Assembly (NCBI GenBank): GCA_012518215.1
Contig: JAAYSV010000008.1
Span: forward strand, 62,001-126,000
DNA length: 64,000 bases
Reading direction: 5' to 3'
Source: Bacillota bacterium
GTDB taxonomy: Bacteria; Bacillota; Dethiobacteria; DTU022; PWGO01
Below the pieces are notes generated by a model. The model was not told the origin of the DNA. It saw only the letters and a program-made list of their open reading frames with translations, and made no database searches. The stretch's first letter is position 1; every line of letters starts with the position of its first letter. Made by a program: the position numbers and the translations under genes. Positions 1-64,000 of this stretch are shown piece after piece.

Positions 1-1516
1 CCAGGAGCCAGGCCATGGCCGTCTCCCGGCCATCAGCCGGCCTCAAAACGGTGAGATTGGGTATGGAACGTAAATTCGAGAGTTGCTCGATCGGCTGATG
101 GGTAGGGCCATCTTCACCCACGGCGATACTATCATGCGAAAAGACATAGGTTAGCGGAATGCCCATCAGGGCCGCCAGCCTGATCGAGGGTTTCATGTAG
201 TCACAAAAAACCATGAACGTAGAACCGAAGGCCCGCAGGCCGCCATGAAGTACCAGACCGGACAGTATTCCCGCCATGGCATGCTCTCTGATACCAAAAT
301 AAATGTTATTTCCTTCCGGGCTTTCAGGTTGAAATACGCCCCGGTCATGGAGAAATGTCTGAACCGAAGCATTGAGATCGGCGGAGCCGCCCATCAAATT
401 GGGAAGATGACCGGCCAGAACTTGCATGATCCGGCCCGAAGCGGCGCGGGTGGCCGCCGGTTCGTCAAAATTCATCTGCTTCAATTCTACTTCCATTTCG
501 GCAGGAAACTCTCCCGAAAACCAGTCGTCGAGTTGCGCGGCGAGTTCCGGAAAATCGTGACGATACGCTTTTTCAAGTTTGTCCCAATCTGCTTTTTCCG
601 CGGAGAGCTTGCGGGCCAGCCCCCTGAAATGTTCCCGCACTTCATCGGGAACAAGGAAAGAAGGCTCCGCCGGCCAGCCCAGATTTTCCTTGGTCAAACG
701 GACTTCTTCTTCGCCCAGGGGAGCACCGTGAGCAGCGGATTTTCCCTGTTTGTTTGGACTTCCAAAACCGATTTCCGTGCGTATTTTAATCAACGAGGGG
801 CGATCCCGGTCCTTTTTACATTCATCGATAGCCGCTGCCACCGCATCGATATCGTTTCCGTCCTTGACGTTGACCACCTGCCAACCGCATGCTTTGAAAC
901 GGCCTTCAATGTCTTCCGTGAAAGACAGGTCGGTGGAACCATCGATGGTGATTTTGTTGTCATCATACAGGCAGATCAATTTGCCCAACTTCAGGTGCCC
1001 GGCCAGTGAAGCGGCTTCATAGGCGATTCCTTCCATCAGGCAACCATCACCAACATAGCAGTATGTGTAATGGTCCATGATCGGGAATCCGGGACGATTG
1101 AATTCCGCCGCCAGCCTTTTCTCCGCCATGGCCATGCCCACAGCGTTGGCAAACCCCTGGCCCAGCGGGCCGGTGGTCGTCTCTACACCGACGGTGTGAC
1201 CATATTCCGGGTGGCCGGGGGTCTTGCTGCCCAGCTGCCTGAAATCCTTGATGTCTTCCAGTGAAAGATCATATTCAAAAAGATGCAGCAAGGCATAGAG
1301 CAGGGCCGAACCATGGCCGGCGGATAAAACAAAACGGTCTCGATTTATCCAGCGGTCGTCCTGTGGACTGTGTTTCAAAAAACGGGACCAGAGCGTGTAG
1401 GCCATGGGTGCACCACCCATGGGCAACCCGGGATGCCCCGAGCGGGCCTTTTCAATGGCATCGACAGCCAGAAAACGAATTGTGTTGACAGCAAGTTCCT
1501 CGATATTTTTTGTCAT
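1..1516 (-). CDS. tkt: Transketolase, C-terminus cut by window edge
   Basis: Thiamine-diphosphate enzyme of the non-oxidative pentose phosphate pathway that moves two-carbon units between sugar phosphates. About 505 residues are visible of the usual 620-670. The N-terminal region reads [18 protein letters not shown], the classic transketolase start. Further on are IREHAMAGI, which holds the catalytic glutamate, and the [19 protein letters not shown] stretch. The reading runs off the window in the RPADGRETA region, so the C-terminal domain is missing. The start is ATG at 1516, with AAGGGGTG upstream as a moderate ribosome site. It follows the DegT-type aminotransferase gene on the same strand after a 149-bp gap with no clear terminator. 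Ordinary composition; the call is secure. Confidence 0.95.
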
Positions 1517-1665
1517 ATCTACACCCCTTATTGTTATGTTATCGGTAGTTTTATCTGTTTTATTCTATCATACTGTTTTGCATTGCGCCCGGGCATGTCC
1601 TTCCGTGATGGCCCGGGGAACCCGCGGGGAACCGATTGAAAAACTTTTGTGGCCTGGTCAGCTTC

Positions 1666-2814
1666 TCACTGCAGTTCCAAAGCATCCTTGAAACAGGATA
1701 TCACCCTGTCCTGCTGCTCGTCGGTCAAGCCCGATCCCGATGGCAGGCAGAGCCCCCTGGCAAAAAGTTGGTCGGCAACGTAATTTCCGGATTCGTGGGG
1801 ATAGGATCGACATTCTTTGAATATCGGTTGCCGATGCATGGGTTTCCAAACGGGGCGTATTTCAATGTTATGCCGATCCATATGATCGATAATTTGTGAA
1901 CGCCTGGATGCCGATGTTCCGGGTTCTAGCAGGAGGGCAGTCAGCCATCTTGTGGAACGTCCCGATGAAGCTTCGGGCATGAATTCTATGCCTTTCATGC
2001 CCGAGAGGGCCCGGCAATATCGCTCGAAAATGGCACGCCTCCTGTCCACTCTTTCTTCCAGAACTCCAAGTTGGCCTCTTCCCACCCCGGCAAGGATATT
2101 GCTCAGTCGATAATTGTACCCCATCTCCCGATGCTGGTAATGCTCGGCCGGTTCCCGGGCCTGGCTGGCAAGGAAACGCGCTTTTTCCAACGCCTCGAGA
2201 TCATCGGAGATGAGCATCCCCCCACCCGAGGTTGTAATTATTTTGTTTCCATTGAATGAAAACACACCGAACTTGCCGTATGTTCCGCTAGCTTTACCTC
2301 GATAGGTGGCGCCCAATGATTCGGCCGCATCCTCGATAACCGGGATCCCGTACCGATCGCATATCTCCATGATCGACTTCATGTCCGCGCTCTGCCCGTA
2401 CAGATGAACGACAATCACTGCACGGGGCAAGACCCCCGTTTTTTTGGCTTCGTCAAAAGCTTTTTCCAGCGCCCGGGGGGACATGTTCCATGTCTGTTTC
2501 TCGGAATCTATGAATACCGGTTCAGCGTTCATGTAAAGAATGGGGTTCGTGCTACCGATGAAGGTCAAGGACGAACAAAAAACTGTATCACCGGGCTCGA
2601 CCCCGGCCAGAATCAAGGCCAGGTGCAAGGCTGCGGTCCCCGATACGAGGGCCACAGCCCCCTCAACACCGACAGCCGCAGCAACTTCCCGTTCGAATGC
2701 ATCCACGTTGGGCCCCAGTGGGGCAATCCAGTTCGATGCGAACGCTTCGTCGATAAATTTCTGCTCTTCCCCGCTCATATGGGGCGGCGAAAGAAAAATG
2801 CGGCTCTCCGTCAA
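1666..2814 (-). CDS. DegT/DnrJ/EryC1/StrS-family sugar aminotransferase
   Basis: PLP-dependent fold-type I aminotransferase of the family that aminates keto-sugar nucleotides for surface glycans. About 382 residues. Visible motifs are RIFLSPPHMSGEEQKFI at the N-terminus, the substrate/PLP region DAAESLGATYRG, and FSFNGNKIITTSGGG with the Schiff-base lysine. The frame opens further upstream (2883), but those residues are not family-like. A TTG at 2814 preceded by GAGG nine bases away gives the natural start MTESRIFLSPP. It stands alone between pntB and tkt with no glycan gene beside it, so the substrate cannot be named; EpsN/SpsC-type sugar amination is the family expectation. Confidence 0.88.
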   Translation of the reverse strand: MTESRIFLSPPHMSGEEQKFIDEAFASNWIAPLGPNVDAFEREVAAAVGVEGAVALVSGTAALHLALILAGVEPGDTVFCSSLTFIGSTNPILYMNAEPVFIDSEKQTWNMSPRALEKAFDEAKKTGVLPRAVIVVHLYGQSADMKSIMEICDRYGIPVIEDAAESLGATYRGKASGTYGKFGVFSFNGNKIITTSGGGMLISDDLEALEKARFLASQAREPAEHYQHREMGYNYRLSNILAGVGRGQLGVLEERVDRRRAIFERYCRALSGMKGIEFMPEASSGRSTRWLTALLLEPGTSASRRSQIIDHMDRHNIEIRPVWKPMHRQPIFKECRSYPHESGNYVADQLFARGLCLPSGSGLTDEQQDRVISCFKDALELQ

Positions 2815-2912
2815 TTGACAATTCCTCGTTATTATCCTGATTGTTATTCTGCTCCAACCGGGGCAATTATCCGGTTGCTGCACCGTGTACTGTTTGAAAT
2901 CCGATCGGTTGA

Positions 2913-4340
2913 TCAGTCTTCCGTCCTCAACAAAGAGGTGACCCGGGGAACGGTTTCCATCGCGTTACCCCAGAGGGTGATAACATTCTTTTCTTTGTAC
3001 AGGGTGTTGTCCACTCCCGAATAACCGGGCTTCTCATCGAGGTTGCAGACAATAATATTTTTGGCCTGATGGACATCCAGCACGGGCATGCCATAGATAG
3101 GGGTCCCCTCCGCCGTATTGGCAGCCGGGTTTACCACATCACAGGCACCCACGATAACGACCAGATCTGCTCCCTTGAATTCGGGATTGATCGCTTCCAT
3201 GTCATAGAGTTGCTCGTAAGGTACTCCCACCTCGGCCAGAAGAACATGCATGTGCCCCGGCATCCTTCCCGCGACGGGGTGGATACCGATCTTGATTTCC
3301 TTGCCCTGCCTTTCAAGAGTTTGGATCAATTCCGCAACCTGATGCTGGGCCTGCGCAAGGGCCATCCCGTAGCCGGGAACAATGATAACTTTTCCCAGGT
3401 CTTTGGCCATGGCCGAGATCTTCTCTTCCGGGGTTAGTTTTGTTTCCTCCGGTTCTTCTTCCTCCTGTACATCCGCACCTGCATCGGAAATCGGTTCATC
3501 GGTTGTGATTGAAACACTGCTCTTGAATCCTCCCAGCACAGAAGCCAGACTCCTGTTCATGGCCCGGCACATTATCTGCGTCAATATCAGACCCGCCATG
3601 CCGACCAGTGAACCAACCCCCACCAGAACCAGGTCTCCAACCGTCATCCCGCAGATGGCCGCAGCCACACCGGACAAAGAATTGAAAAAAGATATTATGA
3701 TGGGCATGTCGGCTCCCCCGACACGTACAGCCATCATGACCCCATATACTATGAATATTGCCATCAGCAACAGGAGCAAGTAGATAAAAGCATCCTGGGG
3801 AATATAAAGGCCGGCGAAGATAAGCAATGCCCCCGCAACAAGAAGAAATATCAGATAGAAGCGCTGGCCCGAAAACAGAACCGGTTTCTGATTTATCCAT
3901 CCCTGAAGCTTCAGCGCTGCGATCATGCTGCCTACAAAAGTCAATGTTCCCAGGGAGAGAGCCAGCAGGCCTGTAAAGCGGGAAACATAGAATTCCACTC
4001 CCGCGATTCCTTCCGTATGTATCATGATGGTGCTTGCCGCAATGATAGCCGACGCCCCCCCGCCAAACCCGTTTAGGAGCGCAACCATCTGGGGCATCTG
4101 GATCATCTTGACCAGTTGCCCCATGATAACTCCCAGAATACCCCCTGTCAGAATGACCAACCATATGGAATAATCTGCAAGCGTTCCTTCACTGTAAAGA
4201 ACCAGAATGATTATCGAAAACATGCATAATGCCCCGAGGCGGTTGCCCCAGAGAGCAGTTTCCGGGCGTTGCATCAGGCGTATTCCGACAATGAAACCGA
4301 TAATGATAATCGCCGCAATTATTATTTTCAATTCTACCAT
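2913..4340 (-). CDS. pntB: NAD(P) transhydrogenase subunit beta
   Basis: Membrane and NADP-binding subunit (domain III) of proton-translocating transhydrogenase, which couples hydride transfer from NADH to NADP+ to proton entry. 475 residues. The first 280 or so are a run of eight or nine hydrophobic helices. An acidic linker follows, then the soluble NADP domain with VIIVPGYGMALAQAQHQV and a conserved C-terminal GACDVVNPAA region. Start ATG has AAGGAG six bases upstream. It is the last gene of pntAA-pntAB-pntB, 12 bp after pntAB. Length and motifs match the family. Confidence 0.96.
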   Translation of the reverse strand: MVELKIIIAAIIIIGFIVGIRLMQRPETALWGNRLGALCMFSIIILVLYSEGTLADYSIWLVILTGGILGVIMGQLVKMIQMPQMVALLNGFGGGASAIIAASTIMIHTEGIAGVEFYVSRFTGLLALSLGTLTFVGSMIAALKLQGWINQKPVLFSGQRFYLIFLLVAGALLIFAGLYIPQDAFIYLLLLLMAIFIVYGVMMAVRVGGADMPIIISFFNSLSGVAAAICGMTVGDLVLVGVGSLVGMAGLILTQIMCRAMNRSLASVLGGFKSSVSITTDEPISDAGADVQEEEEPEETKLTPEEKISAMAKDLGKVIIVPGYGMALAQAQHQVAELIQTLERQGKEIKIGIHPVAGRMPGHMHVLLAEVGVPYEQLYDMEAINPEFKGADLVVIVGACDVVNPAANTAEGTPIYGMPVLDVHQAKNIIVCNLDEKPGYSGVDNTLYKEKNVITLWGNAMETVPRVTSLLRTED

Positions 4341-4352
4341 AGCAATTTCTCC

Positions 4353-4640
4353 TTAATCAGTTACTTTTTCCTCTTTACCTTTGAACATCTGCAACATTCG
4401 TTCCGTGACCCAGTAACCTCCGGCTACATTTATCATTGCCAGTACCAATGCTATCGATGCCCAGATCTTCAATCCGGCAGGCGCAGCAACAAAGACAATA
4501 ATCGCACCAAGAACCGTTATCCCCGAAAGGGCATTCATACCGGACATCAAGGGTGTGTGCAAAAGAGGCGGTACCCCGGAAATAACCTTGTAACCAACCA
4601 GGGATGCTACGACCAGAACCGCAATCATTGCCAGGATCAT
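4353..4640 (-). CDS. pntAB: NAD(P) transhydrogenase alpha subunit 2, membrane part
   Basis: Small membrane subunit of 95 residues that supplies the alpha-side transmembrane helices (part of domain II). Three to four hydrophobic segments are visible, including VPPLLHTPLMSGMNALSGI, the conserved signature of PntA C-terminal domains. In enteric bacteria this part is fused to the NAD domain; here it is a separate gene, the three-gene form seen in many bacteria. Ribosome site GGGAGGG precedes the ATG. It lies 15 bp after pntAA and 12 bp before pntB, so all three are surely one transcript. Confidence 0.95.
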   Translation of the reverse strand: MILAMIAVLVVASLVGYKVISGVPPLLHTPLMSGMNALSGITVLGAIIVFVAAPAGLKIWASIALVLAMINVAGGYWVTERMLQMFKGKEEKVTD

Positions 4641-4655
4641 TTCTTTCCCTCCCGT

Positions 4656-5840
4656 TTAATTTGTATCCTTGTTCATGGCCAGCAATGCCCCTTTGTGCAC
4701 TATCTGGCCAGCTTTTGTAACCAGGGTTCCCGAAATAATCTCATCATCGGGGTCATCCCTGGTCTTGCCCTCTTCGACAATATATTTCATGTAATTCAGG
4801 ATATTTCTGGCAAACATGTGGGTAGAGTCGATCGGCAGGGTAGCTGGAACATTCTTGAGAGCACTGATGAAGACACCTTCAAAATTGTATTCCTCGCCGC
4901 TCCGGCTCATTTCACAGTTCCCACCCTGGTCTATGGCTATATCGATAACGACAGAACCTTTTTTCATCCCCTTGATCATCGGTTCATCGATCAGAACCGG
5001 GGCTATTTCCCCGGGGATAAGCGCGGTCAGAATAACTGCATCGCTTTCCTGCACATGTGGGGAAAGTACCTCCTTCTCCCTGGCATGCCATTCCGCGCTG
5101 AGCCTCCTGGCATAACCCCCTTCTCCTACAGCCAATTCCGGAGGCAGATCAAAAGAAATGATTTCGGCACCAAGGCTCTGGGCCTGTTCGTTGGCATCGG
5201 GCCTGATGTCCAGCACCTTGACTTTGGCCCCGAGCCGTTTTGCCGTGGCGATTGCCTGCAGCCCCGCCACACCGGCACCGATGATCAGAAACTGGGCCGG
5301 ATGAATGATGCCCGATGATGTGGGCATCATCGGTATAAAAGAACCCAGGTGGTAGGCGGCAAAGATAGCAGCCTTGTATCCTGCCACGGTACTCATGGCC
5401 GTCAGGGTATCCATCTGCTGGGCCCTGGAGATCCTGGGTATACCATCGAGTGTGAAAGCAGTTATATTCCTCCTGGCAAGCATCCTGACCATCTCATGAT
5501 TCGCCTTGTTTGCCGGATGCAAGAAGGTTACCAGAATGCTGTTTTCCGGAAATAACTCCACTTCATGCCGCTGCAGTTCTTCATTGAACTGTGGTTCTTT
5601 AACTTTCAATACGATGTCGGCTTCACTGTAAAGTTTCCTTACGTCCTGAACTACCTCGGCACCGGCTTCCTGATAAAGAATGTCACCAAGAAAAGAGCCT
5701 TCCCCTGCACCCTTCTCGAAGAGCATCCGAGCACCCAGTTCCGTGAATTGTTTCACGGTTTCCGGTGTTACGGCCACTCTTTTTTCGCCGGGCATGATTT
5801 CTTTGGGCACGCTTATTGTCAACCCTTTGAAGTTCATCAT
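4656..5840 (-). CDS. pntAA: NAD(P) transhydrogenase alpha subunit 1, NAD-binding
   Basis: Soluble NAD(H)-binding domain I of transhydrogenase, in the alanine dehydrogenase/PNT family, 394 residues. It begins TISVPKEIMPGEKRVAVTPETV and carries the Rossmann motif LIIGAGVAGLQAIATAKRLGA near residue 185. The region VIDIAIDQGGNCEMSR is typical of the family. Translation starts at ATG 5840 behind an excellent GGAGG site; the first two codons are both ATG. It is the first gene of the pnt unit. A palindrome about 50 bp upstream, between this gene and the divergent SCP2-like gene, may control it. Confidence 0.96.
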   Translation of the reverse strand: MMNFKGLTISVPKEIMPGEKRVAVTPETVKQFTELGARMLFEKGAGEGSFLGDILYQEAGAEVVQDVRKLYSEADIVLKVKEPQFNEELQRHEVELFPENSILVTFLHPANKANHEMVRMLARRNITAFTLDGIPRISRAQQMDTLTAMSTVAGYKAAIFAAYHLGSFIPMMPTSSGIIHPAQFLIIGAGVAGLQAIATAKRLGAKVKVLDIRPDANEQAQSLGAEIISFDLPPELAVGEGGYARRLSAEWHAREKEVLSPHVQESDAVILTALIPGEIAPVLIDEPMIKGMKKGSVVIDIAIDQGGNCEMSRSGEEYNFEGVFISALKNVPATLPIDSTHMFARNILNYMKYIVEEGKTRDDPDDEIISGTLVTKAGQIVHKGALLAMNKDTN

Positions 5841-5873
5841 GGATCCTCCTTTGACTGATCTTGGACTTGTAAC

Positions 5874-5910
5874 ATAATGGACATTTCTTCTCCATAATGA
5901 TTTATTATGG
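5874..5910. promoter_or_regulatory. Putative operator: palindrome plus extra half-site
   Basis: The stretch 5892-5910 is a perfect inverted repeat with 7-base arms CCATAAT and ATTATGG around a 5-base spacer. A third copy of the half-site, ATAATGG, lies at 5874-5880. Both rightward half-sites are followed by ACA. The site sits in the divergent intergenic region between pntAA and the SCP2-like gene, where a dimeric repressor could act on both. The regulator is not encoded next to it. Inference from sequence symmetry only. Confidence 0.5.
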
Positions 5911-5992
5911 ACACTTTTTCATATTTTATATTTTACATCATAAAATCAAAAAGGACAAATTGAACATTGCGGCAACACGATGGATAAAATTG

Positions 5993-6001
5993 TGATATAA
6001 T
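5993..6001 (+). promoter_or_regulatory. Extended -10 promoter for the SCP2-like gene
   Basis: A perfect TATAAT at 5996-6001 is preceded by TGA at 5993-5995, the extended -10 arrangement that can work without a good -35. No convincing -35 hexamer lies 16-18 bases upstream. The expected transcript start near 6008 leaves almost no leader for an ATG at 6012, which bears on the choice of start codon for the gene. Confidence 0.5.
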
Positions 6002-6089
6002 AGTAGAGGAAATGAATACCCCGATGTCGAATGTTTACATGATCGACATATTGATTGATTCTGTGGTTCAAATATGCCAAGAGGGAGTG

Positions 6090-6866
6090 ATGTTAGTGGA
6101 AGCAGCGCAAGAAATGGTTCTAGCTCGCCTGCATTTGAGGGCGGTTCTTCCCCTTCTGGAAGAAATCGCCACCTTCGACAAGGATCTTCAGCAGATGATT
6201 CAAGGTTGGAACGCCGTCATCCAGTTTCAACTGCCCGGCGGCAACCCGGGAACAGCATTGATCTTTGAACAGGGTAAACTCAGGGTAGAAACTGATAATT
6301 ATGCCGGTCCAAAAGCTACACTTACTTTCAAGAATGCCCGCGAATTGAACGAGGTATTCCAGGGCAAGAGCAACAAAAATCCACGGCCCAACGCGGTGGC
6401 TCTCCTTCATCTGAAAAAGTTATCAATAATAGACAAGGTACTGGGGCGTCTTGAGTATTATCTTCAGCCCAGCGATGAATTGTTGAAAGACCCTGACGCC
6501 TTTGCCTTCTGCGTAAAAATGTCTCTCTATGTGATGACGTATGGTATCCGCGAAATTGGGGAATATGACCCTGTCCTCAAGGTGATTTCGCCCAGCATTC
6601 CCAATGGGGTGCTGGCCATCAGGGTTATTGACGGGCCTTCTTCCAACCTGACGGTTAAAGATGGAAGATTTTATCCGGCCAAAGGGTCGGTGGAAAACCC
6701 CACGGCTGTACTTCAGATCGCGGATCTCAAAACTGCCTGGAGCATGATTCAGGGAGATCTTGATCTTTTTGCAGCCATCGGTCTGCAACAGATCAAGATC
6801 AGAGGATTTATACCTCTGATTGATGGTATCAACCCCCTGTTGGATCGCCTTACCTACTATCTGTAG
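6090..6866 (+). CDS. Protein with two tandem SCP2-like lipid-binding domains
   Basis: About 258 residues and probably cytoplasmic. It contains two similar halves of roughly 85-90 residues, each with an SCP2-like pattern (beta strands, then a helix). Half 1 runs from about residue 38 (NAVIQFQL) to RLEYYL near 125. Half 2 runs from about 169 (NGVLAIRV) to the end (RLTYYL). Both halves have an acidic-glycine strand turn (EQGKLRV, KDGRFYP) and end in a [IN]xxLxRLxYYL helix. SCP2 domains bind sterols, fatty acids or acyl-CoA; the ligand here is unknown. The start is uncertain: the frame is open from ATG 6012, but the -10 box just upstream and the GAGGGAG at 6081-6087 favour ATG 6090 or GTG 6096. 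The aminotransferase gene follows 54 bp downstream, so the two are probably one transcript. Confidence 0.65.
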   Translation: MLVEAAQEMVLARLHLRAVLPLLEEIATFDKDLQQMIQGWNAVIQFQLPGGNPGTALIFEQGKLRVETDNYAGPKATLTFKNARELNEVFQGKSNKNPRPNAVALLHLKKLSIIDKVLGRLEYYLQPSDELLKDPDAFAFCVKMSLYVMTYGIREIGEYDPVLKVISPSIPNGVLAIRVIDGPSSNLTVKDGRFYPAKGSVENPTAVLQIADLKTAWSMIQGDLDLFAAIGLQQIKIRGFIPLIDGINPLLDRLTYYL

Positions 6867-6920
6867 CCATGTAAAGTAAGGCTTATCATAGATCATCAAT
6901 AAAATAAGGAGGACAATATT

Positions 6921-8231
6921 ATGTGTGCAAAGATATTGGGTAAAGAGTTGGTAGGTGAAAAGACAGACACCAAAGAAAAAACCTACACCTACGAGAAATC
7001 TGCCAAGTTATTTTCACGAGCCACGGAAATAATCCCGGGTGGCATTTACGGCCATTTTTCCCCTACCTTGACCGTTCCCGGAGCTTTTCCTTTCTACACC
7101 ACCAAAGCCAAGGGGTGCCGCTACACAGATCTGGATGGCAATGAGTTTATCGACTACATGTGCAGTTTCGGGCCCATGATACTCGGCCACAACCACCCCG
7201 TTGTGGACAAAGCCGCCGATGAACAGAGAAAGATGGCCAACTGCACCAACCACCCCGGGCCAATCATGGTGGAGCTTGCTGAATATATGGTGGATCTGAT
7301 CACATTTGCGGATTGGGTCCTTTTCGGAAAGAATGGTGGTGATATGACCACTTTCGCCATCCTCGCTGCCCGGGCACATACAAACCTGAAAAAAATCATC
7401 ACGGTGCGCGATCATTATCACGGGGTAGGAGCATGGTGCACATCCCTCGGCCATGGAGGCATAATACCCGAGGACCACGAAAATATTTTGAAAGTCGAAT
7501 GGAATGATATCGACAGTTTCCGCAAGGTGGTCCGGGAACATCGCGGGGAAATCGCCGGTTTCATAGCCACTCCCTACCATCATCCTACTTTTACGGAACA
7601 GATCATGCCCTTGCCCGGATACTGGCAAGAGATTGAAAAAATCTGCCGTGAAGAAGGAATCGTCATCATACTTGATGATGTTAGAGCAGGTTTCCGGCTC
7701 AACATACATGGTTCCAACGAGTATTTCGATTTTACTCCGGATCTCAGTTGTTATTGCAAGGCAATGGGCAATGGCTATCCCATCTCGGCATGCATGGGTA
7801 GAAAAGAGCTGATGAACGCAGCAGCCAAGGTTTTCGTCACCGGATCCTACTGGACATCCAGTGAACCCATGGCGGCATCCCTGGCCACACTCAAGGAACT
7901 GAAAGAAACCAATGCCATCGACAAGATGTTCAAAACGGGCACCATGCTCATGGAAGGTTTGAAGGAGATAGCCGAGCGTCATGGCCTGGAACTGATCACC
8001 TCGGGACCGCCTACCATTCCGTTCATCAATTTTACCGGAAAAGACGGACCTTACCTCAACCAGATCTTCTGTTCAGAAGCTACCAAAAGGGGTTCTTATT
8101 TGAACCCGCAACACAACTGGTTCATTTCCGCGGCGCATGAAGAGAAGGATATCAATGAAACACTGAACCATGCCGAGGCGGCCATGAAAATAACCAAGGA
8201 TAGGGTCGACAGGAAGGCGCTTGTCTACTAA
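6921..8231 (+). CDS. Class III aminotransferase, GSAM-like, substrate unknown
   Basis: PLP enzyme of 436 residues with the fold and length of glutamate-1-semialdehyde aminotransferase and its relatives. Visible motifs are GCRYTDLDGNEFIDYMCSFG, ILGHNHPVV, the PLP-contacting aspartate in IILDDVRAGFRL, and the probable Schiff-base lysine in SCYCKAMGNGYPISA. The usual phosphate-side N-S/G-[TS]-E motif of HemL is replaced by KNGGDMTTFAILAAR, and no tetrapyrrole gene is near, so it is probably not HemL. An excellent AAGGAGG site precedes ATG 6921. It lies 54 bp after the SCP2-like gene and ends before a strong terminator at 8287. The pairing suggests both act on one hydrophobic or acyl substrate; that is inference. 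Confidence 0.75.
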   Translation: MCAKILGKELVGEKTDTKEKTYTYEKSAKLFSRATEIIPGGIYGHFSPTLTVPGAFPFYTTKAKGCRYTDLDGNEFIDYMCSFGPMILGHNHPVVDKAADEQRKMANCTNHPGPIMVELAEYMVDLITFADWVLFGKNGGDMTTFAILAARAHTNLKKIITVRDHYHGVGAWCTSLGHGGIIPEDHENILKVEWNDIDSFRKVVREHRGEIAGFIATPYHHPTFTEQIMPLPGYWQEIEKICREEGIVIILDDVRAGFRLNIHGSNEYFDFTPDLSCYCKAMGNGYPISACMGRKELMNAAAKVFVTGSYWTSSEPMAASLATLKELKETNAIDKMFKTGTMLMEGLKEIAERHGLELITSGPPTIPFINFTGKDGPYLNQIFCSEATKRGSYLNPQHNWFISAAHEEKDINETLNHAEAAMKITKDRVDRKALVY

Positions 8232-8286
8232 AACACGGCCGGGCCCCGGTTCCCGGGATGGATACCGGTCCGATCAGAAAAATCAA

Positions 8287-8319
8287 GGCTCTCCATTCCA
8301 TGTGGAGAGCCTTCTTTTC
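8287..8319 (+). terminator. Intrinsic terminator after the aminotransferase
   Basis: A 9-bp stem GGCTCTCCA / TGGAGAGCC with a 7-base loop is followed by TTCTTTTC. It lies 55 bp after the stop of the class III aminotransferase gene and should end the SCP2-aminotransferase transcript. Confidence 0.85.
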
Positions 8320-8385
8320 ACAAATATCACCTGCCCGGCGGTGGTTTCAATTTGCCGCCGGCCTGATCACACCGGACAGAAAAGC

Positions 8386-8916
8386 CTACCATCTTTTTTT
8401 CCTTTTAACCGGTGGGGTCGGCCCTCTGTCCCTGTGTTCCAGCATGTTTTCGCGATTGTTCCAGAAAAAAGTAATGGCATAGCCCCCGAATATGATGGCT
8501 ACAAGGTTGATAAATGATTCTATGCCCATCGCCAGGCCCAATCTGGCATAAACCCCTTGCATGAAGTTGAAATGAACCTGGATCAGCCCCATGACCACAA
8601 GTGATCCTCCCGCCAGAATACCATATACAAGAGCATCCTCTTTACGCAACAGCAACTGTATGCCTGCAGCCAGGGAAATGATTATCAACCAGATGCTTCC
8701 CAGAAGAAAAGGATTTTTGAAGTCCCCGAACGTCTCCACATCCTTTACCAGAAGAACGGACGTCGTGTGAAATATTATCCAGTATATTATTGCAAATGCG
8801 GCCATGATGATCAGCAGCCAGGACATGATGTTCAATGCTCTGGCAGGCCCTTCATCGAAGGTAACCGCGCGGCGGGCCTTTTTTCTTGAATTCTTTGCTT
8901 GGTTTCTCCTGTCCAT
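8386..8916 (-). CDS. Hypothetical four-helix membrane protein
   Basis: 176 residues, not recognised. A basic N-terminus rich in Arg and Lys precedes four hydrophobic segments: around IMSWLLIIMAAFAIIYWI, PFLLGSIWLIIISLAAGI, LVYGILAGGSLVVMGLI and LINLVAIIFGGYAITFF in order. The C-terminal tail is basic again (PVKRKKRW). The frame opens at 8967, but GGAGAGG seven bases before ATG 8916 marks the likely start. Both ends are predicted cytoplasmic from the positive charges. It is the only sizeable gene between two stretches of small genes; function unknown. Confidence 0.75.
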   Translation of the reverse strand: MDRRNQAKNSRKKARRAVTFDEGPARALNIMSWLLIIMAAFAIIYWIIFHTTSVLLVKDVETFGDFKNPFLLGSIWLIIISLAAGIQLLLRKEDALVYGILAGGSLVVMGLIQVHFNFMQGVYARLGLAMGIESFINLVAIIFGGYAITFFWNNRENMLEHRDRGPTPPVKRKKRW

Positions 8917-9296
8917 GAAACACCTCTCCTTTGCAATATTGACGATACCATCATTATATATCACCAATTGAACAATTGAAAATATTTATATGATGAACGG
9001 GTGGGTCAAAGACAGGGAAGATTTCCGGAATGGGGCCTGAAGGTTCCCGGGGTTGGTTGTGATTCCCTTCTCGATTTCATCCGGTAGCATGGTCTTTCAA
9101 TAACCCTGTCCTCCTCTGCTCCCCGACAACCATTCGATGGCTCACAAAAAATTGTTTTTTTGGCCATGGAGAAAGGATGCGGGAACATGGAATACTCACA
9201 GTTCACGGGAAAAAGCCATTTCAAAAAAAGAGCTATCCTGCAATACGCATGCGATAGCTCTCTTTCGTTCAAGAAGGTTGCCCGTTCATCCTTCGA
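8917..9296. other. Intergenic stretch, about 380 bp
   Basis: Holds the upstream region of the 8386-8916 gene, including a TATAAT on the minus strand at 8953-8958 with only a weak -35, and the terminator at 9223-9262. An 88-codon minus-strand frame (9006-9272) lies here, but it has no ribosome site, is Cys/Arg/His rich and resembles nothing recognised, so it is not called. Nothing else seen. Confidence 0.5.
9223..9262 (-). terminator. Intrinsic terminator of the small membrane-protein unit
   Basis: On the minus strand AGAGCTATC and GATAGCTCT form a 9-bp stem around a 15-base loop, followed by seven T residues. It begins about 35 bp after the stop of the 60-residue gene at 9297 and ends that transcript. 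Confidence 0.8.
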
Positions 9297-9479
9297 CTAT
9301 TCATGCCCGACTCCAACATCTTTCCGGGCAAAAAGATGATAAGCATTGTAGGCTGCGATTATCAATCCCAGAAGGAAATTGTTCCAGGCCAGGGTTGTGG
9401 GAGAAAGAACATCCGTGAAGTTGACCAGAGCGATCCAGAGACCAATGACGATATGAATGATGTGAAACGTGGTGAGCAT
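9297..9479 (-). CDS. Small two-helix membrane protein, SPW-repeat-like
   Basis: 60 residues starting MLTTFHIIHIVIGLWIALVN. Two hydrophobic helices are separated by a short turn that reads LSPTTLAWNNFLLGLIIAAYN. The GLW...SP...WNN.LLG pattern resembles the SPW-repeat membrane family; this is a resemblance only. The frame opens at 9512, but AGGAGG nine bases before ATG 9479 fixes the start. It shares a transcript with the 47-residue gene upstream (48 bp gap) and ends at a strong terminator. Function unknown. Confidence 0.65.
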   Translation of the reverse strand: MLTTFHIIHIVIGLWIALVNFTDVLSPTTLAWNNFLLGLIIAAYNAYHLFARKDVGVGHE

Positions 9480-9527
9480 CTTTTCTTCCCTCCTTTCTGT
9501 CAGGTTTGCCATCTTCCTGTTCCTGTC

Positions 9528-9671
9528 CTAGAATAGCCCCTGTATAAAAGGAAAAACGTGTCGGGAAATAAAATACAGGACGATGATCAAACCTATCAAC
9601 CATGCACCATATTTGACCACGGAATGGGTCAGTGTCAATACCGTTGCGTTTTCACTTTCTCTTTCTTCCAT
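9528..9671 (-). CDS. Very small single-helix membrane protein
   Basis: 47 residues: an acidic and polar start (MEERESENATVLTLTHSVV), one transmembrane segment (YGAWLIGLIIVLYFISRHV), then a short tail. Start ATG 9671 has AAAGGAAG upstream; the longer frame to 9746 lacks a site. Not recognised. It lies immediately upstream of the SPW-like gene, and the two look like a bicistronic unit. Confidence 0.55.
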   Translation of the reverse strand: MEERESENATVLTLTHSVVKYGAWLIGLIIVLYFISRHVFPFIQGLF

Positions 9672-9738
9672 ATGCTTGCTTCCTTTCCACTTTCGGTTTG
9701 AAATCACTACCTTTATATTTTCCAGATTCCGATTAATT

Positions 9739-9768
9739 ATAATCAAAAATTCAACCGGCCCCTGTCAA
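9739..9768 (-). promoter_or_regulatory. Possible sigma-A promoter for the small membrane-protein unit
   Basis: A perfect TTGACA on the minus strand (9763-9768) is followed after 18 bases by GATTAT (9739-9744). A better -10, TATAAT, overlaps at 9736-9741 but with 21-base spacing. It lies about 70 bp upstream of the 47-residue gene. Confidence 0.4.
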
Positions 9769-9843
9769 TGGATAAGAAACAAATAAGAGTAAACACTAAA
9801 TAAAGAAACACCGGAACTTCATGTAGAAGGGAGGTTGAAACAA

Positions 9844-10032
9844 TTGGCCAAAAAATTTAACAAGGGTAGAAAACAGAAGAGGAATATCGATATCAACAAA
9901 CTTGAAAAATACCGCGAAGAGATTTCAAGGGAACTGGGAATAAACTTGCCCCCCCTTGACAGTTTCAAAAAGAGCAAGAAGAATGAGGCATTCCTTCCGG
10001 ATACCGATGATGATAGCTACCATTTGCCCTAG
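9844..10032 (+). CDS. Small basic protein with a weak SASP-like segment
   Basis: 62 residues, lysine-rich at the N-terminus (AKKFNKGRKQKRN) and acidic at the end (DTDDDS). The centre, LEKYREEISRELGINLPP, recalls the first helix of alpha/beta-type small acid-soluble spore proteins (KxEIAxELGxxL), but the second conserved SASP half is absent, so membership is not claimed. The start is TTG 9844 with GGGAGG nine bases before; a TTG at 9835 abuts the site and is less likely. The gene ends just before a terminator. Confidence 0.55.
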   Translation: MAKKFNKGRKQKRNIDINKLEKYREEISRELGINLPPLDSFKKSKKNEAFLPDTDDDSYHLP

Positions 10033-10042
10033 TACATCCTTG

Positions 10043-10080
10043 AAAAAAGACCGGGAAATCTATTCCCGGTCTTTCATTTT
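10043..10080. terminator. Bidirectional terminator overlapping the IDH stop
   Basis: A 10-bp stem AGACCGGGAA / TTCCCGGTCT with a 5-base loop has six A residues on the left and TTTCATTTT on the right, so it can stop transcription from both sides. The right part of the hairpin encodes the last codons and stop of the isocitrate dehydrogenase gene. Confidence 0.85.
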
Positions 10081-11067
10081 TCTGATGATCGCATCAGCCA
10101 TCTCCGAAGTCCTCGCCGTCCCACCGAGATCATAGGTGACTTCCTTGCCCTCGGCGATGACCGCCGCCAGTGAACTTTCTACCAGATCGGCCGCCTTGCT
10201 TTCCCCCAGATGTCTCAGCATGAGCACAGCAGAAAGCAACATGGCACTGGGATTTACCTTGTCCATACCCGCATATTTGGGAGCGCTTCCATGGACCGGT
10301 TCAAAAACTGCCATCTCTTTTCCGATATTTGCCCCCGGTGCCAATCCCACCCCTCCGGCCAGGCCGGCACAGAGGTCGGAAATGAAGTCACCGTAAAAGT
10401 TGGGCATCACCATAACGTCATAGAGATGGGGTTTTTGGACCAGTTGCATGCACATATTGTCCACGATCCGATCTTCAAATTCAATAGTCGGATATTCCCT
10501 GGCCACATACCGGGCCACTTCAAGGAAAAGACCATCACTCAGCTTGAGGATATTGGCCTTGTGCACTGCCGTAACTTTTTTCCTTTTGTTTTTGACGGCA
10601 TGATCAAATGCAAAACGCACTATATTTTCCGAAGCTTTGCGAGTGATTATTTTTATACTCTCCGCTGCATCTTCACCGACCCTGTGTTCCACCCCGGAAT
10701 AAAGGCCTTCTGTATTTTCCCTGACAACGACCAGGTCGATGTCCCGGTAATGTGATTTTACACCGGGATAACTCCTGGATGGCCTCAGGTTGGCGTAAAG
10801 GTCAAGTTTCTGCCGCAGGGCTACATTCACGCTGCGAAAGCCGACTCCCACCGGAGTTGTAAGCGGCCCCTTCAGGGCAACCTTGTTTCTCCTGATCGAG
10901 GAAATTACTTCGTCGGGCAAAGGGGTCCCGCATTTCTTCAAAGCCTCCTCCCCGGCAACAACCTCTTCCCACTCTATCTTGACCCCGGTTCCGTCCAGTA
11001 CCTTTAAAACCGCTGCGGCAATGTCGGGCCCTGAACCGTCGCCGCGTATCAAAGTGATTTTGTACAT
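10060..11067 (-). CDS. icd: Isocitrate dehydrogenase
   Basis: Oxidatively decarboxylates isocitrate to 2-oxoglutarate; 335 residues, the short form. GDGSGPDI opens the fold. [11 protein letters not shown] supplies the Ser, Asn and Arg residues that bind isocitrate, and [12 protein letters not shown] follows. The cofactor loop reads [15 protein letters not shown]: the Lys-Tyr pair and Val are those of NADP-type IDH in E. coli, where NAD-type enzymes of this length normally have Asp-Ile. A further Tyr (VTYDL) is also kept, but the E. coli Arg395 position is Gly. The start is taken at ATG 11067 ([11 protein letters not shown]) behind GGAGG; an upstream frame to 11091 is not family-like. Cofactor preference is therefore an open question. 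Confidence 0.9.
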
Positions 11068-11142
11068 ATACCATGCTCCCTCCGTTTCCACAAGCGCTGC
11101 TTCCGCTATATTTTATATCAAGAATGTTCATTGATCAAAATA

Positions 11143-11700
11143 CTATTCGTAGATATTCCGGTATTGATTGTAGGTATTCAATACTTTCTGTACATATTCA
11201 CGCGTTTCCAGCAGGGGAATATCGGCGATATTTTCAGCCCGTCCATCCCAGATTCCTTCGGAGAGCCATCGCCTGACCCGGTTCCTTCCCCCGTTGTAAG
11301 CTGCCAGAGCTACAGCCAGATCGTCATCACAGAATTGTACCATCAAACCTGATAGATACCATGAGCCGATCTTGACATTGCAATCCGGTTCAAACAACAA
11401 GTCTTGATTGTATGCCTCAAAACCCATTATACCGGCCGCCCATTCCGCCGTTTCGGGCATGATCTGCATCAGTCCCGCCGCCCCTTTGGCAGATACCGCT
11501 GCCGGATCAAACCCGCTTTCTACATGGATAATCGCTGCCAGCAGATTGGGATCGAGATCATGTTCCAGGGCAGAGTGGTGTATTTCTTCCCTGTAAGGAA
11601 AGGGGTAGAGAAATCTTCCCCAGAAAGGTGCGTAGAGAAAATGCAAGACCAGCAACACCAGGAGAAATATCAATATATAATATATATTGCTTTTTTTCAA
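11143..11700 (-). CDS. Membrane-anchored lytic transglycosylase
   Basis: Peptidoglycan-cleaving enzyme of the SLT (goose-lysozyme-like) fold, 185 residues. An N-terminal helix (YYILIFLLVLLVLHFLY) anchors it to the outer face of the membrane. The catalytic Glu is in IIHVESGFDP, with GLMQIMPET and AAYNGGRNRVRRW following. The start is TTG with a modest GGGAAG site, overlapping no other gene but only 17 bp after coaE. This position after coaE is common in Clostridia. Confidence 0.9.
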   Translation of the reverse strand: MKKSNIYYILIFLLVLLVLHFLYAPFWGRFLYPFPYREEIHHSALEHDLDPNLLAAIIHVESGFDPAAVSAKGAAGLMQIMPETAEWAAGIMGFEAYNQDLLFEPDCNVKIGSWYLSGLMVQFCDDDLAVALAAYNGGRNRVRRWLSEGIWDGRAENIADIPLLETREYVQKVLNTYNQYRNIYE

Positions 11701-11717
11701 TCTTCCCAGCCACTCTT

Positions 11718-12371
11718 TCAGGAACCGTTGTTTTTTGTTTCCATACCGCGTCCTCTTTTTTTGTCCAGGAGAACAGGTACTATATCCCAGAATTCCTCTA
11801 CCTGCGCGCGGGTTTTGTCAAGGCCACCGCTATTGTTGATGGTAAAATCGACATACTGTTTTTTCTTTTCTGCGCTCATCTGGGATGAAAAGCGGTCTTC
11901 CATCTCCCTGTCTGTCAAACCGTCGCGATTTTCAAGCCTTTTTTTCTGAATATCAACAGGTAGATCAACCAGAACCACAACATCGACGAAGCCATGCATA
12001 CCACTTTCGATCAGGAGCGGCACGTCCAGTACAATCACCTCGGGCCCGGCAGAATTACTCTTTCTCAGGGCATCGATACCTTCAACCATTTTTTCCACTA
12101 CCCGGGGGTGAACGATGGCATTCAGTCTGTTCCTGGCCGCATCATCGCTGAAGACAATATGACCCAGTTTCTCCCGATCTATATCCCCGCTTTTCAAAAG
12201 TATACCCGTACCGAAGTGATCAACGATCTCTTCCCAGGCAGGCTCCCCGACCCCCACAACATCCCTGGCCATCACGTCAGCATCAAACACCACGGCACCC
12301 TTTTTTTCAAACATTCTGGCCACTGTACTCTTGCCGGAAGCTATCCCGCCCGTCAATCCCACGATCAACAT
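11718..12371 (-). CDS. coaE: Dephospho-CoA kinase
   Basis: Last step of coenzyme A synthesis, phosphorylating the ribose 3'-hydroxyl of dephospho-CoA. 217 residues. The P-loop is GLTGGIASGKSTV at the very start; FDADVMARDVV and VLDVPLLIESGMH are typical of the family. GGGAG precedes the ATG. It belongs to the run polA, deacetylase, mutM, ytaF, coaE, a classic Firmicute order. Confidence 0.95.
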   Translation of the reverse strand: MLIVGLTGGIASGKSTVARMFEKKGAVVFDADVMARDVVGVGEPAWEEIVDHFGTGILLKSGDIDREKLGHIVFSDDAARNRLNAIVHPRVVEKMVEGIDALRKSNSAGPEVIVLDVPLLIESGMHGFVDVVVLVDLPVDIQKKRLENRDGLTDREMEDRFSSQMSAEKKKQYVDFTINNSGGLDKTRAQVEEFWDIVPVLLDKKRGRGMETKNNGS

Positions 12372-12409
12372 TGTTCATGTCTCCCTGCCCCGCAGCTTTT
12401 TTCCCATTC

Positions 12410-13057
12410 TCAGATAAAATAAATCACACTGATGACAATCAAGGTGAGTCCCGCCAGTATCGATGCATATCTGGAAAAATGGCCGACGGAGGCAATTTTT
12501 TTTCCTATCAGCATGCCAGCCGACACCATCAAAAAATTTGTAAGGCCAACGGCACCAACCGTAGCCACCGGGTTCAAGCCGATCATGACCGCTCCAAAGC
12601 CTGCGCCGAAGGCATCGGTGCCAAGAGCGATCCCCAGAATAATCGATTCTCCGGCACTGAGGGTCCCGGAGTGATCCACATCCGCTTTTTCTGGCCGGTA
12701 GGTTATGTCCAGTATCCCTCTGAATCCATTCAGACTTCCCGGCGTATCATGTGCGCCCTCGCTTCCAGGCTCTGCCTTTTCTCTATAAATTGTATATATG
12801 TTTTGTATTATAAAGTATACCCCCAATAACAGCAATATCAACCCACCAGCTATCGATGCGGTTTTTACCGGTATGTACCGCGTCAGGGTCTGCCCCATCA
12901 GCATGGAAACGGCTACGGCTACGGAGGAAAATATGCATATAACAAGAAGCGATGAAGGCAAAATTGCAAGTCTGCGGACACCGCAGGCCATCCCGACACC
13001 AAAACCATCAAAACTGACCGCTATAGCCAGCAAAATGGTGGCCAACTTCAAGAACAA
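12410..13057 (-). CDS. ytaF: Sporulation membrane protein YtaF (MntP-like)
   Basis: 215 residues with six hydrophobic helices in two similar halves, each holding a short Asp-containing motif: SFDGFGVGMACGVRR near residue 16 and GTDAFGAGFGAVMIG near 150. That is the MntP/YtaF fold (manganese exporter relatives). Its place between mutM and coaE matches Bacillus ytaF. A hydrophilic loop around residues 90-125 separates the halves. The start is TTG 13057, seven bases after GGAGAGG. Transport substrate unproven. Confidence 0.88.
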   Translation of the reverse strand: MFLKLATILLAIAVSFDGFGVGMACGVRRLAILPSSLLVICIFSSVAVAVSMLMGQTLTRYIPVKTASIAGGLILLLLGVYFIIQNIYTIYREKAEPGSEGAHDTPGSLNGFRGILDITYRPEKADVDHSGTLSAGESIILGIALGTDAFGAGFGAVMIGLNPVATVGAVGLTNFLMVSAGMLIGKKIASVGHFSRYASILAGLTLIVISVIYFI

Positions 13058-13141
13058 TCCCCATCCTCTCCATGAATCTTCACTTAATATAATATGGAAG
13101 CGGTTGGGGAATGTGAAAGGAAGGAGATAGAGAGAAAGGGG

Positions 13142-13978
13142 CTAGCCGGGCTCGACCTGGCACCCCGGGCAAAAATAGGTGCCCCGTCCCCCGACAACTA
13201 TTCTCTGAATGACGTTATTGCATTCGGGGCATCGTTCATCTTTTCGCCGGTAAACCATGAGCATATTCTGGAATGTACCAGGTTCACCACCGGTACGCCG
13301 ATAATCGCTGATACTGGTTCCTCCGCTCTTGATGGCCATGGACAGAACCTGCCTTACCGTTTTGAACAGCCGGCTGACTTCGGTTTCATGCAAACACCCG
13401 ACCCTGGTCAACGGATGGATACCTGCCAGGAAAAGGCTTTCGTCAGTATATATATTTCCCAGTCCGGAGAAAAATTTCTGGTCCAGGAGAAGGCCCTTGA
13501 TCCGTGATCTGCACCGGGTAGCCAGGCGTTCCTTGAACTGTTGCTCGGATGCCTCTGCCCACCAGTCAGGCCCCAGCCTGTCCAGGCCGGCAATATGGTC
13601 TTCCCCTTTTTCCAGTAGCCATGCACGGCCAAATTTACGCGGATCGGAAAAATAAAACCCGCCGCCACTCTTCAGGCCAAAGATCATGCGTACATGTTCT
13701 GCACGAACAGAAGCGGCATCTTCAACAAAATAAATAAGGCGGCCCGTCATCCGTAGATGAAAAACCAGCCTTGAAGAACCGTGCAGTTTCATGATCAGAA
13801 ACTTGCCTTTCCGGAACAAACCTTCAACGGTGAGACCCCCGAGAAGCCGTGAAAATTCTTCTTCTTCCGGGTATCCTACCGTTCCGGGAAAGATTACTCT
13901 GACGGACTCTATCGTCTCACCCCTTACCAACGCATCCAGATCCTTGCGGATTGTTTCTACTTCGGGCAACTCCGGCAT
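13142..13978 (-). CDS. mutM: Formamidopyrimidine-DNA glycosylase
   Basis: Base-excision repair enzyme that removes 8-oxoguanine and nicks the strand. 278 residues. It starts MPELPEVETIRKDL, where the N-terminal Pro is the nucleophile after Met removal and Glu follows. It ends in a four-cysteine zinc finger, CPECNNVIQRIVVGGRG then CPGC. GGAGGAG precedes the ATG. It lies 12 bp after the deacetylase gene. Confidence 0.96.
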   Translation of the reverse strand: MPELPEVETIRKDLDALVRGETIESVRVIFPGTVGYPEEEEFSRLLGGLTVEGLFRKGKFLIMKLHGSSRLVFHLRMTGRLIYFVEDAASVRAEHVRMIFGLKSGGGFYFSDPRKFGRAWLLEKGEDHIAGLDRLGPDWWAEASEQQFKERLATRCRSRIKGLLLDQKFFSGLGNIYTDESLFLAGIHPLTRVGCLHETEVSRLFKTVRQVLSMAIKSGGTSISDYRRTGGEPGTFQNMLMVYRRKDERCPECNNVIQRIVVGGRGTYFCPGCQVEPG

Positions 13979-13990
13979 GATTCTCCTCCA

Positions 13991-14890
13991 TCAACGATGT
14001 TTGCTTTCTATTGCCCCCGGATAAAGAGATGCAAATTCATAGCCCCGCGCCAGTAGCTGATTGATTATCTCGGGCAGTACCTCGACCGTGGCCTCGCAAT
14101 CTTTTCGATCATGAAATAAAACCACTATATCTTCCTGCAGTTCATCGACAATGCCCAGTACGTTGTTCAGTATATCCTCGGGAGCAAGTGAAGCAATCCC
14201 ATCACCGGAATCCACGTTCCAATCGAAATAATCATAGCCTTCTTCTATCACTACACCTGTCAGTTCTGCAATGATGTCATACCCTGCTATCCTGCGGGCT
14301 CTGCTGATCGATGAACCGCCGGGAAACCGCATTATTTCCGTTTTAATCCCTGCCTTTTCCAGGATCAGATCTTCCATCCTCCGCAAATCATTCATGAACG
14401 AATCCCTGGAACGATAGATGTGGTTGTAATCATGCGAATATGTATGGTTTCCAAGAACATGGCCCTCGTCAACAATACGCCGATAGATACCCTCTTCGAC
14501 CTGGTTGTCTTTACCGATAACAAAAAAAGTGGCCGGCACCTCGTAAGTACCCAGAACATCGAGAATGGTCCCCGTGTTGATGCTGGGTCCATCATCAAAG
14601 GTGAGGTAAGCCAGCGGTCCGCTACCGCCGACCGCATACAGGTCGTTTTCTTCCTGTCGTGACCCGGTTCCTGTTTGATCTCCACCCTGGTTCGGGCCGG
14701 CAGCTTCCTCGTCCGGAATGGAGTCATTGAAAGAATCGCCTTCAAGGTTACTTTCATCCAGCAAGGTCAGGGCGTGAGCGATTATTGCTTCTCTATGTAT
14801 GGAATAGATTATAAAAATACCGCCAATTGTCAATAAAATCAACACAAGAGTCAGCAATTTCAGAAAATCATGTTTTTCCATGGACATCAT
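13991..14890 (-). CDS. Polysaccharide deacetylase (NodB domain), membrane anchored
   Basis: 299 residues. An N-terminal transmembrane helix (LLTLVLILLTIGGIFIIYS) is followed by an acidic, low-complexity linker to about residue 90, then a NodB deacetylase domain. YLTFDDGPS carries the catalytic and metal Asp, GNHTYSHDY the metal His pair, and RFPGGSS the third conserved motif. VVLFHDRKDC near the end gives the last His. Likely acts on peptidoglycan or a surface glycan outside the cell. Sits between polA and mutM; PgdA-like role is inference. Confidence 0.9.
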   Translation of the reverse strand: MMSMEKHDFLKLLTLVLILLTIGGIFIIYSIHREAIIAHALTLLDESNLEGDSFNDSIPDEEAAGPNQGGDQTGTGSRQEENDLYAVGGSGPLAYLTFDDGPSINTGTILDVLGTYEVPATFFVIGKDNQVEEGIYRRIVDEGHVLGNHTYSHDYNHIYRSRDSFMNDLRRMEDLILEKAGIKTEIMRFPGGSSISRARRIAGYDIIAELTGVVIEEGYDYFDWNVDSGDGIASLAPEDILNNVLGIVDELQEDIVVLFHDRKDCEATVEVLPEIINQLLARGYEFASLYPGAIESKHR

Positions 14891-14982
14891 CCCCGGCCAT
14901 TTTATTTTATACGAATTTTTGCAATTACAGGCTACTTACAGTCTATTCTGTTTATCGGATGAAATAGCCCGGTTGAAAAATT

Positions 14983-17640
14983 TTATCCCATATCATACCA
15001 GGTCTTGCCCGAGGCCAGATCCACTTTCAACGGAACGGCCAGGTCGGCAGCATTCTCCATCTCCTTTTTTATTACCCGGGATACTTCTTCCTTTTCGTCT
15101 TCCGGTAACTCGAAAATCAGTTCATCATGAACCTGGAGAAGCAATCTGGCTGCATAATCACGTTCGCGCAGGCTCCCGTCCACCCTCAGCATGGCCACCT
15201 TGATTATGTCGGCAGCCGATCCCTGAATGGGCGTGTTGCGTGCTGTTCGTTCCGCAAAACCCCGCCTGCTGAAATTGCGGTCATTAATTCCGGGCAGATA
15301 GCGCCGACGATTGAAATAGGTGGTCACATAACCCTCACTTCGGGCCTGACGGACGATATCATCCATGTAGCGTTTTACGCCGTGGTAACGTTCAAAATAC
15401 CGGTCTATATATTCCTGCGCCTCCCGACGCGAAACTTTCAGATCCTGGGCCAGGCCGTAATCGCTCATGCCGTAAACAATACCGAAATTCACCGTCTTGG
15501 CCCGATGACGCATCTCCGGCGTTACCTCCTCCAGTGCCACCCCGAATATTTCCGCGGCAGTGCGGCGGTGAATGTCCTCGTCTTTGCGGAAGGCATCGAT
15601 CAGCGTGGGATCCCGGGAAAGGTGTGCCAGTACCCTCAGTTCGATCTGGGAATAATCGGCAGCCAGGAGTATGCAATCTCTCCCTGAAGGTATGAAAGCA
15701 ATACGGATACGCCGCCCCTCGGGCATCCGCACGGGAATGTTCTGAAGGTTGGGCTCGCTGCTACTCAGGCGGCCGGTGGCCGTAACCGTCTGATTGAAGG
15801 TAGTATAGATCTTTCCCGATGATTCCTCTATATACGGGATCAGGCCCGTCAGATATGTTCCTTCAAGCTTGACCAGATGCCGATAGTACAGTATCTTGGT
15901 GGCGATTTCATGTTCCTGCGCCAATTCTTCCAGAACACCGGCGTCAGTTGAATAGCCGGTTTTGGTTCTTTTGATTACCGGCATTTTCAATTTCTCGAAC
16001 AATATGCAAGACAGTTGACGTGGTGAATTGAGGTTGAATTTTTCTCCGGCAAGCACAAATATTTCTTCCTGCAGGTTTTCTATCTGCGCCTTTATTTCTT
16101 TTGATATAGCGTCTATTTTCTCCCGGTTCACGCTGATGCCTTGCAATTCCATCCGCGACAAAACCGGCAGAAGGGGCAGTTCCACATCCCGGTAAAGCTC
16201 CGCAAGCATATACCCGGCCAGTTTGTCTTCCAGTACCCCCCTGAGTTTGAACAAATGGGGCACCTCTTCGGCCAGAAGACGGGCTTGCAGCTCGTCATCA
16301 TTGACCGCCTCCTTGCCCGACGGGGGTTCGCCCAGGTTGACATCGAGATACTCATTTATAATGGCCCTGGTGCTTAAATCTGCCCGGCCCGGATCAAGGA
16401 GGTATGCTGCCAGCATGGAGTCGAATTCAGGACGGGTAATGGTCACACCGAGGGCTGACAAGATATTCAGCAACGGTTTGGTATGATGCCCCAGCAACTT
16501 GACTGGACGGCCATCGCCCAGAAGTTCCTTCAGAAAAACCCCCCACGATCCCGAAGAAAACAGCGAGGGTTCAAAATAATATCCGCGTGACTCATCCATG
16601 GCAAAGGCAATGGCCCGGGGGGTGCCTTTCCAGCAGGGGTAATGTTCGCCGGTCTTTACAAGCAAGGCAACGGATGAATTTTCTGATGATGCGATGATCT
16701 CGCGCAGTTGTTTGATCGTTGTTACCGGGACCTGGCCGGAAATAGTTGTCTGTTTTTGTTCTGATGTTGCCTCGACGGCCGGCAGCCTGTTCAGGAGGCT
16801 TTTGAATTCCAGATCATTGAAAACATTTCTCAATCGTTCATAATCCGGTATGCCCAGTAAACATTGATCCCAGTTGAAATCCAATTCTTCGATCCGGCAT
16901 CTGATCGTAGCCAGATCCCGGCTAAGCAATGCCTGATCACGATACAACTCCAGGTTCTTCCTCAATTTGCCTTTCATCTCCGAGGTGGAAGCCAGCACAC
17001 GATTCAGGTTTCCGTACTCATGCAATAACTTCAATGCGGTCTTCTCCCCGACACCGGGAACACCTGGAATGTTGTCGGATGGATCTCCCTTGAGCGCCAT
17101 AAAATCGACCATCTGCTCCGGTTTCAAGGTATACCGCTCCCATAACCTGGCAGAATCATACTCATGAAGGATGGAGATTCCCTTGCGCACGATGATCACT
17201 TTGGTGTAATCGGAGATAAGCTGAAAAAGGTCGGTATCGCCGGTGAAAATCAATGATTCGATTTTTCTTTTTTCCGCTTTTTTTACCAGAGTGCCGATGA
17301 TGTCATCGGCCTCGTATTCATCCAGTTCATATATGGGAAAACGATAGGCCTCGACAATTTCTTTGATACGGTTGATCTGTTCATTGAGTTCTTCCGGTGC
17401 ACTTTCACGATGCACCTTGTAATCTGCAAAGAGAGCGTGGCGAAAAGTTGGCCCGGGCCTGTCAAACACAACCGCCCCGAAGTCAGGACTGGTTTTTTCA
17501 AAGATACCGGTCAACATGCTGGTAAAGCCATAGACAGCATTGGTCTGCTCTCCCCTTTTGTTTTGTAGCAAAGGCAGTGCATAAAAAGCACGATAAACGA
17601 TGCTACTGCCGTCTATTATGAGAAATTTTGCCGTGGACAA
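14983..17640 (-). CDS. polA: DNA polymerase I
   Basis: 885 residues. N-terminal 5'-3' exonuclease (LIIDGSSIVYRAFYALP, then DPSDNIPGVPGVGEKTA); C-terminal polymerase with motif A DYSQIELRVLAHLS, motif B RHRAKTVNFGIVYGMSDYG and motif C LLQVHDELIFE. The middle 3'-5' exonuclease domain (about residues 300-480) lacks the first Asp/Glu motif (it reads ALLVKTGEH), so proofreading is probably lost, as in Bacillus and Thermus Pol I. TTG start, with AGGGG about ten bases upstream. Works in Okazaki fragment processing and repair. Confidence 0.96.
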   Translation of the reverse strand: MSTAKFLIIDGSSIVYRAFYALPLLQNKRGEQTNAVYGFTSMLTGIFEKTSPDFGAVVFDRPGPTFRHALFADYKVHRESAPEELNEQINRIKEIVEAYRFPIYELDEYEADDIIGTLVKKAEKRKIESLIFTGDTDLFQLISDYTKVIIVRKGISILHEYDSARLWERYTLKPEQMVDFMALKGDPSDNIPGVPGVGEKTALKLLHEYGNLNRVLASTSEMKGKLRKNLELYRDQALLSRDLATIRCRIEELDFNWDQCLLGIPDYERLRNVFNDLEFKSLLNRLPAVEATSEQKQTTISGQVPVTTIKQLREIIASSENSSVALLVKTGEHYPCWKGTPRAIAFAMDESRGYYFEPSLFSSGSWGVFLKELLGDGRPVKLLGHHTKPLLNILSALGVTITRPEFDSMLAAYLLDPGRADLSTRAIINEYLDVNLGEPPSGKEAVNDDELQARLLAEEVPHLFKLRGVLEDKLAGYMLAELYRDVELPLLPVLSRMELQGISVNREKIDAISKEIKAQIENLQEEIFVLAGEKFNLNSPRQLSCILFEKLKMPVIKRTKTGYSTDAGVLEELAQEHEIATKILYYRHLVKLEGTYLTGLIPYIEESSGKIYTTFNQTVTATGRLSSSEPNLQNIPVRMPEGRRIRIAFIPSGRDCILLAADYSQIELRVLAHLSRDPTLIDAFRKDEDIHRRTAAEIFGVALEEVTPEMRHRAKTVNFGIVYGMSDYGLAQDLKVSRREAQEYIDRYFERYHGVKRYMDDIVRQARSEGYVTTYFNRRRYLPGINDRNFSRRGFAERTARNTPIQGSAADIIKVAMLRVDGSLRERDYAARLLLQVHDELIFELPEDEKEEVSRVIKKEMENAADLAVPLKVDLASGKTWYDMG

Positions 17641-17840
17641 AATTGATCAACCCCTGACCTGAATTCAAGTCAATCATACCACAATTGTAGCTGCGGTGTA
17701 AGCAGAGCCATAAAAAAACAACCGGCCAGGGAAAATCAACATGATGCCGGTCAGAAGGCAGAATGGTGTTAATTTGTTCGTAGTGGGGAAAAATATTTTT
17801 GTAAATTGCATATCACTGTGCCGTCAAGGAGGCCACATGT

Positions 17841-18128
17841 TTGAAAACACGCATACAGCACCTGCTTGATTCAAGATTTGAATCAGGGAAAAATTTTCTC
17901 ATTTCGCGGCCGGCGCTTCTGGATGAGCTGGTCTGCACTTTTCAAAAAGAGTTGCATGAACAGATCAGGTCCCAATCATTTTTCCAGCGGGGGAACAAAC
18001 TGGCTATCCCGGCCGACCCCGATTTGAGTCAAGCTATCGGCCGTCAGGTCATCCTGACCTGGGGCCTCGCTTTCGCCATCGGCATGACCAGCCATGTTCC
18101 TTCCCCAAAAATGAATGAACATGATTGA
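17841..18128 (+). CDS. Hypothetical protein, 95 residues
   Basis: Not recognised. A plus-strand gene alone between the divergent polA and the convergent rib operon. The TTG at 17841 is eight bases after AAGGAGG, good evidence of translation; an ATG four bases earlier gives only a ten-codon frame. Residues 1-45 are charged and helical (ISRPALLDELVCTFQKELHE). A hydrophobic stretch near 70-85 (QVILTWGLAFAIGM) may contact a membrane. No terminator seen downstream. Confidence 0.5.
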   Translation: MKTRIQHLLDSRFESGKNFLISRPALLDELVCTFQKELHEQIRSQSFFQRGNKLAIPADPDLSQAIGRQVILTWGLAFAIGMTSHVPSPKMNEHD

Positions 18129-18187
18129 CCTTTTCCCATTTCCATCGACGCTGTACCTGCTTTTTTTACCCGCACCCGTGTACAAAC

Positions 18188-18216
18188 AAAAACCCCGGGC
18201 ATGGCTCTTCCCGGGG
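18188..18216 (-). terminator. Terminator of the riboflavin operon
   Basis: On the minus strand a 7-bp GC stem CCCCGGG / CCCGGGG with a 10-base loop is followed by TTTTTG. It lies about 20 bp after the ribH stop. Confidence 0.8.
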
Positions 18217-18235
18217 CTGGAAGTGACCGGTTGAA

Positions 18236-18718
18236 TCAGGCTCGGCTGGATTTATCCAGTTGACGGTTAAGATCGGCCATCTCGATAGCATTGATAGCCG
18301 CCTCCGCCCCCTTGTTTCCGGCCTTGCTGCCGGCTCTCTCGATGGCCTGTTCCAGGGTATCACTGGTGATGATCCCGAATATGACCGGCAGTCCGGTATC
18401 CAGTGCCACCTTGGCAACGCCTTTGGCTGCCTCGGCAGCGACATATTCAAAATGGGGAGTTGCACCGCGGATCACAGCACCAAGACAGACAACCGCATCG
18501 TATTTGCCCCCAAGCGCCATCTTCTGCGCTACCAGAGGGATTTCCAGGGCACCCGGCACCCAGGCAATCTCTATGTTTTTTTTCTGCACATCATGGCGAT
18601 GGAAGGCGTCAAGAGCTCCCGAAAGCAATTTCCCCGAAATAAACTCGTTGAAACGACTGATGACGATCCCGAAACGGTAATCATGGGCAATGATCTTTCC
18701 TTCGTACTGGTTATACAC
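18236..18718 (-). CDS. ribH: 6,7-dimethyl-8-ribityllumazine synthase
   Basis: Condenses the pyrimidine intermediate with dihydroxybutanone phosphate to lumazine; it assembles into a 60-mer shell in many bacteria. 160 residues. [33 protein letters not shown], and [16 protein letters not shown] with the conserved active-site His are all present; GNKGAEAA is near the end. The start is GTG behind AGGAGGAG. Last gene of the rib operon, 21 bp after ribBA. Confidence 0.96.
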
Positions 18719-18739
18719 TTTACTCCTCCTCTTTTCAGA

Positions 18740-19939
18740 TTATTTGAGATGCAGATAATGGCCCAATTTATCCCTCTTCGTGGCCAGGTAGTTGCAATTG
18801 TATGGTGTAGGGGCACTCTCCAGGGCTACCCTCTCCTCGATTGAAAGCCCGTAGCCCTCCAGGCCTTTTATTTTGCGAGGGTTGTTGGTAAGAAGGCGGA
18901 TTTTCTTGATGTTCAGATCAACAAGAATCTGCGCTCCTATCCCGTAGTCCCGCAAATCCGGGGCAAAACCCAGAACCTCGTTGGCTTCGACGGTATCCTT
19001 GCCCTGATCCTGCAGATGATAAGCCTTTATCTTGTTCAGAAGGCCGATACCTCTCCCTTCCTGGCGCATATAAACCAGAACCCCCCGCCCCTCTTCTGCA
19101 ATCTGTTTCATGGCCTGTTTCAGCTGTTTGCCACAATCACATCGCAATGAACCAAGGACATCGCCGGTGAAACATTCGGAGTGAACCCTTACCAGCGTTG
19201 GTTTCTCCGGATCCATCTCGCCCATGACCAGGGCAACATGGTCGTGTTCATCCAGTGAGTTTTTGTATATGATCAGTTTGAAATTTCCAAATTGGGTGGG
19301 AATTTCAGTTTCTGCGGCTCTTTTGACCAGCTTTTCTTCTTTCATGCGATGATTGATAAGATCGGCAATGGTAATTATCTTCAACCGGTGTTGCCGGGCG
19401 AACTCCGTCAACTGCGGAACCCTGGCCATGCTCCCGTCATCATTCATTATCTCGCAGATCACACCCCCCGGGTAAAGGCCGGCCATCCGGCAGAGATCCA
19501 CCGTGGCCTCGGTATGGCCCGCGCGCCTCAATACGCCCCCCTCTTTTGCCTGCAAGGGGAAGACATGCCCTGGGCGCACCAGCTCTTCAGGACGGGTGGT
19601 TGGTTCTATCAACGTTCTAACTGTCAAAGCCCGCTCCGATGCGGATATTCCCGTCGTCACCTTTCTGGAATCAACCGATACAGTGAATGCCGTCTCGTGT
19701 TTGTCGGTATTCCTTTCCACCATCAAGGGAATTTCCAGTTCTTCTATCCTGGAAGCAGTCAAGGGAACGCAGACCAGACCCCTGGCATGGCGGATCATGA
19801 AATTTATTGATTCCGTCGATGCTTTTTCCGCAGCAATTACCAGATCTCCTTCATTTTCCCTATCTTCATCGTCGACAACAATGATCATACGCCCCGCCCT
19901 GAGTTCATCCAGAGCTTCTTCGATTGTGCTGAATTTCAC
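18740..19939 (-). CDS. ribBA: DHBP synthase / GTP cyclohydrolase II fusion
   Basis: Bifunctional enzyme supplying both substrates of the pathway. Residues 1-200 are the ribulose-5-phosphate-using DHBP synthase ([35 protein letters not shown]). The rest is GTP cyclohydrolase II, with zinc cysteines in [18 protein letters not shown] and the RQEGRGIGL motif. About 399 residues. The frame extends to 19960, but GAGGAGG lies eight bases before GTG 19939, which gives [13 protein letters not shown]. It starts 18 bp after ribE ends. Confidence 0.96.
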
Positions 19940-19956
19940 TCTTTGTACCTCCTCTA

Positions 19957-20616
19957 TCAAAAACCCTGCTCCATCAAATAATCCAGCGTCAACCCTTTTC
20001 CGGTGGCCAGGGTTTTATTTTCTATCAGGCGATGGAGATGTTTTTCCACATATTTACCGACAACATCCACTTCCAGATTGAACCTGTCACCAATCTGTTT
20101 GAGTCCCAGCGTTGTGGCTGCAAGGGTGTGGGGAACCAGGGAAACACTGAAATCTTTTTCGGTAACATCGGCTACCGTGAGGCTTGTTCCATCTACAGCC
20201 ACGGATCCCTTTTTTATGATATAAGCGGTCAGATCCGGGGGAACTGCAAAACACATCACCACGGCGTTGCCTTCATGTTTGCGCGATAAAAGGGTGGCTG
20301 TACCATCCACATGTCCACTAACCAGATGCCCGCCCAATCTTCCATCTGCAGGCATGGCACGTTCCAGATTGACAGGGCTTCCGGAAGAAAGTTCCGCAAG
20401 GTTTGTATTCCTCATCGTTTCGGGCATCACATCGGCCTCGAATACGGTTCTACCCTTGAGGCCTGCAACGGTAAGGCAAACACCGTTGACAGCGATGCTA
20501 TCCCCGATAGCCACCCCGTCAAGAATTTTTGAAGCTCGGATAGAAATCCTGTTTCCGTCCGGAGCGGTACGACTCGATTCCACCATCCCGACCTCTTCAA
20601 CAATTCCCGTGAACAT
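19957..20616 (-). CDS. ribE: Riboflavin synthase, alpha chain
   Basis: Dismutates two lumazines to riboflavin. 219 residues built from two similar barrels: [10 protein letters not shown] and [11 protein letters not shown] in the first, [11 protein letters not shown] and [14 protein letters not shown] in the second. The start overlaps the 3' end of ribD by 20 bp, so the two are translationally coupled. GAGGG precedes the ATG. Confidence 0.95.
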
Positions 20617-21739
20617 CTGCCCTCGCCTCTTCTTCCAGATGGCGATGAGGATAGCCGATCAAAAGCAAATCCTCATCGTACTGTTTCAACTCCAGGCCGG
20701 ATACCATCCAGGCTTTTTTGAGCACATCGATCCCTTCTCCGGCAAAAGGTGTCGGTGCGGATTGGCCACCGAAGATGATAGGAGCCAGAAACAGGTATAT
20801 TTTATCGATAAGGTTTTCTTCCAGAAAACTGTAGTTGACCGTACCGCCGCCTTCGACAAGCAATGAACTATACTTGCGTTTCCCAAGTTCTATCATCAAT
20901 GCCTCCAGGGAAACCCTGCCCCTCTCCGATGGCAGGAGAAGGATTTCAACACCCCTTTCCCTGAGTTTCTCGCAGCGTTCCGGCGGAGCCGCCTCCGTGG
21001 CCGCCACCATTGTCGTTGCTCTGGAGGAGGGGTTGATCACCTTGGCGTCCAACGGCAACCGGGCCCTGCTGTCCAGTATTACACGATCAGCATCCCGGCC
21101 CTCCCGGTCAGTCAGGCGCGTGGTCAGCACGGGGTCATCCCTCAGAATCGTGTTGATCCCCACGATGATGGCGTCGGCACGATTGCGCAACTGGTGTGCC
21201 ATCTGGCGTGATTTCTTTCCCGTTATCCAACGTGAATCACCTTCCCTGGTAGCTATCTTGCCATCAAAGCTCATCGCTGCCTTGACAATCACAAAAGGAC
21301 GGCGAGTAGTAATATATTTGATAAAAACCTCATTGAGGCGCCGTGCTTTGTCTTCCAGCACCCCCACCTTGACCTCGATTCCTTTTTCCCGCAACCAATC
21401 GATACCCTTGCCGTTGACGATGGGGTTGGGATCTTTCATGGCCACGACCACCTTGGATATTCCCGCGGCATGGATACTCTCCACACAGGGGGGGGTTTTA
21501 CCCCGGTGACAGCAAGGCTCAAGGTTGGCATACAATGTGGCACCCCTGGCCTTTTCTCCCGCTTTCTGCAAAGCAATATATTCGGCATGGGGCCCACCGG
21601 CATATCCATGATATCCCGTACTGACAACTTCCCCGTTCTTGACCACTACCGCCCCAACCATCGGGTTCGGATTGGTAAGCCCCCTGCCTTTACGAGCCAG
21701 ATCGAGGACCGTCCACATGATACGTTCATCAGCATCCAA
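20597..21739 (-). CDS. ribD: Bifunctional pyrimidine deaminase/reductase
   Basis: Carries out deamination and side-chain reduction in riboflavin synthesis. 380 residues. The deaminase domain has the zinc motif HAEYIAL and EPCCHRGKTPPC; the reductase domain (from about residue 150) has the NADPH region MSFDGKIATREGDSRWITG and VEGGGTVNYSFL. The start is TTG with GAGGTGAG upstream. First gene after the FMN riboswitch and its terminator. Confidence 0.95.
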   Translation of the reverse strand: MDADERIMWTVLDLARKGRGLTNPNPMVGAVVVKNGEVVSTGYHGYAGGPHAEYIALQKAGEKARGATLYANLEPCCHRGKTPPCVESIHAAGISKVVVAMKDPNPIVNGKGIDWLREKGIEVKVGVLEDKARRLNEVFIKYITTRRPFVIVKAAMSFDGKIATREGDSRWITGKKSRQMAHQLRNRADAIIVGINTILRDDPVLTTRLTDREGRDADRVILDSRARLPLDAKVINPSSRATTMVAATEAAPPERCEKLRERGVEILLLPSERGRVSLEALMIELGKRKYSSLLVEGGGTVNYSFLEENLIDKIYLFLAPIIFGGQSAPTPFAGEGIDVLKKAWMVSGLELKQYDEDLLLIGYPHRHLEEEARADVHGNC

Positions 21740-21779
21740 ATAGTTCTCACCTCTCTGTTAACCGCATATGATCTTGATC

Positions 21780-21807
21780 AAAAAAAACCCCTGAAAGCTT
21801 CGGGGTC
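21780..21807 (-). terminator. Terminator of the FMN riboswitch
   Basis: On the minus strand CCCCGAA and TTCAGGGG form a short stem (one bulged base) followed by eight T residues. It sits between the riboswitch aptamer and the ribD start, so it is the expression platform that stops transcription when FMN is bound. Confidence 0.8.
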
Positions 21808-21849
21808 AGATAACAGTGGCATACGACAGGCATGCGCATTTTTGTTTTC

Positions 21850-21990
21850 CTTCTCCCTTCCAGACTATACTGTCGGCCCCGGATTTTCACCGGATCAGCT
21901 TCAGGCTCGCGGGCTTTCCACAGGTGGATCACCGCCGGTTCGGAATTGGAAGTCCATCGATAGAACCCCTCACCGTACCCCGAAGGAACT
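21850..21990 (-). promoter_or_regulatory. FMN riboswitch (RFN element)
   Basis: On the minus strand the leader holds the conserved RFN blocks in order: CCTTCGGGGTACGGTGA, AACCGGCGGTGAT, AAAGCCCGCGAGC, then GATCCGGTGAAAATCCGGGG and GCCGACAGTATAGTC. FMN binding is known to favour termination in Firmicutes; the T-tailed hairpin lies about 45 bp downstream and ribD about 110 bp downstream. The spacer around 21920-21960 is a variable stem. Confidence 0.97.
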
Positions 21991-22081
21991 TCAATACTGC
22001 ATTGTAAATTGAATTCTGGCTACCAATATTGAAAAGACTTTCCGTTGCCACCGCCTTCTTCAACAATGTGATCGGTAAGTC

Positions 22082-22110
22082 ATTATATCATATTATTTTT
22101 TATTTTTAAA
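22082..22110 (-). promoter_or_regulatory. Likely sigma-A promoter of the rib operon
   Basis: On the minus strand TTTAAA (22105-22110) and TATAAT (22082-22087) are separated by exactly 17 bases. The -35 overlaps the rpe stop codon. The implied transcript would start about 80 bases before the RFN element. Confidence 0.5.
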
Positions 22111-22774
22111 CACCGCGTTTTTCCCCGGGCAACATTTTGATAGCCTGAATAATGCGGCCATCCCTTTCCCCGCCGAAGACAGCCGACCCCATGACCAGGA
22201 CCGATGCCCCGGCTTCGACAACAGATGCGGCAGTCTCCCTGTTCACCCCTCCGTCAACCTGCAATTCTATGTCTTTTCCAAGACTTTTTATCTTCCGGGC
22301 AATGGTTCTTATCTTGGGCAGTACTGCGGGAATAAATTTCTGTCCCCCGAATCCGGGATTGACACTCATCACCAGAACCAGGTCAAGCAGATCCCACAGG
22401 TAATCCAGGACATGCTCCGTCGTTGCAGGATTCAGGGCAAGCCCGGCCCGAAGGCCGCATTCCTTGATCGAATACAGAAGCCGATGAAGATGATCGGATG
22501 ATTCCGCATGGACGGTGATCAGGTCGGCTCCCGCCCGGCTGAATTCCGCGATGTGCTTTTCCGGTTCCACGATCATGAGGTGGACATCCATCAGTAGCCC
22601 GGTCCTTGACCGGAGTGATTCGACCATCTGGCTCCCGATGGTAATATTGGGCACGAATCTTCCATCCATCACATCTATATGGAGCCAATCTGCTCCATTC
22701 CGTTCTGCCCAGACAACATCCCGCTCCAGATTTGCAAAGTCTGCCGATAGTATTGATGGTGCAATTTTAATCAC
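22106..22774 (-). CDS. rpe: Ribulose-phosphate 3-epimerase
   Basis: TIM-barrel enzyme that interconverts ribulose- and xylulose-5-phosphate. 222 residues. IAPSILSADFANLERDV opens it; HIDVMDGRFVPNITIG, MSVNPGFGGQKFIP and LQVDGGVNRETA carry the metal-binding and catalytic His/Asp residues. The start is GTG behind AGAGGA. It follows rsgA by 20 bp, the standard prkC-rsgA-rpe order. Confidence 0.96.
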   Translation of the reverse strand: MIKIAPSILSADFANLERDVVWAERNGADWLHIDVMDGRFVPNITIGSQMVESLRSRTGLLMDVHLMIVEPEKHIAEFSRAGADLITVHAESSDHLHRLLYSIKECGLRAGLALNPATTEHVLDYLWDLLDLVLVMSVNPGFGGQKFIPAVLPKIRTIARKIKSLGKDIELQVDGGVNRETAASVVEAGASVLVMGSAVFGGERDGRIIQAIKMLPGEKRGV

Positions 22775-22794
22775 TTGATCATTCCTCTTTCCGG

Positions 22795-23664
22795 TTATTG
22801 ATCGGTTTCTTTCAGGAAAACAAGATAATGATTGTAGCGCAACTCGCTGATTGCACCGTCTTTCACCGCCGCTTTCACCGCGCAGCCCGGTTCATCCCTG
22901 TGCAGGCAGTCTCTGAATTGACATCGTTCGCGGTATCCTTCCATCTCCGGAAAATAACTATCCATGGGTTTGTCGGCGCCAACCGAGAGGTCAGCTTTGG
23001 TGAATCCCGGTGTATCAACAACCATGCTTCCATCGTCAAGAAAAAATATTTCTACATGGCGCGTGGTATGCCTGCCACGTAGCCCTTTCATGCTGACCTC
23101 GGCGGTTTTCAAATTTATCCCCGGCTGGACAGCATTTATCAAGGATGTTTTCCCCACGCCCGATGGGCCCGTAAAAACGGAAATATTGCCCTTCAAATAT
23201 CGGGCCAGGGTTTCGATGCCTTTTTTCTGCAAAGCATCGGTGTGAATATGTTCATAGGGAAATAGACTCAATTTCCGATCTATCTCCTGCCGTTCCTTTT
23301 CATCCACCAGATCAACCTTGTTCATGCAGATCAGCGATCCTATCTCTCTGCTTTCCGCCGCCACAAGCTGGCGGCTGAGCAGGTTCCAATCGGGGCTGGG
23401 CCTGCGAGAAGACAGAACCATGACCATCCGACTTACATTTGCAACCAGCGGACGCCTGAAATAGTTTTTCCGTGGCAACACTTTTTCAATAACGCAGCCA
23501 TCCCTATCATGGGCCGAAAATTCAACAAGGTCTCCGGCCATGATGTATCTTGCCCGGCCCTTGTATCTGCCCCGCAAATAACAGCGGTGAGAGACTCCTG
23601 ACTTCGTGATAACATCATAAAAACCACCGGCAGCCCGCAGCACACGCCCTTTTTTGAAATCCAT
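22795..23664 (-). CDS. rsgA: Ribosome small-subunit assembly GTPase RsgA
   Basis: Circularly permuted GTPase that checks late 30S maturation. 289 residues. Order: N-terminal OB domain, G4 motif (NKVDL) before the P-loop GPSGVGKTSLINA, then DTPGFT, and a C-terminal zinc knuckle CQFRDCLHRDEPGC. The start codon overlaps the prkC stop (TAATG), so translation is coupled. Regulation by PrkC phosphorylation is known in other Firmicutes but cannot be seen here. Confidence 0.96.
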   Translation of the reverse strand: MDFKKGRVLRAAGGFYDVITKSGVSHRCYLRGRYKGRARYIMAGDLVEFSAHDRDGCVIEKVLPRKNYFRRPLVANVSRMVMVLSSRRPSPDWNLLSRQLVAAESREIGSLICMNKVDLVDEKERQEIDRKLSLFPYEHIHTDALQKKGIETLARYLKGNISVFTGPSGVGKTSLINAVQPGINLKTAEVSMKGLRGRHTTRHVEIFFLDDGSMVVDTPGFTKADLSVGADKPMDSYFPEMEGYRERCQFRDCLHRDEPGCAVKAAVKDGAISELRYNHYLVFLKETDQ

Positions 23665-25379
23665 TAATGGGGTTCACCAACCTCGATATGTTCACCTTCC
23701 TCGGACGGCCACTCCACATCTGCCATGCCGGGGTCCTGCCCCTTGCTCCAGACGATATCGACAAGATCACCCGGTTTCACGTCTGTGCCCGCCGGCGGAT
23801 ATTGTTCGACAACCGTGCCGGGCGGTAGATCTGAAAACTCATCTTTCTCTTTGTTGATGATCAGTCCCTCCCGGCTAAGATACATCTTGACATCAACTTC
23901 CCTTTCCCCCACCAGGTTGCGGATGGGAAAGGAACGTTCCCCCTTGCTGATATACAGAATCACCTCGTCCCCCTGGTACAACTGCACCCCCGGGCGAGGA
24001 TCCTGTCTGATGACATAACCTGCTTCCACCTTGGAATTGAATTCCTCTTCGATCTGGAATTCCAGTTTGCTCTGCCCCAGGAGAAGGGAGGCCTCTCTTT
24101 GGGGCATATTTGTTACTTCCGGTACTTTTATCAGTTCCCTGCCCTTGCTAACCTCCAGCACGACCTCCCTGCTTTTCTTGACCTTGCTCCCACCGGCCGG
24201 GTCCTGTGAAATGACATGGTCCTCCTCGACTATTTCATGGTACTTGAAAACTTTGCTGAAATTGAGGCCGGCTTCATCAAGTTCCTTCTCCGCTTCTTCC
24301 AGTACAAGGCCTTCCACCTCCGGCACCTCGACATCGGGCACGGCAAGCAGATTTTTTAGCAGATAGTAACCGCCAAACAACAGGATCGGAAGCAGGATAA
24401 CACCCATTACCACCAGGGCCACCCTGTTCTTCCAGAAAGATTTCCCGGGTTTTTCTTCCCTGTTTTCATCCTCGCTCAGTTGTTTTTCCTGAAGGGGGGG
24501 CAGAATCCGGGTGTTCTCCACCTCTTGTTCCTCGCTGTTCTGCACGGCAGCATTTGTTTTTCGTTCCCGCTGCCACAAACGGATATCCCCCAGAAGTTCA
24601 TGGGTACTGGCATATCTCCGGGAAGGGCTTTTCTGGACCGCTTTCAGAATCATCCTCTCCAGGGGTTCCGGAATATCGCTGAATAAAGTACGCGGTGGTG
24701 TTATCTCTTCGTTCAGATGTTTCAACGCCACGGAGATGGGGCTATCGCCCATGTAGGGAACCTGGCCCGTTAACATCTCGTAGAGAACTATGCCCAGAGA
24801 ATAGATGTCGGATTGTTCACCTGTAAAATTGCCCTTGGCCTGTTCCGGGGAAAAATAATGGACGGATCCCATGACCTGTTCGTTGTAGGTCACCGTGGCT
24901 GCATTGACGGCCAGGGCGATACCAAAATCAGTTACCTTTACCTGCCCGTTCCGTGAGATCAAAATGTTCTGCGGTTTTATATCCCGGTGGATAACTTTGT
25001 TGAAATGGGCATGCAGGATCGCTTCTGTAATCTGGCGGAATATCTCCATGGCCTCATCGGCCGCAAGCCTTTGTTTTTCACGGATAAGATCTTTCAGCGT
25101 CTTGCCCTGAACATATTCCATGACGATATAATGGATATCGCCTTCCTCGCCAACATCATGGATGTTGATGATATGGGGGTGGGAAAGGACGGCGGCAGCC
25201 TGCGCTTCCCTGCGAAAGCGGCGTACAAAATCCTGGTCGCTGACCAGATAGTCTTTCAATATTTTCACGGTAACCGTTCTGTTGAGAAGATTGTCACGGG
25301 CGGAGTATACATTGGCCATGCCACCCTCACCGATTTTTACCAACAATTCATAGCGCCCTTTAAGCTGCTTTCCGATCAT
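23664..25379 (-). CDS. prkC: PASTA-domain serine/threonine kinase
   Basis: Membrane kinase that senses peptidoglycan fragments; 571 residues. The kinase domain (1-270) has the glycine loop GEGGMANVYSA, catalytic loop HRDIKPQNI and DFGIA. A juxtamembrane acidic linker is followed by one helix near 320 (VALVVMGVILLPILLFGGYYLL) and three PASTA repeats outside the cell (about 355-425, 425-490, 490-555). Start ATG overlaps the phosphatase stop by 4 bp (ATGA). In spore formers it takes part in germination and growth control. Confidence 0.96.
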   Translation of the reverse strand: MIGKQLKGRYELLVKIGEGGMANVYSARDNLLNRTVTVKILKDYLVSDQDFVRRFRREAQAAAVLSHPHIINIHDVGEEGDIHYIVMEYVQGKTLKDLIREKQRLAADEAMEIFRQITEAILHAHFNKVIHRDIKPQNILISRNGQVKVTDFGIALAVNAATVTYNEQVMGSVHYFSPEQAKGNFTGEQSDIYSLGIVLYEMLTGQVPYMGDSPISVALKHLNEEITPPRTLFSDIPEPLERMILKAVQKSPSRRYASTHELLGDIRLWQRERKTNAAVQNSEEQEVENTRILPPLQEKQLSEDENREEKPGKSFWKNRVALVVMGVILLPILLFGGYYLLKNLLAVPDVEVPEVEGLVLEEAEKELDEAGLNFSKVFKYHEIVEEDHVISQDPAGGSKVKKSREVVLEVSKGRELIKVPEVTNMPQREASLLLGQSKLEFQIEEEFNSKVEAGYVIRQDPRPGVQLYQGDEVILYISKGERSFPIRNLVGEREVDVKMYLSREGLIINKEKDEFSDLPPGTVVEQYPPAGTDVKPGDLVDIVWSKGQDPGMADVEWPSEEGEHIEVGEPH

Positions 25380-26131
25380 CCGGCATTCTGCCCCCCCGGT
25401 TCAACCACAAGAACCAAAGTAATATTGTCGTGGCCACCCCGCTCATTGGCCAATGAAATGAGATCATCGATTGCCCTGTCAGGCTGATCCCGATGTTTCA
25501 AGATAACTTCCCCTATTTCCCCTTCCTCGATCAGGGAGGTCAACCCGTCAGTACAAAAAAGAAGAACGTCTCCTTCATGCACATCAACGCCGAGGATGTC
25601 GACCTCAACCTTCAAAGACGTTCCCAGGGCCCTGGTCAGAACATGCCGACGAGGATGGCTGCCTGCTTCTTCCCTGGTGATGCGCCCGTCCTTGATCATC
25701 GCCTCGACAACGGTATGGTCCTCCGTCATCCTTCTCATGACCTTGCCTGAAAGATGATAGGCACGGCTATCACCAACATGCCCGATGGTCAAACATTTGC
25801 CGGAAATAAACCCCATGGTAAAGGTGGTTCCCATTCCCTTTTTGCCGGGGTCATCCCGGGCCTGGTTGAATATTTCATCATTGATTGTGTTGATCAAGTC
25901 CCTGATATATTCAGGGGTATCCTTTTTGAAGCTCCCGGGCGCTTCTTCCGCAAGGGCAAAACGCGACAGAACGTCAACGGCGATAAAACTCGCCACCTCT
26001 CCCGCCGCATGCCCTCCCATTCCATCGGCCACGGCCAGGATGGCCGTTTCATCGTCATAAACCTTGAAATAATAGTTGTCTTCGTTGCTCTGACGTTCTT
26101 TACCGGGATCGGAACGCCCAAATACCTTCAA
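25376..26131 (-). CDS. stp: PP2C-family serine/threonine phosphatase
   Basis: Partner of PrkC that reverses its phosphorylations. 251 residues, the usual family length. Metal-binding motifs: RQSNEDNYYF, VADGMGGHAAGEVAS, GDSRAYHLSG, FCTDGLTSLIEEGEI and GGHDNITLVLVV. The open frame reaches 26221, but the predicted promoter lies at 26212-26240 and GGAGGGG is eight bases before TTG 26131, so the short form is chosen. First gene of the stp-prkC-rsgA-rpe unit. Confidence 0.94.
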   Translation of the reverse strand: MKVFGRSDPGKERQSNEDNYYFKVYDDETAILAVADGMGGHAAGEVASFIAVDVLSRFALAEEAPGSFKKDTPEYIRDLINTINDEIFNQARDDPGKKGMGTTFTMGFISGKCLTIGHVGDSRAYHLSGKVMRRMTEDHTVVEAMIKDGRITREEAGSHPRRHVLTRALGTSLKVEVDILGVDVHEGDVLLFCTDGLTSLIEEGEIGEVILKHRDQPDRAIDDLISLANERGGHDNITLVLVVEPGGQNAG

Positions 26132-26211
26132 CTTGTGATCCCCTCCGGGATTTTTATCTTCATGAAATTGATGTCCGATTTTTCGCCCTGTTGTATGCTT
26201 ATTCGTCAAAA

Positions 26212-26240
26212 AGTATAGCAAAAATAAATATAAAAGGCAA
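26212..26240 (-). promoter_or_regulatory. Sigma-A promoter for stp-prkC-rsgA-rpe
   Basis: On the minus strand TTGCCT (26235-26240) and TATACT (26212-26217) are separated by 17 bases. The implied start near 26205 gives a leader of about 75 bases before TTG 26131. Confidence 0.6.
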
Positions 26241-26362
26241 TGTATCAGGGTCTATACTCCGCTTCCAAAATTTTGTTTTTATCCATCCCATTCTGGATTT
26301 GTTTCGGTTATTATAATATTAATTATTTATCTTGAAAAACCTTTTATTGATATATTATAATC

Positions 26363-27784
26363 TCATAATCTCTGTAAAAGAGCGATAAAAAAACCGTCTC
26401 TGCCGTGTATATGGGGGTAAAATTCCACCACCCCCCGTTCGGTTTCCTCCGGTGACACCCCATCAAGTCTGGCAGTAACAACGGCAGGTTTCAATGAAGG
26501 ATTCTCCTTCATCAGGAAGTCGACAACCTCGCCTGTTTCTTCCGGTTCATTGCTACAGACACTGTAGAGCAGTTTCCCCCCCCTTCTTACTACCCGTGAA
26601 GCCGCCAGTAGCAATTCTTTTTGAAGCCGGCTCAGGGCAGAAATCATCTCCTCGCTCTTCTGCCATTTCAGATCCGGCCTGCGATCGAGTACACCGAGCC
26701 CCGAGCAGGGCGCGTCACAGAGGACATAGTCGGCTTCCCTTTCGAATTCATGCACATCGCGGGCATCCCACACCCTGGTCCGGATAATCTCTATGCCCAG
26801 CCTTCTTGCCGCCTCCTCGACCAATCTCAAACGGGACCGATGTTGATCCCCGGCCACGATTATTCCTTCATTACCCATCAGTTCTGCCAGATGAGTCGTC
26901 TTCCCGCCGGGGGCGCTGCAAAGATCGATCAATGATTTTCCACTTGCGGGATGCAGGACGCGAGCTGCCAGCATTGACGATTCGCCCTGGATCGTATACA
27001 ACCCTTCCGTGAAAGAATCCCGCCGGTTCATGGGCAATCCCGGCCGCGGCTCTATCCGCAAAGCTTCGGGGATATCGTTCACCTCGTGGCATGTAACTCC
27101 TTCACCAAGAAAAATTTCCTTCAATTCTCCACGGGTAATTTTCAAAAAGTTGGTTCTGACAGATAACGATGGTATACGATTATATGCTGCAACCAACTTC
27201 GTGGCCTCTTCCATTCCAAGGCGGTTTAGCCAGCGCCTGACCATCCATGGCGGAAAACTATGGGTCAGCGCCAGATACCGGACAGGATCCTCCCTGACAT
27301 CCGGCCAGGGCAGATCCTCAAGGCTGGAGGAGAGGCGCCGCAATGCCGCATTGACAAGCCGTGCCACTCCCTTGTGCCCGTAGCGATAACTCAGTTTAAC
27401 AGCTTCATCGACGGCAACCGGCCGTGGAACGTTGTCCAGATACATGATCTGGTACGCTGCCTGACGCAGCAGATTGCGTATATGAGGTGTAAGTGTTTCC
27501 AGGGCTCTGTTCAAAATCAGGCCCAGGGCCCAGTCGATGGTATTGAGGCGCTGGATCGTGCCATAGGCCATGGTTGTAGCCAGGGGTTTTTCATGATCGG
27601 GAAGCTTTTTGAGAAATGCGGGTAGGGCAAGGTTGATGTAAGATTTCCGGGTTTCAGTTTTCACCAGAGCCATCAGAGCTGCTTCCCTGGCTGTTGAAAT
27701 CCCCGTTGTTCTCTCCCTGGAGACCTGTTTCCGTCGCGTAAAATCTTTGTCATCGTGGCTTTTTCTGCCCATCGCTTTAACCAA
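26363..27784 (-). CDS. rsmB: 16S rRNA (cytosine-967-C5)-methyltransferase
   Basis: SAM-dependent methyltransferase of 473 residues: an N-terminal NusB-like RNA-binding domain (about 25-170), then the Rossmann domain. SAM motif LCSAPGGKTTHLAELM, catalytic DAPCSGLGVLDRRPDLKW, and the second catalytic Cys in LLYSVCSNEPEE. TTG 27784 (after AAAGGGA) and ATG 27772 are both possible starts. It overlaps the end of fmt. The rlmN gene that usually follows in Firmicutes is absent here. Confidence 0.94.
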   Translation of the reverse strand: MVKAMGRKSHDDKDFTRRKQVSRERTTGISTAREAALMALVKTETRKSYINLALPAFLKKLPDHEKPLATTMAYGTIQRLNTIDWALGLILNRALETLTPHIRNLLRQAAYQIMYLDNVPRPVAVDEAVKLSYRYGHKGVARLVNAALRRLSSSLEDLPWPDVREDPVRYLALTHSFPPWMVRRWLNRLGMEEATKLVAAYNRIPSLSVRTNFLKITRGELKEIFLGEGVTCHEVNDIPEALRIEPRPGLPMNRRDSFTEGLYTIQGESSMLAARVLHPASGKSLIDLCSAPGGKTTHLAELMGNEGIIVAGDQHRSRLRLVEEAARRLGIEIIRTRVWDARDVHEFEREADYVLCDAPCSGLGVLDRRPDLKWQKSEEMISALSRLQKELLLAASRVVRRGGKLLYSVCSNEPEETGEVVDFLMKENPSLKPAVVTARLDGVSPEETERGVVEFYPHIHGRDGFFIALLQRL

Positions 27785-28727
27785 GTATCATTCCCTTTTT
27801 CAATCGATAACCCCGCCAAAAATCGGACGAGTGCACACGCTTCTTGCCCTCCGCCTGGATCTCCCGGATATTGATAAGGCCATCCCCGGTCTTTACCTTG
27901 ATTCCATCATTGGTAAGGGAGATCACCGTCCCCGGTTTCACATACGGGATACTGTTTTCCTCCCGGGCGATGATTTCCGTCTTCCAGATCTTGAGCCTGT
28001 TTCCGCCCTGCAACGTATATGCTCCCGGGGAAGGAGCAAGGCCTCTTACCTGGTTGTGTATCTTCAACGCGGAGTCTTTCCAGCATATCAACTCTTCCCC
28101 GGGAGTTATCGGTGGCGCATAGGATATTTTACCGGGATCCTGAGGAAAACTCTGCACACCGCCGGCTGCAATCAGCCCGATGGCCTCCAACAGCAAGCGT
28201 GCCCCTTTGCGGGCAAGCCTTTCCAGCAATTGACCCGCGTTCAACGAAAGAGGAATGGGTTCTTCTTCCTGCAAGATGATGTCTCCTGCATCCAGCTCCT
28301 CTTCCATGTACAGTACCGTGACACCGGTATGTTTCTCACCATTGAATATGGCATGCTGTACAGGAGCAGCCCCCCGGTAAGCAGGCAGCAGGGAGGGGTG
28401 AAGATTGATGCTGCCGTGGGTAGGCAATTCAAGCATTTTTTGCGGTACGATTCTCCCGAAAGCGACGTTGACGATGAGATCGGGAGCCAGTACCTGCATC
28501 TGTGTCAGGAAATCGGTATCGGTGAGACGAATGGGCTGATAGACGTAATATCCCCGCGATGCGGCCCATTCCTTGACCGGAGTAGGAGCCATACGGTAAC
28601 CGCGCCCCTGCGGACGGTCCGGGCGAGTAACGATCCCCAGCACCGTGTGCTCACTCCCGGCCAGCATCTCGATCGAAGGCAAGGCAAATTCGGGGGAACC
28701 CATGAAGATAATTTTCAACCGCCTCAA
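27777..28727 (-). CDS. fmt: Methionyl-tRNA formyltransferase
   Basis: Formylates initiator Met-tRNA with 10-formyl-THF. 316 residues. IIFMGSPEFALPSIEML at the start, the catalytic Asn/His/Asp region INLHPSLLPAYRGAAPVQHAI, and TVLYMEEELDAGDII. The C-terminal OB domain is from about 205. TTG start overlapping the def stop codon, AAAGGGGA upstream. Coupled to def and rsmB. Confidence 0.96.
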   Translation of the reverse strand: MRRLKIIFMGSPEFALPSIEMLAGSEHTVLGIVTRPDRPQGRGYRMAPTPVKEWAASRGYYVYQPIRLTDTDFLTQMQVLAPDLIVNVAFGRIVPQKMLELPTHGSINLHPSLLPAYRGAAPVQHAIFNGEKHTGVTVLYMEEELDAGDIILQEEEPIPLSLNAGQLLERLARKGARLLLEAIGLIAAGGVQSFPQDPGKISYAPPITPGEELICWKDSALKIHNQVRGLAPSPGAYTLQGGNRLKIWKTEIIAREENSIPYVKPGTVISLTNDGIKVKTGDGLINIREIQAEGKKRVHSSDFWRGYRLKKGMILG

Positions 28728-29209
28728 AGATCTTCCCCTTTCTCGCCCAATTCATCCGGATCAACAATGCGCCGGGCTCTTTCCACAAAGAGAATCCCGT
28801 GCAGATGGTCTATCTCGTGCTGCAAGATTCTGGCCAGAAGACCCGAGGCTTTCAACCTGACCGGAACATCCTTCTCGTTCAGTGCCTCCACTACCACATG
28901 TTCTGCCCGTTTCACTTCGCCGTAGACCCCCGGCACACTCAGGCACCCTTCTATTCCGACCTCACCGCCTTCCGCTTCCACGATGACGGGATTGATCAAT
29001 TTGTAAAGTTCTCCGTCACCGGCATCCACAACGATGATCTGTTTGGAAATCCCGACCTGGGGAGCAGCCAGGCCCACCCCCTTGTGATGATACATGGTTT
29101 CTATCATATCGCGGATGAGGTTGCCAATCGGAGCCGTGACTTTTTTTATGGGAAAAGCTTTTTCTCTCAATGCTTCATGGTTGATTTTAACCAATTTCCT
29201 GATACCCAT
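28724..29209 (-). CDS. def: Peptide deformylase
   Basis: Metal hydrolase that removes the N-formyl group from new proteins. 161 residues. All three motifs are intact: GVGLAAPQVG, EGCLSVPGVYG with the metal Cys, and LQHEIDHLHGILF with the metal His pair and catalytic Glu. The frame extends to 29227, but ATG 29209 gives the normal MGIRKLVKIN start. Between priA and fmt, overlapping fmt by 4 bp. Confidence 0.95.
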   Translation of the reverse strand: MGIRKLVKINHEALREKAFPIKKVTAPIGNLIRDMIETMYHHKGVGLAAPQVGISKQIIVVDAGDGELYKLINPVIVEAEGGEVGIEGCLSVPGVYGEVKRAEHVVVEALNEKDVPVRLKASGLLARILQHEIDHLHGILFVERARRIVDPDELGEKGEDL

Positions 29210-29227
29210 CAGGCCACCCCCATGCAA

Positions 29228-31477
29228 TTATAACATTGACTGTGGGTTGAAATCCACCACCAGCCTTACATCCTGTGCCCTCCATTTATTTCTGAACGCG
29301 GAGATAAGGGGCTTTATGGCCGCTGACATTTGAACCATATTTTTCCCCTTTAAAATCAACTGATACCTGAAATGCTTCTTGATACGAAAAAGAGGTGCGG
29401 GGGCGGGTCCCAGCATCTCCATTTCTTCACCAGCCTTCACTCTATCCAGATTTCCCAGAAGGCTGGCCATGTACAGCGACGCGTCGTCACCTTTTTTCTC
29501 CGAGACAGATACAAAGAGAAAGCGGAGCAATTCCGTGAACGGTGGGTAAGACAGTTCCCGCCGCCGCTCTATCTCTTCACGGAAAAAAGACCTGTAATCA
29601 TGTTCGCGAGCATAGACGATGCTGTGGTGTCCCGGATGATAGGTCTGCACCACCACTTCCCCTTTCCGATCTCCCCGTCCAGCCCTTCCCGAAACCTGCG
29701 TGACCAGCTGGAAGGTTCTCTCTGCCGCCCGGAAATCAGGTAGATGCATACCGGTATCAGCGGCAACCACCCCCACCAGCGTAACCCCCGGAAAATCCAG
29801 GCCTTTGGCCACCATCTGGGTGCCAACCATTATCTGGGCCTTCCCGGCGCGAAAATCTTTCCATATTCTTTGATAAGCCCCTTTTCGGGACGTGCTGTCT
29901 CGGTCCATGCGCAACACCTCCGGGCCGGGAAACAACTTTCTGATCTCCTCTTCCACTCGCTGGGTCCCTGCACCGAAGAATCGGATATTGTTCCCCCTGC
30001 AATCCGGACAGACCGTCGGGGGAGCGGCAATATATGAACAATAATGGCAGACCATCATTTTTTTGGCATGGTGGTAGGTCAACGAAACCGAACAGTGCGG
30101 ACAACGCATGACATAACCGCATTCCCGGCAGAGAACAAAATTGGAAAAACCGCGGCGATTGATAAAAAGCAGCGCCTGCTCCCCGCCAAACAATACCCTT
30201 TCCAGCTTCTTCATCATGGATCGGCTGAAAATACTTCGATTGCCCGCACGCAGTTCCTGCCGCATATCCACTACTTCGATCTCCGGAAGTTCGAAAGGGG
30301 TAGCCCTCTCTTTCATCTCCAGAAGTCCGATGCGCTTGTTGTCCGCCTCCCAGTAAGATTCTATGGATGGCGTGGCGCTGCCCAGAAGCAGCAATGCATC
30401 ATGGTAATCCGCTCTCCACCGGGCAACCTCGCGCGCATGGTAACGTGGTGAATCTTCCTGTTTGTAGCTGTTTTCCTGTTCCTCATCGATGATGATCAAC
30501 CCTATGTTTTTGAGGGGAGCAAATACTGCAGAACGGGTGCCCAGAACAACCCTGAGGGAGCCTTCCCGTATCTTGAACCACTGGTCGTATCTTTCCCTCA
30601 GCGGAAGCCTGCTGTGCAGGAGTGCAATTTCCCGGGGCAGTTTGTTTTTAAAATAGGACACCATCTGGGGCGTGAGCGCTATCTCCGGAACGAGGAGGAG
30701 AGCATTTTTGTCCCGTTTCAAGCACTCCTTGATCGCCCGAAGGTATACCTCGGTCTTCCCGCTGCCCGTCACCCCGTGGACAAGCAGTTCCATGTCCCTT
30801 CTGGCATCCCAGGCCTTCATGATCTGATGCAGCACCGCTTGCTGTTCATCGGTGAGAACGATCAGCTCCTCATCGATCACGAAATGTCCCCGTGCTCCGG
30901 TTTGCCTGAATCGCAGGTGTTTTTCTTCAATCTTCACCAGGCCCTTTTCAACGAGTCTCTGGATAACCGGGGAACTGACCCCTGTTTTCCGTAACAACTC
31001 TTGCCGTTGCAGCGGCCTTTTTTCGGAGAGCAACAGCCGCAAGACGCTCTCCTGTTTGGGAGCCCTCCGATGTAGCTTCTGCAAGAATTCCTCGTCAATG
31101 AAGTTGGCATTCCCGGGCATCAACCGAACGTATGATTCCTTGATGGCACCGATTCGTTCGTACCCCGGGGGTAGCAGGAGGTTGATCACCTCTATCATGC
31201 GGCAGTAATTCCTCTGGCAGAACCAGGGGATCATTTTCATGAACTCATCGCTCAGGGTTACTTCCCCGTCTTCCACCGCCATTATGTCCCTGGTTTTTTC
31301 CACGTTCGGTTTATCTATCAATGCCCACACATAGCCGGCGATCCTCCGGTTACCGAAAGGCACCCTTACCCTGCGGCCCGGGTATATTTCCCCCCGGAGT
31401 TTCTCCGGAATGCGATAATCAAAAAATCGGTCCGTGGAATCGGTGGCAATGTCCACGATGATTTCCGCATATTTCAT
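29228..31477 (-). CDS. priA: Primosomal replication helicase PriA
   Basis: Restarts stalled replication forks. 749 residues. N-terminal DNA-binding part (AEIIVDIATDSTDRFFDYRIP), helicase Walker A GVTGSGKTEVYL and Walker B IIIDEEQENSYKQ. Eight zinc-binding cysteines lie in CRECGYVMRCPHC and CHYC, CPDC. The Walker B box normally reads DEEH; here it is DEEQ. Most of the upstream frame to 31573 is not family-like; ATG 31477 (MKYAEII) is taken though its ribosome site is weak. Confidence 0.94.
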   Translation of the reverse strand: MKYAEIIVDIATDSTDRFFDYRIPEKLRGEIYPGRRVRVPFGNRRIAGYVWALIDKPNVEKTRDIMAVEDGEVTLSDEFMKMIPWFCQRNYCRMIEVINLLLPPGYERIGAIKESYVRLMPGNANFIDEEFLQKLHRRAPKQESVLRLLLSEKRPLQRQELLRKTGVSSPVIQRLVEKGLVKIEEKHLRFRQTGARGHFVIDEELIVLTDEQQAVLHQIMKAWDARRDMELLVHGVTGSGKTEVYLRAIKECLKRDKNALLLVPEIALTPQMVSYFKNKLPREIALLHSRLPLRERYDQWFKIREGSLRVVLGTRSAVFAPLKNIGLIIIDEEQENSYKQEDSPRYHAREVARWRADYHDALLLLGSATPSIESYWEADNKRIGLLEMKERATPFELPEIEVVDMRQELRAGNRSIFSRSMMKKLERVLFGGEQALLFINRRGFSNFVLCRECGYVMRCPHCSVSLTYHHAKKMMVCHYCSYIAAPPTVCPDCRGNNIRFFGAGTQRVEEEIRKLFPGPEVLRMDRDSTSRKGAYQRIWKDFRAGKAQIMVGTQMVAKGLDFPGVTLVGVVAADTGMHLPDFRAAERTFQLVTQVSGRAGRGDRKGEVVVQTYHPGHHSIVYAREHDYRSFFREEIERRRELSYPPFTELLRFLFVSVSEKKGDDASLYMASLLGNLDRVKAGEEMEMLGPAPAPLFRIKKHFRYQLILKGKNMVQMSAAIKPLISAFRNKWRAQDVRLVVDFNPQSML

Positions 31478-31507
31478 GATTCCAGGCCCCTGCCTTTCGA
31501 TGACTGT

Positions 31508-31536
31508 TTTGCATAACGATGAAAGATGTTTATAAT
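31508..31536 (+). promoter_or_regulatory. Likely sigma-A promoter of the SpoIIM-family gene
   Basis: TTTGCA (31508-31513) and a perfect TATAAT (31531-31536) are 17 bases apart. It lies in the divergent gap from priA and about 55 bp before the ATG at 31593. Confidence 0.55.
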
Positions 31537-31592
31537 ATATCTGTATATCTGTGATATGATTCAACATGAACAAGACAAATCAGGAGTATTGA

Positions 31593-32207
31593 ATGCGCCA
31601 TCTGCCTGTTGCCCGCGTGTTGAAAGACAATAAAAAATGGATTGTACTGTCTGCCATCATCTTTGCCATCGGTTTTTTCACCATCTTTGTTGGCCAGGAA
31701 ATTTCCGGAACTGACCCGCTGGAGGACACGAACCGGGAGTTGCTCGGCCAGTTGGAAGAGCTGGTCGAAATCATCAGCAACAGTTCCCCCATCGTCGGTG
31801 TATGGCTGATCTTCATCAACAATGCTATTTCCTCGTTACAGATGTTGGCCCTCGGTATTTTTTTGGGGTTATCTCCGCTCCTGACCCTCCTGGTCAATGG
31901 CGCCCTGCTGGGCGCATTGAGTGCCCAGGTTATCCAGGAAGGATCCTCCGTCTGGTTTCTGGTGGCCGGCATCCTGCCACATGGGCTGCCCGAGCTCGCC
32001 GCGGTCTTCCTGTGTGCGGCACTGGGTCTGAAGATCGGCATCCATGCCACCATATCCCCCTTGCCCGGCATGACCAGGTTGGAAAGTATAAAGTATATCT
32101 GGAAGGAAATAATGGCCATAATACCTCTGGTCATAATACTGCTGTTGCTGGCTGCACTGATAGAGATCTTCGTGACCCAGACCCTGATCTTCAAACTGCT
32201 GAATTAA
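31593..32207 (+). CDS. SpoIIM-family (DUF95) membrane protein
   Basis: 204 residues with five or so hydrophobic helices. ILPHGLPELAAVFLCAALGLKIG is the hallmark of the SpoIIM/DUF95 family; in Bacillus SpoIIM joins SpoIID and SpoIIP in the engulfment machine. The segment between helices 1 and 2 (about 35-65) is extracytoplasmic and acidic. A second copy of SpoIIM elsewhere cannot be ruled out, so the engulfment role is inference. AGGAG lies six bases before the ATG. It points into coaBC and their stop codons overlap by 4 bp. Confidence 0.85.
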   Translation: MRHLPVARVLKDNKKWIVLSAIIFAIGFFTIFVGQEISGTDPLEDTNRELLGQLEELVEIISNSSPIVGVWLIFINNAISSLQMLALGIFLGLSPLLTLLVNGALLGALSAQVIQEGSSVWFLVAGILPHGLPELAAVFLCAALGLKIGIHATISPLPGMTRLESIKYIWKEIMAIIPLVIILLLLAALIEIFVTQTLIFKLLN

Positions 32208-33388
32208 AGCCATGTTTCCGCGATGATATCCAGCAGGCGATGTGCCACTTCATACTTGCTCATCAACGGAATTTCACGGATTTTCCCGTCGTGAGTGATC
32301 ACCGTCACCTTGTTGGTGTCCGTGGCAAAGCCCGCGCCTTCGATGGTCAGGTCATTGGCAACAATCATATCCAGATTTTTGGCCCGCAGTTTCTGCATGG
32401 CATGCTTTATCAGTTTCTCCGTCTCGGCTGCAAAACCGACCAGAACCTGTTTTTCCTTCCTGGCCCCCAGCATGGCCAGAATGTCGGGATTGGGAACAAG
32501 CTCCAGGGTGATCCTGTCGCCCTTCTTTATCTTCCGGTCCTGACATTCCGCCGGACGGTAATCAGCCACCGCCGCCGCTTTGACGACGATGTCTGTCCGG
32601 TCGAAACGTTTTTCCACCTCTCCCAGCATCTCCATGGCTGTGTTTACCCTGATGGCCTCGACCCCGGCAGGCGGTAAAATTGCCGTGTCGCCATGGACCA
32701 GGCATACTTCAGCACCCCTCTCCCTGAAAGCCCTGGCCAGGGCAAACCCCATTTTTCCCGTCGAATAATTGCCCAGGTAGCGAGCCGGATCAAGGGGTTC
32801 CCTGGTCGGCCCGGCAGTGACCAGTACTTTTTTGCTAACATAATCTTTTTTTATTTTCAGGATATCCAGCACAAATCTGGCAATCTTTTCGGGTTCAGGC
32901 ATGCGGCCCCGTCCTTCCACCCCGCAGGCCAGCTCCCCTTCATCCGGTTCCATGATCAGATACCCGCAATCTTTCAAACGCCCAAGATTGTCCTGCACCC
33001 GGGGATGATTGTACATATCCACATTCATGGAAGGCACCAGCAAAACGGGAACGGAAGCTGCAAGAACGACGGTGGTCAGAAGGTTGTCGGCAATACCCGA
33101 AGCAATCTTGCCCAGAGTATTTGCCGTGGCCGGTGCAATGACAATCATGGAGGGGCGCCGGGCCAGTTCTATATGCCTGATTTTCCCCGCACCCTGTTTG
33201 AAAAGATCAACATGTACAGGGTTACCGCTCAACGATTCAAAGGTCAGAGGAGCGACCAGATTCGTGGCTGCAGCGGTCATGATCACGCTGGTATCAAATC
33301 CATCCTTGACAAATAGACGAACGAGTTCAGCGGCCTTGTAGGCCGCGATCCCCCCGGTTACTCCCAATAAAATCTTTTTTCTTTCCAA
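32204..33388 (-). CDS. coaBC: CoaBC: PPC synthetase / decarboxylase
   Basis: Bifunctional enzyme of coenzyme A synthesis. About 394 residues. The N-terminal half is the FMN-dependent decarboxylase (LLGVTGGIAAYKAAELVR, then the PSMNVDMYNHP motif). The C-terminal half is phosphopantothenate-cysteine ligase (VTAGPTREPLDPARYLGNYSTGKMG, VKAAAVADYRP). The frame is open to 33472; TTG 33388 behind AAGGAG is the natural start. Downstream of rpoZ in the gmk-rpoZ-coaBC unit. Confidence 0.95.
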   Translation of the reverse strand: MERKKILLGVTGGIAAYKAAELVRLFVKDGFDTSVIMTAAATNLVAPLTFESLSGNPVHVDLFKQGAGKIRHIELARRPSMIVIAPATANTLGKIASGIADNLLTTVVLAASVPVLLVPSMNVDMYNHPRVQDNLGRLKDCGYLIMEPDEGELACGVEGRGRMPEPEKIARFVLDILKIKKDYVSKKVLVTAGPTREPLDPARYLGNYSTGKMGFALARAFRERGAEVCLVHGDTAILPPAGVEAIRVNTAMEMLGEVEKRFDRTDIVVKAAAVADYRPAECQDRKIKKGDRITLELVPNPDILAMLGARKEKQVLVGFAAETEKLIKHAMQKLRAKNLDMIVANDLTIEGAGFATDTNKVTVITHDGKIREIPLMSKYEVAHRLLDIIAETWL

Positions 33389-33428
33389 AAGAGTGTCTCC
33401 TTGATTGATCTGTAAATTTTGTATCATC

Positions 33429-33635
33429 CTATTTGATCCCGTCGCGCACCCGTTCATACATGATCTTGTCATCGGCGATCTCCGCCAGAGCGATGGAGAC
33501 CTCTTTCAAGGAACTGGTTTTTACCTGCGGCCTGCTTCCTTCCCTGATCTGGCGGGCACGTTTGGCCGCAGTGATGGCCAACGTGTATTTTGAATCAACT
33601 TTTTCAACCAAAGAATCCACTGAAGGGTAAATCAT
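33429..33635 (-). CDS. rpoZ: RNA polymerase omega subunit
   Basis: 68 residues that help assemble RNA polymerase around beta'. YTLAITAAKRARQIREG and the following KTSSLKEVSIALAEIADDKI match omega. AGGAGG upstream of ATG overlaps the gmk end. Positions gmk, rpoZ, coaBC are conserved in Firmicutes. Confidence 0.93.
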   Translation of the reverse strand: MIYPSVDSLVEKVDSKYTLAITAAKRARQIREGSRPQVKTSSLKEVSIALAEIADDKIMYERVRDGIK

Positions 33636-33638
33636 CTT

Positions 33639-34241
33639 TCATTCCTCCTGTTTCAACCAGATTCCGGCATGCCTGCCAACTTTACATTTTTCAGCCATGA
33701 TAACGGCCTTTATATTGAGCACTGCCTCTTCCAGATTGTTGTTGATAACCAGATAATCATAATCCCTGTACATTTTTAATTCTTTCAGGGCAATTTCCAT
33801 TCTTTTTCTGATATGTTCCGGTTTTTCGGTACCCCTTCCGGTTATCCTTCTTTGCAATTCTTTCATGGAGGGTGGTGCAATGAAAATGAAAACCGCGCCG
33901 GGAATATTTTTTTTTACCTGCATGGCTCCCTGAACATCAAGTTCCAGGAGTATGTCCTTTCCCTGGTCAACGATGTCCTTGACAGGGGCTGCAGGCGTTC
34001 CATAGTAATCATCGTACAGTCTGGCCCACTCGAGAAAAAAATCCTCGTTTATCTTCTGTTTGAATTCACGTTCGGTCAAGAAAAAATAACTCTTGCCTTC
34101 TTCCTCGCCCCGCCTCGGGGCCCTGGTAGTTGCCGAGATCGATACTTCCAGTTCAGGCAGGTGCTCGGATATTTTGTGGCACAGGGTCCCCTTGCCTACC
34201 CCGGATGGGCCAGATATGACCACGATCAAGCCGGATTCCAT
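33639..34241 (-). CDS. gmk: Guanylate kinase
   Basis: Phosphorylates GMP to GDP. About 200 residues. P-loop ISGPSGVGKGTLC, TTRAPRRGEEEGKSYFF (GMP-binding), and DVQGAMQVKK. The frame is open to 34265, but ATG 34241 (MESGLIVVISG) follows AAAGGGA. Between remA and rpoZ. Confidence 0.95.
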   Translation of the reverse strand: MESGLIVVISGPSGVGKGTLCHKISEHLPELEVSISATTRAPRRGEEEGKSYFFLTEREFKQKINEDFFLEWARLYDDYYGTPAAPVKDIVDQGKDILLELDVQGAMQVKKNIPGAVFIFIAPPSMKELQRRITGRGTEKPEHIRKRMEIALKELKMYRDYDYLVINNNLEEAVLNIKAVIMAEKCKVGRHAGIWLKQEE

Positions 34242-34261
34242 GGACAGTTCCCTTTCTCGTT

Positions 34262-34531
34262 TCAATTATCTTCATCGGAAGACGAATCTTTGGCTTGCAA
34301 GCGATGTTTCACCGTCTCCGGCTGGACAGCGGAAAGAATAACATGCCCGCTGTCAGCAATGATAACAGCCCTGGTTCGGCGGCCATAGGTGGCATCTATA
34401 AGTACGCCCCTGTCCCGGGCTTCGTTTATTACTCTTTTTATCGGGGCAGATTCCGGACTGACAATGGCAATTATCCTCGCTGCTGAAACAATATTTCCAA
34501 ATCCGATGTTGATCAGTTTGATTGAACCCAA
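34262..34531 (-). CDS. remA: RemA, extracellular matrix regulator (DUF370)
   Basis: 89-residue DNA-binding protein; in Bacillus it activates biofilm matrix genes as an oligomeric ring. [20 protein letters not shown] at the start and [21 protein letters not shown] are diagnostic. TTG start, with GGGGGGA upstream. Between yicC and gmk as in most Firmicutes. Confidence 0.94.
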
Positions 34532-34593
34532 AAATAATCCCCCCTTGTTCTTTTCCTTTTCAAGTATCTGCTATGGTAAATCCAATATGTATG

Positions 34594-35469
34594 CTATTCG
34601 ATATTTTGCGCCTGTTCCCGCATTTTTTCCAGTTCGGTTTTGACTTCAACAACAATTTCGGCCATCCCGATATCGCTGCTTTTCGAGCCTATTGTATTTA
34701 TTTCACGGAACATTTCCTGCAAGATAAAATCAAGTTTGCGCCCGATGGGGCCATGCACTTTCAACGTTTCCACGAATGCCTGCAGGTGGCTTTCCAGACG
34801 AACAATCTCCTCGTTAACGTCACTGCGTTCGGCGAAAATTGCACATTCGGTGAGCAGGCGGCCCTCTTCAAAGTAACCTCCTTCCAGATTTTTAAGTTTC
34901 TGCTGCAGATTTTTGCGGTATTGTTCCATGACCGCTGGTGCCCTCTCCCGGGCGGTCTGAAAAAGTTTCTCCAGGTTCGAGCACCTTTCAAGCAAGTCTT
35001 CCTTCAGGTTTTTCCCCTCTTTTTTCCTCCGGGCAATCAGTTTTTCAAGCGCTCCCTCCAGAACACTTTCAGCCAGCAAGGAAATTTTTTCATCTTCCCC
35101 CAGGCGATTCTGAACAACCAGAAGATCGGGCAACTGGATGAAATGTTCCAGCCGGGCCTCCCCTTTCAGGGAAAGATAGGCTCGTATATCCCCAAAGGCT
35201 TCGTGATAAGCAATGAGCAGTGGTTCATTCACCTTTATATCATACACATCGTCGGGGACGCCATCAACCACGATGTTGACTTCAACCCGTCCGCGGCTGA
35301 TCTTCTTTTTTATCTGTGTACGGAACCTGTCTTCCCAGGCCATCATTTCCCTGGGCAGGCGGAAAAATATATCGAGATATCGATGATTGAGGGTTCGTAA
35401 CTCCACACTCAACCCCAGGCCAGACTTTGACCCGGAATCATACCCGTAACCGGTCATGCTACATACCAA
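34594..35469 (-). CDS. yicC: YicC/YloC-family endoribonuclease
   Basis: 291 residues. It starts near SMTGYGYDSGSKSG and runs through LSVELRTLNHRYLDIFFRLP; the C-terminal part reads IGRKLDFILQEMFREINTIGSKSSD, the conserved YicC tail. Family members are RNases that cut structured small RNAs; substrate unknown here. The chosen start is TTG 35469 with GGAG nine bases upstream; ATG 35457 is the other option but lacks a ribosome site. Heads the remA-gmk-rpoZ-coaBC unit. Confidence 0.92.
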   Translation of the reverse strand: MVCSMTGYGYDSGSKSGLGLSVELRTLNHRYLDIFFRLPREMMAWEDRFRTQIKKKISRGRVEVNIVVDGVPDDVYDIKVNEPLLIAYHEAFGDIRAYLSLKGEARLEHFIQLPDLLVVQNRLGEDEKISLLAESVLEGALEKLIARRKKEGKNLKEDLLERCSNLEKLFQTARERAPAVMEQYRKNLQQKLKNLEGGYFEEGRLLTECAIFAERSDVNEEIVRLESHLQAFVETLKVHGPIGRKLDFILQEMFREINTIGSKSSDIGMAEIVVEVKTELEKMREQAQNIE

Positions 35470-35604
35470 TCATTTTCTCTCCCCGGCATAGTACATTGCA
35501 GTACAGAATTTCAGGTGCCAAACAACCTTCAGGCTTAATATTACCATTATTTATAGCAGTTAACAAGGGATTGGTTTTCTTGGATATGCAGGAAAAATAT
35601 GCTT

Positions 35605-38247
35605 TCAATTTCTCCCGGACCTCAATTTGCTTCCCAGCCACATCACCGGATAGGGAAGGAGCGAAACCAGAGCTATCAATGCCCATGACTCCGGCGCGAG
35701 GGGAAGGGTCTGGAAAATGTTCCGTATTGCCGGAATATGGATCACCGGGTACAGAAGAGCAAGAGAGCAGAGAACCGCTGCATACAGATAGTAATTCGGC
35801 TTCGTCCCGGCCGTCCAGAAGGGCACTTTTTCTGTGCGGCATTCAAAGACGATGATAAGTTGCGTCAGGATAAGTGTAACCAGGGTCGCTGTCTGCGCCT
35901 GCAGCAGGTTGTTGCTTCTGTTCAGAACAATCACGAATACAGTCACCGCGGAGATAGCAATGACGATCCCCCTGAGCACAATCCATCCCCACAGTGCACC
36001 GCTGAAAATCCCCCTTTCACTTCTTTGCGGAGGAGATTGCATTATTTCTTCATCGGGCGGTTCCACGCCCAGAGCCAGAGCGGGAAAACCATCCGTGATC
36101 AGGTTGATCCACAGAATCTGAAGTGGACGAAGGGGCAACGGCAAACCAATGAGGATAGCGATGAACATGGTCAGTATTTCGCCGGTATTGCAACCCAGAA
36201 GGAAACGGATGAACTTCCTGACATTGGCATGGATGTTGCGGCCTTCTTCCACCGCGGCCACGATTGATGCAAAATTGTCATCCTCGAGAACCAGCGAGGC
36301 TGCCTCCCTGGTGACCTCCGTACCGGTGATGCCCATGGCCACGCCTATATCAGCTTCTTTCACCGCCGGGGCATCGTTGACCCCATCCCCGGTCATGGCC
36401 ACGACATGCCCCCTTTTTTTCAAGGCCCGGACCACACGTAATTTGTGGGCAGGATTCACCCTGGTAAATATCTCAACCTGTTCTATTATCCTGTAAAGAG
36501 CTTGCTCGCTGAGTTGATCCAGTTCCTCGCCGCTTAGAACCAGCCCATCTTTCAAAATGTTCAGCCGTCGGCCTATCGCTTCCGCCGTGGAGCGGTGATC
36601 CCCCGTGACCATGACCACCTTTATCCCCGCCTTGTGGCAAGTTCTTATGGCCGAGAATACCTCAGCACGGGGAGGATCTTCCAGCCCCAACAATCCTACC
36701 CACACCAGATTCTTCTCGATCCTTTCCCTGTCGTTCAGTTCCGGTTCGGTCAAGTCCCGGCAAGCAACCGCCAGGGTCCTCAGTGCGGTACTGGCCATCT
36801 TTTCCACCCTGACCAGTATTCTCTCCTTTTCCCCGGCGGCAAACGATCTGATTTTTTTGCCATCCATGATGAAGGCACAGCGCTGCAGGATGACCTCCGG
36901 CGCCCCTTTGACCATGGCCTTCAAGCCCCGATCCTTCACGACCACCGTCATCATCTTGCGTTCGGCAGTAAAAGGAATCTCCAGCAAGCGCCTGGATACC
37001 GACCTTATTCCTGCAAAACCTGCCGCCTCCACCAGAGCCATTTCGGTGGGATCCCCCCCCCATCCACCGACCTCCCCTTCTTTCTGCAGAAACACATTGC
37101 TACATAACAGACCTATCTTCAAGGCCATGGCCAGGGGTGCTTCCCCCGCCGCAATTACAGGTTCGCCCCCCTTCTTCCAGGGCCCCCCTTCCTCCCTGAT
37201 GTATCCTGTTCCCCGGGTGTAGATTTCCCTGAGGACCATACAATTTTGTGTCAGCGTACCGGTTTTGTCGGAACAGATCACCGTGGCCGAGCCGAGTGTT
37301 TCAACCGCCGGCAATCGCCTCACTATCGCTTTCCGGCGAGCCATACGCTGAACCCCCAGAGCTAGGGAAACGGTCACAATTGCCGGCAATCCTTCCGGGA
37401 TGGCAGCCACCGCCAGGCTGACACCGGCCATGAACATGCCATAGATCGGTTCCCCTCTCAGGACACCCAGAAGAACCACCACGCTGCAGATGCACAGGCA
37501 GATCATTACCAGGATACGCCCCAGGCTGCCCAATCGTTTTTGCAGGGGGGTCAATTCTTTCCCGGCATGTTCAATCAGATGAGCGATCTCCCCCAGTTGG
37601 GTGTTCATGCCCGTGGCCACAACCACACCCCGGCCACGGCCACCCGCTACCAGGGTTCCACTGAAAATCATGTTGTTGACATCCCCGAGTGAGGGAGGTA
37701 TGCTCCCGAGTGGCCGCACAGATTTGTTTACAGGCACCGATTCACCCGTCAGCGAAGCCTCGTTCATGACCAGCGATTGAGTGTTCAGAAGGCGGATGTC
37801 GGCACAGACCCGGTCACCTGCTTCAAAGGCCAGGATATCCCCGGGTACGATCTCCTCGGCACTGATCACCTGCATTGATCCATCCCGCAGAACACTGGCA
37901 TGTGGGGCAGCAAGGTCACGCAAAGCTTTCAGGGAACGTTCCGCCCTGTACTCCTGCACCGTCCCCAGAATGGCATTCAGAAGCACGATGATGATGATCG
38001 CCAGGGCATCGGCGTACTCCCCCAGCAATCCTGAAATCAACGTTGCAGCCAGAAGAACAAGCACCAGGAAGTCACCACACTGGGATATGAACAAACCCAG
38101 CAGGGAAGGGGAACGGCCTTTTATCAACAAGTTTCTGCCCCATTCGTTTCTTCTGGCAGAGATCTCGTGCCCGTGGAGCCCCTTTTCCGGATTGACCCGG
38201 AGTTGCTCGCATACCTGCGTGGCGCTCATAAGCGGCCACTGTTGCAT
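35605..38247 (-). CDS. Cation-translocating P-type ATPase, PMR1/SERCA type
   Basis: Membrane pump of about 880 residues, probably for calcium. Order: N-terminal cation-ATPase domain, helices 1-4, actuator TGES (LTGESVPVNKS), phosphorylation site CSDKTGTLTQN near residue 340, nucleotide domain (VKGAPE), hinge TGDGVNDAPAVKEADIG, then six C-terminal helices. The helix-4 PEGLPA motif and NLITDGFPALALGVEPPD in the C-terminal part fit SPCA/PMR1-like pumps. ATG 38247 follows GGGGGG; the frame is open to 38280. Calcium specificity is family inference. Confidence 0.9.
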   Translation of the reverse strand: MQQWPLMSATQVCEQLRVNPEKGLHGHEISARRNEWGRNLLIKGRSPSLLGLFISQCGDFLVLVLLAATLISGLLGEYADALAIIIIVLLNAILGTVQEYRAERSLKALRDLAAPHASVLRDGSMQVISAEEIVPGDILAFEAGDRVCADIRLLNTQSLVMNEASLTGESVPVNKSVRPLGSIPPSLGDVNNMIFSGTLVAGGRGRGVVVATGMNTQLGEIAHLIEHAGKELTPLQKRLGSLGRILVMICLCICSVVVLLGVLRGEPIYGMFMAGVSLAVAAIPEGLPAIVTVSLALGVQRMARRKAIVRRLPAVETLGSATVICSDKTGTLTQNCMVLREIYTRGTGYIREEGGPWKKGGEPVIAAGEAPLAMALKIGLLCSNVFLQKEGEVGGWGGDPTEMALVEAAGFAGIRSVSRRLLEIPFTAERKMMTVVVKDRGLKAMVKGAPEVILQRCAFIMDGKKIRSFAAGEKERILVRVEKMASTALRTLAVACRDLTEPELNDRERIEKNLVWVGLLGLEDPPRAEVFSAIRTCHKAGIKVVMVTGDHRSTAEAIGRRLNILKDGLVLSGEELDQLSEQALYRIIEQVEIFTRVNPAHKLRVVRALKKRGHVVAMTGDGVNDAPAVKEADIGVAMGITGTEVTREAASLVLEDDNFASIVAAVEEGRNIHANVRKFIRFLLGCNTGEILTMFIAILIGLPLPLRPLQILWINLITDGFPALALGVEPPDEEIMQSPPQRSERGIFSGALWGWIVLRGIVIAISAVTVFVIVLNRSNNLLQAQTATLVTLILTQLIIVFECRTEKVPFWTAGTKPNYYLYAAVLCSLALLYPVIHIPAIRNIFQTLPLAPESWALIALVSLLPYPVMWLGSKLRSGRN

Positions 38248-38266
38248 GCTCTCGTCCCCCCCTGCT

Positions 38267-38959
38267 TCAGGAATTATCATTCTTCACTTTCAAATATTCG
38301 CGTTCGAACAATCTATCAAAAAGGGAAAAACGGTTGCAGGGCTCCTCCTCTTCAAGCAATTCATCAAAGTTCCTGACTTCTCCCTTTTGCGGAGACATGA
38401 TCAAGCAGAGTCCAAAATCCATCTCTGGAGGGTAATGCTCGTACTTGTTTTCCAGTTCCGGATCGGCAAGGATTGATTCGTAAATCAGGTGAAACCTGGT
38501 TATCTCTCCCCTTTTTTCGTCCAGGGACTCCCCGGCAAATGCAAACAACCGCTGCCGGCATGTTGCATCTTCGCCTCCGTTTTTCCCTTCACCCTCCCCG
38601 GCCCGCCTTTTCTCGTTGATCAGGGATACCGCTTTGACATAGAATCCTTCTTCCTGCAAAGATTTCACCGTTTCTATATCAGCTATGATTCCGTCAACAG
38701 CTCCTGATTTCAGGAAATTGTCGCGGCCGGCCTCATCTTCGAAATGAACGATATGCATATCGATACCTTCATTGGCAAAAATTCTTTCATCAATGCCGAC
38801 GAGAACGGGTACAGATGCCGGCTCGGGCAATGAAGCAATTCTGAGGACTGACTTTCCCGTTTCAGGTCCATTTTTTTTTAAAGCCGGGGCAAGAAAATAA
38901 CCGCCGATCAGGGCTACCACTACCACCGTTGATAGAATGAGATAATGGAGTCTTTTCAT
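38267..38959 (-). CDS. Orphan solute-binding-like protein, short form
   Basis: 230 residues with an N-terminal anchor (LILSTVVVVALIGGYFLAPAL). The region VLRIASLPEPASVPVLVGIDERIFANEGIDMHIV and DGIIADIETVKSLQEEGFYVKAVSL resemble the first lobe of NMT1/THI5 and SsuA-like binding proteins. The C-terminal half, normally the second lobe, is short and acidic, with no ABC permease or ATPase near. It therefore looks like a sensor or a decaying binding protein. No signal for lipidation (no Cys after the anchor). The call is tentative. Confidence 0.6.
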   Translation of the reverse strand: MKRLHYLILSTVVVVALIGGYFLAPALKKNGPETGKSVLRIASLPEPASVPVLVGIDERIFANEGIDMHIVHFEDEAGRDNFLKSGAVDGIIADIETVKSLQEEGFYVKAVSLINEKRRAGEGEGKNGGEDATCRQRLFAFAGESLDEKRGEITRFHLIYESILADPELENKYEHYPPEMDFGLCLIMSPQKGEVRNFDELLEEEEPCNRFSLFDRLFEREYLKVKNDNS

Positions 38960-39141
38960 GTTTTATCCGGGCTCTCTTCCTCTTTGGATGATTGTCCTAG
39001 ATATTTCTATGATTCCTTGCATGTCAATATGAAAGTATCCGGCCGGGTATATTTGATTTGCTTCTCCGGTCTTTCATCCCGATATGTTTTCTCTTGTCTT
39101 GCCAGTGTCATCCGGGCTATACTTTACGGGGAGGCCTCGAA

Positions 39142-40893
39142 ATGATTGATGCTATCTTCTTCTCTGCCGTGGCAAGTGAGTTACGGGATATACTCGTCGG
39201 TGAAATCGTGAGAAAGATTTACCAGCCTTTTCCGTACGAAATAATGCTATCTTTCAACCGTTCTTCGAGTTACGGTTTTCTGTTGCTGTCATGTACCCCC
39301 TCGTCCCCACGTTTCCATCTTACGGTTCAAAAATACACCTCGCCTCCCGTTCCCCCACCGTTTTGCATGCTTCTGCGCAAGTACCTGGAAGGGGCAAAAC
39401 TGGCAAGGATCAAACAACAGGCATGGGAAAGGGTGGCGGAGATATATTTTGAAAGAAGGTCGGATCGTTACCGGTTGATCGTGGAGATCATGGGGCGCCG
39501 TAGCAACATCATCCTTGTCGGTGATGATCATAAAATCAAGGGAGCGCTGAGAATCATGCCCCCGAAAATCGGTAACCGCCGCATCATCATGCCGGGAGCG
39601 GATTACCTGCCCCCTCCCGTCCCCGAAAAAATCTTGTTGACAGATCTGGACCGGGAGGCCTTCATGGAAAAAGCCTCCTCCATTATGGGGGAAGGCCTGC
39701 CCTGGAAGCAAGCCCTCCTCGACTCTTTCCATGGAATAAGCCCCCTCTGGGCCGAAGAAATTGAATATGCTGCCCGGGCAGAAATTGAAGCAGGCGATAC
39801 AGCCGGAACATTGAACAGGATGTGGGAAGCTTTGCAGGTGATCATGGAAAGGTACAACCGTAAAGATTTCCAGCCGGTTGTCATCAAACCGGATGGGGGA
39901 CGGACTTTCTTTGCCGCTTTCAAACCAGATATTTACCAATCATGCCCCCACAGGCAGTATGACAATGCCAACCAACTCCTGGCCGATCATTATGCCCGGA
40001 GGCAGGTTGCCGAACAGAGAGACCAATTGTACAAACAGTTGCGGCAGGTCACGGAGAGGGAACTGAAAAAAACCAGGCAGAAGGAAAAAAGGCAGAGGGA
40101 AGATCTTTTACGGGCCAGGAAAGCGGAACAATACCGACTTTATGGCGAATTGATCCTGGCCCATCTCCACAGGATTGAAAAAAGATGTTCTGCGGTAGAA
40201 TTGCCGAATATCTACGACACCGGCCCGGAACCGGAACGGATCCACATAGCGCTTGATCCCCGCTATTCGGCCGTGGAGAACGCTCAGCAATTCTTCAAAA
40301 ATTACCGCAAGCTATCGAAAAGCAAATCGATCATCAGGGAGCGCCTGTCCAGAACGGATGCCGAGAAAAAATACCTGGAAAATGTGCTCTTCTCTCTTGA
40401 AAAAGCCGACATTCCACTTTTGAAAGAAATCAAGGAGGAGTTGATTCAAAACCGCTATATCGGGAAACAATCCCCTTCCCCTGCAAAAGAACGGCCCGTG
40501 AAAACTGGCCCGCTTTCTTTTTTATCATCATCCGGCTTGCAAATTTTTGTGGGGCAGAGCAACTTTCAGAATGAGAAACTTGCTTTCGAAAATTCTTCCC
40601 GTGATGACGTCTGGCTCCATGTCCGGGATCTCCCTGGCGCCCATGTGGTGATAAAGGATTCCCCTTTTCCACCCGGCAAACAAACCCTGCTGGAGGCAGC
40701 GGCACTGGCTGCTTTTTTCAGCAAAGGGAGCAGGCTTCCAGCTGTTACCGTTGATTATACCAGAATAAAAAATTTGAAACGCGCCCCGGGAAAAAGACCG
40801 GGGATGGCCATATACAACAATTTCAAGAGCATTTCCGTCTCGCCGGACCATCCGGCCTTGCAGCGCTTCAAGATCTGGAAAGAAGAGGAATGA
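39142..40893 (+). CDS. rqcH: RqcH/NFACT ribosome quality-control protein
   Basis: About 583 residues. N-terminal NFACT domain (IDAIFFSAVASELRDILVGE), a long coiled coil from about 260 to 440, and the C-terminal domain with the family motif NDVWL-like DDVWLHVRDLPGAHVVIK. In Bacillus RqcH binds stalled 50S subunits and adds alanine tails; older names are FbpA/fibronectin-binding. The frame is open to 39058, but ATG 39142 with GGGGAGG seven bases before is the natural start. Convergent with pyrR, only 2 bp apart. Confidence 0.92.
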   Translation: MIDAIFFSAVASELRDILVGEIVRKIYQPFPYEIMLSFNRSSSYGFLLLSCTPSSPRFHLTVQKYTSPPVPPPFCMLLRKYLEGAKLARIKQQAWERVAEIYFERRSDRYRLIVEIMGRRSNIILVGDDHKIKGALRIMPPKIGNRRIIMPGADYLPPPVPEKILLTDLDREAFMEKASSIMGEGLPWKQALLDSFHGISPLWAEEIEYAARAEIEAGDTAGTLNRMWEALQVIMERYNRKDFQPVVIKPDGGRTFFAAFKPDIYQSCPHRQYDNANQLLADHYARRQVAEQRDQLYKQLRQVTERELKKTRQKEKRQREDLLRARKAEQYRLYGELILAHLHRIEKRCSAVELPNIYDTGPEPERIHIALDPRYSAVENAQQFFKNYRKLSKSKSIIRERLSRTDAEKKYLENVLFSLEKADIPLLKEIKEELIQNRYIGKQSPSPAKERPVKTGPLSFLSSSGLQIFVGQSNFQNEKLAFENSSRDDVWLHVRDLPGAHVVIKDSPFPPGKQTLLEAAALAAFFSKGSRLPAVTVDYTRIKNLKRAPGKRPGMAIYNNFKSISVSPDHPALQRFKIWKEEE

Positions 40894-40895
40894 TT

Positions 40896-41432
40896 TCAAG
40901 GTTCACAGATGAGAACTTCATCAACACCGTCGATCTCCCGGATTTTGACTTCTATAACTTCCCGACGGTTGGTAGGAACATTTTTGCCCACGTAATCGGC
41001 CCTGATCGGAAGTTCCCGATGCCCCCTGTCAATGAGCACGGCCAGCTGAATCTGCAGGGGGCGCCCCCCGGAATAGATCACTGCATCCATGGCCGCCCTT
41101 ACCGACCGGCCGGTATAAAGAACATCATCGACAAGAACCACCCGCCTGTTTTTCACCTTGAAGGTCAATATCTTTTCTTCTCCCGGGCTCCAGATCAATG
41201 TTTCCCGGTCGTCCCTGTACGACGAGATGTCCAGTTCGGCCGCGGGCAGTTCGATGCCTTCGATCCCGGCAATGATCTGTGAAATACGTTCGGCCAACGG
41301 GCCGCCACGTCTCTGAATTCCCAGCAGGACCAGGTCGCTCCCACCGGTATTTTTCTCGATAATTTCATAGGCGATCCGCGTAAGGGCACGTCGGATACCT
41401 TCTTCGTCCAGTATTTTCCGTTTTATTCTCAT
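40896..41432 (-). CDS. pyrR: PyrR, pyrimidine regulator / uracil phosphoribosyltransferase
   Basis: 178 residues. PRPP loop [21 protein letters not shown] and N-terminal [15 protein letters not shown] match PyrR, which binds pyr mRNA leaders in response to UMP. AAGGAG precedes the ATG. No pyr biosynthesis gene is beside it; it ends the lspA-lgt-rluD-pyrR run. Confidence 0.94.
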
Positions 41433-41446
41433 TTTTTCCGCTCCTT

Positions 41447-42373
41447 TTAAAGCTGGCTCTCGTCGCGCAAAAAACTCAACAATCTTTTGAATTCAGGCGG
41501 CAAGGGGGCAACAAATTTTATCTTCTCCCCCGTGCGGGGATGAACCAGCTCCAGCAATCTTGCATGCAGGGCCTGCCCTTTCCACCCGATAAGATCCAGT
41601 TTTTTGTTTTTCCCCCCGTAAAGGGGATCTCCAACGAGGGGGTATCCCAGATGTGACATATGGGCTCTTATCTGATGTGTCCTTCCCGTTTTCAATTCGA
41701 CCCTGATCAGCGAGGAATCATGGAAATTGCATAGTGGGTATACATGGCTGATCGCCTCCCGCCCCCCTTCCTGCACGGCAATCTTTTTCCGATTGCGAGG
41801 ATCACGTCCCAGCGGGGCTGAAATTATCATCTGCCCGGGGGCAACTTTGCCCCAGACTGCAGCCAGATATACCCTTCTGACCGTTCTTGCCTTGAATTGC
41901 CTTGCCAGATTCCGATGCACCTCGTCATTTTTGGCAATCATCAGAAGACCTGATGTATCCTTGTCCAGACGGTGTACGATCCCGGGGCGGAATGCCCCCC
42001 CCACGCTCGAGAGCCTGTCATACCTGTAGAGCAGGGCATTGACCAGTGTACCGCCGGCATGGCCGGGCGCAGGATGAACAACCATTCCTTTGGGTTTGTT
42101 CACCACGGCCAGGTTCTCATCTTCGTACAGCAGTTCAATCCGCAAGGGCTCGGGGTATACCCCCGGATCCTTGACCGCCCCCATCTTCACCTTGATCCGT
42201 TCTCCGGCCTGGACAGGGTAGCTCTTCCTGGGCTTGGCATCTTCAATGGTGACCATGCCATCTCTTATCAACTTCTGTACTTCGGCCCTCGTAACACCCT
42301 CCATGCTCCGGGTCAGGAAATGGTCAAGGCGCTCCCCGGAGTTGGCAACATCCAGTATGATAATTCTTTTCAT
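41447..42373 (-). CDS. rluD: Pseudouridine synthase RluD type
   Basis: About 308 residues. N-terminal S4 domain ([21 protein letters not shown]) and catalytic domain with [21 protein letters not shown] and [17 protein letters not shown], where the Asp of HRLDKDTSG is the nucleophile. Modifies 23S rRNA helix 69 in model bacteria. The frame is open to 42487 through non-family residues overlapping lgt; ATG 42373 gives [10 protein letters not shown]. Ribosome site weak. Confidence 0.93.
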
Positions 42374-42384
42374 TTTGTTTCGAT

Positions 42385-43125
42385 TCAACTTTTCCCAGCT
42401 TTCCGTCTCTTTTTGAACCACAGGAGCAGTGCCATTGCAACGACCAGCCCCATGCTGAAGATCTGGGCAAAGGATAGTCCCAACCATGATATTACATCTT
42501 CCCTGAAGAAGCCCGTCGTGAATCTCAGCAGCCCGTAAGTCAGGATCACGAGTGTAAAATTGTAACCTTCAAAGAACTTGTATTTCCTCAGGTAGAGGAC
42601 CAGAAAGAATAGCGCCAGGGCCCCCAGACTGGCGTAAAGTTGAACCGGATGGCGGGGAAATATCTCCGCAAGTTGGGAGCCCTTGAATAAATCCGTTATT
42701 TTTCCGTAACAACAACCATTGAGGAAACACCCCACCCTGCCGAAGGCATACCCCAGCAACATGTATGGGGCCAGGAAATCGGCCAGTTTCAAAAAATGCA
42801 GCTTGCGCCAGCGGCTCCATAGCAGCAGCCCTATGATGGCCAGAATGATTGCACCGTAAAAAGAAAGGCCACCCGATCGAAAATGCAGGATACGTATGGG
42901 ATCGTCCCGGTAATAACTCCAGTTAAGAATGACAAAGAGGATCCTTGAGCCAACAAGGCCGGAGATGCCCACGATTATGATTGCTTCCAGGATATGATCG
43001 GGATGGTACCCCTGCCTGGGGGCTTCCCGCAAAACAAGTATCGAGGAAATCAGTATTCCCAGAGAAATCATGAGGCCATATGCATAGATGGAAAAATACG
43101 GCGTTTCCCACAAAACAGGGTACAT
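42385..43125 (-). CDS. lgt: Prolipoprotein diacylglyceryl transferase
   Basis: Adds diacylglycerol to lipobox cysteines. 246 residues with seven hydrophobic helices. Motifs FRSGGLSFYGAIILA (catalytic His usually SYGG/HGG region) and GRVGCFLNGCCYG match Lgt; RHPVQLYAS follows. AGAGGTGG precedes ATG. Directly downstream of lspA, which carries out the next step, with a 185-bp gap between them. Confidence 0.94.
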   Translation of the reverse strand: MYPVLWETPYFSIYAYGLMISLGILISSILVLREAPRQGYHPDHILEAIIIVGISGLVGSRILFVILNWSYYRDDPIRILHFRSGGLSFYGAIILAIIGLLLWSRWRKLHFLKLADFLAPYMLLGYAFGRVGCFLNGCCYGKITDLFKGSQLAEIFPRHPVQLYASLGALALFFLVLYLRKYKFFEGYNFTLVILTYGLLRFTTGFFREDVISWLGLSFAQIFSMGLVVAMALLLWFKKRRKAGKS

Positions 43126-43310
43126 GCAACCACCTCTTCATCAAGTTTTCCAACCGCTAATTTATGGATATAGTAACATACCGCCCCGGAAGTAACAAGA
43201 AAATCGGTTCCCCGCTGAAGGCCTACCCTGGAGTCAGGCCGGGAGCAGGCTTGGCGGAAAGGGGCGGATTTACAGCCATTTTTTCCGGAGAATGGAATGC
43301 AACGAACAGA

Positions 43311-43769
43311 TCATGGGTTGGTAAGCCGTGTTCTTCTGCTCTCTTTCCACAGGGAGAAGATAAAAATGATTCCCCCGATCACGATGGCTGCATCTGCAAG
43401 ATTGAAAATGGGCGGATAAAAAGAAATTTTCAGGAAATCGATCACATGGCCAACCCTGATCCGGTCAACCAGGTTACCGATAGCCCCGCCAAGTTGAAAG
43501 GCGAGGCCGATTCTTGTAAATTTGTAGCAAGCGGGCAGGCAGTGATTGTAATACAGGATGACCAGGGCAACAATCAGGGTGATAACCACAAAAAAGGTGG
43601 TCCTGTGGGCAAGAATACCCCAGGCCGCACCCGGGTTCAAAACATAGGTTATCGATACAGTTTCGCCCAGCACGGGTACCGATTGCCCCAGCTCCAAAAA
43701 AGATACAACGAGGTGCTTGGCCAGCTGATCCAGAAAGAGAACCAGCAAGACAATTGTAAAAAAAAGCAT
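43311..43769 (-). CDS. lspA: Signal peptidase II
   Basis: Cleaves signal peptides of lipoproteins. About 152 residues, four helices. The two catalytic Asp are in GAIGNLVDRIRVGHVIDF and FNLADAAIVIGG. Frame is open to 43802; ATG 43769 has GAAAGGGG upstream. The gene follows the yteA-like gene. Confidence 0.95.
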   Translation of the reverse strand: MLFFTIVLLVLFLDQLAKHLVVSFLELGQSVPVLGETVSITYVLNPGAAWGILAHRTTFFVVITLIVALVILYYNHCLPACYKFTRIGLAFQLGGAIGNLVDRIRVGHVIDFLKISFYPPIFNLADAAIVIGGIIFIFSLWKESRRTRLTNP

Positions 43770-43847
43770 CCGACCCCTTTCCCGTTTCTCCCCGACTACC
43801 AAATATATCCTCCCACTGCAATCGTGGCAAACCCGGCCACCTGTTTC

Positions 43848-44375
43848 TCACCTTTTTCTTTCATCTTCCCCGTCTTCGAAACCATCCTCGAAAATCCCGG
43901 AGCGCTCGTTGTAACGCCCCACTTCCTGCCAGACATCTTCCGCATCCCGGCCGGAAGATCGGGGCACGGTTTCATTTTTGCAAGGGGGCTCGAGCACCTC
44001 TTCCTCGACAGGGCGCCCACTTTCGAGTTGTTTTTCTTCTTCCCCCTGGCAGCGGATACACAGTTTCGCGTGGGGCAGGGCCTCGAGCCTTTCCGCCGTG
44101 ATTTCCCGCCCACATCTCTCGCAGATACCATAACGGCCTGTCTCAAGTTTGGCAAGGGCCAGTTCAATATCATTCAGAAGGTTTGTCTGTGTTTCTTTCA
44201 CGGACAGTTCCTTGCTCCTTTCAAACAATTCCGAGCCAAGGTCCGCGGGATGGTTGTCGGCCAGCGACAGTTCATCCACGCTATCACGCAGAGAGGTATT
44301 CGCGGCATGCAGTTGATCCAGGAGCCTTTCTTTCTCTTCGATGAGATATTTTTTTATGTTTTTTCTGTCCATCAT
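43848..44375 (-). CDS. TraR/DksA zinc-finger protein, YteA type
   Basis: About 175 residues. A long helical hairpin (about 5-80) is followed by the zinc motif CERCGREI...CIRC, then a glutamate-rich tail (RPVEEEVLEPPC, DGFEDGEDERKR). It matches the YteA family, found in spore formers between ileS and lspA. The frame also opens at ATG 44399; the later ATG 44375 is chosen on the basis of GACGAGAG. Regulatory role unproven. Confidence 0.82.
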   Translation of the reverse strand: MMDRKNIKKYLIEEKERLLDQLHAANTSLRDSVDELSLADNHPADLGSELFERSKELSVKETQTNLLNDIELALAKLETGRYGICERCGREITAERLEALPHAKLCIRCQGEEEKQLESGRPVEEEVLEPPCKNETVPRSSGRDAEDVWQEVGRYNERSGIFEDGFEDGEDERKR

Positions 44376-44405
44376 CTCTCGTCGTTTCTTTCTATACATG
44401 CATGG

Positions 44406-44729
44406 TTACAAATGTTCCTGGACAATTTTTACCAGTTCAGCGATAAAATCCCCGATCAGGGGCAGGTTCAGCACCATGATATGTTGCAAGATGTATATGA
44501 GCAGGGCAGCAAAAAAGGTAGCCCCGAGGGCAAACCCCAATCCCCTGGCCAGACCGGCTGCAAAGTTGATCTTCATGAACCTTCGAGGATCATTTATCAT
44601 GTTGATATATTCAGCCATGTTCAGTCTTTCCATATCATGGGAAAGTTTCTGCATACGCTCGATCAATGTATGCTGTACCGATAACTCTACATTTTCTTTT
44701 TCTTCCATGCCTGACCGCGTCTCGTTCAT
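44406..44729 (-). CDS. DUF5665-like membrane protein
   Basis: 107 residues: a helical polar N-terminus (about 1-50), GARGLGFALGATFFAALLIYIL-like hydrophobic segment near 60-80, and an amphipathic C-terminal end. It fits the DUF5665 family often found between yteA and ileS in Clostridia; no function is known. GGAGATC upstream of ATG. Confidence 0.72.
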   Translation of the reverse strand: MNETRSGMEEKENVELSVQHTLIERMQKLSHDMERLNMAEYINMINDPRRFMKINFAAGLARGLGFALGATFFAALLIYILQHIMVLNLPLIGDFIAELVKIVQEHL

Positions 44730-44776
44730 AATACGCCGATCTCCTTAATATTTTGTACAAAACATCGAAAACAATA

Positions 44777-47557
44777 CTATTTTTCTTCCACCAATTTCGC
44801 CACCACCGCTTCGCAGCGGGAACAGATTCCTTTTTCCCCGATATGGTCACGGAAAGCCCAGCAACGCGTACACTTCCTGTTGCTGCTCCTTGCTACCTGC
44901 ACAGCCAGGGGCAACCTGTCACTGCGCCAGGCTTCTTCCGGGATTGCTTCCAAACCCTCCCTCAAATCGAGTTCCGATATGATCAGAAGATTGGCCAGGT
45001 CATCCCGGAAGGGTTGGAGACTGGCGTATATCTCTTCTCCCCCCCACAATATTACCTCCGCTTCGAGGGTGTCTCCGATCTCCTTCCGGTTGCGGGCCAG
45101 TTCCAGCGCACGCAGAACCTCATCCCTTGTTTCAAGCAGATGCTCCCATTTTTCGAGAAGCTCCTCGTCGCAGTACCGATCCACCACGGAAGGCCATTCT
45201 GCCAGCTGGATACTTTTCTCTGCCTGCTCCGGCATACACTGCCACAGTTCCTCGGCCGTGAATGTAAGGATGGGAGATATCATCAAACTCAACTGTTTCA
45301 GGATGTAGAACATCACCGCCTGTGTAGCCCTCCTGGAAACGGAACGGGGATGGGAACAGTACAGTTTGTCTTTATTTATATTCAGGTAAAAATTGCTCAT
45401 ATCAACCACGCAGAAATTATGGATGGCGTGAAATACCTGGTGGTACTCGTGATCATCATAAGCTCGGGTCACCTTCTGGATCAGAATCTGCATCCTGGCC
45501 AGCACCCAACGGTCAAGTTCATCAATCCGGTCATAGGGAATACCCTCCGCGGTCGGCTCGTAGTCGAACAGATTCCCCAGCAGGAACCGGGAAGTATTTC
45601 GGATCTTGCGATACACTTCCACCAACTGTTTGAGTATATTTTCTGATAGGTGAATATCCCTGGTGAAATCGGCCGAGGAGACCCACAACCTCAGGATATC
45701 GGCACCATAATCCTTGATGATCTCATCGGGTGAAATCACGTTGCCCAGCGACTTGGACATCTTTTTCCCCTCGCCGTCAACAACCCACCCATGGCTGATA
45801 ACTGACCGGTAAGGCGGCTCCCCTTTTACAGCCACCGATGTGAGCAATGAGGATTGAAACCAGCCGCGGTACTGGTCGCTTCCTTCCAGGTAAAGGTCGG
45901 CCGGCCAACGCAGGTCCTCGTGGTTTTCACAGACAGCTATATGGCTGGAACCGGAATCAAACCATACATCCATGATATCTTCTTCCTTGCGGAATTCGTT
46001 TTTTCCACATTTCTCACATACGGTGCCCGGAGGCAGGATCTGCCCGGCATCATACTTGAACCAGGCATCCGAGCCCTCCCTGGCAAACAATGATTGCACC
46101 GCGTCGATGGTCCGGTCGTTGATGATCGGTTCGTCGCACGACCGGCAATAAAAAATGGGTATGGGAACTCCCCAGATTCGCTGGCGGGAGATACACCAAT
46201 CCTGGCGATCATTGACCATGTTGTAAATCCGTTCCCCACCCCATCGTGGATACCAGTTGACTTCACGTATGGCCTGGAGAGCTTCCTCCCGGAAACCTTT
46301 GATGGAAGCAAACCACTGTTCGGTAGCCCGGAAGATGACCGGTTTCTTGCATCGCCAGCAATGGGGGTACTGGTGTTGTATCGCATCCGATTTCAACAGG
46401 GAACCCTCCCGCGCCAGGGCATGCAAGACCTCCTCGTTCCCCCGGTCATAACGGAGCCCTGCCAGTTCTCCCGCTTCCTCGGTAAAGTAACCACGCCCGT
46501 CGATGGGGCTGAGGATCCCCAGTCCGTAGCTTGTACCTACCTCGTAGTCTTCCAACCCGTGCCCGGGGGCAATATGAACCAGGCCGGTACCCTGTTCAAG
46601 GGTGACAAATTCGGCCGACATCACCACGGGGGATTCCCGCTGGTAAAGGGGGTGAGCACATTTTATCCCTTCAAGTTCCGATCCCTTGAACCTTTTTGAT
46701 ACAGTCCATTCCTGTTCCACAACCTGCATCACGTTCATCCACAGCCCCTCGGCCAGGATATAAAGTTCGTCACCGGCATCGACGAGCACATAATCAAACT
46801 CGGGATTGAGTGCAATGGCCAGGTTGGCCGGGATTGTCCATGGGGTCGTGGTCCAGATCATACAAAATACCGGCCGGGTATCGTCAGTTATTCTGCCCGC
46901 GGATGCAACTGTAACCGGGAATTTTACATATATGGAATGGGATTCGATATCTTCATACTCTATCTCCGCCTCGGCCAGGGCTGTCTCGCAATCCGGACAC
47001 CAGTAGACGGGTTTCAGCCCCTTGTAAATGAAACCTTTTCTGGCCATGGTACCGAATACCTCGATCTGTTTGGCTTCAAAGGAAGGATCAAGAGTGATGT
47101 AGGGGTTTTCCCAATCTCCCCTGACTCCCAGACGGTAAAATTGTTCCCGTTGAATATCCAGGTATTTCAGAGCATAATCCCGGCAAAGTTTTCTGAACTC
47201 GAGGGGGGGGAAGTCATCCCTCTTTACCTTTTTATGCCTGATAACCTGAAGTTCGATCGGCAATCCATGGGTATCCCATCCGGGAACATAGGGAGCATCC
47301 ATCCCTTTCATCGTCGAATATTTTATGACGATGTCTTTCAAAACCTTGTTGAGCGCGGTCCCCATGTGTATCTTCCCGTTGGCATATGGGGGGCCATCGT
47401 GTAAAATAAATAGCGGTGCCCCCTTCCTGTGTTCACGTACCAGCCTGTAAATATCTATATCTTCCCAAAACTTCAGAATGCCGGGTTCTTTGCGCGGCAG
47501 ATCGGCGCGCATGGCAAAATCCGTCCGTGGCAAGTTCAGGGTTTTATTGTAGTTCAT
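44777..47557 (-). CDS. ileS: Isoleucyl-tRNA synthetase
   Basis: Class I synthetase of 926 residues. HIGH-type motif PPYANGKIHMGTALN near residue 55, editing domain (CP1), KMSKS in GEGKKMSKSLGNVISP near 600, anticodon-binding part, and C-terminal zinc ribbon CTRCWAFRDHIG with CSRC. AAGGAG precedes the ATG. Controlled by the T-box leader upstream. Confidence 0.97.
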   Translation of the reverse strand: MNYNKTLNLPRTDFAMRADLPRKEPGILKFWEDIDIYRLVREHRKGAPLFILHDGPPYANGKIHMGTALNKVLKDIVIKYSTMKGMDAPYVPGWDTHGLPIELQVIRHKKVKRDDFPPLEFRKLCRDYALKYLDIQREQFYRLGVRGDWENPYITLDPSFEAKQIEVFGTMARKGFIYKGLKPVYWCPDCETALAEAEIEYEDIESHSIYVKFPVTVASAGRITDDTRPVFCMIWTTTPWTIPANLAIALNPEFDYVLVDAGDELYILAEGLWMNVMQVVEQEWTVSKRFKGSELEGIKCAHPLYQRESPVVMSAEFVTLEQGTGLVHIAPGHGLEDYEVGTSYGLGILSPIDGRGYFTEEAGELAGLRYDRGNEEVLHALAREGSLLKSDAIQHQYPHCWRCKKPVIFRATEQWFASIKGFREEALQAIREVNWYPRWGGERIYNMVNDRQDWCISRQRIWGVPIPIFYCRSCDEPIINDRTIDAVQSLFAREGSDAWFKYDAGQILPPGTVCEKCGKNEFRKEEDIMDVWFDSGSSHIAVCENHEDLRWPADLYLEGSDQYRGWFQSSLLTSVAVKGEPPYRSVISHGWVVDGEGKKMSKSLGNVISPDEIIKDYGADILRLWVSSADFTRDIHLSENILKQLVEVYRKIRNTSRFLLGNLFDYEPTAEGIPYDRIDELDRWVLARMQILIQKVTRAYDDHEYHQVFHAIHNFCVVDMSNFYLNINKDKLYCSHPRSVSRRATQAVMFYILKQLSLMISPILTFTAEELWQCMPEQAEKSIQLAEWPSVVDRYCDEELLEKWEHLLETRDEVLRALELARNRKEIGDTLEAEVILWGGEEIYASLQPFRDDLANLLIISELDLREGLEAIPEEAWRSDRLPLAVQVARSSNRKCTRCWAFRDHIGEKGICSRCEAVVAKLVEEK

Positions 47558-47599
47558 CGTTCAATCTCCTTTATATTTCATGATTATCAATTATACCAT

Positions 47600-47635
47600 A
47601 AAAAAATCTCGTCCCTTTGAATCAGGGACGAGATT
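47600..47635 (-). terminator. Terminator within the ileS T-box leader
   Basis: An 11-bp stem AATCTCGTCCC / GGGACGAGATT with a 9-base loop is followed by a T tail on the minus strand. It is the alternative structure to the T-box antiterminator and lies about 45 bp before the ileS ATG. Confidence 0.9.
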
Positions 47636-47860
47636 GTATCCCGCGGTACCACCCTCGTAGACGTTAACAAACGACCTCTCTGGATAACCTTTAACGGGAT
47701 CAACCGCCAGGCACTACTTTCTCTCCGCAGAAAAGTTTCGCACCTGGAGCTCCCGGGAGATTTTCAAGAAGCAGGGTTTCAACGGTTTTCACCCGTCCCG
47801 TTTCTCTGTACAAACCGATGCCTTCTACTGACCCGTTCATCGCCATTCAAATCATATCTA
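47600..47860 (-). promoter_or_regulatory. T-box leader controlling ileS
   Basis: On the minus strand the antiterminator bears the T-box core AGGGTGGTACCGCGGG (around 47638-47653), which binds the tRNA 3' end. Upstream are AGTAGAAGG (AG-type stem I box) and the CAGAGA loop. An ATC triplet at 47759-47761 in a purine-rich bulge, GAAAATCTCC, fits an isoleucine specifier. A strong terminator follows. When uncharged tRNA-Ile binds, ileS is read through; this is the established T-box mechanism. Confidence 0.93.
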
Positions 47861-47883
47861 TTATTGACCATGCCCCCGCACGT

Positions 47884-48831
47884 TTATTCGTCGCCCTGCC
47901 GGGCAGGTAAAGAATCGGACCAATCTTCCATTTCCAGTGAAGATAGCTGCGCTTCGATAAAAGAGCGAAAACGCATCTTGAAGACCTGGACCTGTTTATG
48001 CAAATCTTCATGTTCGGCCAATATACGGCTGGCCTGATAACGGGAATCCTCGATAATTCGTTGCGCCTCCCTCTCCGCCTCCTTGCGGATCAGTTCCGAT
48101 TCCCTCTTGGCGTTCTGCTTGACATCATCCGCCGCTTCCTGCGCCACCAGAATGGCATTATGAACTGTTTGTTCCAGCTTCTCGTAATTTTTTATTTTGT
48201 CGGATAGCTGCACGATTTCATCCTGCAACTGGCTGTTTTCCTGCAGCAATACTTCATATTCGTCGTTTATCCGTTGCGCCTCCATTTCTGTTCTCTGTTT
48301 GATTTCTTCCGCTTCCCGCCTGTTTTTCTCTGCACCAAGCCGGATCGATTCTGCCTCCTGCCTTGCCTCTGTCAGGATCCTTTCTGCAGCTTCCTGTGAC
48401 CGCGACACGGCAATCTGGATCATCTCCTCGACTTTGTCGAACCCCTCGCTCTCCCTGGTAAGGTTGTTGACCTGCGTGCGCAATTCCTCGTTTTTGCGTT
48501 GCAATGCCGCATTTTCCTGGTTGAGGCGTTCGGACTTTCTTTCTCCCTCTTCGCGGATCGAGCGGATTTCTTCCCTGGAGCTCAATTTGTATTTTTCTGC
48601 GTTTTTCCTGGCTTCAGCCATATCTTTTTTGGCGTTCTCTTCCGCCCGCTTGCAGCGTTCGCATTCCTCGCTCAATTTATTGGCCTTCTCGCGAAGAGCA
48701 TTGTTTTCTTTCAGAAGGCCGCCATATTCCAGGGCTATGGTTTCCAGGAACTCATCAACTTCATCCACGCTGTACCCTCTGAATGTTCTTTCGAATTCCC
48801 GGTTGTGGATATCGTTCACATTTAGAACCAT
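47884..48831 (-). CDS. divIVA: DivIVA-family protein with a long coiled coil
   Basis: About 315 residues, roughly twice the Bacillus DivIVA. The N-terminal membrane-binding domain VNDIHNREFERTFRGYSVDEVDEFLE is clear (residues 4-30). Nearly all of the rest is heptad-rich coiled coil rich in Glu, Arg and Lys up to about 280, broken by repeats of the form EAxxIxxEAExEAQRI. DivIVA marks negatively curved membrane at poles and septa. ATG 48831 is chosen; the longer frame to 48906 overlaps ylmH and is not family-like. Confidence 0.9.
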   Translation of the reverse strand: MVLNVNDIHNREFERTFRGYSVDEVDEFLETIALEYGGLLKENNALREKANKLSEECERCKRAEENAKKDMAEARKNAEKYKLSSREEIRSIREEGERKSERLNQENAALQRKNEELRTQVNNLTRESEGFDKVEEMIQIAVSRSQEAAERILTEARQEAESIRLGAEKNRREAEEIKQRTEMEAQRINDEYEVLLQENSQLQDEIVQLSDKIKNYEKLEQTVHNAILVAQEAADDVKQNAKRESELIRKEAEREAQRIIEDSRYQASRILAEHEDLHKQVQVFKMRFRSFIEAQLSSLEMEDWSDSLPARQGDE

Positions 48832-48902
48832 TTCATACCCCGTCCTTTCCCCTTTCCTGAATTGATTAGAAAGTTCGACATGCCGGAATTCTAATCCTTC
48901 CA

Positions 48903-49697
48903 TCATTTATAAAATTTCTTGATAATAATATAACTTCTCCCTTTCCGGCTTTTCCCCGGTAAAGATTCGATGATAAACGTCCCTTTCGATGTAGCAATCA
49001 CATCCTTCTCTTTCAATCGGCAGGAAGGACTCGTTGCAGCTTTCCGGTTGACCTGAACCAGATTCTCTTTGATGATGCTTGCCGCCCGCGATCTGGAGAT
49101 CCTCAGGGCCAGACTGATCACCGCATCCAGCCTTGCTGAAGCTACGGTGCCCTTTATCATCTTGAAATCGGTACGGTCATCGGTGTGTGCAGGAAGGGAT
49201 CGGGAGATTTTCTCCACCCGGGCTTCTGCCGGATCGATCCTGTTCAGTTGATCCCTCAGCATCGATGAAATATTGTCAGCAACAAACACTCTGATTCCCC
49301 GTTTTTCCCCATCCCGTATCAAGTCACCGATCATATCCTCTTCCGCCCCTGCATCATAAAGATATTGCAGGAGTTCGTACTCGAATTCGGTATCCGGAAA
49401 GGAAGCCCCATTCAGGAAAATCAGATCAACCGGGGGCAACCCGGCATCCTTTTCACCGGCCACCCATGCCTTTATACGTACCCTCCGAGCTTCGGCATGG
49501 CCGCCATATGCGCTGTAACGTATGTCCGGATATTTCCCGAAAACTTCCTCCGTTATCTGCCTCCGGTAAGGAGACAGGAAGCCGGAAACCCACTCTTTCT
49601 TGCCCTCGTGAAGCTGCCCGATTTCTTCCATCAGGTACTTGATCCATCTCCGGTCACTTTCCTCGCTGTAGCGCAGAAAAAGTTGATCAGGTGACAA
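48903..49697 (-). CDS. ylmH: YlmH, S4-domain RNA-binding protein
   Basis: 264 residues: N-terminal domain then an S4 RNA-binding domain near 190-250 (ARLDAVISLALRISRSRAASIIKENLVQVNRKA). In Bacillus YlmH has been linked to ribosome rescue and cell division clusters. Start is TTG with AAGGAG nine bases before. Between yggT and divIVA. Confidence 0.93.
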   Translation of the reverse strand: MSPDQLFLRYSEESDRRWIKYLMEEIGQLHEGKKEWVSGFLSPYRRQITEEVFGKYPDIRYSAYGGHAEARRVRIKAWVAGEKDAGLPPVDLIFLNGASFPDTEFEYELLQYLYDAGAEEDMIGDLIRDGEKRGIRVFVADNISSMLRDQLNRIDPAEARVEKISRSLPAHTDDRTDFKMIKGTVASARLDAVISLALRISRSRAASIIKENLVQVNRKAATSPSCRLKEKDVIATSKGTFIIESLPGKSRKGRSYIIIKKFYK

Positions 49698-49791
49698 AAT
49701 CCATCGCTCCTTGTTTCCGTTAACTTTTTCCCGGGGCAGCTGTTATACCGCAGTACAATTTGCAATCCTGAAGCTGTGTCACGCCACATCG

Positions 49792-50082
49792 CTATATGCG
49801 AACCCAGGTTTCAATGATATAGCGCAGCAAATGAAGTAACAGGAATGCTATTACCGGAGAGAAGTCCAGTTGAATTCCACCGCCTGACCGCATGGAAGGG
49901 ATCAATCCCCTGAGGGGTTTCAATAGCGGCTCGGTGATTTGCCACAAAAACCGGTACAAATTTCCGATGAACGCGTTATCTCCCGGATCCTGGCCAGTCA
50001 TCATAAAGGAAAGGATTATCCGCCCCAGAATAATGTAAGCATACGTATTGACCAGCAGAACAAGAATGTTTCTAACCGGAAT
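49792..50082 (-). CDS. yggT: YggT/YlmG membrane protein with ATT start
   Basis: 96 residues. Two hydrophobic helices flank the conserved loop LYRFLWQITEPLLKPLRGLIPS; the C-terminal helix is DFSPVIAFLLLHLLRYIIE. With only ATG, GTG or TTG allowed the frame would begin at ATG 50004 and lose the first helix. The reading continues upstream to the yggS stop (TGA) with good family sequence (NILVLLVNTYAYIILGRIILSF), and GGAGGAGG lies eight bases before ATT 50082. ATT initiation is thus the best reading; a sequence error removing a normal start is the alternative. Confidence 0.8.
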   Translation of the reverse strand: MPVRNILVLLVNTYAYIILGRIILSFMMTGQDPGDNAFIGNLYRFLWQITEPLLKPLRGLIPSMRSGGGIQLDFSPVIAFLLLHLLRYIIETWVRI

Positions 50083-50106
50083 CGCAAAAACCTCCTCCAG
50101 GTATGT

Positions 50107-50775
50107 TCAACGGGCCCCGAACAGGGCCGTGCCGACCCGCACCATGTTGGCTCCTTCCTCGACGGCGATATGATAATCATTGGTCATTCCCATGGAAAGA
50201 TACTCCAACTCAACCCCCGGAATTTTGATCCTTTCTTTCAGCTCCCGCACCTGCCGGAAGATCGGCCGGGCTTCCTCGGCATTATCGAAATAGGGAGCCA
50301 TGGTCATCAGGCCCCTGATCTTTATTCTTCCTCCCCTGATCTCCATGATGAAATCTTCGACTTCCCCGGGATGAAAACCGTACTTGCTCTCCTCACCGGA
50401 AGCGTTGACCTGGATCAATACCGGTACATCCACATCCATTTGCATGGCTCTCTTTTCCATGGCCCGGGCCAGGCGCAAGCTGTCAAGGGAATGTATCAGG
50501 GAAAACAGATTGATTACCGATTTCACCTTGTTGGTCTGAAGGTGGCCAAGAAAATGCCACCTGATTTCACCGGGAAGCTGTTTTATTTTTGGCTCGGCCT
50601 CCTGAAGGCGATTTTCCCCGCAACTGGTGATACCCAGTTCCAGGGCTTCTGCTATCCTTTCCACCGCTACATTTTTGGTCACAGCGACAATTTTCACTCC
50701 ATCCGGATCGTAACCACCTTTCAAGGCTGACGACCTGATTCTGGATCTTACCTCTTCCAACCTTCTGTTCAACAT
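50107..50775 (-). CDS. yggS: YggS/YlmE PLP-homeostasis protein
   Basis: 222 residues, PLP-binding TIM barrel of the PLPBP family. VKIVAVTKNVAVERI near the start holds the PLP lysine; HFLGHLQTNKVK and LSMGMTNDYHIAVEEGANMVRVGTALFG are diagnostic. It buffers PLP rather than catalysing a known reaction. Upstream of yggT, from which the usual sepF is missing. Confidence 0.95.
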   Translation of the reverse strand: MLNRRLEEVRSRIRSSALKGGYDPDGVKIVAVTKNVAVERIAEALELGITSCGENRLQEAEPKIKQLPGEIRWHFLGHLQTNKVKSVINLFSLIHSLDSLRLARAMEKRAMQMDVDVPVLIQVNASGEESKYGFHPGEVEDFIMEIRGGRIKIRGLMTMAPYFDNAEEARPIFRQVRELKERIKIPGVELEYLSMGMTNDYHIAVEEGANMVRVGTALFGAR

Positions 50776-50840
50776 GTAAAACCTCCTTGATCTACTCCCA
50801 CAACAAGAATATGAACCCCGGACAGGACATACCGATGATA

Positions 50841-51974
50841 TTACTCCATCCTTTGACCCTCCTTGACCAGTTCAGGACGGATAATGACGATGCTGTTCGG
50901 AGGAATGCCGTCCACGATAACATCATAATCAGCCTCATGGACAATATCTACCGGATAATAGGCCACGATTCCTTTATCGTTGAGATAAACCCCGGTCACC
51001 CCCTCCTCATCGATTATGGCACTGCGGGGAATCTTGACTCCTTCATGAGTATAATAATTGATTTCCGCTTCGGCCCGGCGGTAGCGGGTAAATCCGGGAA
51101 TCTGCCGGGAAATCCTGTAGGTAAAATAAATATTCCGGGTTTCGGGATCTTCCATCCTGTCCACCAGTACAGCCTGGATGGGCTCGTTGGGAAAAAATGA
51201 AAAAGTAATATTTACATTTTTCCTCCTGGCCATGAGTTCCCCTTCCTTGCCTCCCAGAACTACACTGAAAAACCATTCCCAGTTATTGACCAGCTTGAAA
51301 AGGGGTTCCCCCTCGGCCACGAACTCCTTTTTTGGGGGAATATCCTGCCCCGTCCATTCATTTTCTCCTCCCAGCAAATCATAGGGATAACCGGACAGAT
51401 ACTCTTCCTCCAGGCCATCGATGCTATAAGAAACAACCCCGGCCATGGGGGATCTGACAGAATGGCTTTCATGTCCCCCGGAACCGGAAAGAGTTTCAAT
51501 GTCCTCGCCTTCTTCTTTTTTTGACCGTTCCCTGGATGTGAACGGGCTCATCAACCATGTTTTCAATTTCTGGAAATAGAATTTGAAACCGCGCCGGTCG
51601 TTCCCCGCCTCGTCCCCGTTGTCCGGTTCGTAAAGATCGGGTATAACCGTTACCACCTCTCCCCCTACAGGGACACGCTCGCCTTCGGGAATCTTCCCCA
51701 GAATGAAACCCGTTACCGGTGAAGGAACAACGGTCTCATCCCGGGTGATGATGCCGGTAACACTGACGCAGGAATCCATGGCCCCTTCCTCGGCAACCGC
51801 GATCTGAACACGCCGGAAGTAGAGCCATGAATCCATCCACTGATAACCGACGAGAGCGAAGAGAAGGAGCAACAAACCCAGAATAACAAAATATGCTATC
51901 TTGCCCCGGAGCGGTTTTTTGCTTTTTCCTTCACCTTCAATAACACTGAAATTACGGGCTTGTTTTCGGGCCAT
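50841..51974 (-). CDS. HlyD-like membrane-anchored protein
   Basis: About 377 residues with one N-terminal helix (IAYFVILGLLLLLFALVGYQW) and an extracytoplasmic part. It has lipoyl/barrel-sandwich features: VPSPVTGFILGKIPEGERVPVGGEVVTVIPD, a low-complexity acidic middle (YEPDNGDEAGND, RSKKEEGEDIE), and SPMAGVVSYSIDGLEEEYLSG. HlyD-type adaptors usually work with a transporter; none is near. Its place between pgeF and yggS recurs in Clostridia and may link it to cell envelope work. ATG 51974 is preceded by AGAAGGA. Confidence 0.75.
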   Translation of the reverse strand: MARKQARNFSVIEGEGKSKKPLRGKIAYFVILGLLLLLFALVGYQWMDSWLYFRRVQIAVAEEGAMDSCVSVTGIITRDETVVPSPVTGFILGKIPEGERVPVGGEVVTVIPDLYEPDNGDEAGNDRRGFKFYFQKLKTWLMSPFTSRERSKKEEGEDIETLSGSGGHESHSVRSPMAGVVSYSIDGLEEEYLSGYPYDLLGGENEWTGQDIPPKKEFVAEGEPLFKLVNNWEWFFSVVLGGKEGELMARRKNVNITFSFFPNEPIQAVLVDRMEDPETRNIYFTYRISRQIPGFTRYRRAEAEINYYTHEGVKIPRSAIIDEEGVTGVYLNDKGIVAYYPVDIVHEADYDVIVDGIPPNSIVIIRPELVKEGQRME

Positions 51975-52105
51975 TTCATCTGATCCTTCTCTTCCATGGC
52001 AAAATATTTTCCTCAAAAAGTATACTTTCACGCCCCGGCCGGTGCAACTGCAATCACGGTGGCGGAGCGGTCACCGGGGGCCAACCCGCCTCTGGTATAC
52101 ACCCC

Positions 52106-52861
52106 TCATTCCATCAAAGAAACAAAACCCATCATCCTGCCTGTTTTTTTTCCCTCGCGCCGGTAGGAGTAGAACAGATCGGGACGGCATGATGTACAGA
52201 TTTCTGCCATCTCGATATTCCCTGTCGGCAGCCCGCTCGTGACAAGCTGCTTCCGCACGATTTCCCTCAGATCCAGAAAATATTTTCCGGCAGTTTCGTC
52301 CCCATCACAAAATAAAGGATCATCCCAGCCCCGATCCAGAAACAGGACGGCAACCTCCTGTGATACTTCGAAACAACGTCGGCAGATACATGGACTGCCC
52401 CAGGCCATCAATTCCCGGGGGTGTCCCCCGTATTCGCTCACCAGGGCATCGACCACTTTCCCGACCACACCGTTCAACACCCCGCGCCAACCGGCATGGG
52501 CCAGGGCAGCTACCCTTCTTTGCGGATTGACCAGGTAGACGATCATGCAGTCGGCGGAGAAAGCAGCCAGAACAACGCCAGCTACCCCGGTGACAAGCGC
52601 ATCGCACCGGGGTATGGCCGTCCCCTTGCGGTCTCCCCTGCCGCGGTCACCCTCTTCAACCCGATGTATACCTGTCCCGTGAACCTGTTCCCCCGTTACA
52701 AGGTGTTGGGGGGAAAGGCCCCATATGGAAAGGAAACGACGGCGATTTTCCCGGACAGCCAGAACCCTATCCCCGGTATGATAGGCCAGGTTGAGGGAAG
52801 CATAGGATCCGCGGCTTGCACCCCCACATCGAGTTGAATAACCGACCTCGACCGTATTCAT
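52106..52861 (-). CDS. pgeF: Purine nucleoside phosphorylase / PgeF (YfiH, YlmD)
   Basis: 251 residues of the multicopper-oxidase-like YfiH family, now known to include peptidoglycan editing factor PgeF and purine nucleoside phosphorylases. Metal His/Cys: GEQVHGTGI, DCMIVYLVNPQRRVAALAHAGWRG and the Cys-rich CICRRCFEVS, CTSCRPDLFYSYRREG. GGAG seven bases before ATG. First gene of the pgeF-yggS-yggT cluster. Confidence 0.93.
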   Translation of the reverse strand: MNTVEVGYSTRCGGASRGSYASLNLAYHTGDRVLAVRENRRRFLSIWGLSPQHLVTGEQVHGTGIHRVEEGDRGRGDRKGTAIPRCDALVTGVAGVVLAAFSADCMIVYLVNPQRRVAALAHAGWRGVLNGVVGKVVDALVSEYGGHPRELMAWGSPCICRRCFEVSQEVAVLFLDRGWDDPLFCDGDETAGKYFLDLREIVRKQLVTSGLPTGNIEMAEICTSCRPDLFYSYRREGKKTGRMMGFVSLME

Positions 52862-52980
52862 TCCCGATCTCCAGGAAGGTTGAAGAAAACAGAGTTCACC
52901 ATGACGATTCAGGATATAGCTGCCGATATATGATCACACCCCCGGGAGGAGAAAAGAGGGAGAAAAAGAAAGATAACGGG

Positions 52981-53487
52981 CTACAATTCCGACATGACCA
53001 CCGCTTTTTTCAACTTCATCGAGGGTTTGACATCGATGATCCTCTGGTTTTTTGATCCCCGGAAAGCCAGTTCAAGATCTTTCTGTTCCTCGATATAGGG
53101 GCCATCTATCAGTATGTCCGTAACCTCCAACAATTTTTGACAATCACGTTTCTGCGGTGAATTTTCCAGCAACTGTTCCAGGGTAAAACCGGTATAGGTA
53201 ATTATTTTCAATCCCAGATGGTGGATCTTCTTACCCAGCAAGGAGAGAGCCACCGGTTGCAAGAAGGGCTCCCCCCCGCTGAACACCACGGCGTCCGTTC
53301 CCTTGAGAGAAGCAATTTCCTCGAAAATAGCACCGATCTCCATCTCCACCCCGCCGTCGAACGGCTGCGCTTCAGGATTGTGGCACCCCGGGCAATTGTG
53401 GTTACAACCCTGCACGAAGATCACGTAACATACGCCCGGCCCATCGACCAGACTCTCTTTCTTTATCCCTGCAATACGTAGCTTCAT
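52981..53487 (-). CDS. nrdG: Anaerobic ribonucleotide reductase activase
   Basis: Radical SAM protein that installs the glycyl radical on NrdD. 168 residues with the cluster motif CNHNCPGC, preceded by VDGPGVCYVIFVQG, and GGEPFLQ. The frame is open to 53661 across the nrdD tail; ATG 53487 (MKLRIAGIKKES) overlaps the nrdD stop by 4 bp and has GGGAG upstream. No oxygen-using class I reductase is seen. Confidence 0.95.
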   Translation of the reverse strand: MKLRIAGIKKESLVDGPGVCYVIFVQGCNHNCPGCHNPEAQPFDGGVEMEIGAIFEEIASLKGTDAVVFSGGEPFLQPVALSLLGKKIHHLGLKIITYTGFTLEQLLENSPQKRDCQKLLEVTDILIDGPYIEEQKDLELAFRGSKNQRIIDVKPSMKLKKAVVMSEL

Positions 53488-55583
53488 CTTTTCTCCCGGT
53501 AAACATGAGCTTTCCTGTCCTTCAATTCGGATATCTTGGCCTCGTTGAAGCGGTCTTCCGTGGAGAGATAACCCGTGATACGCCTGATCCTTCTGATATC
53601 GGAACTGCCACACGAAGGACACTCTTCGGGAATCAATCCGTTGTAAGAACAGCCTCTGCACTCATCCACCGGATAGTTGACCCCTCCGTATCCGACGTCC
53701 GAGTCGGCCATGTGCCGGATGATTTTTTCCATGGCACCAAGATTATGCTCCGGTGGAGAATCAAGCTCAACATAGGTGATATGCCCGGCATTGCAGAAAC
53801 GATGGTAATCACCCTCGATCGATATTTTATCAAAGAGGGAGATGGCATAATTGACCGGTATATGAAATGAATTGGTATAGTAGTCTTTGTCCGTAACCCC
53901 GGGGATAATGCCGTACTTCTCCCGGTCCATGGCCACAAAGCGGCCCGCAAGTCCCTCCGCCGGAGTTGCATAGAGGACAAAGTTCAGATCGTATTCATTT
54001 TCGAATGCATCCGTGTTACGGCGCATCTGCTCGATGATAGCCACTCCCACCTCATGGGCTTCACTGTCCTCCCCGTGGTGCTTCCCGATCAAAGCCACCA
54101 GCGTCTCGGCAAGCCCGATAAAGCCGATGGCCAGTGATCCGTTCTTGATAGCCGCACCGATAAAATCTTCGGGGCCAAGATCCTCTGAACCGATGTAGAG
54201 GTGCTGCCCCATCAGAAACGGCAGATCTTTGAGCTTCAGACGGGAAAGAACTTCAAATCTGTGAAGCAGCTGGCTCACCGCCAGGCGCATAATACGGTCG
54301 AGTTCATCCGTGAACTGCTTGAGATTGCCCTTGCTTTCCAGGGCCAGTTTCGGAAGGTTGATGGTTACAGGAGCGATATTGCCCCTGCCGGCAGACACCT
54401 CGGGCCCATGGCGGTTGGCAATCACCCGGGAACGGCAGCCCATATACGAGACTTCATCGCCATACTTGCGGTTGATCGATGCGTCCATGAAGCTGAAAGT
54501 CGGGTTCAGCCGGCGGGAAGCAACCTTGACGGCCAATTGAAAGAGATCGTAGTTGGGATCTCCGGGATCAAGGTTTATCCCTTTCTTGAGGCGGAATACC
54601 AGGTTGGGGAAGATCGGGCTCTCTCCGTTTCCCAAACCTGCATGGAATGCCTCAAGCACGGCCCTGGTGGCGTTCCTGCCTTCGGGTGTAACGTCGGTTC
54701 CAAAATTCAGGGAGGAAAAGGGAACCTGGGCACCGGCACGGCTATGCATGGTATTCAGATTGTAGACAAACCCCTCCATGGCCTGGAATATTTCCTCATA
54801 TTCCACCTTTTTCCCCATATTGCGGATGACCTCTCCTATACTTCTGTCAAAATGGGGGAAACTCTGACCGCCGAACATGTCATTCTGGTTGCTCTGCAGG
54901 ATAATGGCCGCCTGGGCGGCAGCGGAAGCAATCCTCTTGGGCGGCCTTATATAGCCATAACCGGTATTGAATCCTTCTTTCAACAAACGTGTCAGATCGA
55001 TTTGCAGGCAATTCAAAGTCTTGCTGTAATAATCAAGGTCATGGATATGAATGCTACCCTCTATATGCGCCCTTGAAAACTCCCTGGGCAGAAGGTTGCT
55101 CAAATAATATTTCTTGCTGGCCGCACTGCCTATCTGCAACATCTTCGCCGACGGGGAATTGCTGACATTTGCATTTTCACGGCTTGTTTCCACCAGAATC
55201 TCCTTGACTGCATCCATCAGTTCCGATTTGGCATCGCGGATACGCGTTCTCTGGGCCCGGTACAAAATATAAGCCTTGGCTGTCCGGGCATGTCCATTTT
55301 CAATCAAAACCTTCTCCACCACATCCTGGACATCCTCAACAGCGGGTATGATGCCACTGTATCTTTCTTCTTTTTTCAACGATCTGATCACATGCAAGGT
55401 CAGATTTTCAGCAATACTGCGATCCCGGCCGCCGACTGCACAGGCAGCTTTGAAAATGGCCTCGGTTATCTTTTCGGGCTCAAACGGTACGACCCGGCCA
55501 TCCCTTTTTCTTATTTCGGCAAAATCCGTCCCCTTCTGTAAACCTTCCTCACCTTCAACTGAATGCACAAACGCCTTTGCCAT
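53484..55583 (-). CDS. nrdD: Anaerobic ribonucleoside-triphosphate reductase
   Basis: Glycyl-radical enzyme of 699 residues that makes deoxynucleotides without oxygen. An ATP-cone at the N-terminus (IRKRDGRVVPFEPEKITEAIFKA), a catalytic barrel (FGGQSFPHFDRS) and a C-terminal zinc site CRGCSYNGLIPEECPSCGS. The radical Gly is in RRITGYLSTEDRFN. GGGAGG lies before the ATG. Middle of nrdR-nrdD-nrdG; class III enzyme implies an anaerobe. Confidence 0.96.
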   Translation of the reverse strand: MAKAFVHSVEGEEGLQKGTDFAEIRKRDGRVVPFEPEKITEAIFKAACAVGGRDRSIAENLTLHVIRSLKKEERYSGIIPAVEDVQDVVEKVLIENGHARTAKAYILYRAQRTRIRDAKSELMDAVKEILVETSRENANVSNSPSAKMLQIGSAASKKYYLSNLLPREFSRAHIEGSIHIHDLDYYSKTLNCLQIDLTRLLKEGFNTGYGYIRPPKRIASAAAQAAIILQSNQNDMFGGQSFPHFDRSIGEVIRNMGKKVEYEEIFQAMEGFVYNLNTMHSRAGAQVPFSSLNFGTDVTPEGRNATRAVLEAFHAGLGNGESPIFPNLVFRLKKGINLDPGDPNYDLFQLAVKVASRRLNPTFSFMDASINRKYGDEVSYMGCRSRVIANRHGPEVSAGRGNIAPVTINLPKLALESKGNLKQFTDELDRIMRLAVSQLLHRFEVLSRLKLKDLPFLMGQHLYIGSEDLGPEDFIGAAIKNGSLAIGFIGLAETLVALIGKHHGEDSEAHEVGVAIIEQMRRNTDAFENEYDLNFVLYATPAEGLAGRFVAMDREKYGIIPGVTDKDYYTNSFHIPVNYAISLFDKISIEGDYHRFCNAGHITYVELDSPPEHNLGAMEKIIRHMADSDVGYGGVNYPVDECRGCSYNGLIPEECPSCGSSDIRRIRRITGYLSTEDRFNEAKISELKDRKAHVYREKR

Positions 55584-55619
55584 GCGGTTATCCTCCCATT
55601 CAATCGATTGCCTTCATTG

Positions 55620-56084
55620 TCAATCGGTCTCCCTCGTCTTTATCATCTTTTCCAGTTCTTTCTTGAAAGTCTCTATATCCTGGAATTGATGAAAAACTGA
55701 AGCAAAACGCACGTAGGCAACCTCATCAATTTTTCTTAATTTGTTGAGCAGTATGTCGCCGATCTGATCGGCATCAACCTCGTGGGTGTAGGTTACACGA
55801 AGTTCCTGTTCCAGTTCTTCAACCAAACCTTGTAGTATTTCTACAGGCAGGTTTCTTTTTCTACTGGCTATCAGCAAACCGGTAAGTATTTTGTTTCCAT
55901 CAAATATTTCACGGCGCCCGTCCCTCTTTATGACCATGATCGGGTTCTCCTCGACTTTTTCCATCGTGTTGAACCTTTTCTCACAGGAAATACATTCGCG
56001 GCGCCGTTTGATCGTTGTCCCTTCCTCTGTCATCCGGGAGTCGGTAACCCTGCTTTCCAGCTCTCCGCAGAAGGGGCATTTCAT
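55620..56084 (-). CDS. nrdR: Transcriptional regulator NrdR
   Basis: 154 residues. The zinc ribbon MKCPFCGE...RRRECISCEKRF is followed by an ATP-cone (MVIKRDGRREIFDGNKI). It represses ribonucleotide reductase genes when dATP is high. AAAGGAGG precedes the ATG. Heads the nrd operon and may regulate it (see the site at 56134-56149). Confidence 0.96.
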   Translation of the reverse strand: MKCPFCGELESRVTDSRMTEEGTTIKRRRECISCEKRFNTMEKVEENPIMVIKRDGRREIFDGNKILTGLLIASRKRNLPVEILQGLVEELEQELRVTYTHEVDADQIGDILLNKLRKIDEVAYVRFASVFHQFQDIETFKKELEKMIKTRETD

Positions 56085-56125
56085 CTATTCATACTCCTCC
56101 TTTCCTACATGTTGTTGTAGTCATG

Positions 56126-56154
56126 ATTATAATACACAACATATAGGATGTAAA
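56126..56154 (-). promoter_or_regulatory. Promoter of nrdRDG with a NrdR-box-like site
   Basis: On the minus strand TTTACA (56149-56154) and TATAAT (56126-56131) are 17 bases apart, an excellent sigma-A promoter 42 bp before the nrdR ATG. In the spacer, ATCCTATATGTTGTGT (56134-56149) agrees with about 12 of 16 bases of the NrdR-box consensus ACACTATATATAGTGT. A second weak palindrome (CTACA and TGTAG) lies downstream. Confidence 0.65.
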
Positions 56155-56198
56155 GAAGTTATTTCGGATATTTTATTTTTTTATTTTAACAATAATCA

Positions 56199-56447
56199 TT
56201 ACAAGATTTCCCGTGGATAGTCCACCAGAATCGTGTCCACACCGATCCTGACAATCTTGCTCCAGGAGATTATGTGGTCCTTGGGACCCGACAATCTGCC
56301 CCAGAACCCTTTCTGTGACGGGACGACAATGGAGTTCACCACCCCTTTTTGAAGATCGATGTCAAGATCCATGATTGTTCCCAGGCGGCGGCCATCATTC
56401 ACATTGACCACATCACGATTTTTTAACTCCGATATCTTTATCATCAT
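56199..56447 (-). CDS. ylmC: YlmC/YmxH sporulation protein (PRC barrel)
   Basis: 82 residues: a PRC-barrel of the YlmC/YmxH family (KISELKNRDVVNVNDGRRLG, DLDIDLQKGVVNSIVVPS). Found downstream of sigG in spore formers, as here. GGGGGGAG lies before ATG. Function unknown. Confidence 0.88.
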   Translation of the reverse strand: MMIKISELKNRDVVNVNDGRRLGTIMDLDIDLQKGVVNSIVVPSQKGFWGRLSGPKDHIISWSKIVRIGVDTILVDYPREIL

Positions 56448-56538
56448 CTTTCTCCCCCCGGTGGCAGGTTACATTGTGTACAAAACCGGATTCTTCCGCC
56501 GACCCTTTTTGTTGAATACCCGGGCTTGCGGAACCATT

Positions 56539-57309
56539 TTACTGTATCTGTTTCCTCAAGAACTTCAGGGCAGCTTTTTCCAGCCGCGACACCTGAGCCT
56601 GCGAGATGCCAATCTCGTCGGCCACCTCCATCTGCGTCTTGCCCTTGAAAAAACGCATGGTCAGAATCAGCCGTTCCCTCTCGTTCAGTTTTGTCAACGC
56701 CTCCTTGATGGCCAGATCAACGAGCCACCTGTCATCTGCACACTTCTCGTCGCTGACCTGATCCATGACAAAGATGGGATCTCCCCCATCATAATATATC
56801 GGTTCAAACAGCGATATCGGTTCCTGGATTGCATCGAGGGCAAACACGATATCTTCCCTCGGCAGGCCCAGTTCACCGGCTATTTCCCGGATGGAGGGTT
56901 CTCGTGACAGCCGATTAGCAAGTTTATCCCTGATCTGCAAAACCCGGTAAGCGATATCACGCAGTGAACGGCTCACGCGAATAGGATTGTTATCCCGCAG
57001 GTATCTTCTTATTTCCCCTATAATCATCGGCACAGCATATGTAGAAAATTTCACGTTCTTGCCAAGATCAAAATTATCGATGGCCTTGATAAGACCGATA
57101 CATCCCACCTGAAACAGGTCATCCACATTTTCTCCCCGGTTGTTGAACCTCTGGATTACCGATAGCACCAACCTGAGATTTCCCTTGATAAGCGCCTCCC
57201 TGGCACCGGGTTCATTGCGGAGCATGCGTTCAAAAAGTTCGGTCATCTTCTGATTGGGGAGAACCGGAAGTTTGGAAGTATTGACACCACATATCTCCAC
57301 TTTATTCAA
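56539..57309 (-). CDS. sigG: Sporulation sigma factor G
   Basis: Forespore late sigma factor, 256 residues. It starts NKVEICGVNTSKLPVLPN, the SigG signature, with region 2 (FSTYAVPMIIGEIRRYLRDNNPIRVSR) and region 4 (MEVADEIGISQAQVSRLEKAALK). TTG start eight bases after CGGAGG. A sigma-F-type promoter is at 57347-57375. Confidence 0.97.
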   Translation of the reverse strand: MNKVEICGVNTSKLPVLPNQKMTELFERMLRNEPGAREALIKGNLRLVLSVIQRFNNRGENVDDLFQVGCIGLIKAIDNFDLGKNVKFSTYAVPMIIGEIRRYLRDNNPIRVSRSLRDIAYRVLQIRDKLANRLSREPSIREIAGELGLPREDIVFALDAIQEPISLFEPIYYDGGDPIFVMDQVSDEKCADDRWLVDLAIKEALTKLNERERLILTMRFFKGKTQMEVADEIGISQAQVSRLEKAALKFLRKQIQ

Positions 57310-57346
57310 AGCGATTACCTCCGTGATGCAATTAAGGGGTCAAATA

Positions 57347-57375
57347 AAGTATTTCCTGCCCTCCCTTTTTTATAC
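57347..57375 (-). promoter_or_regulatory. Sigma-F-type promoter for sigG
   Basis: On the minus strand GTATA (57371-57375) matches the -35 GYWTA and GGAAATACTT (57347-57356) matches the -10 GGNNANANTN fully, 14 bases apart. Sigma F is known to start sigG transcription in the forespore. Confidence 0.6.
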
Positions 57376-57395
57376 TGTGGCAGAACAAAAGTTGT

Positions 57396-58130
57396 CTATT
57401 CCATCTTTTTTATCTCTTTCTGCAATCTTTTGATGATCCTTTTCTCCAGGCGGGATATGTAGGATTGCGAGATGCCCAGCATCTCGGCAACCTCTTTCTG
57501 TGTTTTCTCCACTTCCCCCTCCAATCCAAACCTCAGCTCCATGATCCTTTTTTCCCGGTAAGTCAGTTTTTCAATGGCCAGATAAAGCAACTTCCTTTCA
57601 ATTTCCTGCTCTATGCTTTTGATGACCAGATCCCCTTCGGTACCCAGAATATCGGAAAGGAGGAGCTCGTTCCCATCCCAATCAACATTCAACGGTTCGT
57701 CGAAAGAAACTTCCAGTCGGACCTTGTGATTGCGCCGGAGAAACATGAGTATCTCGTTTTCAATGCACTTGGAAGCATAGGTGGCCAGTTTGATATTCTT
57801 GTGAGGGTCAAACGTATTCACGGCCTTGATGAGCCCGATTGTTCCGATGGAAGACAGGTCATCGATGTTCACACCCGTATTCTCGAATTTGCGGGCAATG
57901 TAAACCACCAGCCGCAGATTGCGTTCAATCAAGGTTGTTCTGACCGTGTAATCTCCCTTTTTGAGTTTGTTCAACAGATCGTCTTCTTCCTCATGGCTCA
58001 ATGGCGGAGGCAAGGTTTCACTGTTGCTTACATAGAAAAGATAGCGGTATTGTTTCAACCTTTCCCAGGGAAATAAACGAAAAACAAACAATCTCAATCT
58101 GGAGCGAAACCGATTTAACATTTTGTACAT
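57396..58130 (-). CDS. sigE: Sporulation sigma factor E
   Basis: Mother-cell sigma factor, about 244 residues, with an N-terminal pro-sequence ([15 protein letters not shown]) to be removed by SpoIIGA. Region 2 ([46 protein letters not shown]) and region 4 ([22 protein letters not shown]). GTG 58139 abuts its site; ATG 58130 is nine bases after AAAGG. The gap to spoIIGA is short. Confidence 0.96.
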
Positions 58131-58160
58131 ATTGGCCACCCTTTCAGATCATGAATTTGA

Positions 58161-59036
58161 TTAACTGACGAGCTGCAACACCTCCGGAGGAATCAAAGCT
58201 TCATATTCCCCCGAATTGTTGAAGTTGTGTTTATGAATACCGATTGCCACCTGCGACCCGATTTCCCGGCTTTCCCTGCCCCGCATTATTTTGATCCGAT
58301 CGGGCCTGAATCCAAGCAGAAGTTCTGTCCTCCCTCCCAATCCCGTGACGGGGATAAGGTAGAAACGAAGGCTTAGATCCGGATCGGAGATGCTTTCCAT
58401 CACTTTTACCGAATCAAAATCGCTCTTGAACAGTTTATAAACATCACCGGGGATTATCTTCTGAAGGCTTTGATGGTTCACGATTATTACCGGTTTCCTG
58501 GAAAAGGGCTCCCTGACACGGTTTCCCGTGTCAAGATAGGCTGCTATGGTCTGCTTCCTGTCATCCATGCAGACCTGGACTCGCGCATGCATGAGAGCCT
58601 GCCATTTGCGTCCTTCCAGGAAAGGTTGAAAAAAAGAGAGTACGCCGGTGAACAGAAAGCCGACCATCAATAAATGGAACAGGAACACAGGTTTGTCTAC
58701 GGCCATTGCGACCGGTTGCAGATTGAGAAGCACCAGAATGCAACCGCAGAAGACAAAGGCCAGCAGGAACATGAGGCTACCCATGAAAATAAAATCCCTT
58801 CTCCTGAGAGGAAAATAGGCAAGGCCCACCATGAAAAACGGCGTGATCATCACGAAGACTATCCAGAGGAAGTTTGAAGCGGGAAAAATCGTAAAGCATA
58901 TTGCCGGCAACACACCGGCCAGCGCCCCGAGAAGCAGTTTGCCGGCTCCGGACCGGCGATGGGTCAATCTGCCCACCGCATACAACAAACAATAATCCAT
59001 GCACAGATTGGCGATGATCAGTAAATCAAGATACAC
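58161..59036 (-). CDS. spoIIGA: SpoIIGA, sigma-E processing protease
   Basis: 291 residues: five N-terminal helices to about 150 and a C-terminal aspartic protease domain with AYLDTGNRVREP. It cleaves pro-sigma E in the mother cell after a SpoIIR signal from the forespore. GTG start with AAAGGAG. Cotranscribed with sigE. Confidence 0.95.
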   Translation of the reverse strand: MYLDLLIIANLCMDYCLLYAVGRLTHRRSGAGKLLLGALAGVLPAICFTIFPASNFLWIVFVMITPFFMVGLAYFPLRRRDFIFMGSLMFLLAFVFCGCILVLLNLQPVAMAVDKPVFLFHLLMVGFLFTGVLSFFQPFLEGRKWQALMHARVQVCMDDRKQTIAAYLDTGNRVREPFSRKPVIIVNHQSLQKIIPGDVYKLFKSDFDSVKVMESISDPDLSLRFYLIPVTGLGGRTELLLGFRPDRIKIMRGRESREIGSQVAIGIHKHNFNNSGEYEALIPPEVLQLVS

Positions 59037-59099
59037 CTTGTTCTCCTTTGGGTACAGTTGCTAATTATTTTTATGACATTGCATAATCGGGTATGCTTG

Positions 59100-59133
59100 A
59101 TTATACATGAGGGTGGGCATATAATTTGTCGCT
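59100..59133 (-). promoter_or_regulatory. Putative SigA promoter with Spo0A-box for spoIIGA
   Basis: On the minus strand TATAAT (59100-59105) is preceded at 19 bases by CGACAAA (59125-59131), part of an AGCGACAAA that matches 7 of 9 bases of the reverse Spo0A box TTCGACAAA. In Bacillus the spoIIG promoter is a sigma-A promoter activated by Spo0A at the -35. No good -35 is seen here. Confidence 0.45.
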
Positions 59134-59146
59134 CGTTGGGGATGTT

Positions 59147-59178
59147 AAAAAAAAATAAAAGGCTTTAATCAGCCTTTT
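59147..59178 (-). terminator. Terminator of the fts/mur operon after ftsZ
   Basis: On the minus strand an 8-bp stem AAAAGGCT / AGCCTTTT with a 6-base loop is followed by A and nine T residues. It is about 40 bp after the ftsZ stop. Confidence 0.85.
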
Positions 59179-59215
59179 ATTGAGGTTTTTTTCTTTCCGG
59201 TCCTGTGAAGATTGA

Positions 59216-60277
59216 TTATTCGTCTTTTTTCTGATGGCGTATGAACGCCGGCGTATCTATATCGCTCCCATCCGCAAATCTGGCTTTCCCGAAATCAGCC
59301 TCAACCACGTTCTGGTGCTTGCTTTTCCGGTCAAACCCCGTGGCGATGACCGTGACCCTGATCTTGTCTTCCATCGATTCATCGATCACCGCGCCAAAGA
59401 TGGTGTTTGCTTCAGAATCGGCTTGCTTGGAGATAATGTCCGCAGCTTCCGTGATCTCGTACAGGCCCAGATCCTTCCCCCCCGTGATGTTGATCAATAT
59501 CCCCTTCGCCCCCTCGATCGATGTTTCCAGCAAGGGGCTGGTGATGGCATTCTTGGCTGCATCAACGGCTCTATTTTCACTGTTGGAAACCCCCACACCC
59601 ATCAGGGCCGTGCCTGTTTCCTCCATTATGGTTTTAACATCGGCAAAATCCAGGTTGATGATCCCCGGCACAGCAATCAGGTCGGAAATACCCTGAACCC
59701 CCTGGCGCAACACATCGTCAACCATACGGAATGCTTCCAGTATGGGGGTTCTTTTCTCCACAATCTGCAACAACCGCTCGTTGGGAATGACGATGAGCGA
59801 ATCGACCTCATCCTTCAACCTTCTGATACCTTCCTCGGCCTGTTCATGGCGTTTGCGAAGTTCAAAAGGAAACGGTTTGGTGACCACCCCGACCGTCAAT
59901 GCACCCAGTTCCTTGGCAATTCCGGCAATAACCGGTGCCCCGCCGGTTCCAGTCCCCCCGCCCATCCCGGCGGTGATAAAAATCATGTCGGCACCTTCCA
60001 GGGCCTCGCGGATCCGGTCCTGGCTTTCCTCCGCCGCCTGCCTCCCTATTTCAGGATTGGCTCCCGCTCCCAGCCCCTTGGTGAGTTCCTCCCCGATCTG
60101 TATTTTGGTGCTTGCTTCGGTCAAATACAGAGCCTGGGCATCAGTATTGACCGCAAGGAAATCAACTCCCTTGAGGCCCACCCCGATCATACGGTTCACG
60201 GCATTGCTTCCACCCCCACCAACGCCGATAACCTTGATTGTTGCGAAATGTTCCATCTCGATATCAAAATCAATCAC
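59216..60277 (-). CDS. ftsZ: Cell division tubulin FtsZ
   Basis: GTPase that forms the division ring. About 353 residues. [33 protein letters not shown] (tubulin GTP motif), and [11 protein letters not shown]. The C-terminal tail [15 protein letters not shown] binds FtsA and related proteins. The frame is open to 60298; GTG 60277 is seven bases after AAGGGGGG. Last gene of the operon. Confidence 0.97.
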
Positions 60278-60303
60278 CGCGTTACCCCCCTTGTGCATTC
60301 AGA

Positions 60304-61539
60304 TTACTCAAAAAAATCGTTGAACCAGCTCAGAATCTGCTTCCAAAGCTTTGCAAAAAAACCGAATGACCCGGCCGCTTCTTTTTTCTCGGAATAACTT
60401 ACCCCCACCCCGATGTTGTGGATAACATAATAAATGATACCCACGGCAGTGGTATAGATGGGACTCTGAACACCGACCAGCTGCGGTTCCCCGATCCTGA
60501 TGGATGTCCCGATCACTTCCTCGGCTATCTCGGTCAACCCTTCCATCAGAGAAACCCCGCCGGTCAAGACCACCCCGGACGACAATGCATCGCTTCCGGC
60601 CATCTTGAACATCTCTTCCCGTGCAAACTGAAGGATTTCCTGAACGCGGGGGCCTATGTAGCGAGCCAGATCTTGCGCGGATACTTTTACTTTTTCCTTG
60701 CCCCCGACAGTGATGATCTCTATCTTTTCTTCCGTATTTGCAGCCGACTGGAGGGCACAGCCGTACTCGATTTTCAAGTTCTCGGCAGCATAATAACTGG
60801 TATGCAGGCCCACGGAAAGGTCGTTGGTAATAAGATTACCGCCGATGGGCAGAACGGAAAGGTCTTGCAAGATCCCATTCTTGAAGAAAGCAATCTCCGT
60901 CGTTCCCCCACCTATGTCTATAACAAATACCCCCAGTTCTTTCTCGTCCCTGGTAAGCGTGATTTCCCCGTTGGCAAATGATTGCAGTACGATTCCCTCT
61001 ATTTCGATACCCGCCCTCTTGATGCACCTGATGAGGTTCTGCAAGCACGTTGCCGAGGTGGTCACGATCACGGCGTCGACTTCAAGCCGCACTCCCAACA
61101 TACCCACCGGATCCTTGATACCATCGTACCCGTCCACGATATATTCATGCGCGATTACCTCTACAATTTCGCGTTCGGAAGGAAGGGCCACCTTTGTATT
61201 TTCCAGCGCCCTTTCCACATCCTGGGGACGTATTTCCCTGTCTTCGGCCGTTATCGTAGCCACGCCACGGCTTTTGAGCAACTGCACATTCAAGCCCACC
61301 AGGCTGATAAAAGCGGATTCTATCCTTATCCCGGCCATCCTTTCCGCTTCCTCGACCGCCCGGCTTATTGCATCTATGGTCTTGTCCTGATCAACGACAA
61401 AACCCTTTCTTATCCCCTCGGAGGGGCTCAAACCAACGCCGATTATATTTATAGTTCCATCGGAACGGTGTTCCCCGACAATCACTCGTATATGCGATGT
61501 TCCTACATCCATTCCAACAATTATTTCCTTTTGTTTCAA
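60304..61539 (-). CDS. ftsA: Cell division protein FtsA
   Basis: Actin-like membrane anchor of FtsZ, 411 residues. IIVGMDVGTSHIRVIVGE, VFVIDIGGGTTEIAFF, SGVVLTGGVSLMEGL, and a C-terminal amphipathic helix (FGFFAKLWKQILSWFNDFF) for the membrane. TTG start behind AGGAGG. No ftsQ precedes it. Confidence 0.97.
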   Translation of the reverse strand: MKQKEIIVGMDVGTSHIRVIVGEHRSDGTINIIGVGLSPSEGIRKGFVVDQDKTIDAISRAVEEAERMAGIRIESAFISLVGLNVQLLKSRGVATITAEDREIRPQDVERALENTKVALPSEREIVEVIAHEYIVDGYDGIKDPVGMLGVRLEVDAVIVTTSATCLQNLIRCIKRAGIEIEGIVLQSFANGEITLTRDEKELGVFVIDIGGGTTEIAFFKNGILQDLSVLPIGGNLITNDLSVGLHTSYYAAENLKIEYGCALQSAANTEEKIEIITVGGKEKVKVSAQDLARYIGPRVQEILQFAREEMFKMAGSDALSSGVVLTGGVSLMEGLTEIAEEVIGTSIRIGEPQLVGVQSPIYTTAVGIIYYVIHNIGVGVSYSEKKEAAGSFGFFAKLWKQILSWFNDFFE

Positions 61540-61707
61540 ACTGTTACCTCCTAGCCGGCTCTATTCCATATATAAAGTTAGATTCAACAACGAAATTAAT
61601 TATCCTCTAATATTTTATTTTTTTGCCATTATTTTTGCCCCGAACCAGGCATTGGAAGCTTGTCCACTTTTAACTTGAATTCCCTGCACCGGGAGATGAA
61701 ACCCCGA

Positions 61708-62607
61708 TCATCGATCTTCGCCAACGATCTCGATTTCGAGTTCCAGATCGATACCATGAGTCTTCATCACTCTCTCCCTGATCATATCGATGAGATCCAG
61801 AATGTCCCCTGCCGTTGCCCCACCCGCATTCACAATAAAATTGGCATGCTCTTCCGATACCCGGGCACCCCCCACGCACAATCCTTTTCCCCCCGCCGTT
61901 TCCACCAACTTTCCCGCAGGGATACTGGGGTGGTTTCTGAAAACACTGCCGGCGCTGGGAAGCCGTGGCTGTCTTTGCCGCCGGACTTCTATCATTTCAC
62001 GCATACGTTCTGCAATCTTCCCGGGATAATCTTCCTCCAATGACAGACGACAATCGGTGATCACCCCTTTGTTTTCCCGGAGGCTGCTCCAACGGTAACC
62101 GAATACAATTTCCTCATGCCCGATGCGCCCGGGTTCACCGTCGAAGTTCACAAAACCCAATTCCCTGACAAGACCCCCGACCGTGCCCCCGAAAGCCCCC
62201 GCATTCATGATCACTCCGCCCCCCACGGTACCGGGGATACCGGAAGCAAATTCAAGCCCGGATAGCCCACCATCCACCGCTTTCCGGGCCAGATGCGAAA
62301 GAAGGGCCCCCGCACCGACTACCACTTCTGTACCCTCGGCCCGGAAATAGTTGAAAGCGCTGCCCAGCTGCACGGCCACCCCCCTCAGGCCGCCATCCCT
62401 TACCAGCAAATTGGTACCCTTTCCCATGATCAGGAGGGGCACCCCGGCTGATTTTACAGTTCCGAGCAACAGCTTAATTTCATTTACATCAGCAGGGAAA
62501 ACCAGGTAATCGGCACTTCCGCCTACCCCGAAAGATGTGTACCTGGACATCGGTGCATCTTTCTCGAATTTGACCTGGATCGATTTCAACAACCGCTCCG
62601 TATCCAT
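61708..62607 (-). CDS. murB: UDP-N-acetylenolpyruvylglucosamine reductase
   Basis: FAD enzyme of peptidoglycan precursor synthesis, 299 residues. TSFGVGGSADYLVFP, MGKGTNLLVRDGGLRG, GIPGTVGGGVIMNAGAFGG and RQPRLPSAGSVFRNHP are all type II MurB motifs; the catalytic Ser and Glu regions are present. GGAGG precedes ATG. Confidence 0.96.
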   Translation of the reverse strand: MDTERLLKSIQVKFEKDAPMSRYTSFGVGGSADYLVFPADVNEIKLLLGTVKSAGVPLLIMGKGTNLLVRDGGLRGVAVQLGSAFNYFRAEGTEVVVGAGALLSHLARKAVDGGLSGLEFASGIPGTVGGGVIMNAGAFGGTVGGLVRELGFVNFDGEPGRIGHEEIVFGYRWSSLRENKGVITDCRLSLEEDYPGKIAERMREMIEVRRQRQPRLPSAGSVFRNHPSIPAGKLVETAGGKGLCVGGARVSEEHANFIVNAGGATAGDILDLIDMIRERVMKTHGIDLELEIEIVGEDR

Positions 62608-62622
62608 TTTTTCCTCCCGATC

Positions 62623-63720
62623 TTATTGTTCCATCGCTTCCAGAAGGCAACGATACATCCTGGAGGCGGCATCAGGTGTCCCCATACCCCTGCTCTTTCG
62701 GGCCATTTCTTTCAACTTTTCCGGAGCGCCGAACATTTCCTCCATCATTCCGGCCAGCCGAACCGCGGTAAAATCCTTCTCCATCATGATGCGGGCGGCG
62801 CCTTCCCCTTCCAGTAACCGCGCATTGAAATATTGATGGTTGTGAGCAACATTGGGAGACGGTACAAGAAAGGCCGGCACCCCCCGCGCCGTTATCTCCG
62901 CAAGGGCCGTGGCCCCTGCCCTGCTGATGATCAGATCCGCAATGGCAAGAGCCGCCGGCATATCATGCAGGTAGGGCATCAGCAGTATCCCCGGAAGCGA
63001 TTCTCCCCCTATCTTTTCCTTCACCCATCCGTAATATGAATTTCCCGTGATGTACAGAAGCTGGCTTCCCGAAGGAAGACCACCACGCGTGACAAGGTCA
63101 ACCATGACCTCGTTCATTCTGAGAGCCCCCTGGCTGCCACCCACGACCAGGATGGTCCTTTTACGTGGATCAAGGCCTTCAAACCGTTCAAAGCCTTCTT
63201 CACGTGTCAGATCAACCACCTCACCGGCCCGTGGATTTCCGGTAAGTACCACTCTTTTATCCTTGAAATGAACACGGGAAGCCTCGAAAGAAATGCAGAT
63301 CCTGTCGGCCCAACGTGCCAGTATTCTGTTGGTTCGGCCAGGTATAACGTTCTGCTCATGAATGACGATCGGCCGCCGTCTCATTCTTGAAGCCAGAACG
63401 GCCGGCCCGGCCACGTATCCCCCGGTGCCGACAACAACATCGGGCTCGAAATCTCTGACAATCTCGAGGGATTGTTTGATACTCCGGCATAGATCGACCG
63501 TTGCTCCCCACAATTCTGCCGGGGGATATTTTTTGAAAGCCCGCACCGTTATTTCTTTCAGGTTGAAACCGGCCTCCGGGACAATTTTTTTTTCCAATCC
63601 CCGCGCTGTTCCCACGAACAGGATCTCGGCATCCTGCCTTTTTTTCCGGATGTAGCGAGCCAGTGCCAGGCCGGGGTAAATATGCCCTCCCGTTCCCCCG
63701 CCACAGATCAAAATGCGCAT
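62623..63720 (-). CDS. murG: MurG, lipid II synthase
   Basis: Transfers GlcNAc to lipid I on the inner membrane face. 365 residues. GGGTGGHIYPGLALA, GTGGYVAGPAVLA, HEQNVIPGRTNR and VVGGSQGALRMNE in the N- and C-domains. AAAGGA lies before ATG; 15 bp before murB. Confidence 0.97.
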   Translation of the reverse strand: MRILICGGGTGGHIYPGLALARYIRKKRQDAEILFVGTARGLEKKIVPEAGFNLKEITVRAFKKYPPAELWGATVDLCRSIKQSLEIVRDFEPDVVVGTGGYVAGPAVLASRMRRRPIVIHEQNVIPGRTNRILARWADRICISFEASRVHFKDKRVVLTGNPRAGEVVDLTREEGFERFEGLDPRKRTILVVGGSQGALRMNEVMVDLVTRGGLPSGSQLLYITGNSYYGWVKEKIGGESLPGILLMPYLHDMPAALAIADLIISRAGATALAEITARGVPAFLVPSPNVAHNHQYFNARLLEGEGAARIMMEKDFTAVRLAGMMEEMFGAPEKLKEMARKSRGMGTPDAASRMYRCLLEAMEQ

Positions 63721-63740
63721 TTTTGTCCTTTCTCTTACCC

Positions 63741-64000
63741 TTATTGATTGGCATATCTGGATATATTCAACAGAATGCCGATACCGCAGAGGTTGAAAAA
63801 TAACGAACTTCCTCCGGCACTGATCAGGGGGAGGTTCAGCCCCGTGACCGGAAGGCTACCGGTTACCACACCGATATTTATCAAGGCCTGGGCACCGATC
63901 ATGAATGTGATCCCCGCCGCCAACAAGCCTCCAAAAAGATCCGGTGACGACAGTGCCACCTTCATCCCCCTCCATACCAGGATGAAGAAGAGGAGAATAA
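63741..64000 (-). CDS. ftsW: FtsW/SpoVE septal glycosyltransferase, 3' part
   Basis: Only the C-terminal 85 or so residues are within the window; the gene continues beyond 64000. The fragment is membrane protein of the SEDS family: FMIGAQALINIGVVTGSLPVTGLNLPLISAGGSSL, with the conserved PLISAGGSSL loop, then a last helix. Whether it is the vegetative FtsW or the sporulation SpoVE cannot be decided. Confidence 0.93.
   Translation of the reverse strand, partial: ILLFFILVWRGMKVALSSPDLFGGLLAAGITFMIGAQALINIGVVTGSLPVTGLNLPLISAGGSSLFFNLCGIGILLNISRYANQ

Follow-up and report, generated by a model that had tools for sequence, protein, structure and literature searches.

The ylmG locus

The window, the 64,000-nucleotide stretch of DNA analysed here, lies within one contig (C8) of a draft genome of the class Dethiobacteria (G000; 61 contigs, 97% complete). 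Pfam matches of the neighbouring genes established the gene order ylmE–ylmG–ylmH–divIVA–ileS on the minus strand. Upstream, yggS/ylmE (50107..50775) has a normal ATG start; downstream, ylmH (48903..49697), which encodes an S4 domain, starts with TTG and is followed by divIVA (47884..48906; PF05103, E = 1.2e-51). Both yggS/ylmE and ylmH served as control genes. Between them lies ylmG (49792..50082), the product of which is a YGGT protein (PF02325, 67.5 bits against a cut-off of 27, E = 1.4e-18). A first-pass annotation, made from the sequence of this stretch, named the gene yggT. The family was correctly recognized, but the gene sits between ylmE and ylmH/divIVA, in an order that is the same in relatives. 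It thus belongs to the division cluster and is not a yggT of the E. coli type, and ylmG is the better name. In Firmicutes, sepF usually adjoins ylmG. It is missing from the gap between yggS and ylmG (50083–50106) and was not found elsewhere in this 97% complete genome.

The ylmG frame opens directly after the yggS TGA and extends from stop to stop over 104 codons (50106..49792). Along the minus strand, the order is CCCGT, the yggS TGA (50109–50107), ACATACCT, the Shine–Dalgarno sequence GGAGGAGG (50098–50091), TTTTTGCG, ATT (50082–50080) and CCG GTT AGA. Direct reading of the frame from the yggS/ylmE stop to the ATG at 50004 revealed no ATG, GTG or TTG, as the first-pass annotation had stated. 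The sole nearby TTG (50087) is out of the ylmG frame, and its own frame closes at 50016. The Shine–Dalgarno sequence, likewise noted earlier, was confirmed at a spacing of 8 nt upstream of ATT and contains AGGAGGT, a 7-nt match to the anti-Shine–Dalgarno complement. With no canonical start in frame, the properly spaced ATT (50080..50082), which aligns with the start position of relatives in the class, is the putative start codon. Read from here, ylmG comprises 96 codons and a TAG stop, and the yggS stop lies 24 nt before ATT.

The first canonical codon in frame, ATG 50004 (50002..50004), lacks a Shine–Dalgarno sequence and is the likely choice of gene finders. It encodes frame residue 35, within the PF02325 match (residues 17–97), so a start at this position would cost the first transmembrane helix and ~18 of 70 domain positions, about a quarter. 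Two further claims of the first-pass annotation thus hold: a normal YggT first helix is encoded upstream of this ATG, and automatic gene finders would shorten the gene. RNA structure around the ylmG start was unremarkable (z = 0.46 and −0.68).

Start codons across the class Dethiobacteria

We gathered ylmG from genomes of the class, using the conserved arginine of the RIILSF motif as the anchor for aligning the start regions. Family f6 has two YGGT copies; after removal of those found to be away from the division cluster, 82 genomes with a syntenic ylmG remained. By script, an AUU or AUC codon behind a Shine–Dalgarno sequence was assigned in 51 of these, from 31 genera and seven of the eight families, while 27 were canonical and 4 were not assigned. 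Reading by eye added G076 (AAGGAGCTGGTGACC-ATT) and G077 (AAGGAGCTGATTGTT-ATT), which represent two further genera. With these two readings the total, G000 among them, is 53 of 82 genomes, from ~33 genera and seven of the eight families; as the genomes are related, such class counts are not independent. The first-pass annotation had proposed a true ATT start, comparable to that of infC, and had suggested looking for ATT at the same place in relatives. The outcome is strongly positive and supports that proposal. Normal starts at the same codon, which it had named as evidence to the contrary, occur only in some relatives, mainly in genus g16 (ATG in ten, GTG in one) and in scattered cases, placed among AUU/AUC relatives.

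Among the 51 genomes, ATT is used in 40, ATC in 11 and ATA in none, as against 288:181:125 for the isoleucine codons in the gene bodies. The Shine–Dalgarno sequence has a mean match of 6.3 nt in the class. Its spacing to AUH is 8–9 nt in 48 of 51 genomes, although the rule for choosing candidates itself favoured a spacing near 8. No ATG, GTG or TTG is present from 30 to 16 codons before the conserved arginine in 18 of the 51 (14 genera), and one of the genomes without a canonical codon, G003, has an in-frame stop immediately upstream of ATT. Two relatives (G037 and G033; stretches L031 and L050) have no canonical codon within the first 45 codons. Many relatives of families f3 and f5 carry an in-frame GTG within the Shine–Dalgarno sequence, too close to serve as a start, yet a canonical codon. 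The AUU/AUC start is also seen in a single-contig genome (G093; 3,558,951 bases).

In family f6, off-context copies with apparent ATG, GTG or CTG starts were first read as ylmG, but synteny identified them as another YGGT copy; in f6 genomes with two YGGT genes, the syntenic copies mostly have ATT. A separate observation concerns genus g38 (G077–G080; L066, L067, L069 and L071): each of the four genomes carries a second YGGT copy, located away from the division cluster, with an apparent CTG start (AAGGAGTTGGTTAGC-CTG). In sister genera, ATG or GTG takes this place. Protein searches of IMG/VR and GTDB contigs returned nothing closer.

Because isoleucine is abundant in the first helix, three tests were applied to distinguish a start codon from a plain isoleucine. 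When the in-frame codon 7–9 nt behind the best Shine–Dalgarno sequence was taken irrespective of its identity, it was AUU, AUC or AUA in 53 of 81 genomes, canonical in 22 and another codon in 6. The flanking codons were AUU, AUC or AUA in 15 of 81 (before) and 2 of 81 (after). Within family f3, the column occupied by ATG or GTG in all 11 genomes of genus g16 encodes isoleucine in 21 of the 27 others, and four of the six remaining genomes carry AUU/AUC one codon earlier. Nearby hydrophobic columns in this family are a mixture of isoleucine, leucine, valine and phenylalanine. The third test was the comparison, given above, of codon usage at the start column with that in the gene bodies.

A tree built from YlmG, YlmE and YlmH, with the start region excluded, requires 10 changes between the AUU/AUC and canonical states. 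An earlier set that included paralogues gave 11 changes, compared with a shuffled mean of 27. None of the large branches lacks AUU/AUC, and most canonical cases fall inside AUU/AUC groups, which points to an origin early in the class and later returns. It is thus likely that the AUU/AUC start arose early and later reverted to ATG, GTG or TTG in some lineages, an ancestry that is tentative given the uneven branch support and a tree weakly supported in places.

Neighbouring genes, other classes and whole genomes

At the same class loci, a canonical codon is present near the expected start in 50 of 50 yggS genes and 64 of 64 ylmH genes. Outside the class, the comparison covered 70 genomes drawn from many families of the phylum; ylmG adjoins ylmE, ylmH or divIVA in 63 of them. 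These syntenic homologues differ from those of the class, as all 63 start with ATG, GTG or TTG; two had been flagged by the script owing to a misplaced anchor and were canonical on reading. In the class genomes, infC keeps an isoleucine codon at its start, which is ATT in G000 (L175).

A scan for genes without a canonical start gave similar counts in G000, G093 and the control genome G188, and genome-wide relaxation of start codons was rejected on these grounds. We considered pheS as a second conserved case and rejected it, given that its start is canonical in 30 of 30 relatives that were read, with G000 as the sole exception. In that genome (contig C54, L175:13966-15018, minus strand), the pheS frame has no ATG, GTG or TTG before codon 57, whereas Phe_tRNA-synt_N begins at frame residue 32; the start seems to be a CTG preceded by CAGGAGG, or else an ATA in the customary position. 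Contig C8 of G000 also carries a lipoprotein-like frame (ISNRIIFAVAITLLAIVLALGGC; L168:11617-12252, plus strand) without a canonical codon for 76 codons and without a Pfam match, in which GGAGGAGGGG lies six bases before a possible ATA start. An rsgA-like gene of G093 (L234:6164-7048, minus strand) has an apparent CTG start behind AAAGGAGGG, and riboflavin synthase of G188 (IFTGIIEEVG; L259:4680-5336, plus strand) has an apparent ATT start behind AAAAGGAGTGA. The G188 gene suggests that non-canonical starts are under-annotated more widely, and they may occur in ~1% of genes generally. As others seem to be present (pheS in G000, riboflavin synthase in G188), a given non-canonical start need not be regulatory.

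Discussion

The comparisons make it very probable that ylmG is translated from the conserved AUU at 50082 behind a strong Shine–Dalgarno sequence; weak and presumably IF3-sensitive initiation would keep YlmG low. The initiator fMet-tRNA would mispair with AUU at the third position, while the strong Shine–Dalgarno sequence 8 nt upstream would hold the message on the 30S subunit. Initiation would thus be weak and would rise or fall with IF3 activity. This behaviour is expected because IF3 disfavours AUU. Starts at AUU, AUC and AUA, all disfavoured by IF3, gave ~10% of the AUG yield in reporter fusions of staphylococcal cvfC1, ccpN and citZ (PMC13009471). The weak start would cap the amount of YlmG, a dosage-sensitive division and nucleoid membrane protein, with IF3 sensitivity as a consequence; in Synechococcus and chloroplasts, overexpressed YlmG perturbs both cell division and the distribution of nucleoids (PMC2923531). 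The conserved ATT start thus probably represents a genuine brake on the amount of YlmG that has been maintained for a long time, albeit not an indispensable one, since some lineages use ATG, GTG or TTG. That IF3 sets YlmG synthesis across the whole class via the AUU/AUC start is a more tentative proposal and, on balance, an unlikely one.

An error of sequencing or assembly that hides an ATG, GTG or TTG at or near 50082 could be suspected in a draft of 61 contigs, but 53 genomes of the class, from ~33 genera and including the single-contig G093, have AUU/AUC at this position. Being shared by relatives, the codon already refutes this explanation for the class, and for G000 we consider it extremely improbable. 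If ribosomes instead read through the yggS TGA or re-initiated, the result would be a YggS–YlmG fusion or a coupled product, and ATT would not be a start. The yggS stop of G000 is indeed in the ylmG frame and only 24 nt away; by contrast, relatives of families f6 and f8 have a few hundred bases between ylmE and ylmG, and in several relatives a stop in the same frame lies no more than two codons from AUU/AUC. Coupling could aid initiation, but a start codon would still be needed, and we regard this route as very improbable. Also very improbable is a downstream start at ATG 50004 or its equivalent, which would produce a short YlmG without the first helix. Although this ATG is the first canonical codon, it is inside the Pfam domain and has no Shine–Dalgarno sequence, homologues retain the first helix, and the first 45 codons of two relatives include no canonical one. 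The spacing of 8–9 nt in 48 of 51 genomes also argues against it, even if the choosing rule favoured ~8.

The serious alternative accepts AUU as the true start but attributes it to neutral drift from ATG in a gene of low need, without IF3-linked regulation. ATT and ATC interchange, the tree holds about ten changes between canonical and AUU/AUC states, and these genomes contain other apparent non-canonical starts, all of which would fit drift. Yet AUU/AUC persists across almost the entire class, in contrast to the canonical starts retained by yggS and ylmH, ATA is never used at the start, and the Shine–Dalgarno sequence is strong (mean match 6.3 nt). We give drift an appreciable probability, though one short of even.

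Among the closest parallels to ylmG is infC, which encodes IF3 and starts with AUU, AUC or AUA. Both genes place AUU behind a strong Shine–Dalgarno sequence, and in both it is widely conserved. infC is autoregulated by its own product, whereas YlmG has, to our knowledge, no role in translation, so any effect of IF3 on ylmG would be one-way. Another non-infC gene, E. coli pcnB, is described as limited by its AUU start (Binns and Masters 2002, as cited in PMC13009471), but both gene and phylum differ from the case described here. Staphylococcus cvfC1 (AUU) and ccpN (AUA) resemble ylmG in their conserved AUU/AUA start and extended Shine–Dalgarno sequence (PMC13009471); their starts are conserved among staphylococci and were mapped experimentally, while that of ylmG is class-wide and predicted from sequence comparison. 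In Streptomyces, sigR starts at a conserved GTC preceded by the strong ribosome-binding site AGGAGGTG and was found by experiment to be repressed by IF3 (PMC5472188). It differs from ylmG in codon (GTC/GTT versus ATT/ATC) and in reach (genus-level versus class-wide), and for ylmG, repression by IF3 is predicted from the codon. The ylmG/sepG genes of Firmicutes, actinobacteria and cyanobacteria share the protein family and the division-cluster neighbourhood (PMC4852450).

Few bacterial genes besides infC are known to have an AUU or AUC start, and the examples that we found in the literature are conserved at the level of species or genus. A link of ylmG or yggT to a non-canonical start was not found in the open-access literature. 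Non-canonical starts are already known as a kind; as far as could be seen there, ylmG and the class-wide reach are new. In practice, annotation of many genomes in the class will misplace the ylmG start or truncate the gene. A class-wide AUU/AUC start outside infC lets one ask whether weak starts are selected for dosage or for IF3 control, and ylmG is apt for this question, as its overexpression is known to disturb division. If IF3 does set YlmG synthesis, a protein of the division cluster would be coupled to the state of the translation machinery.
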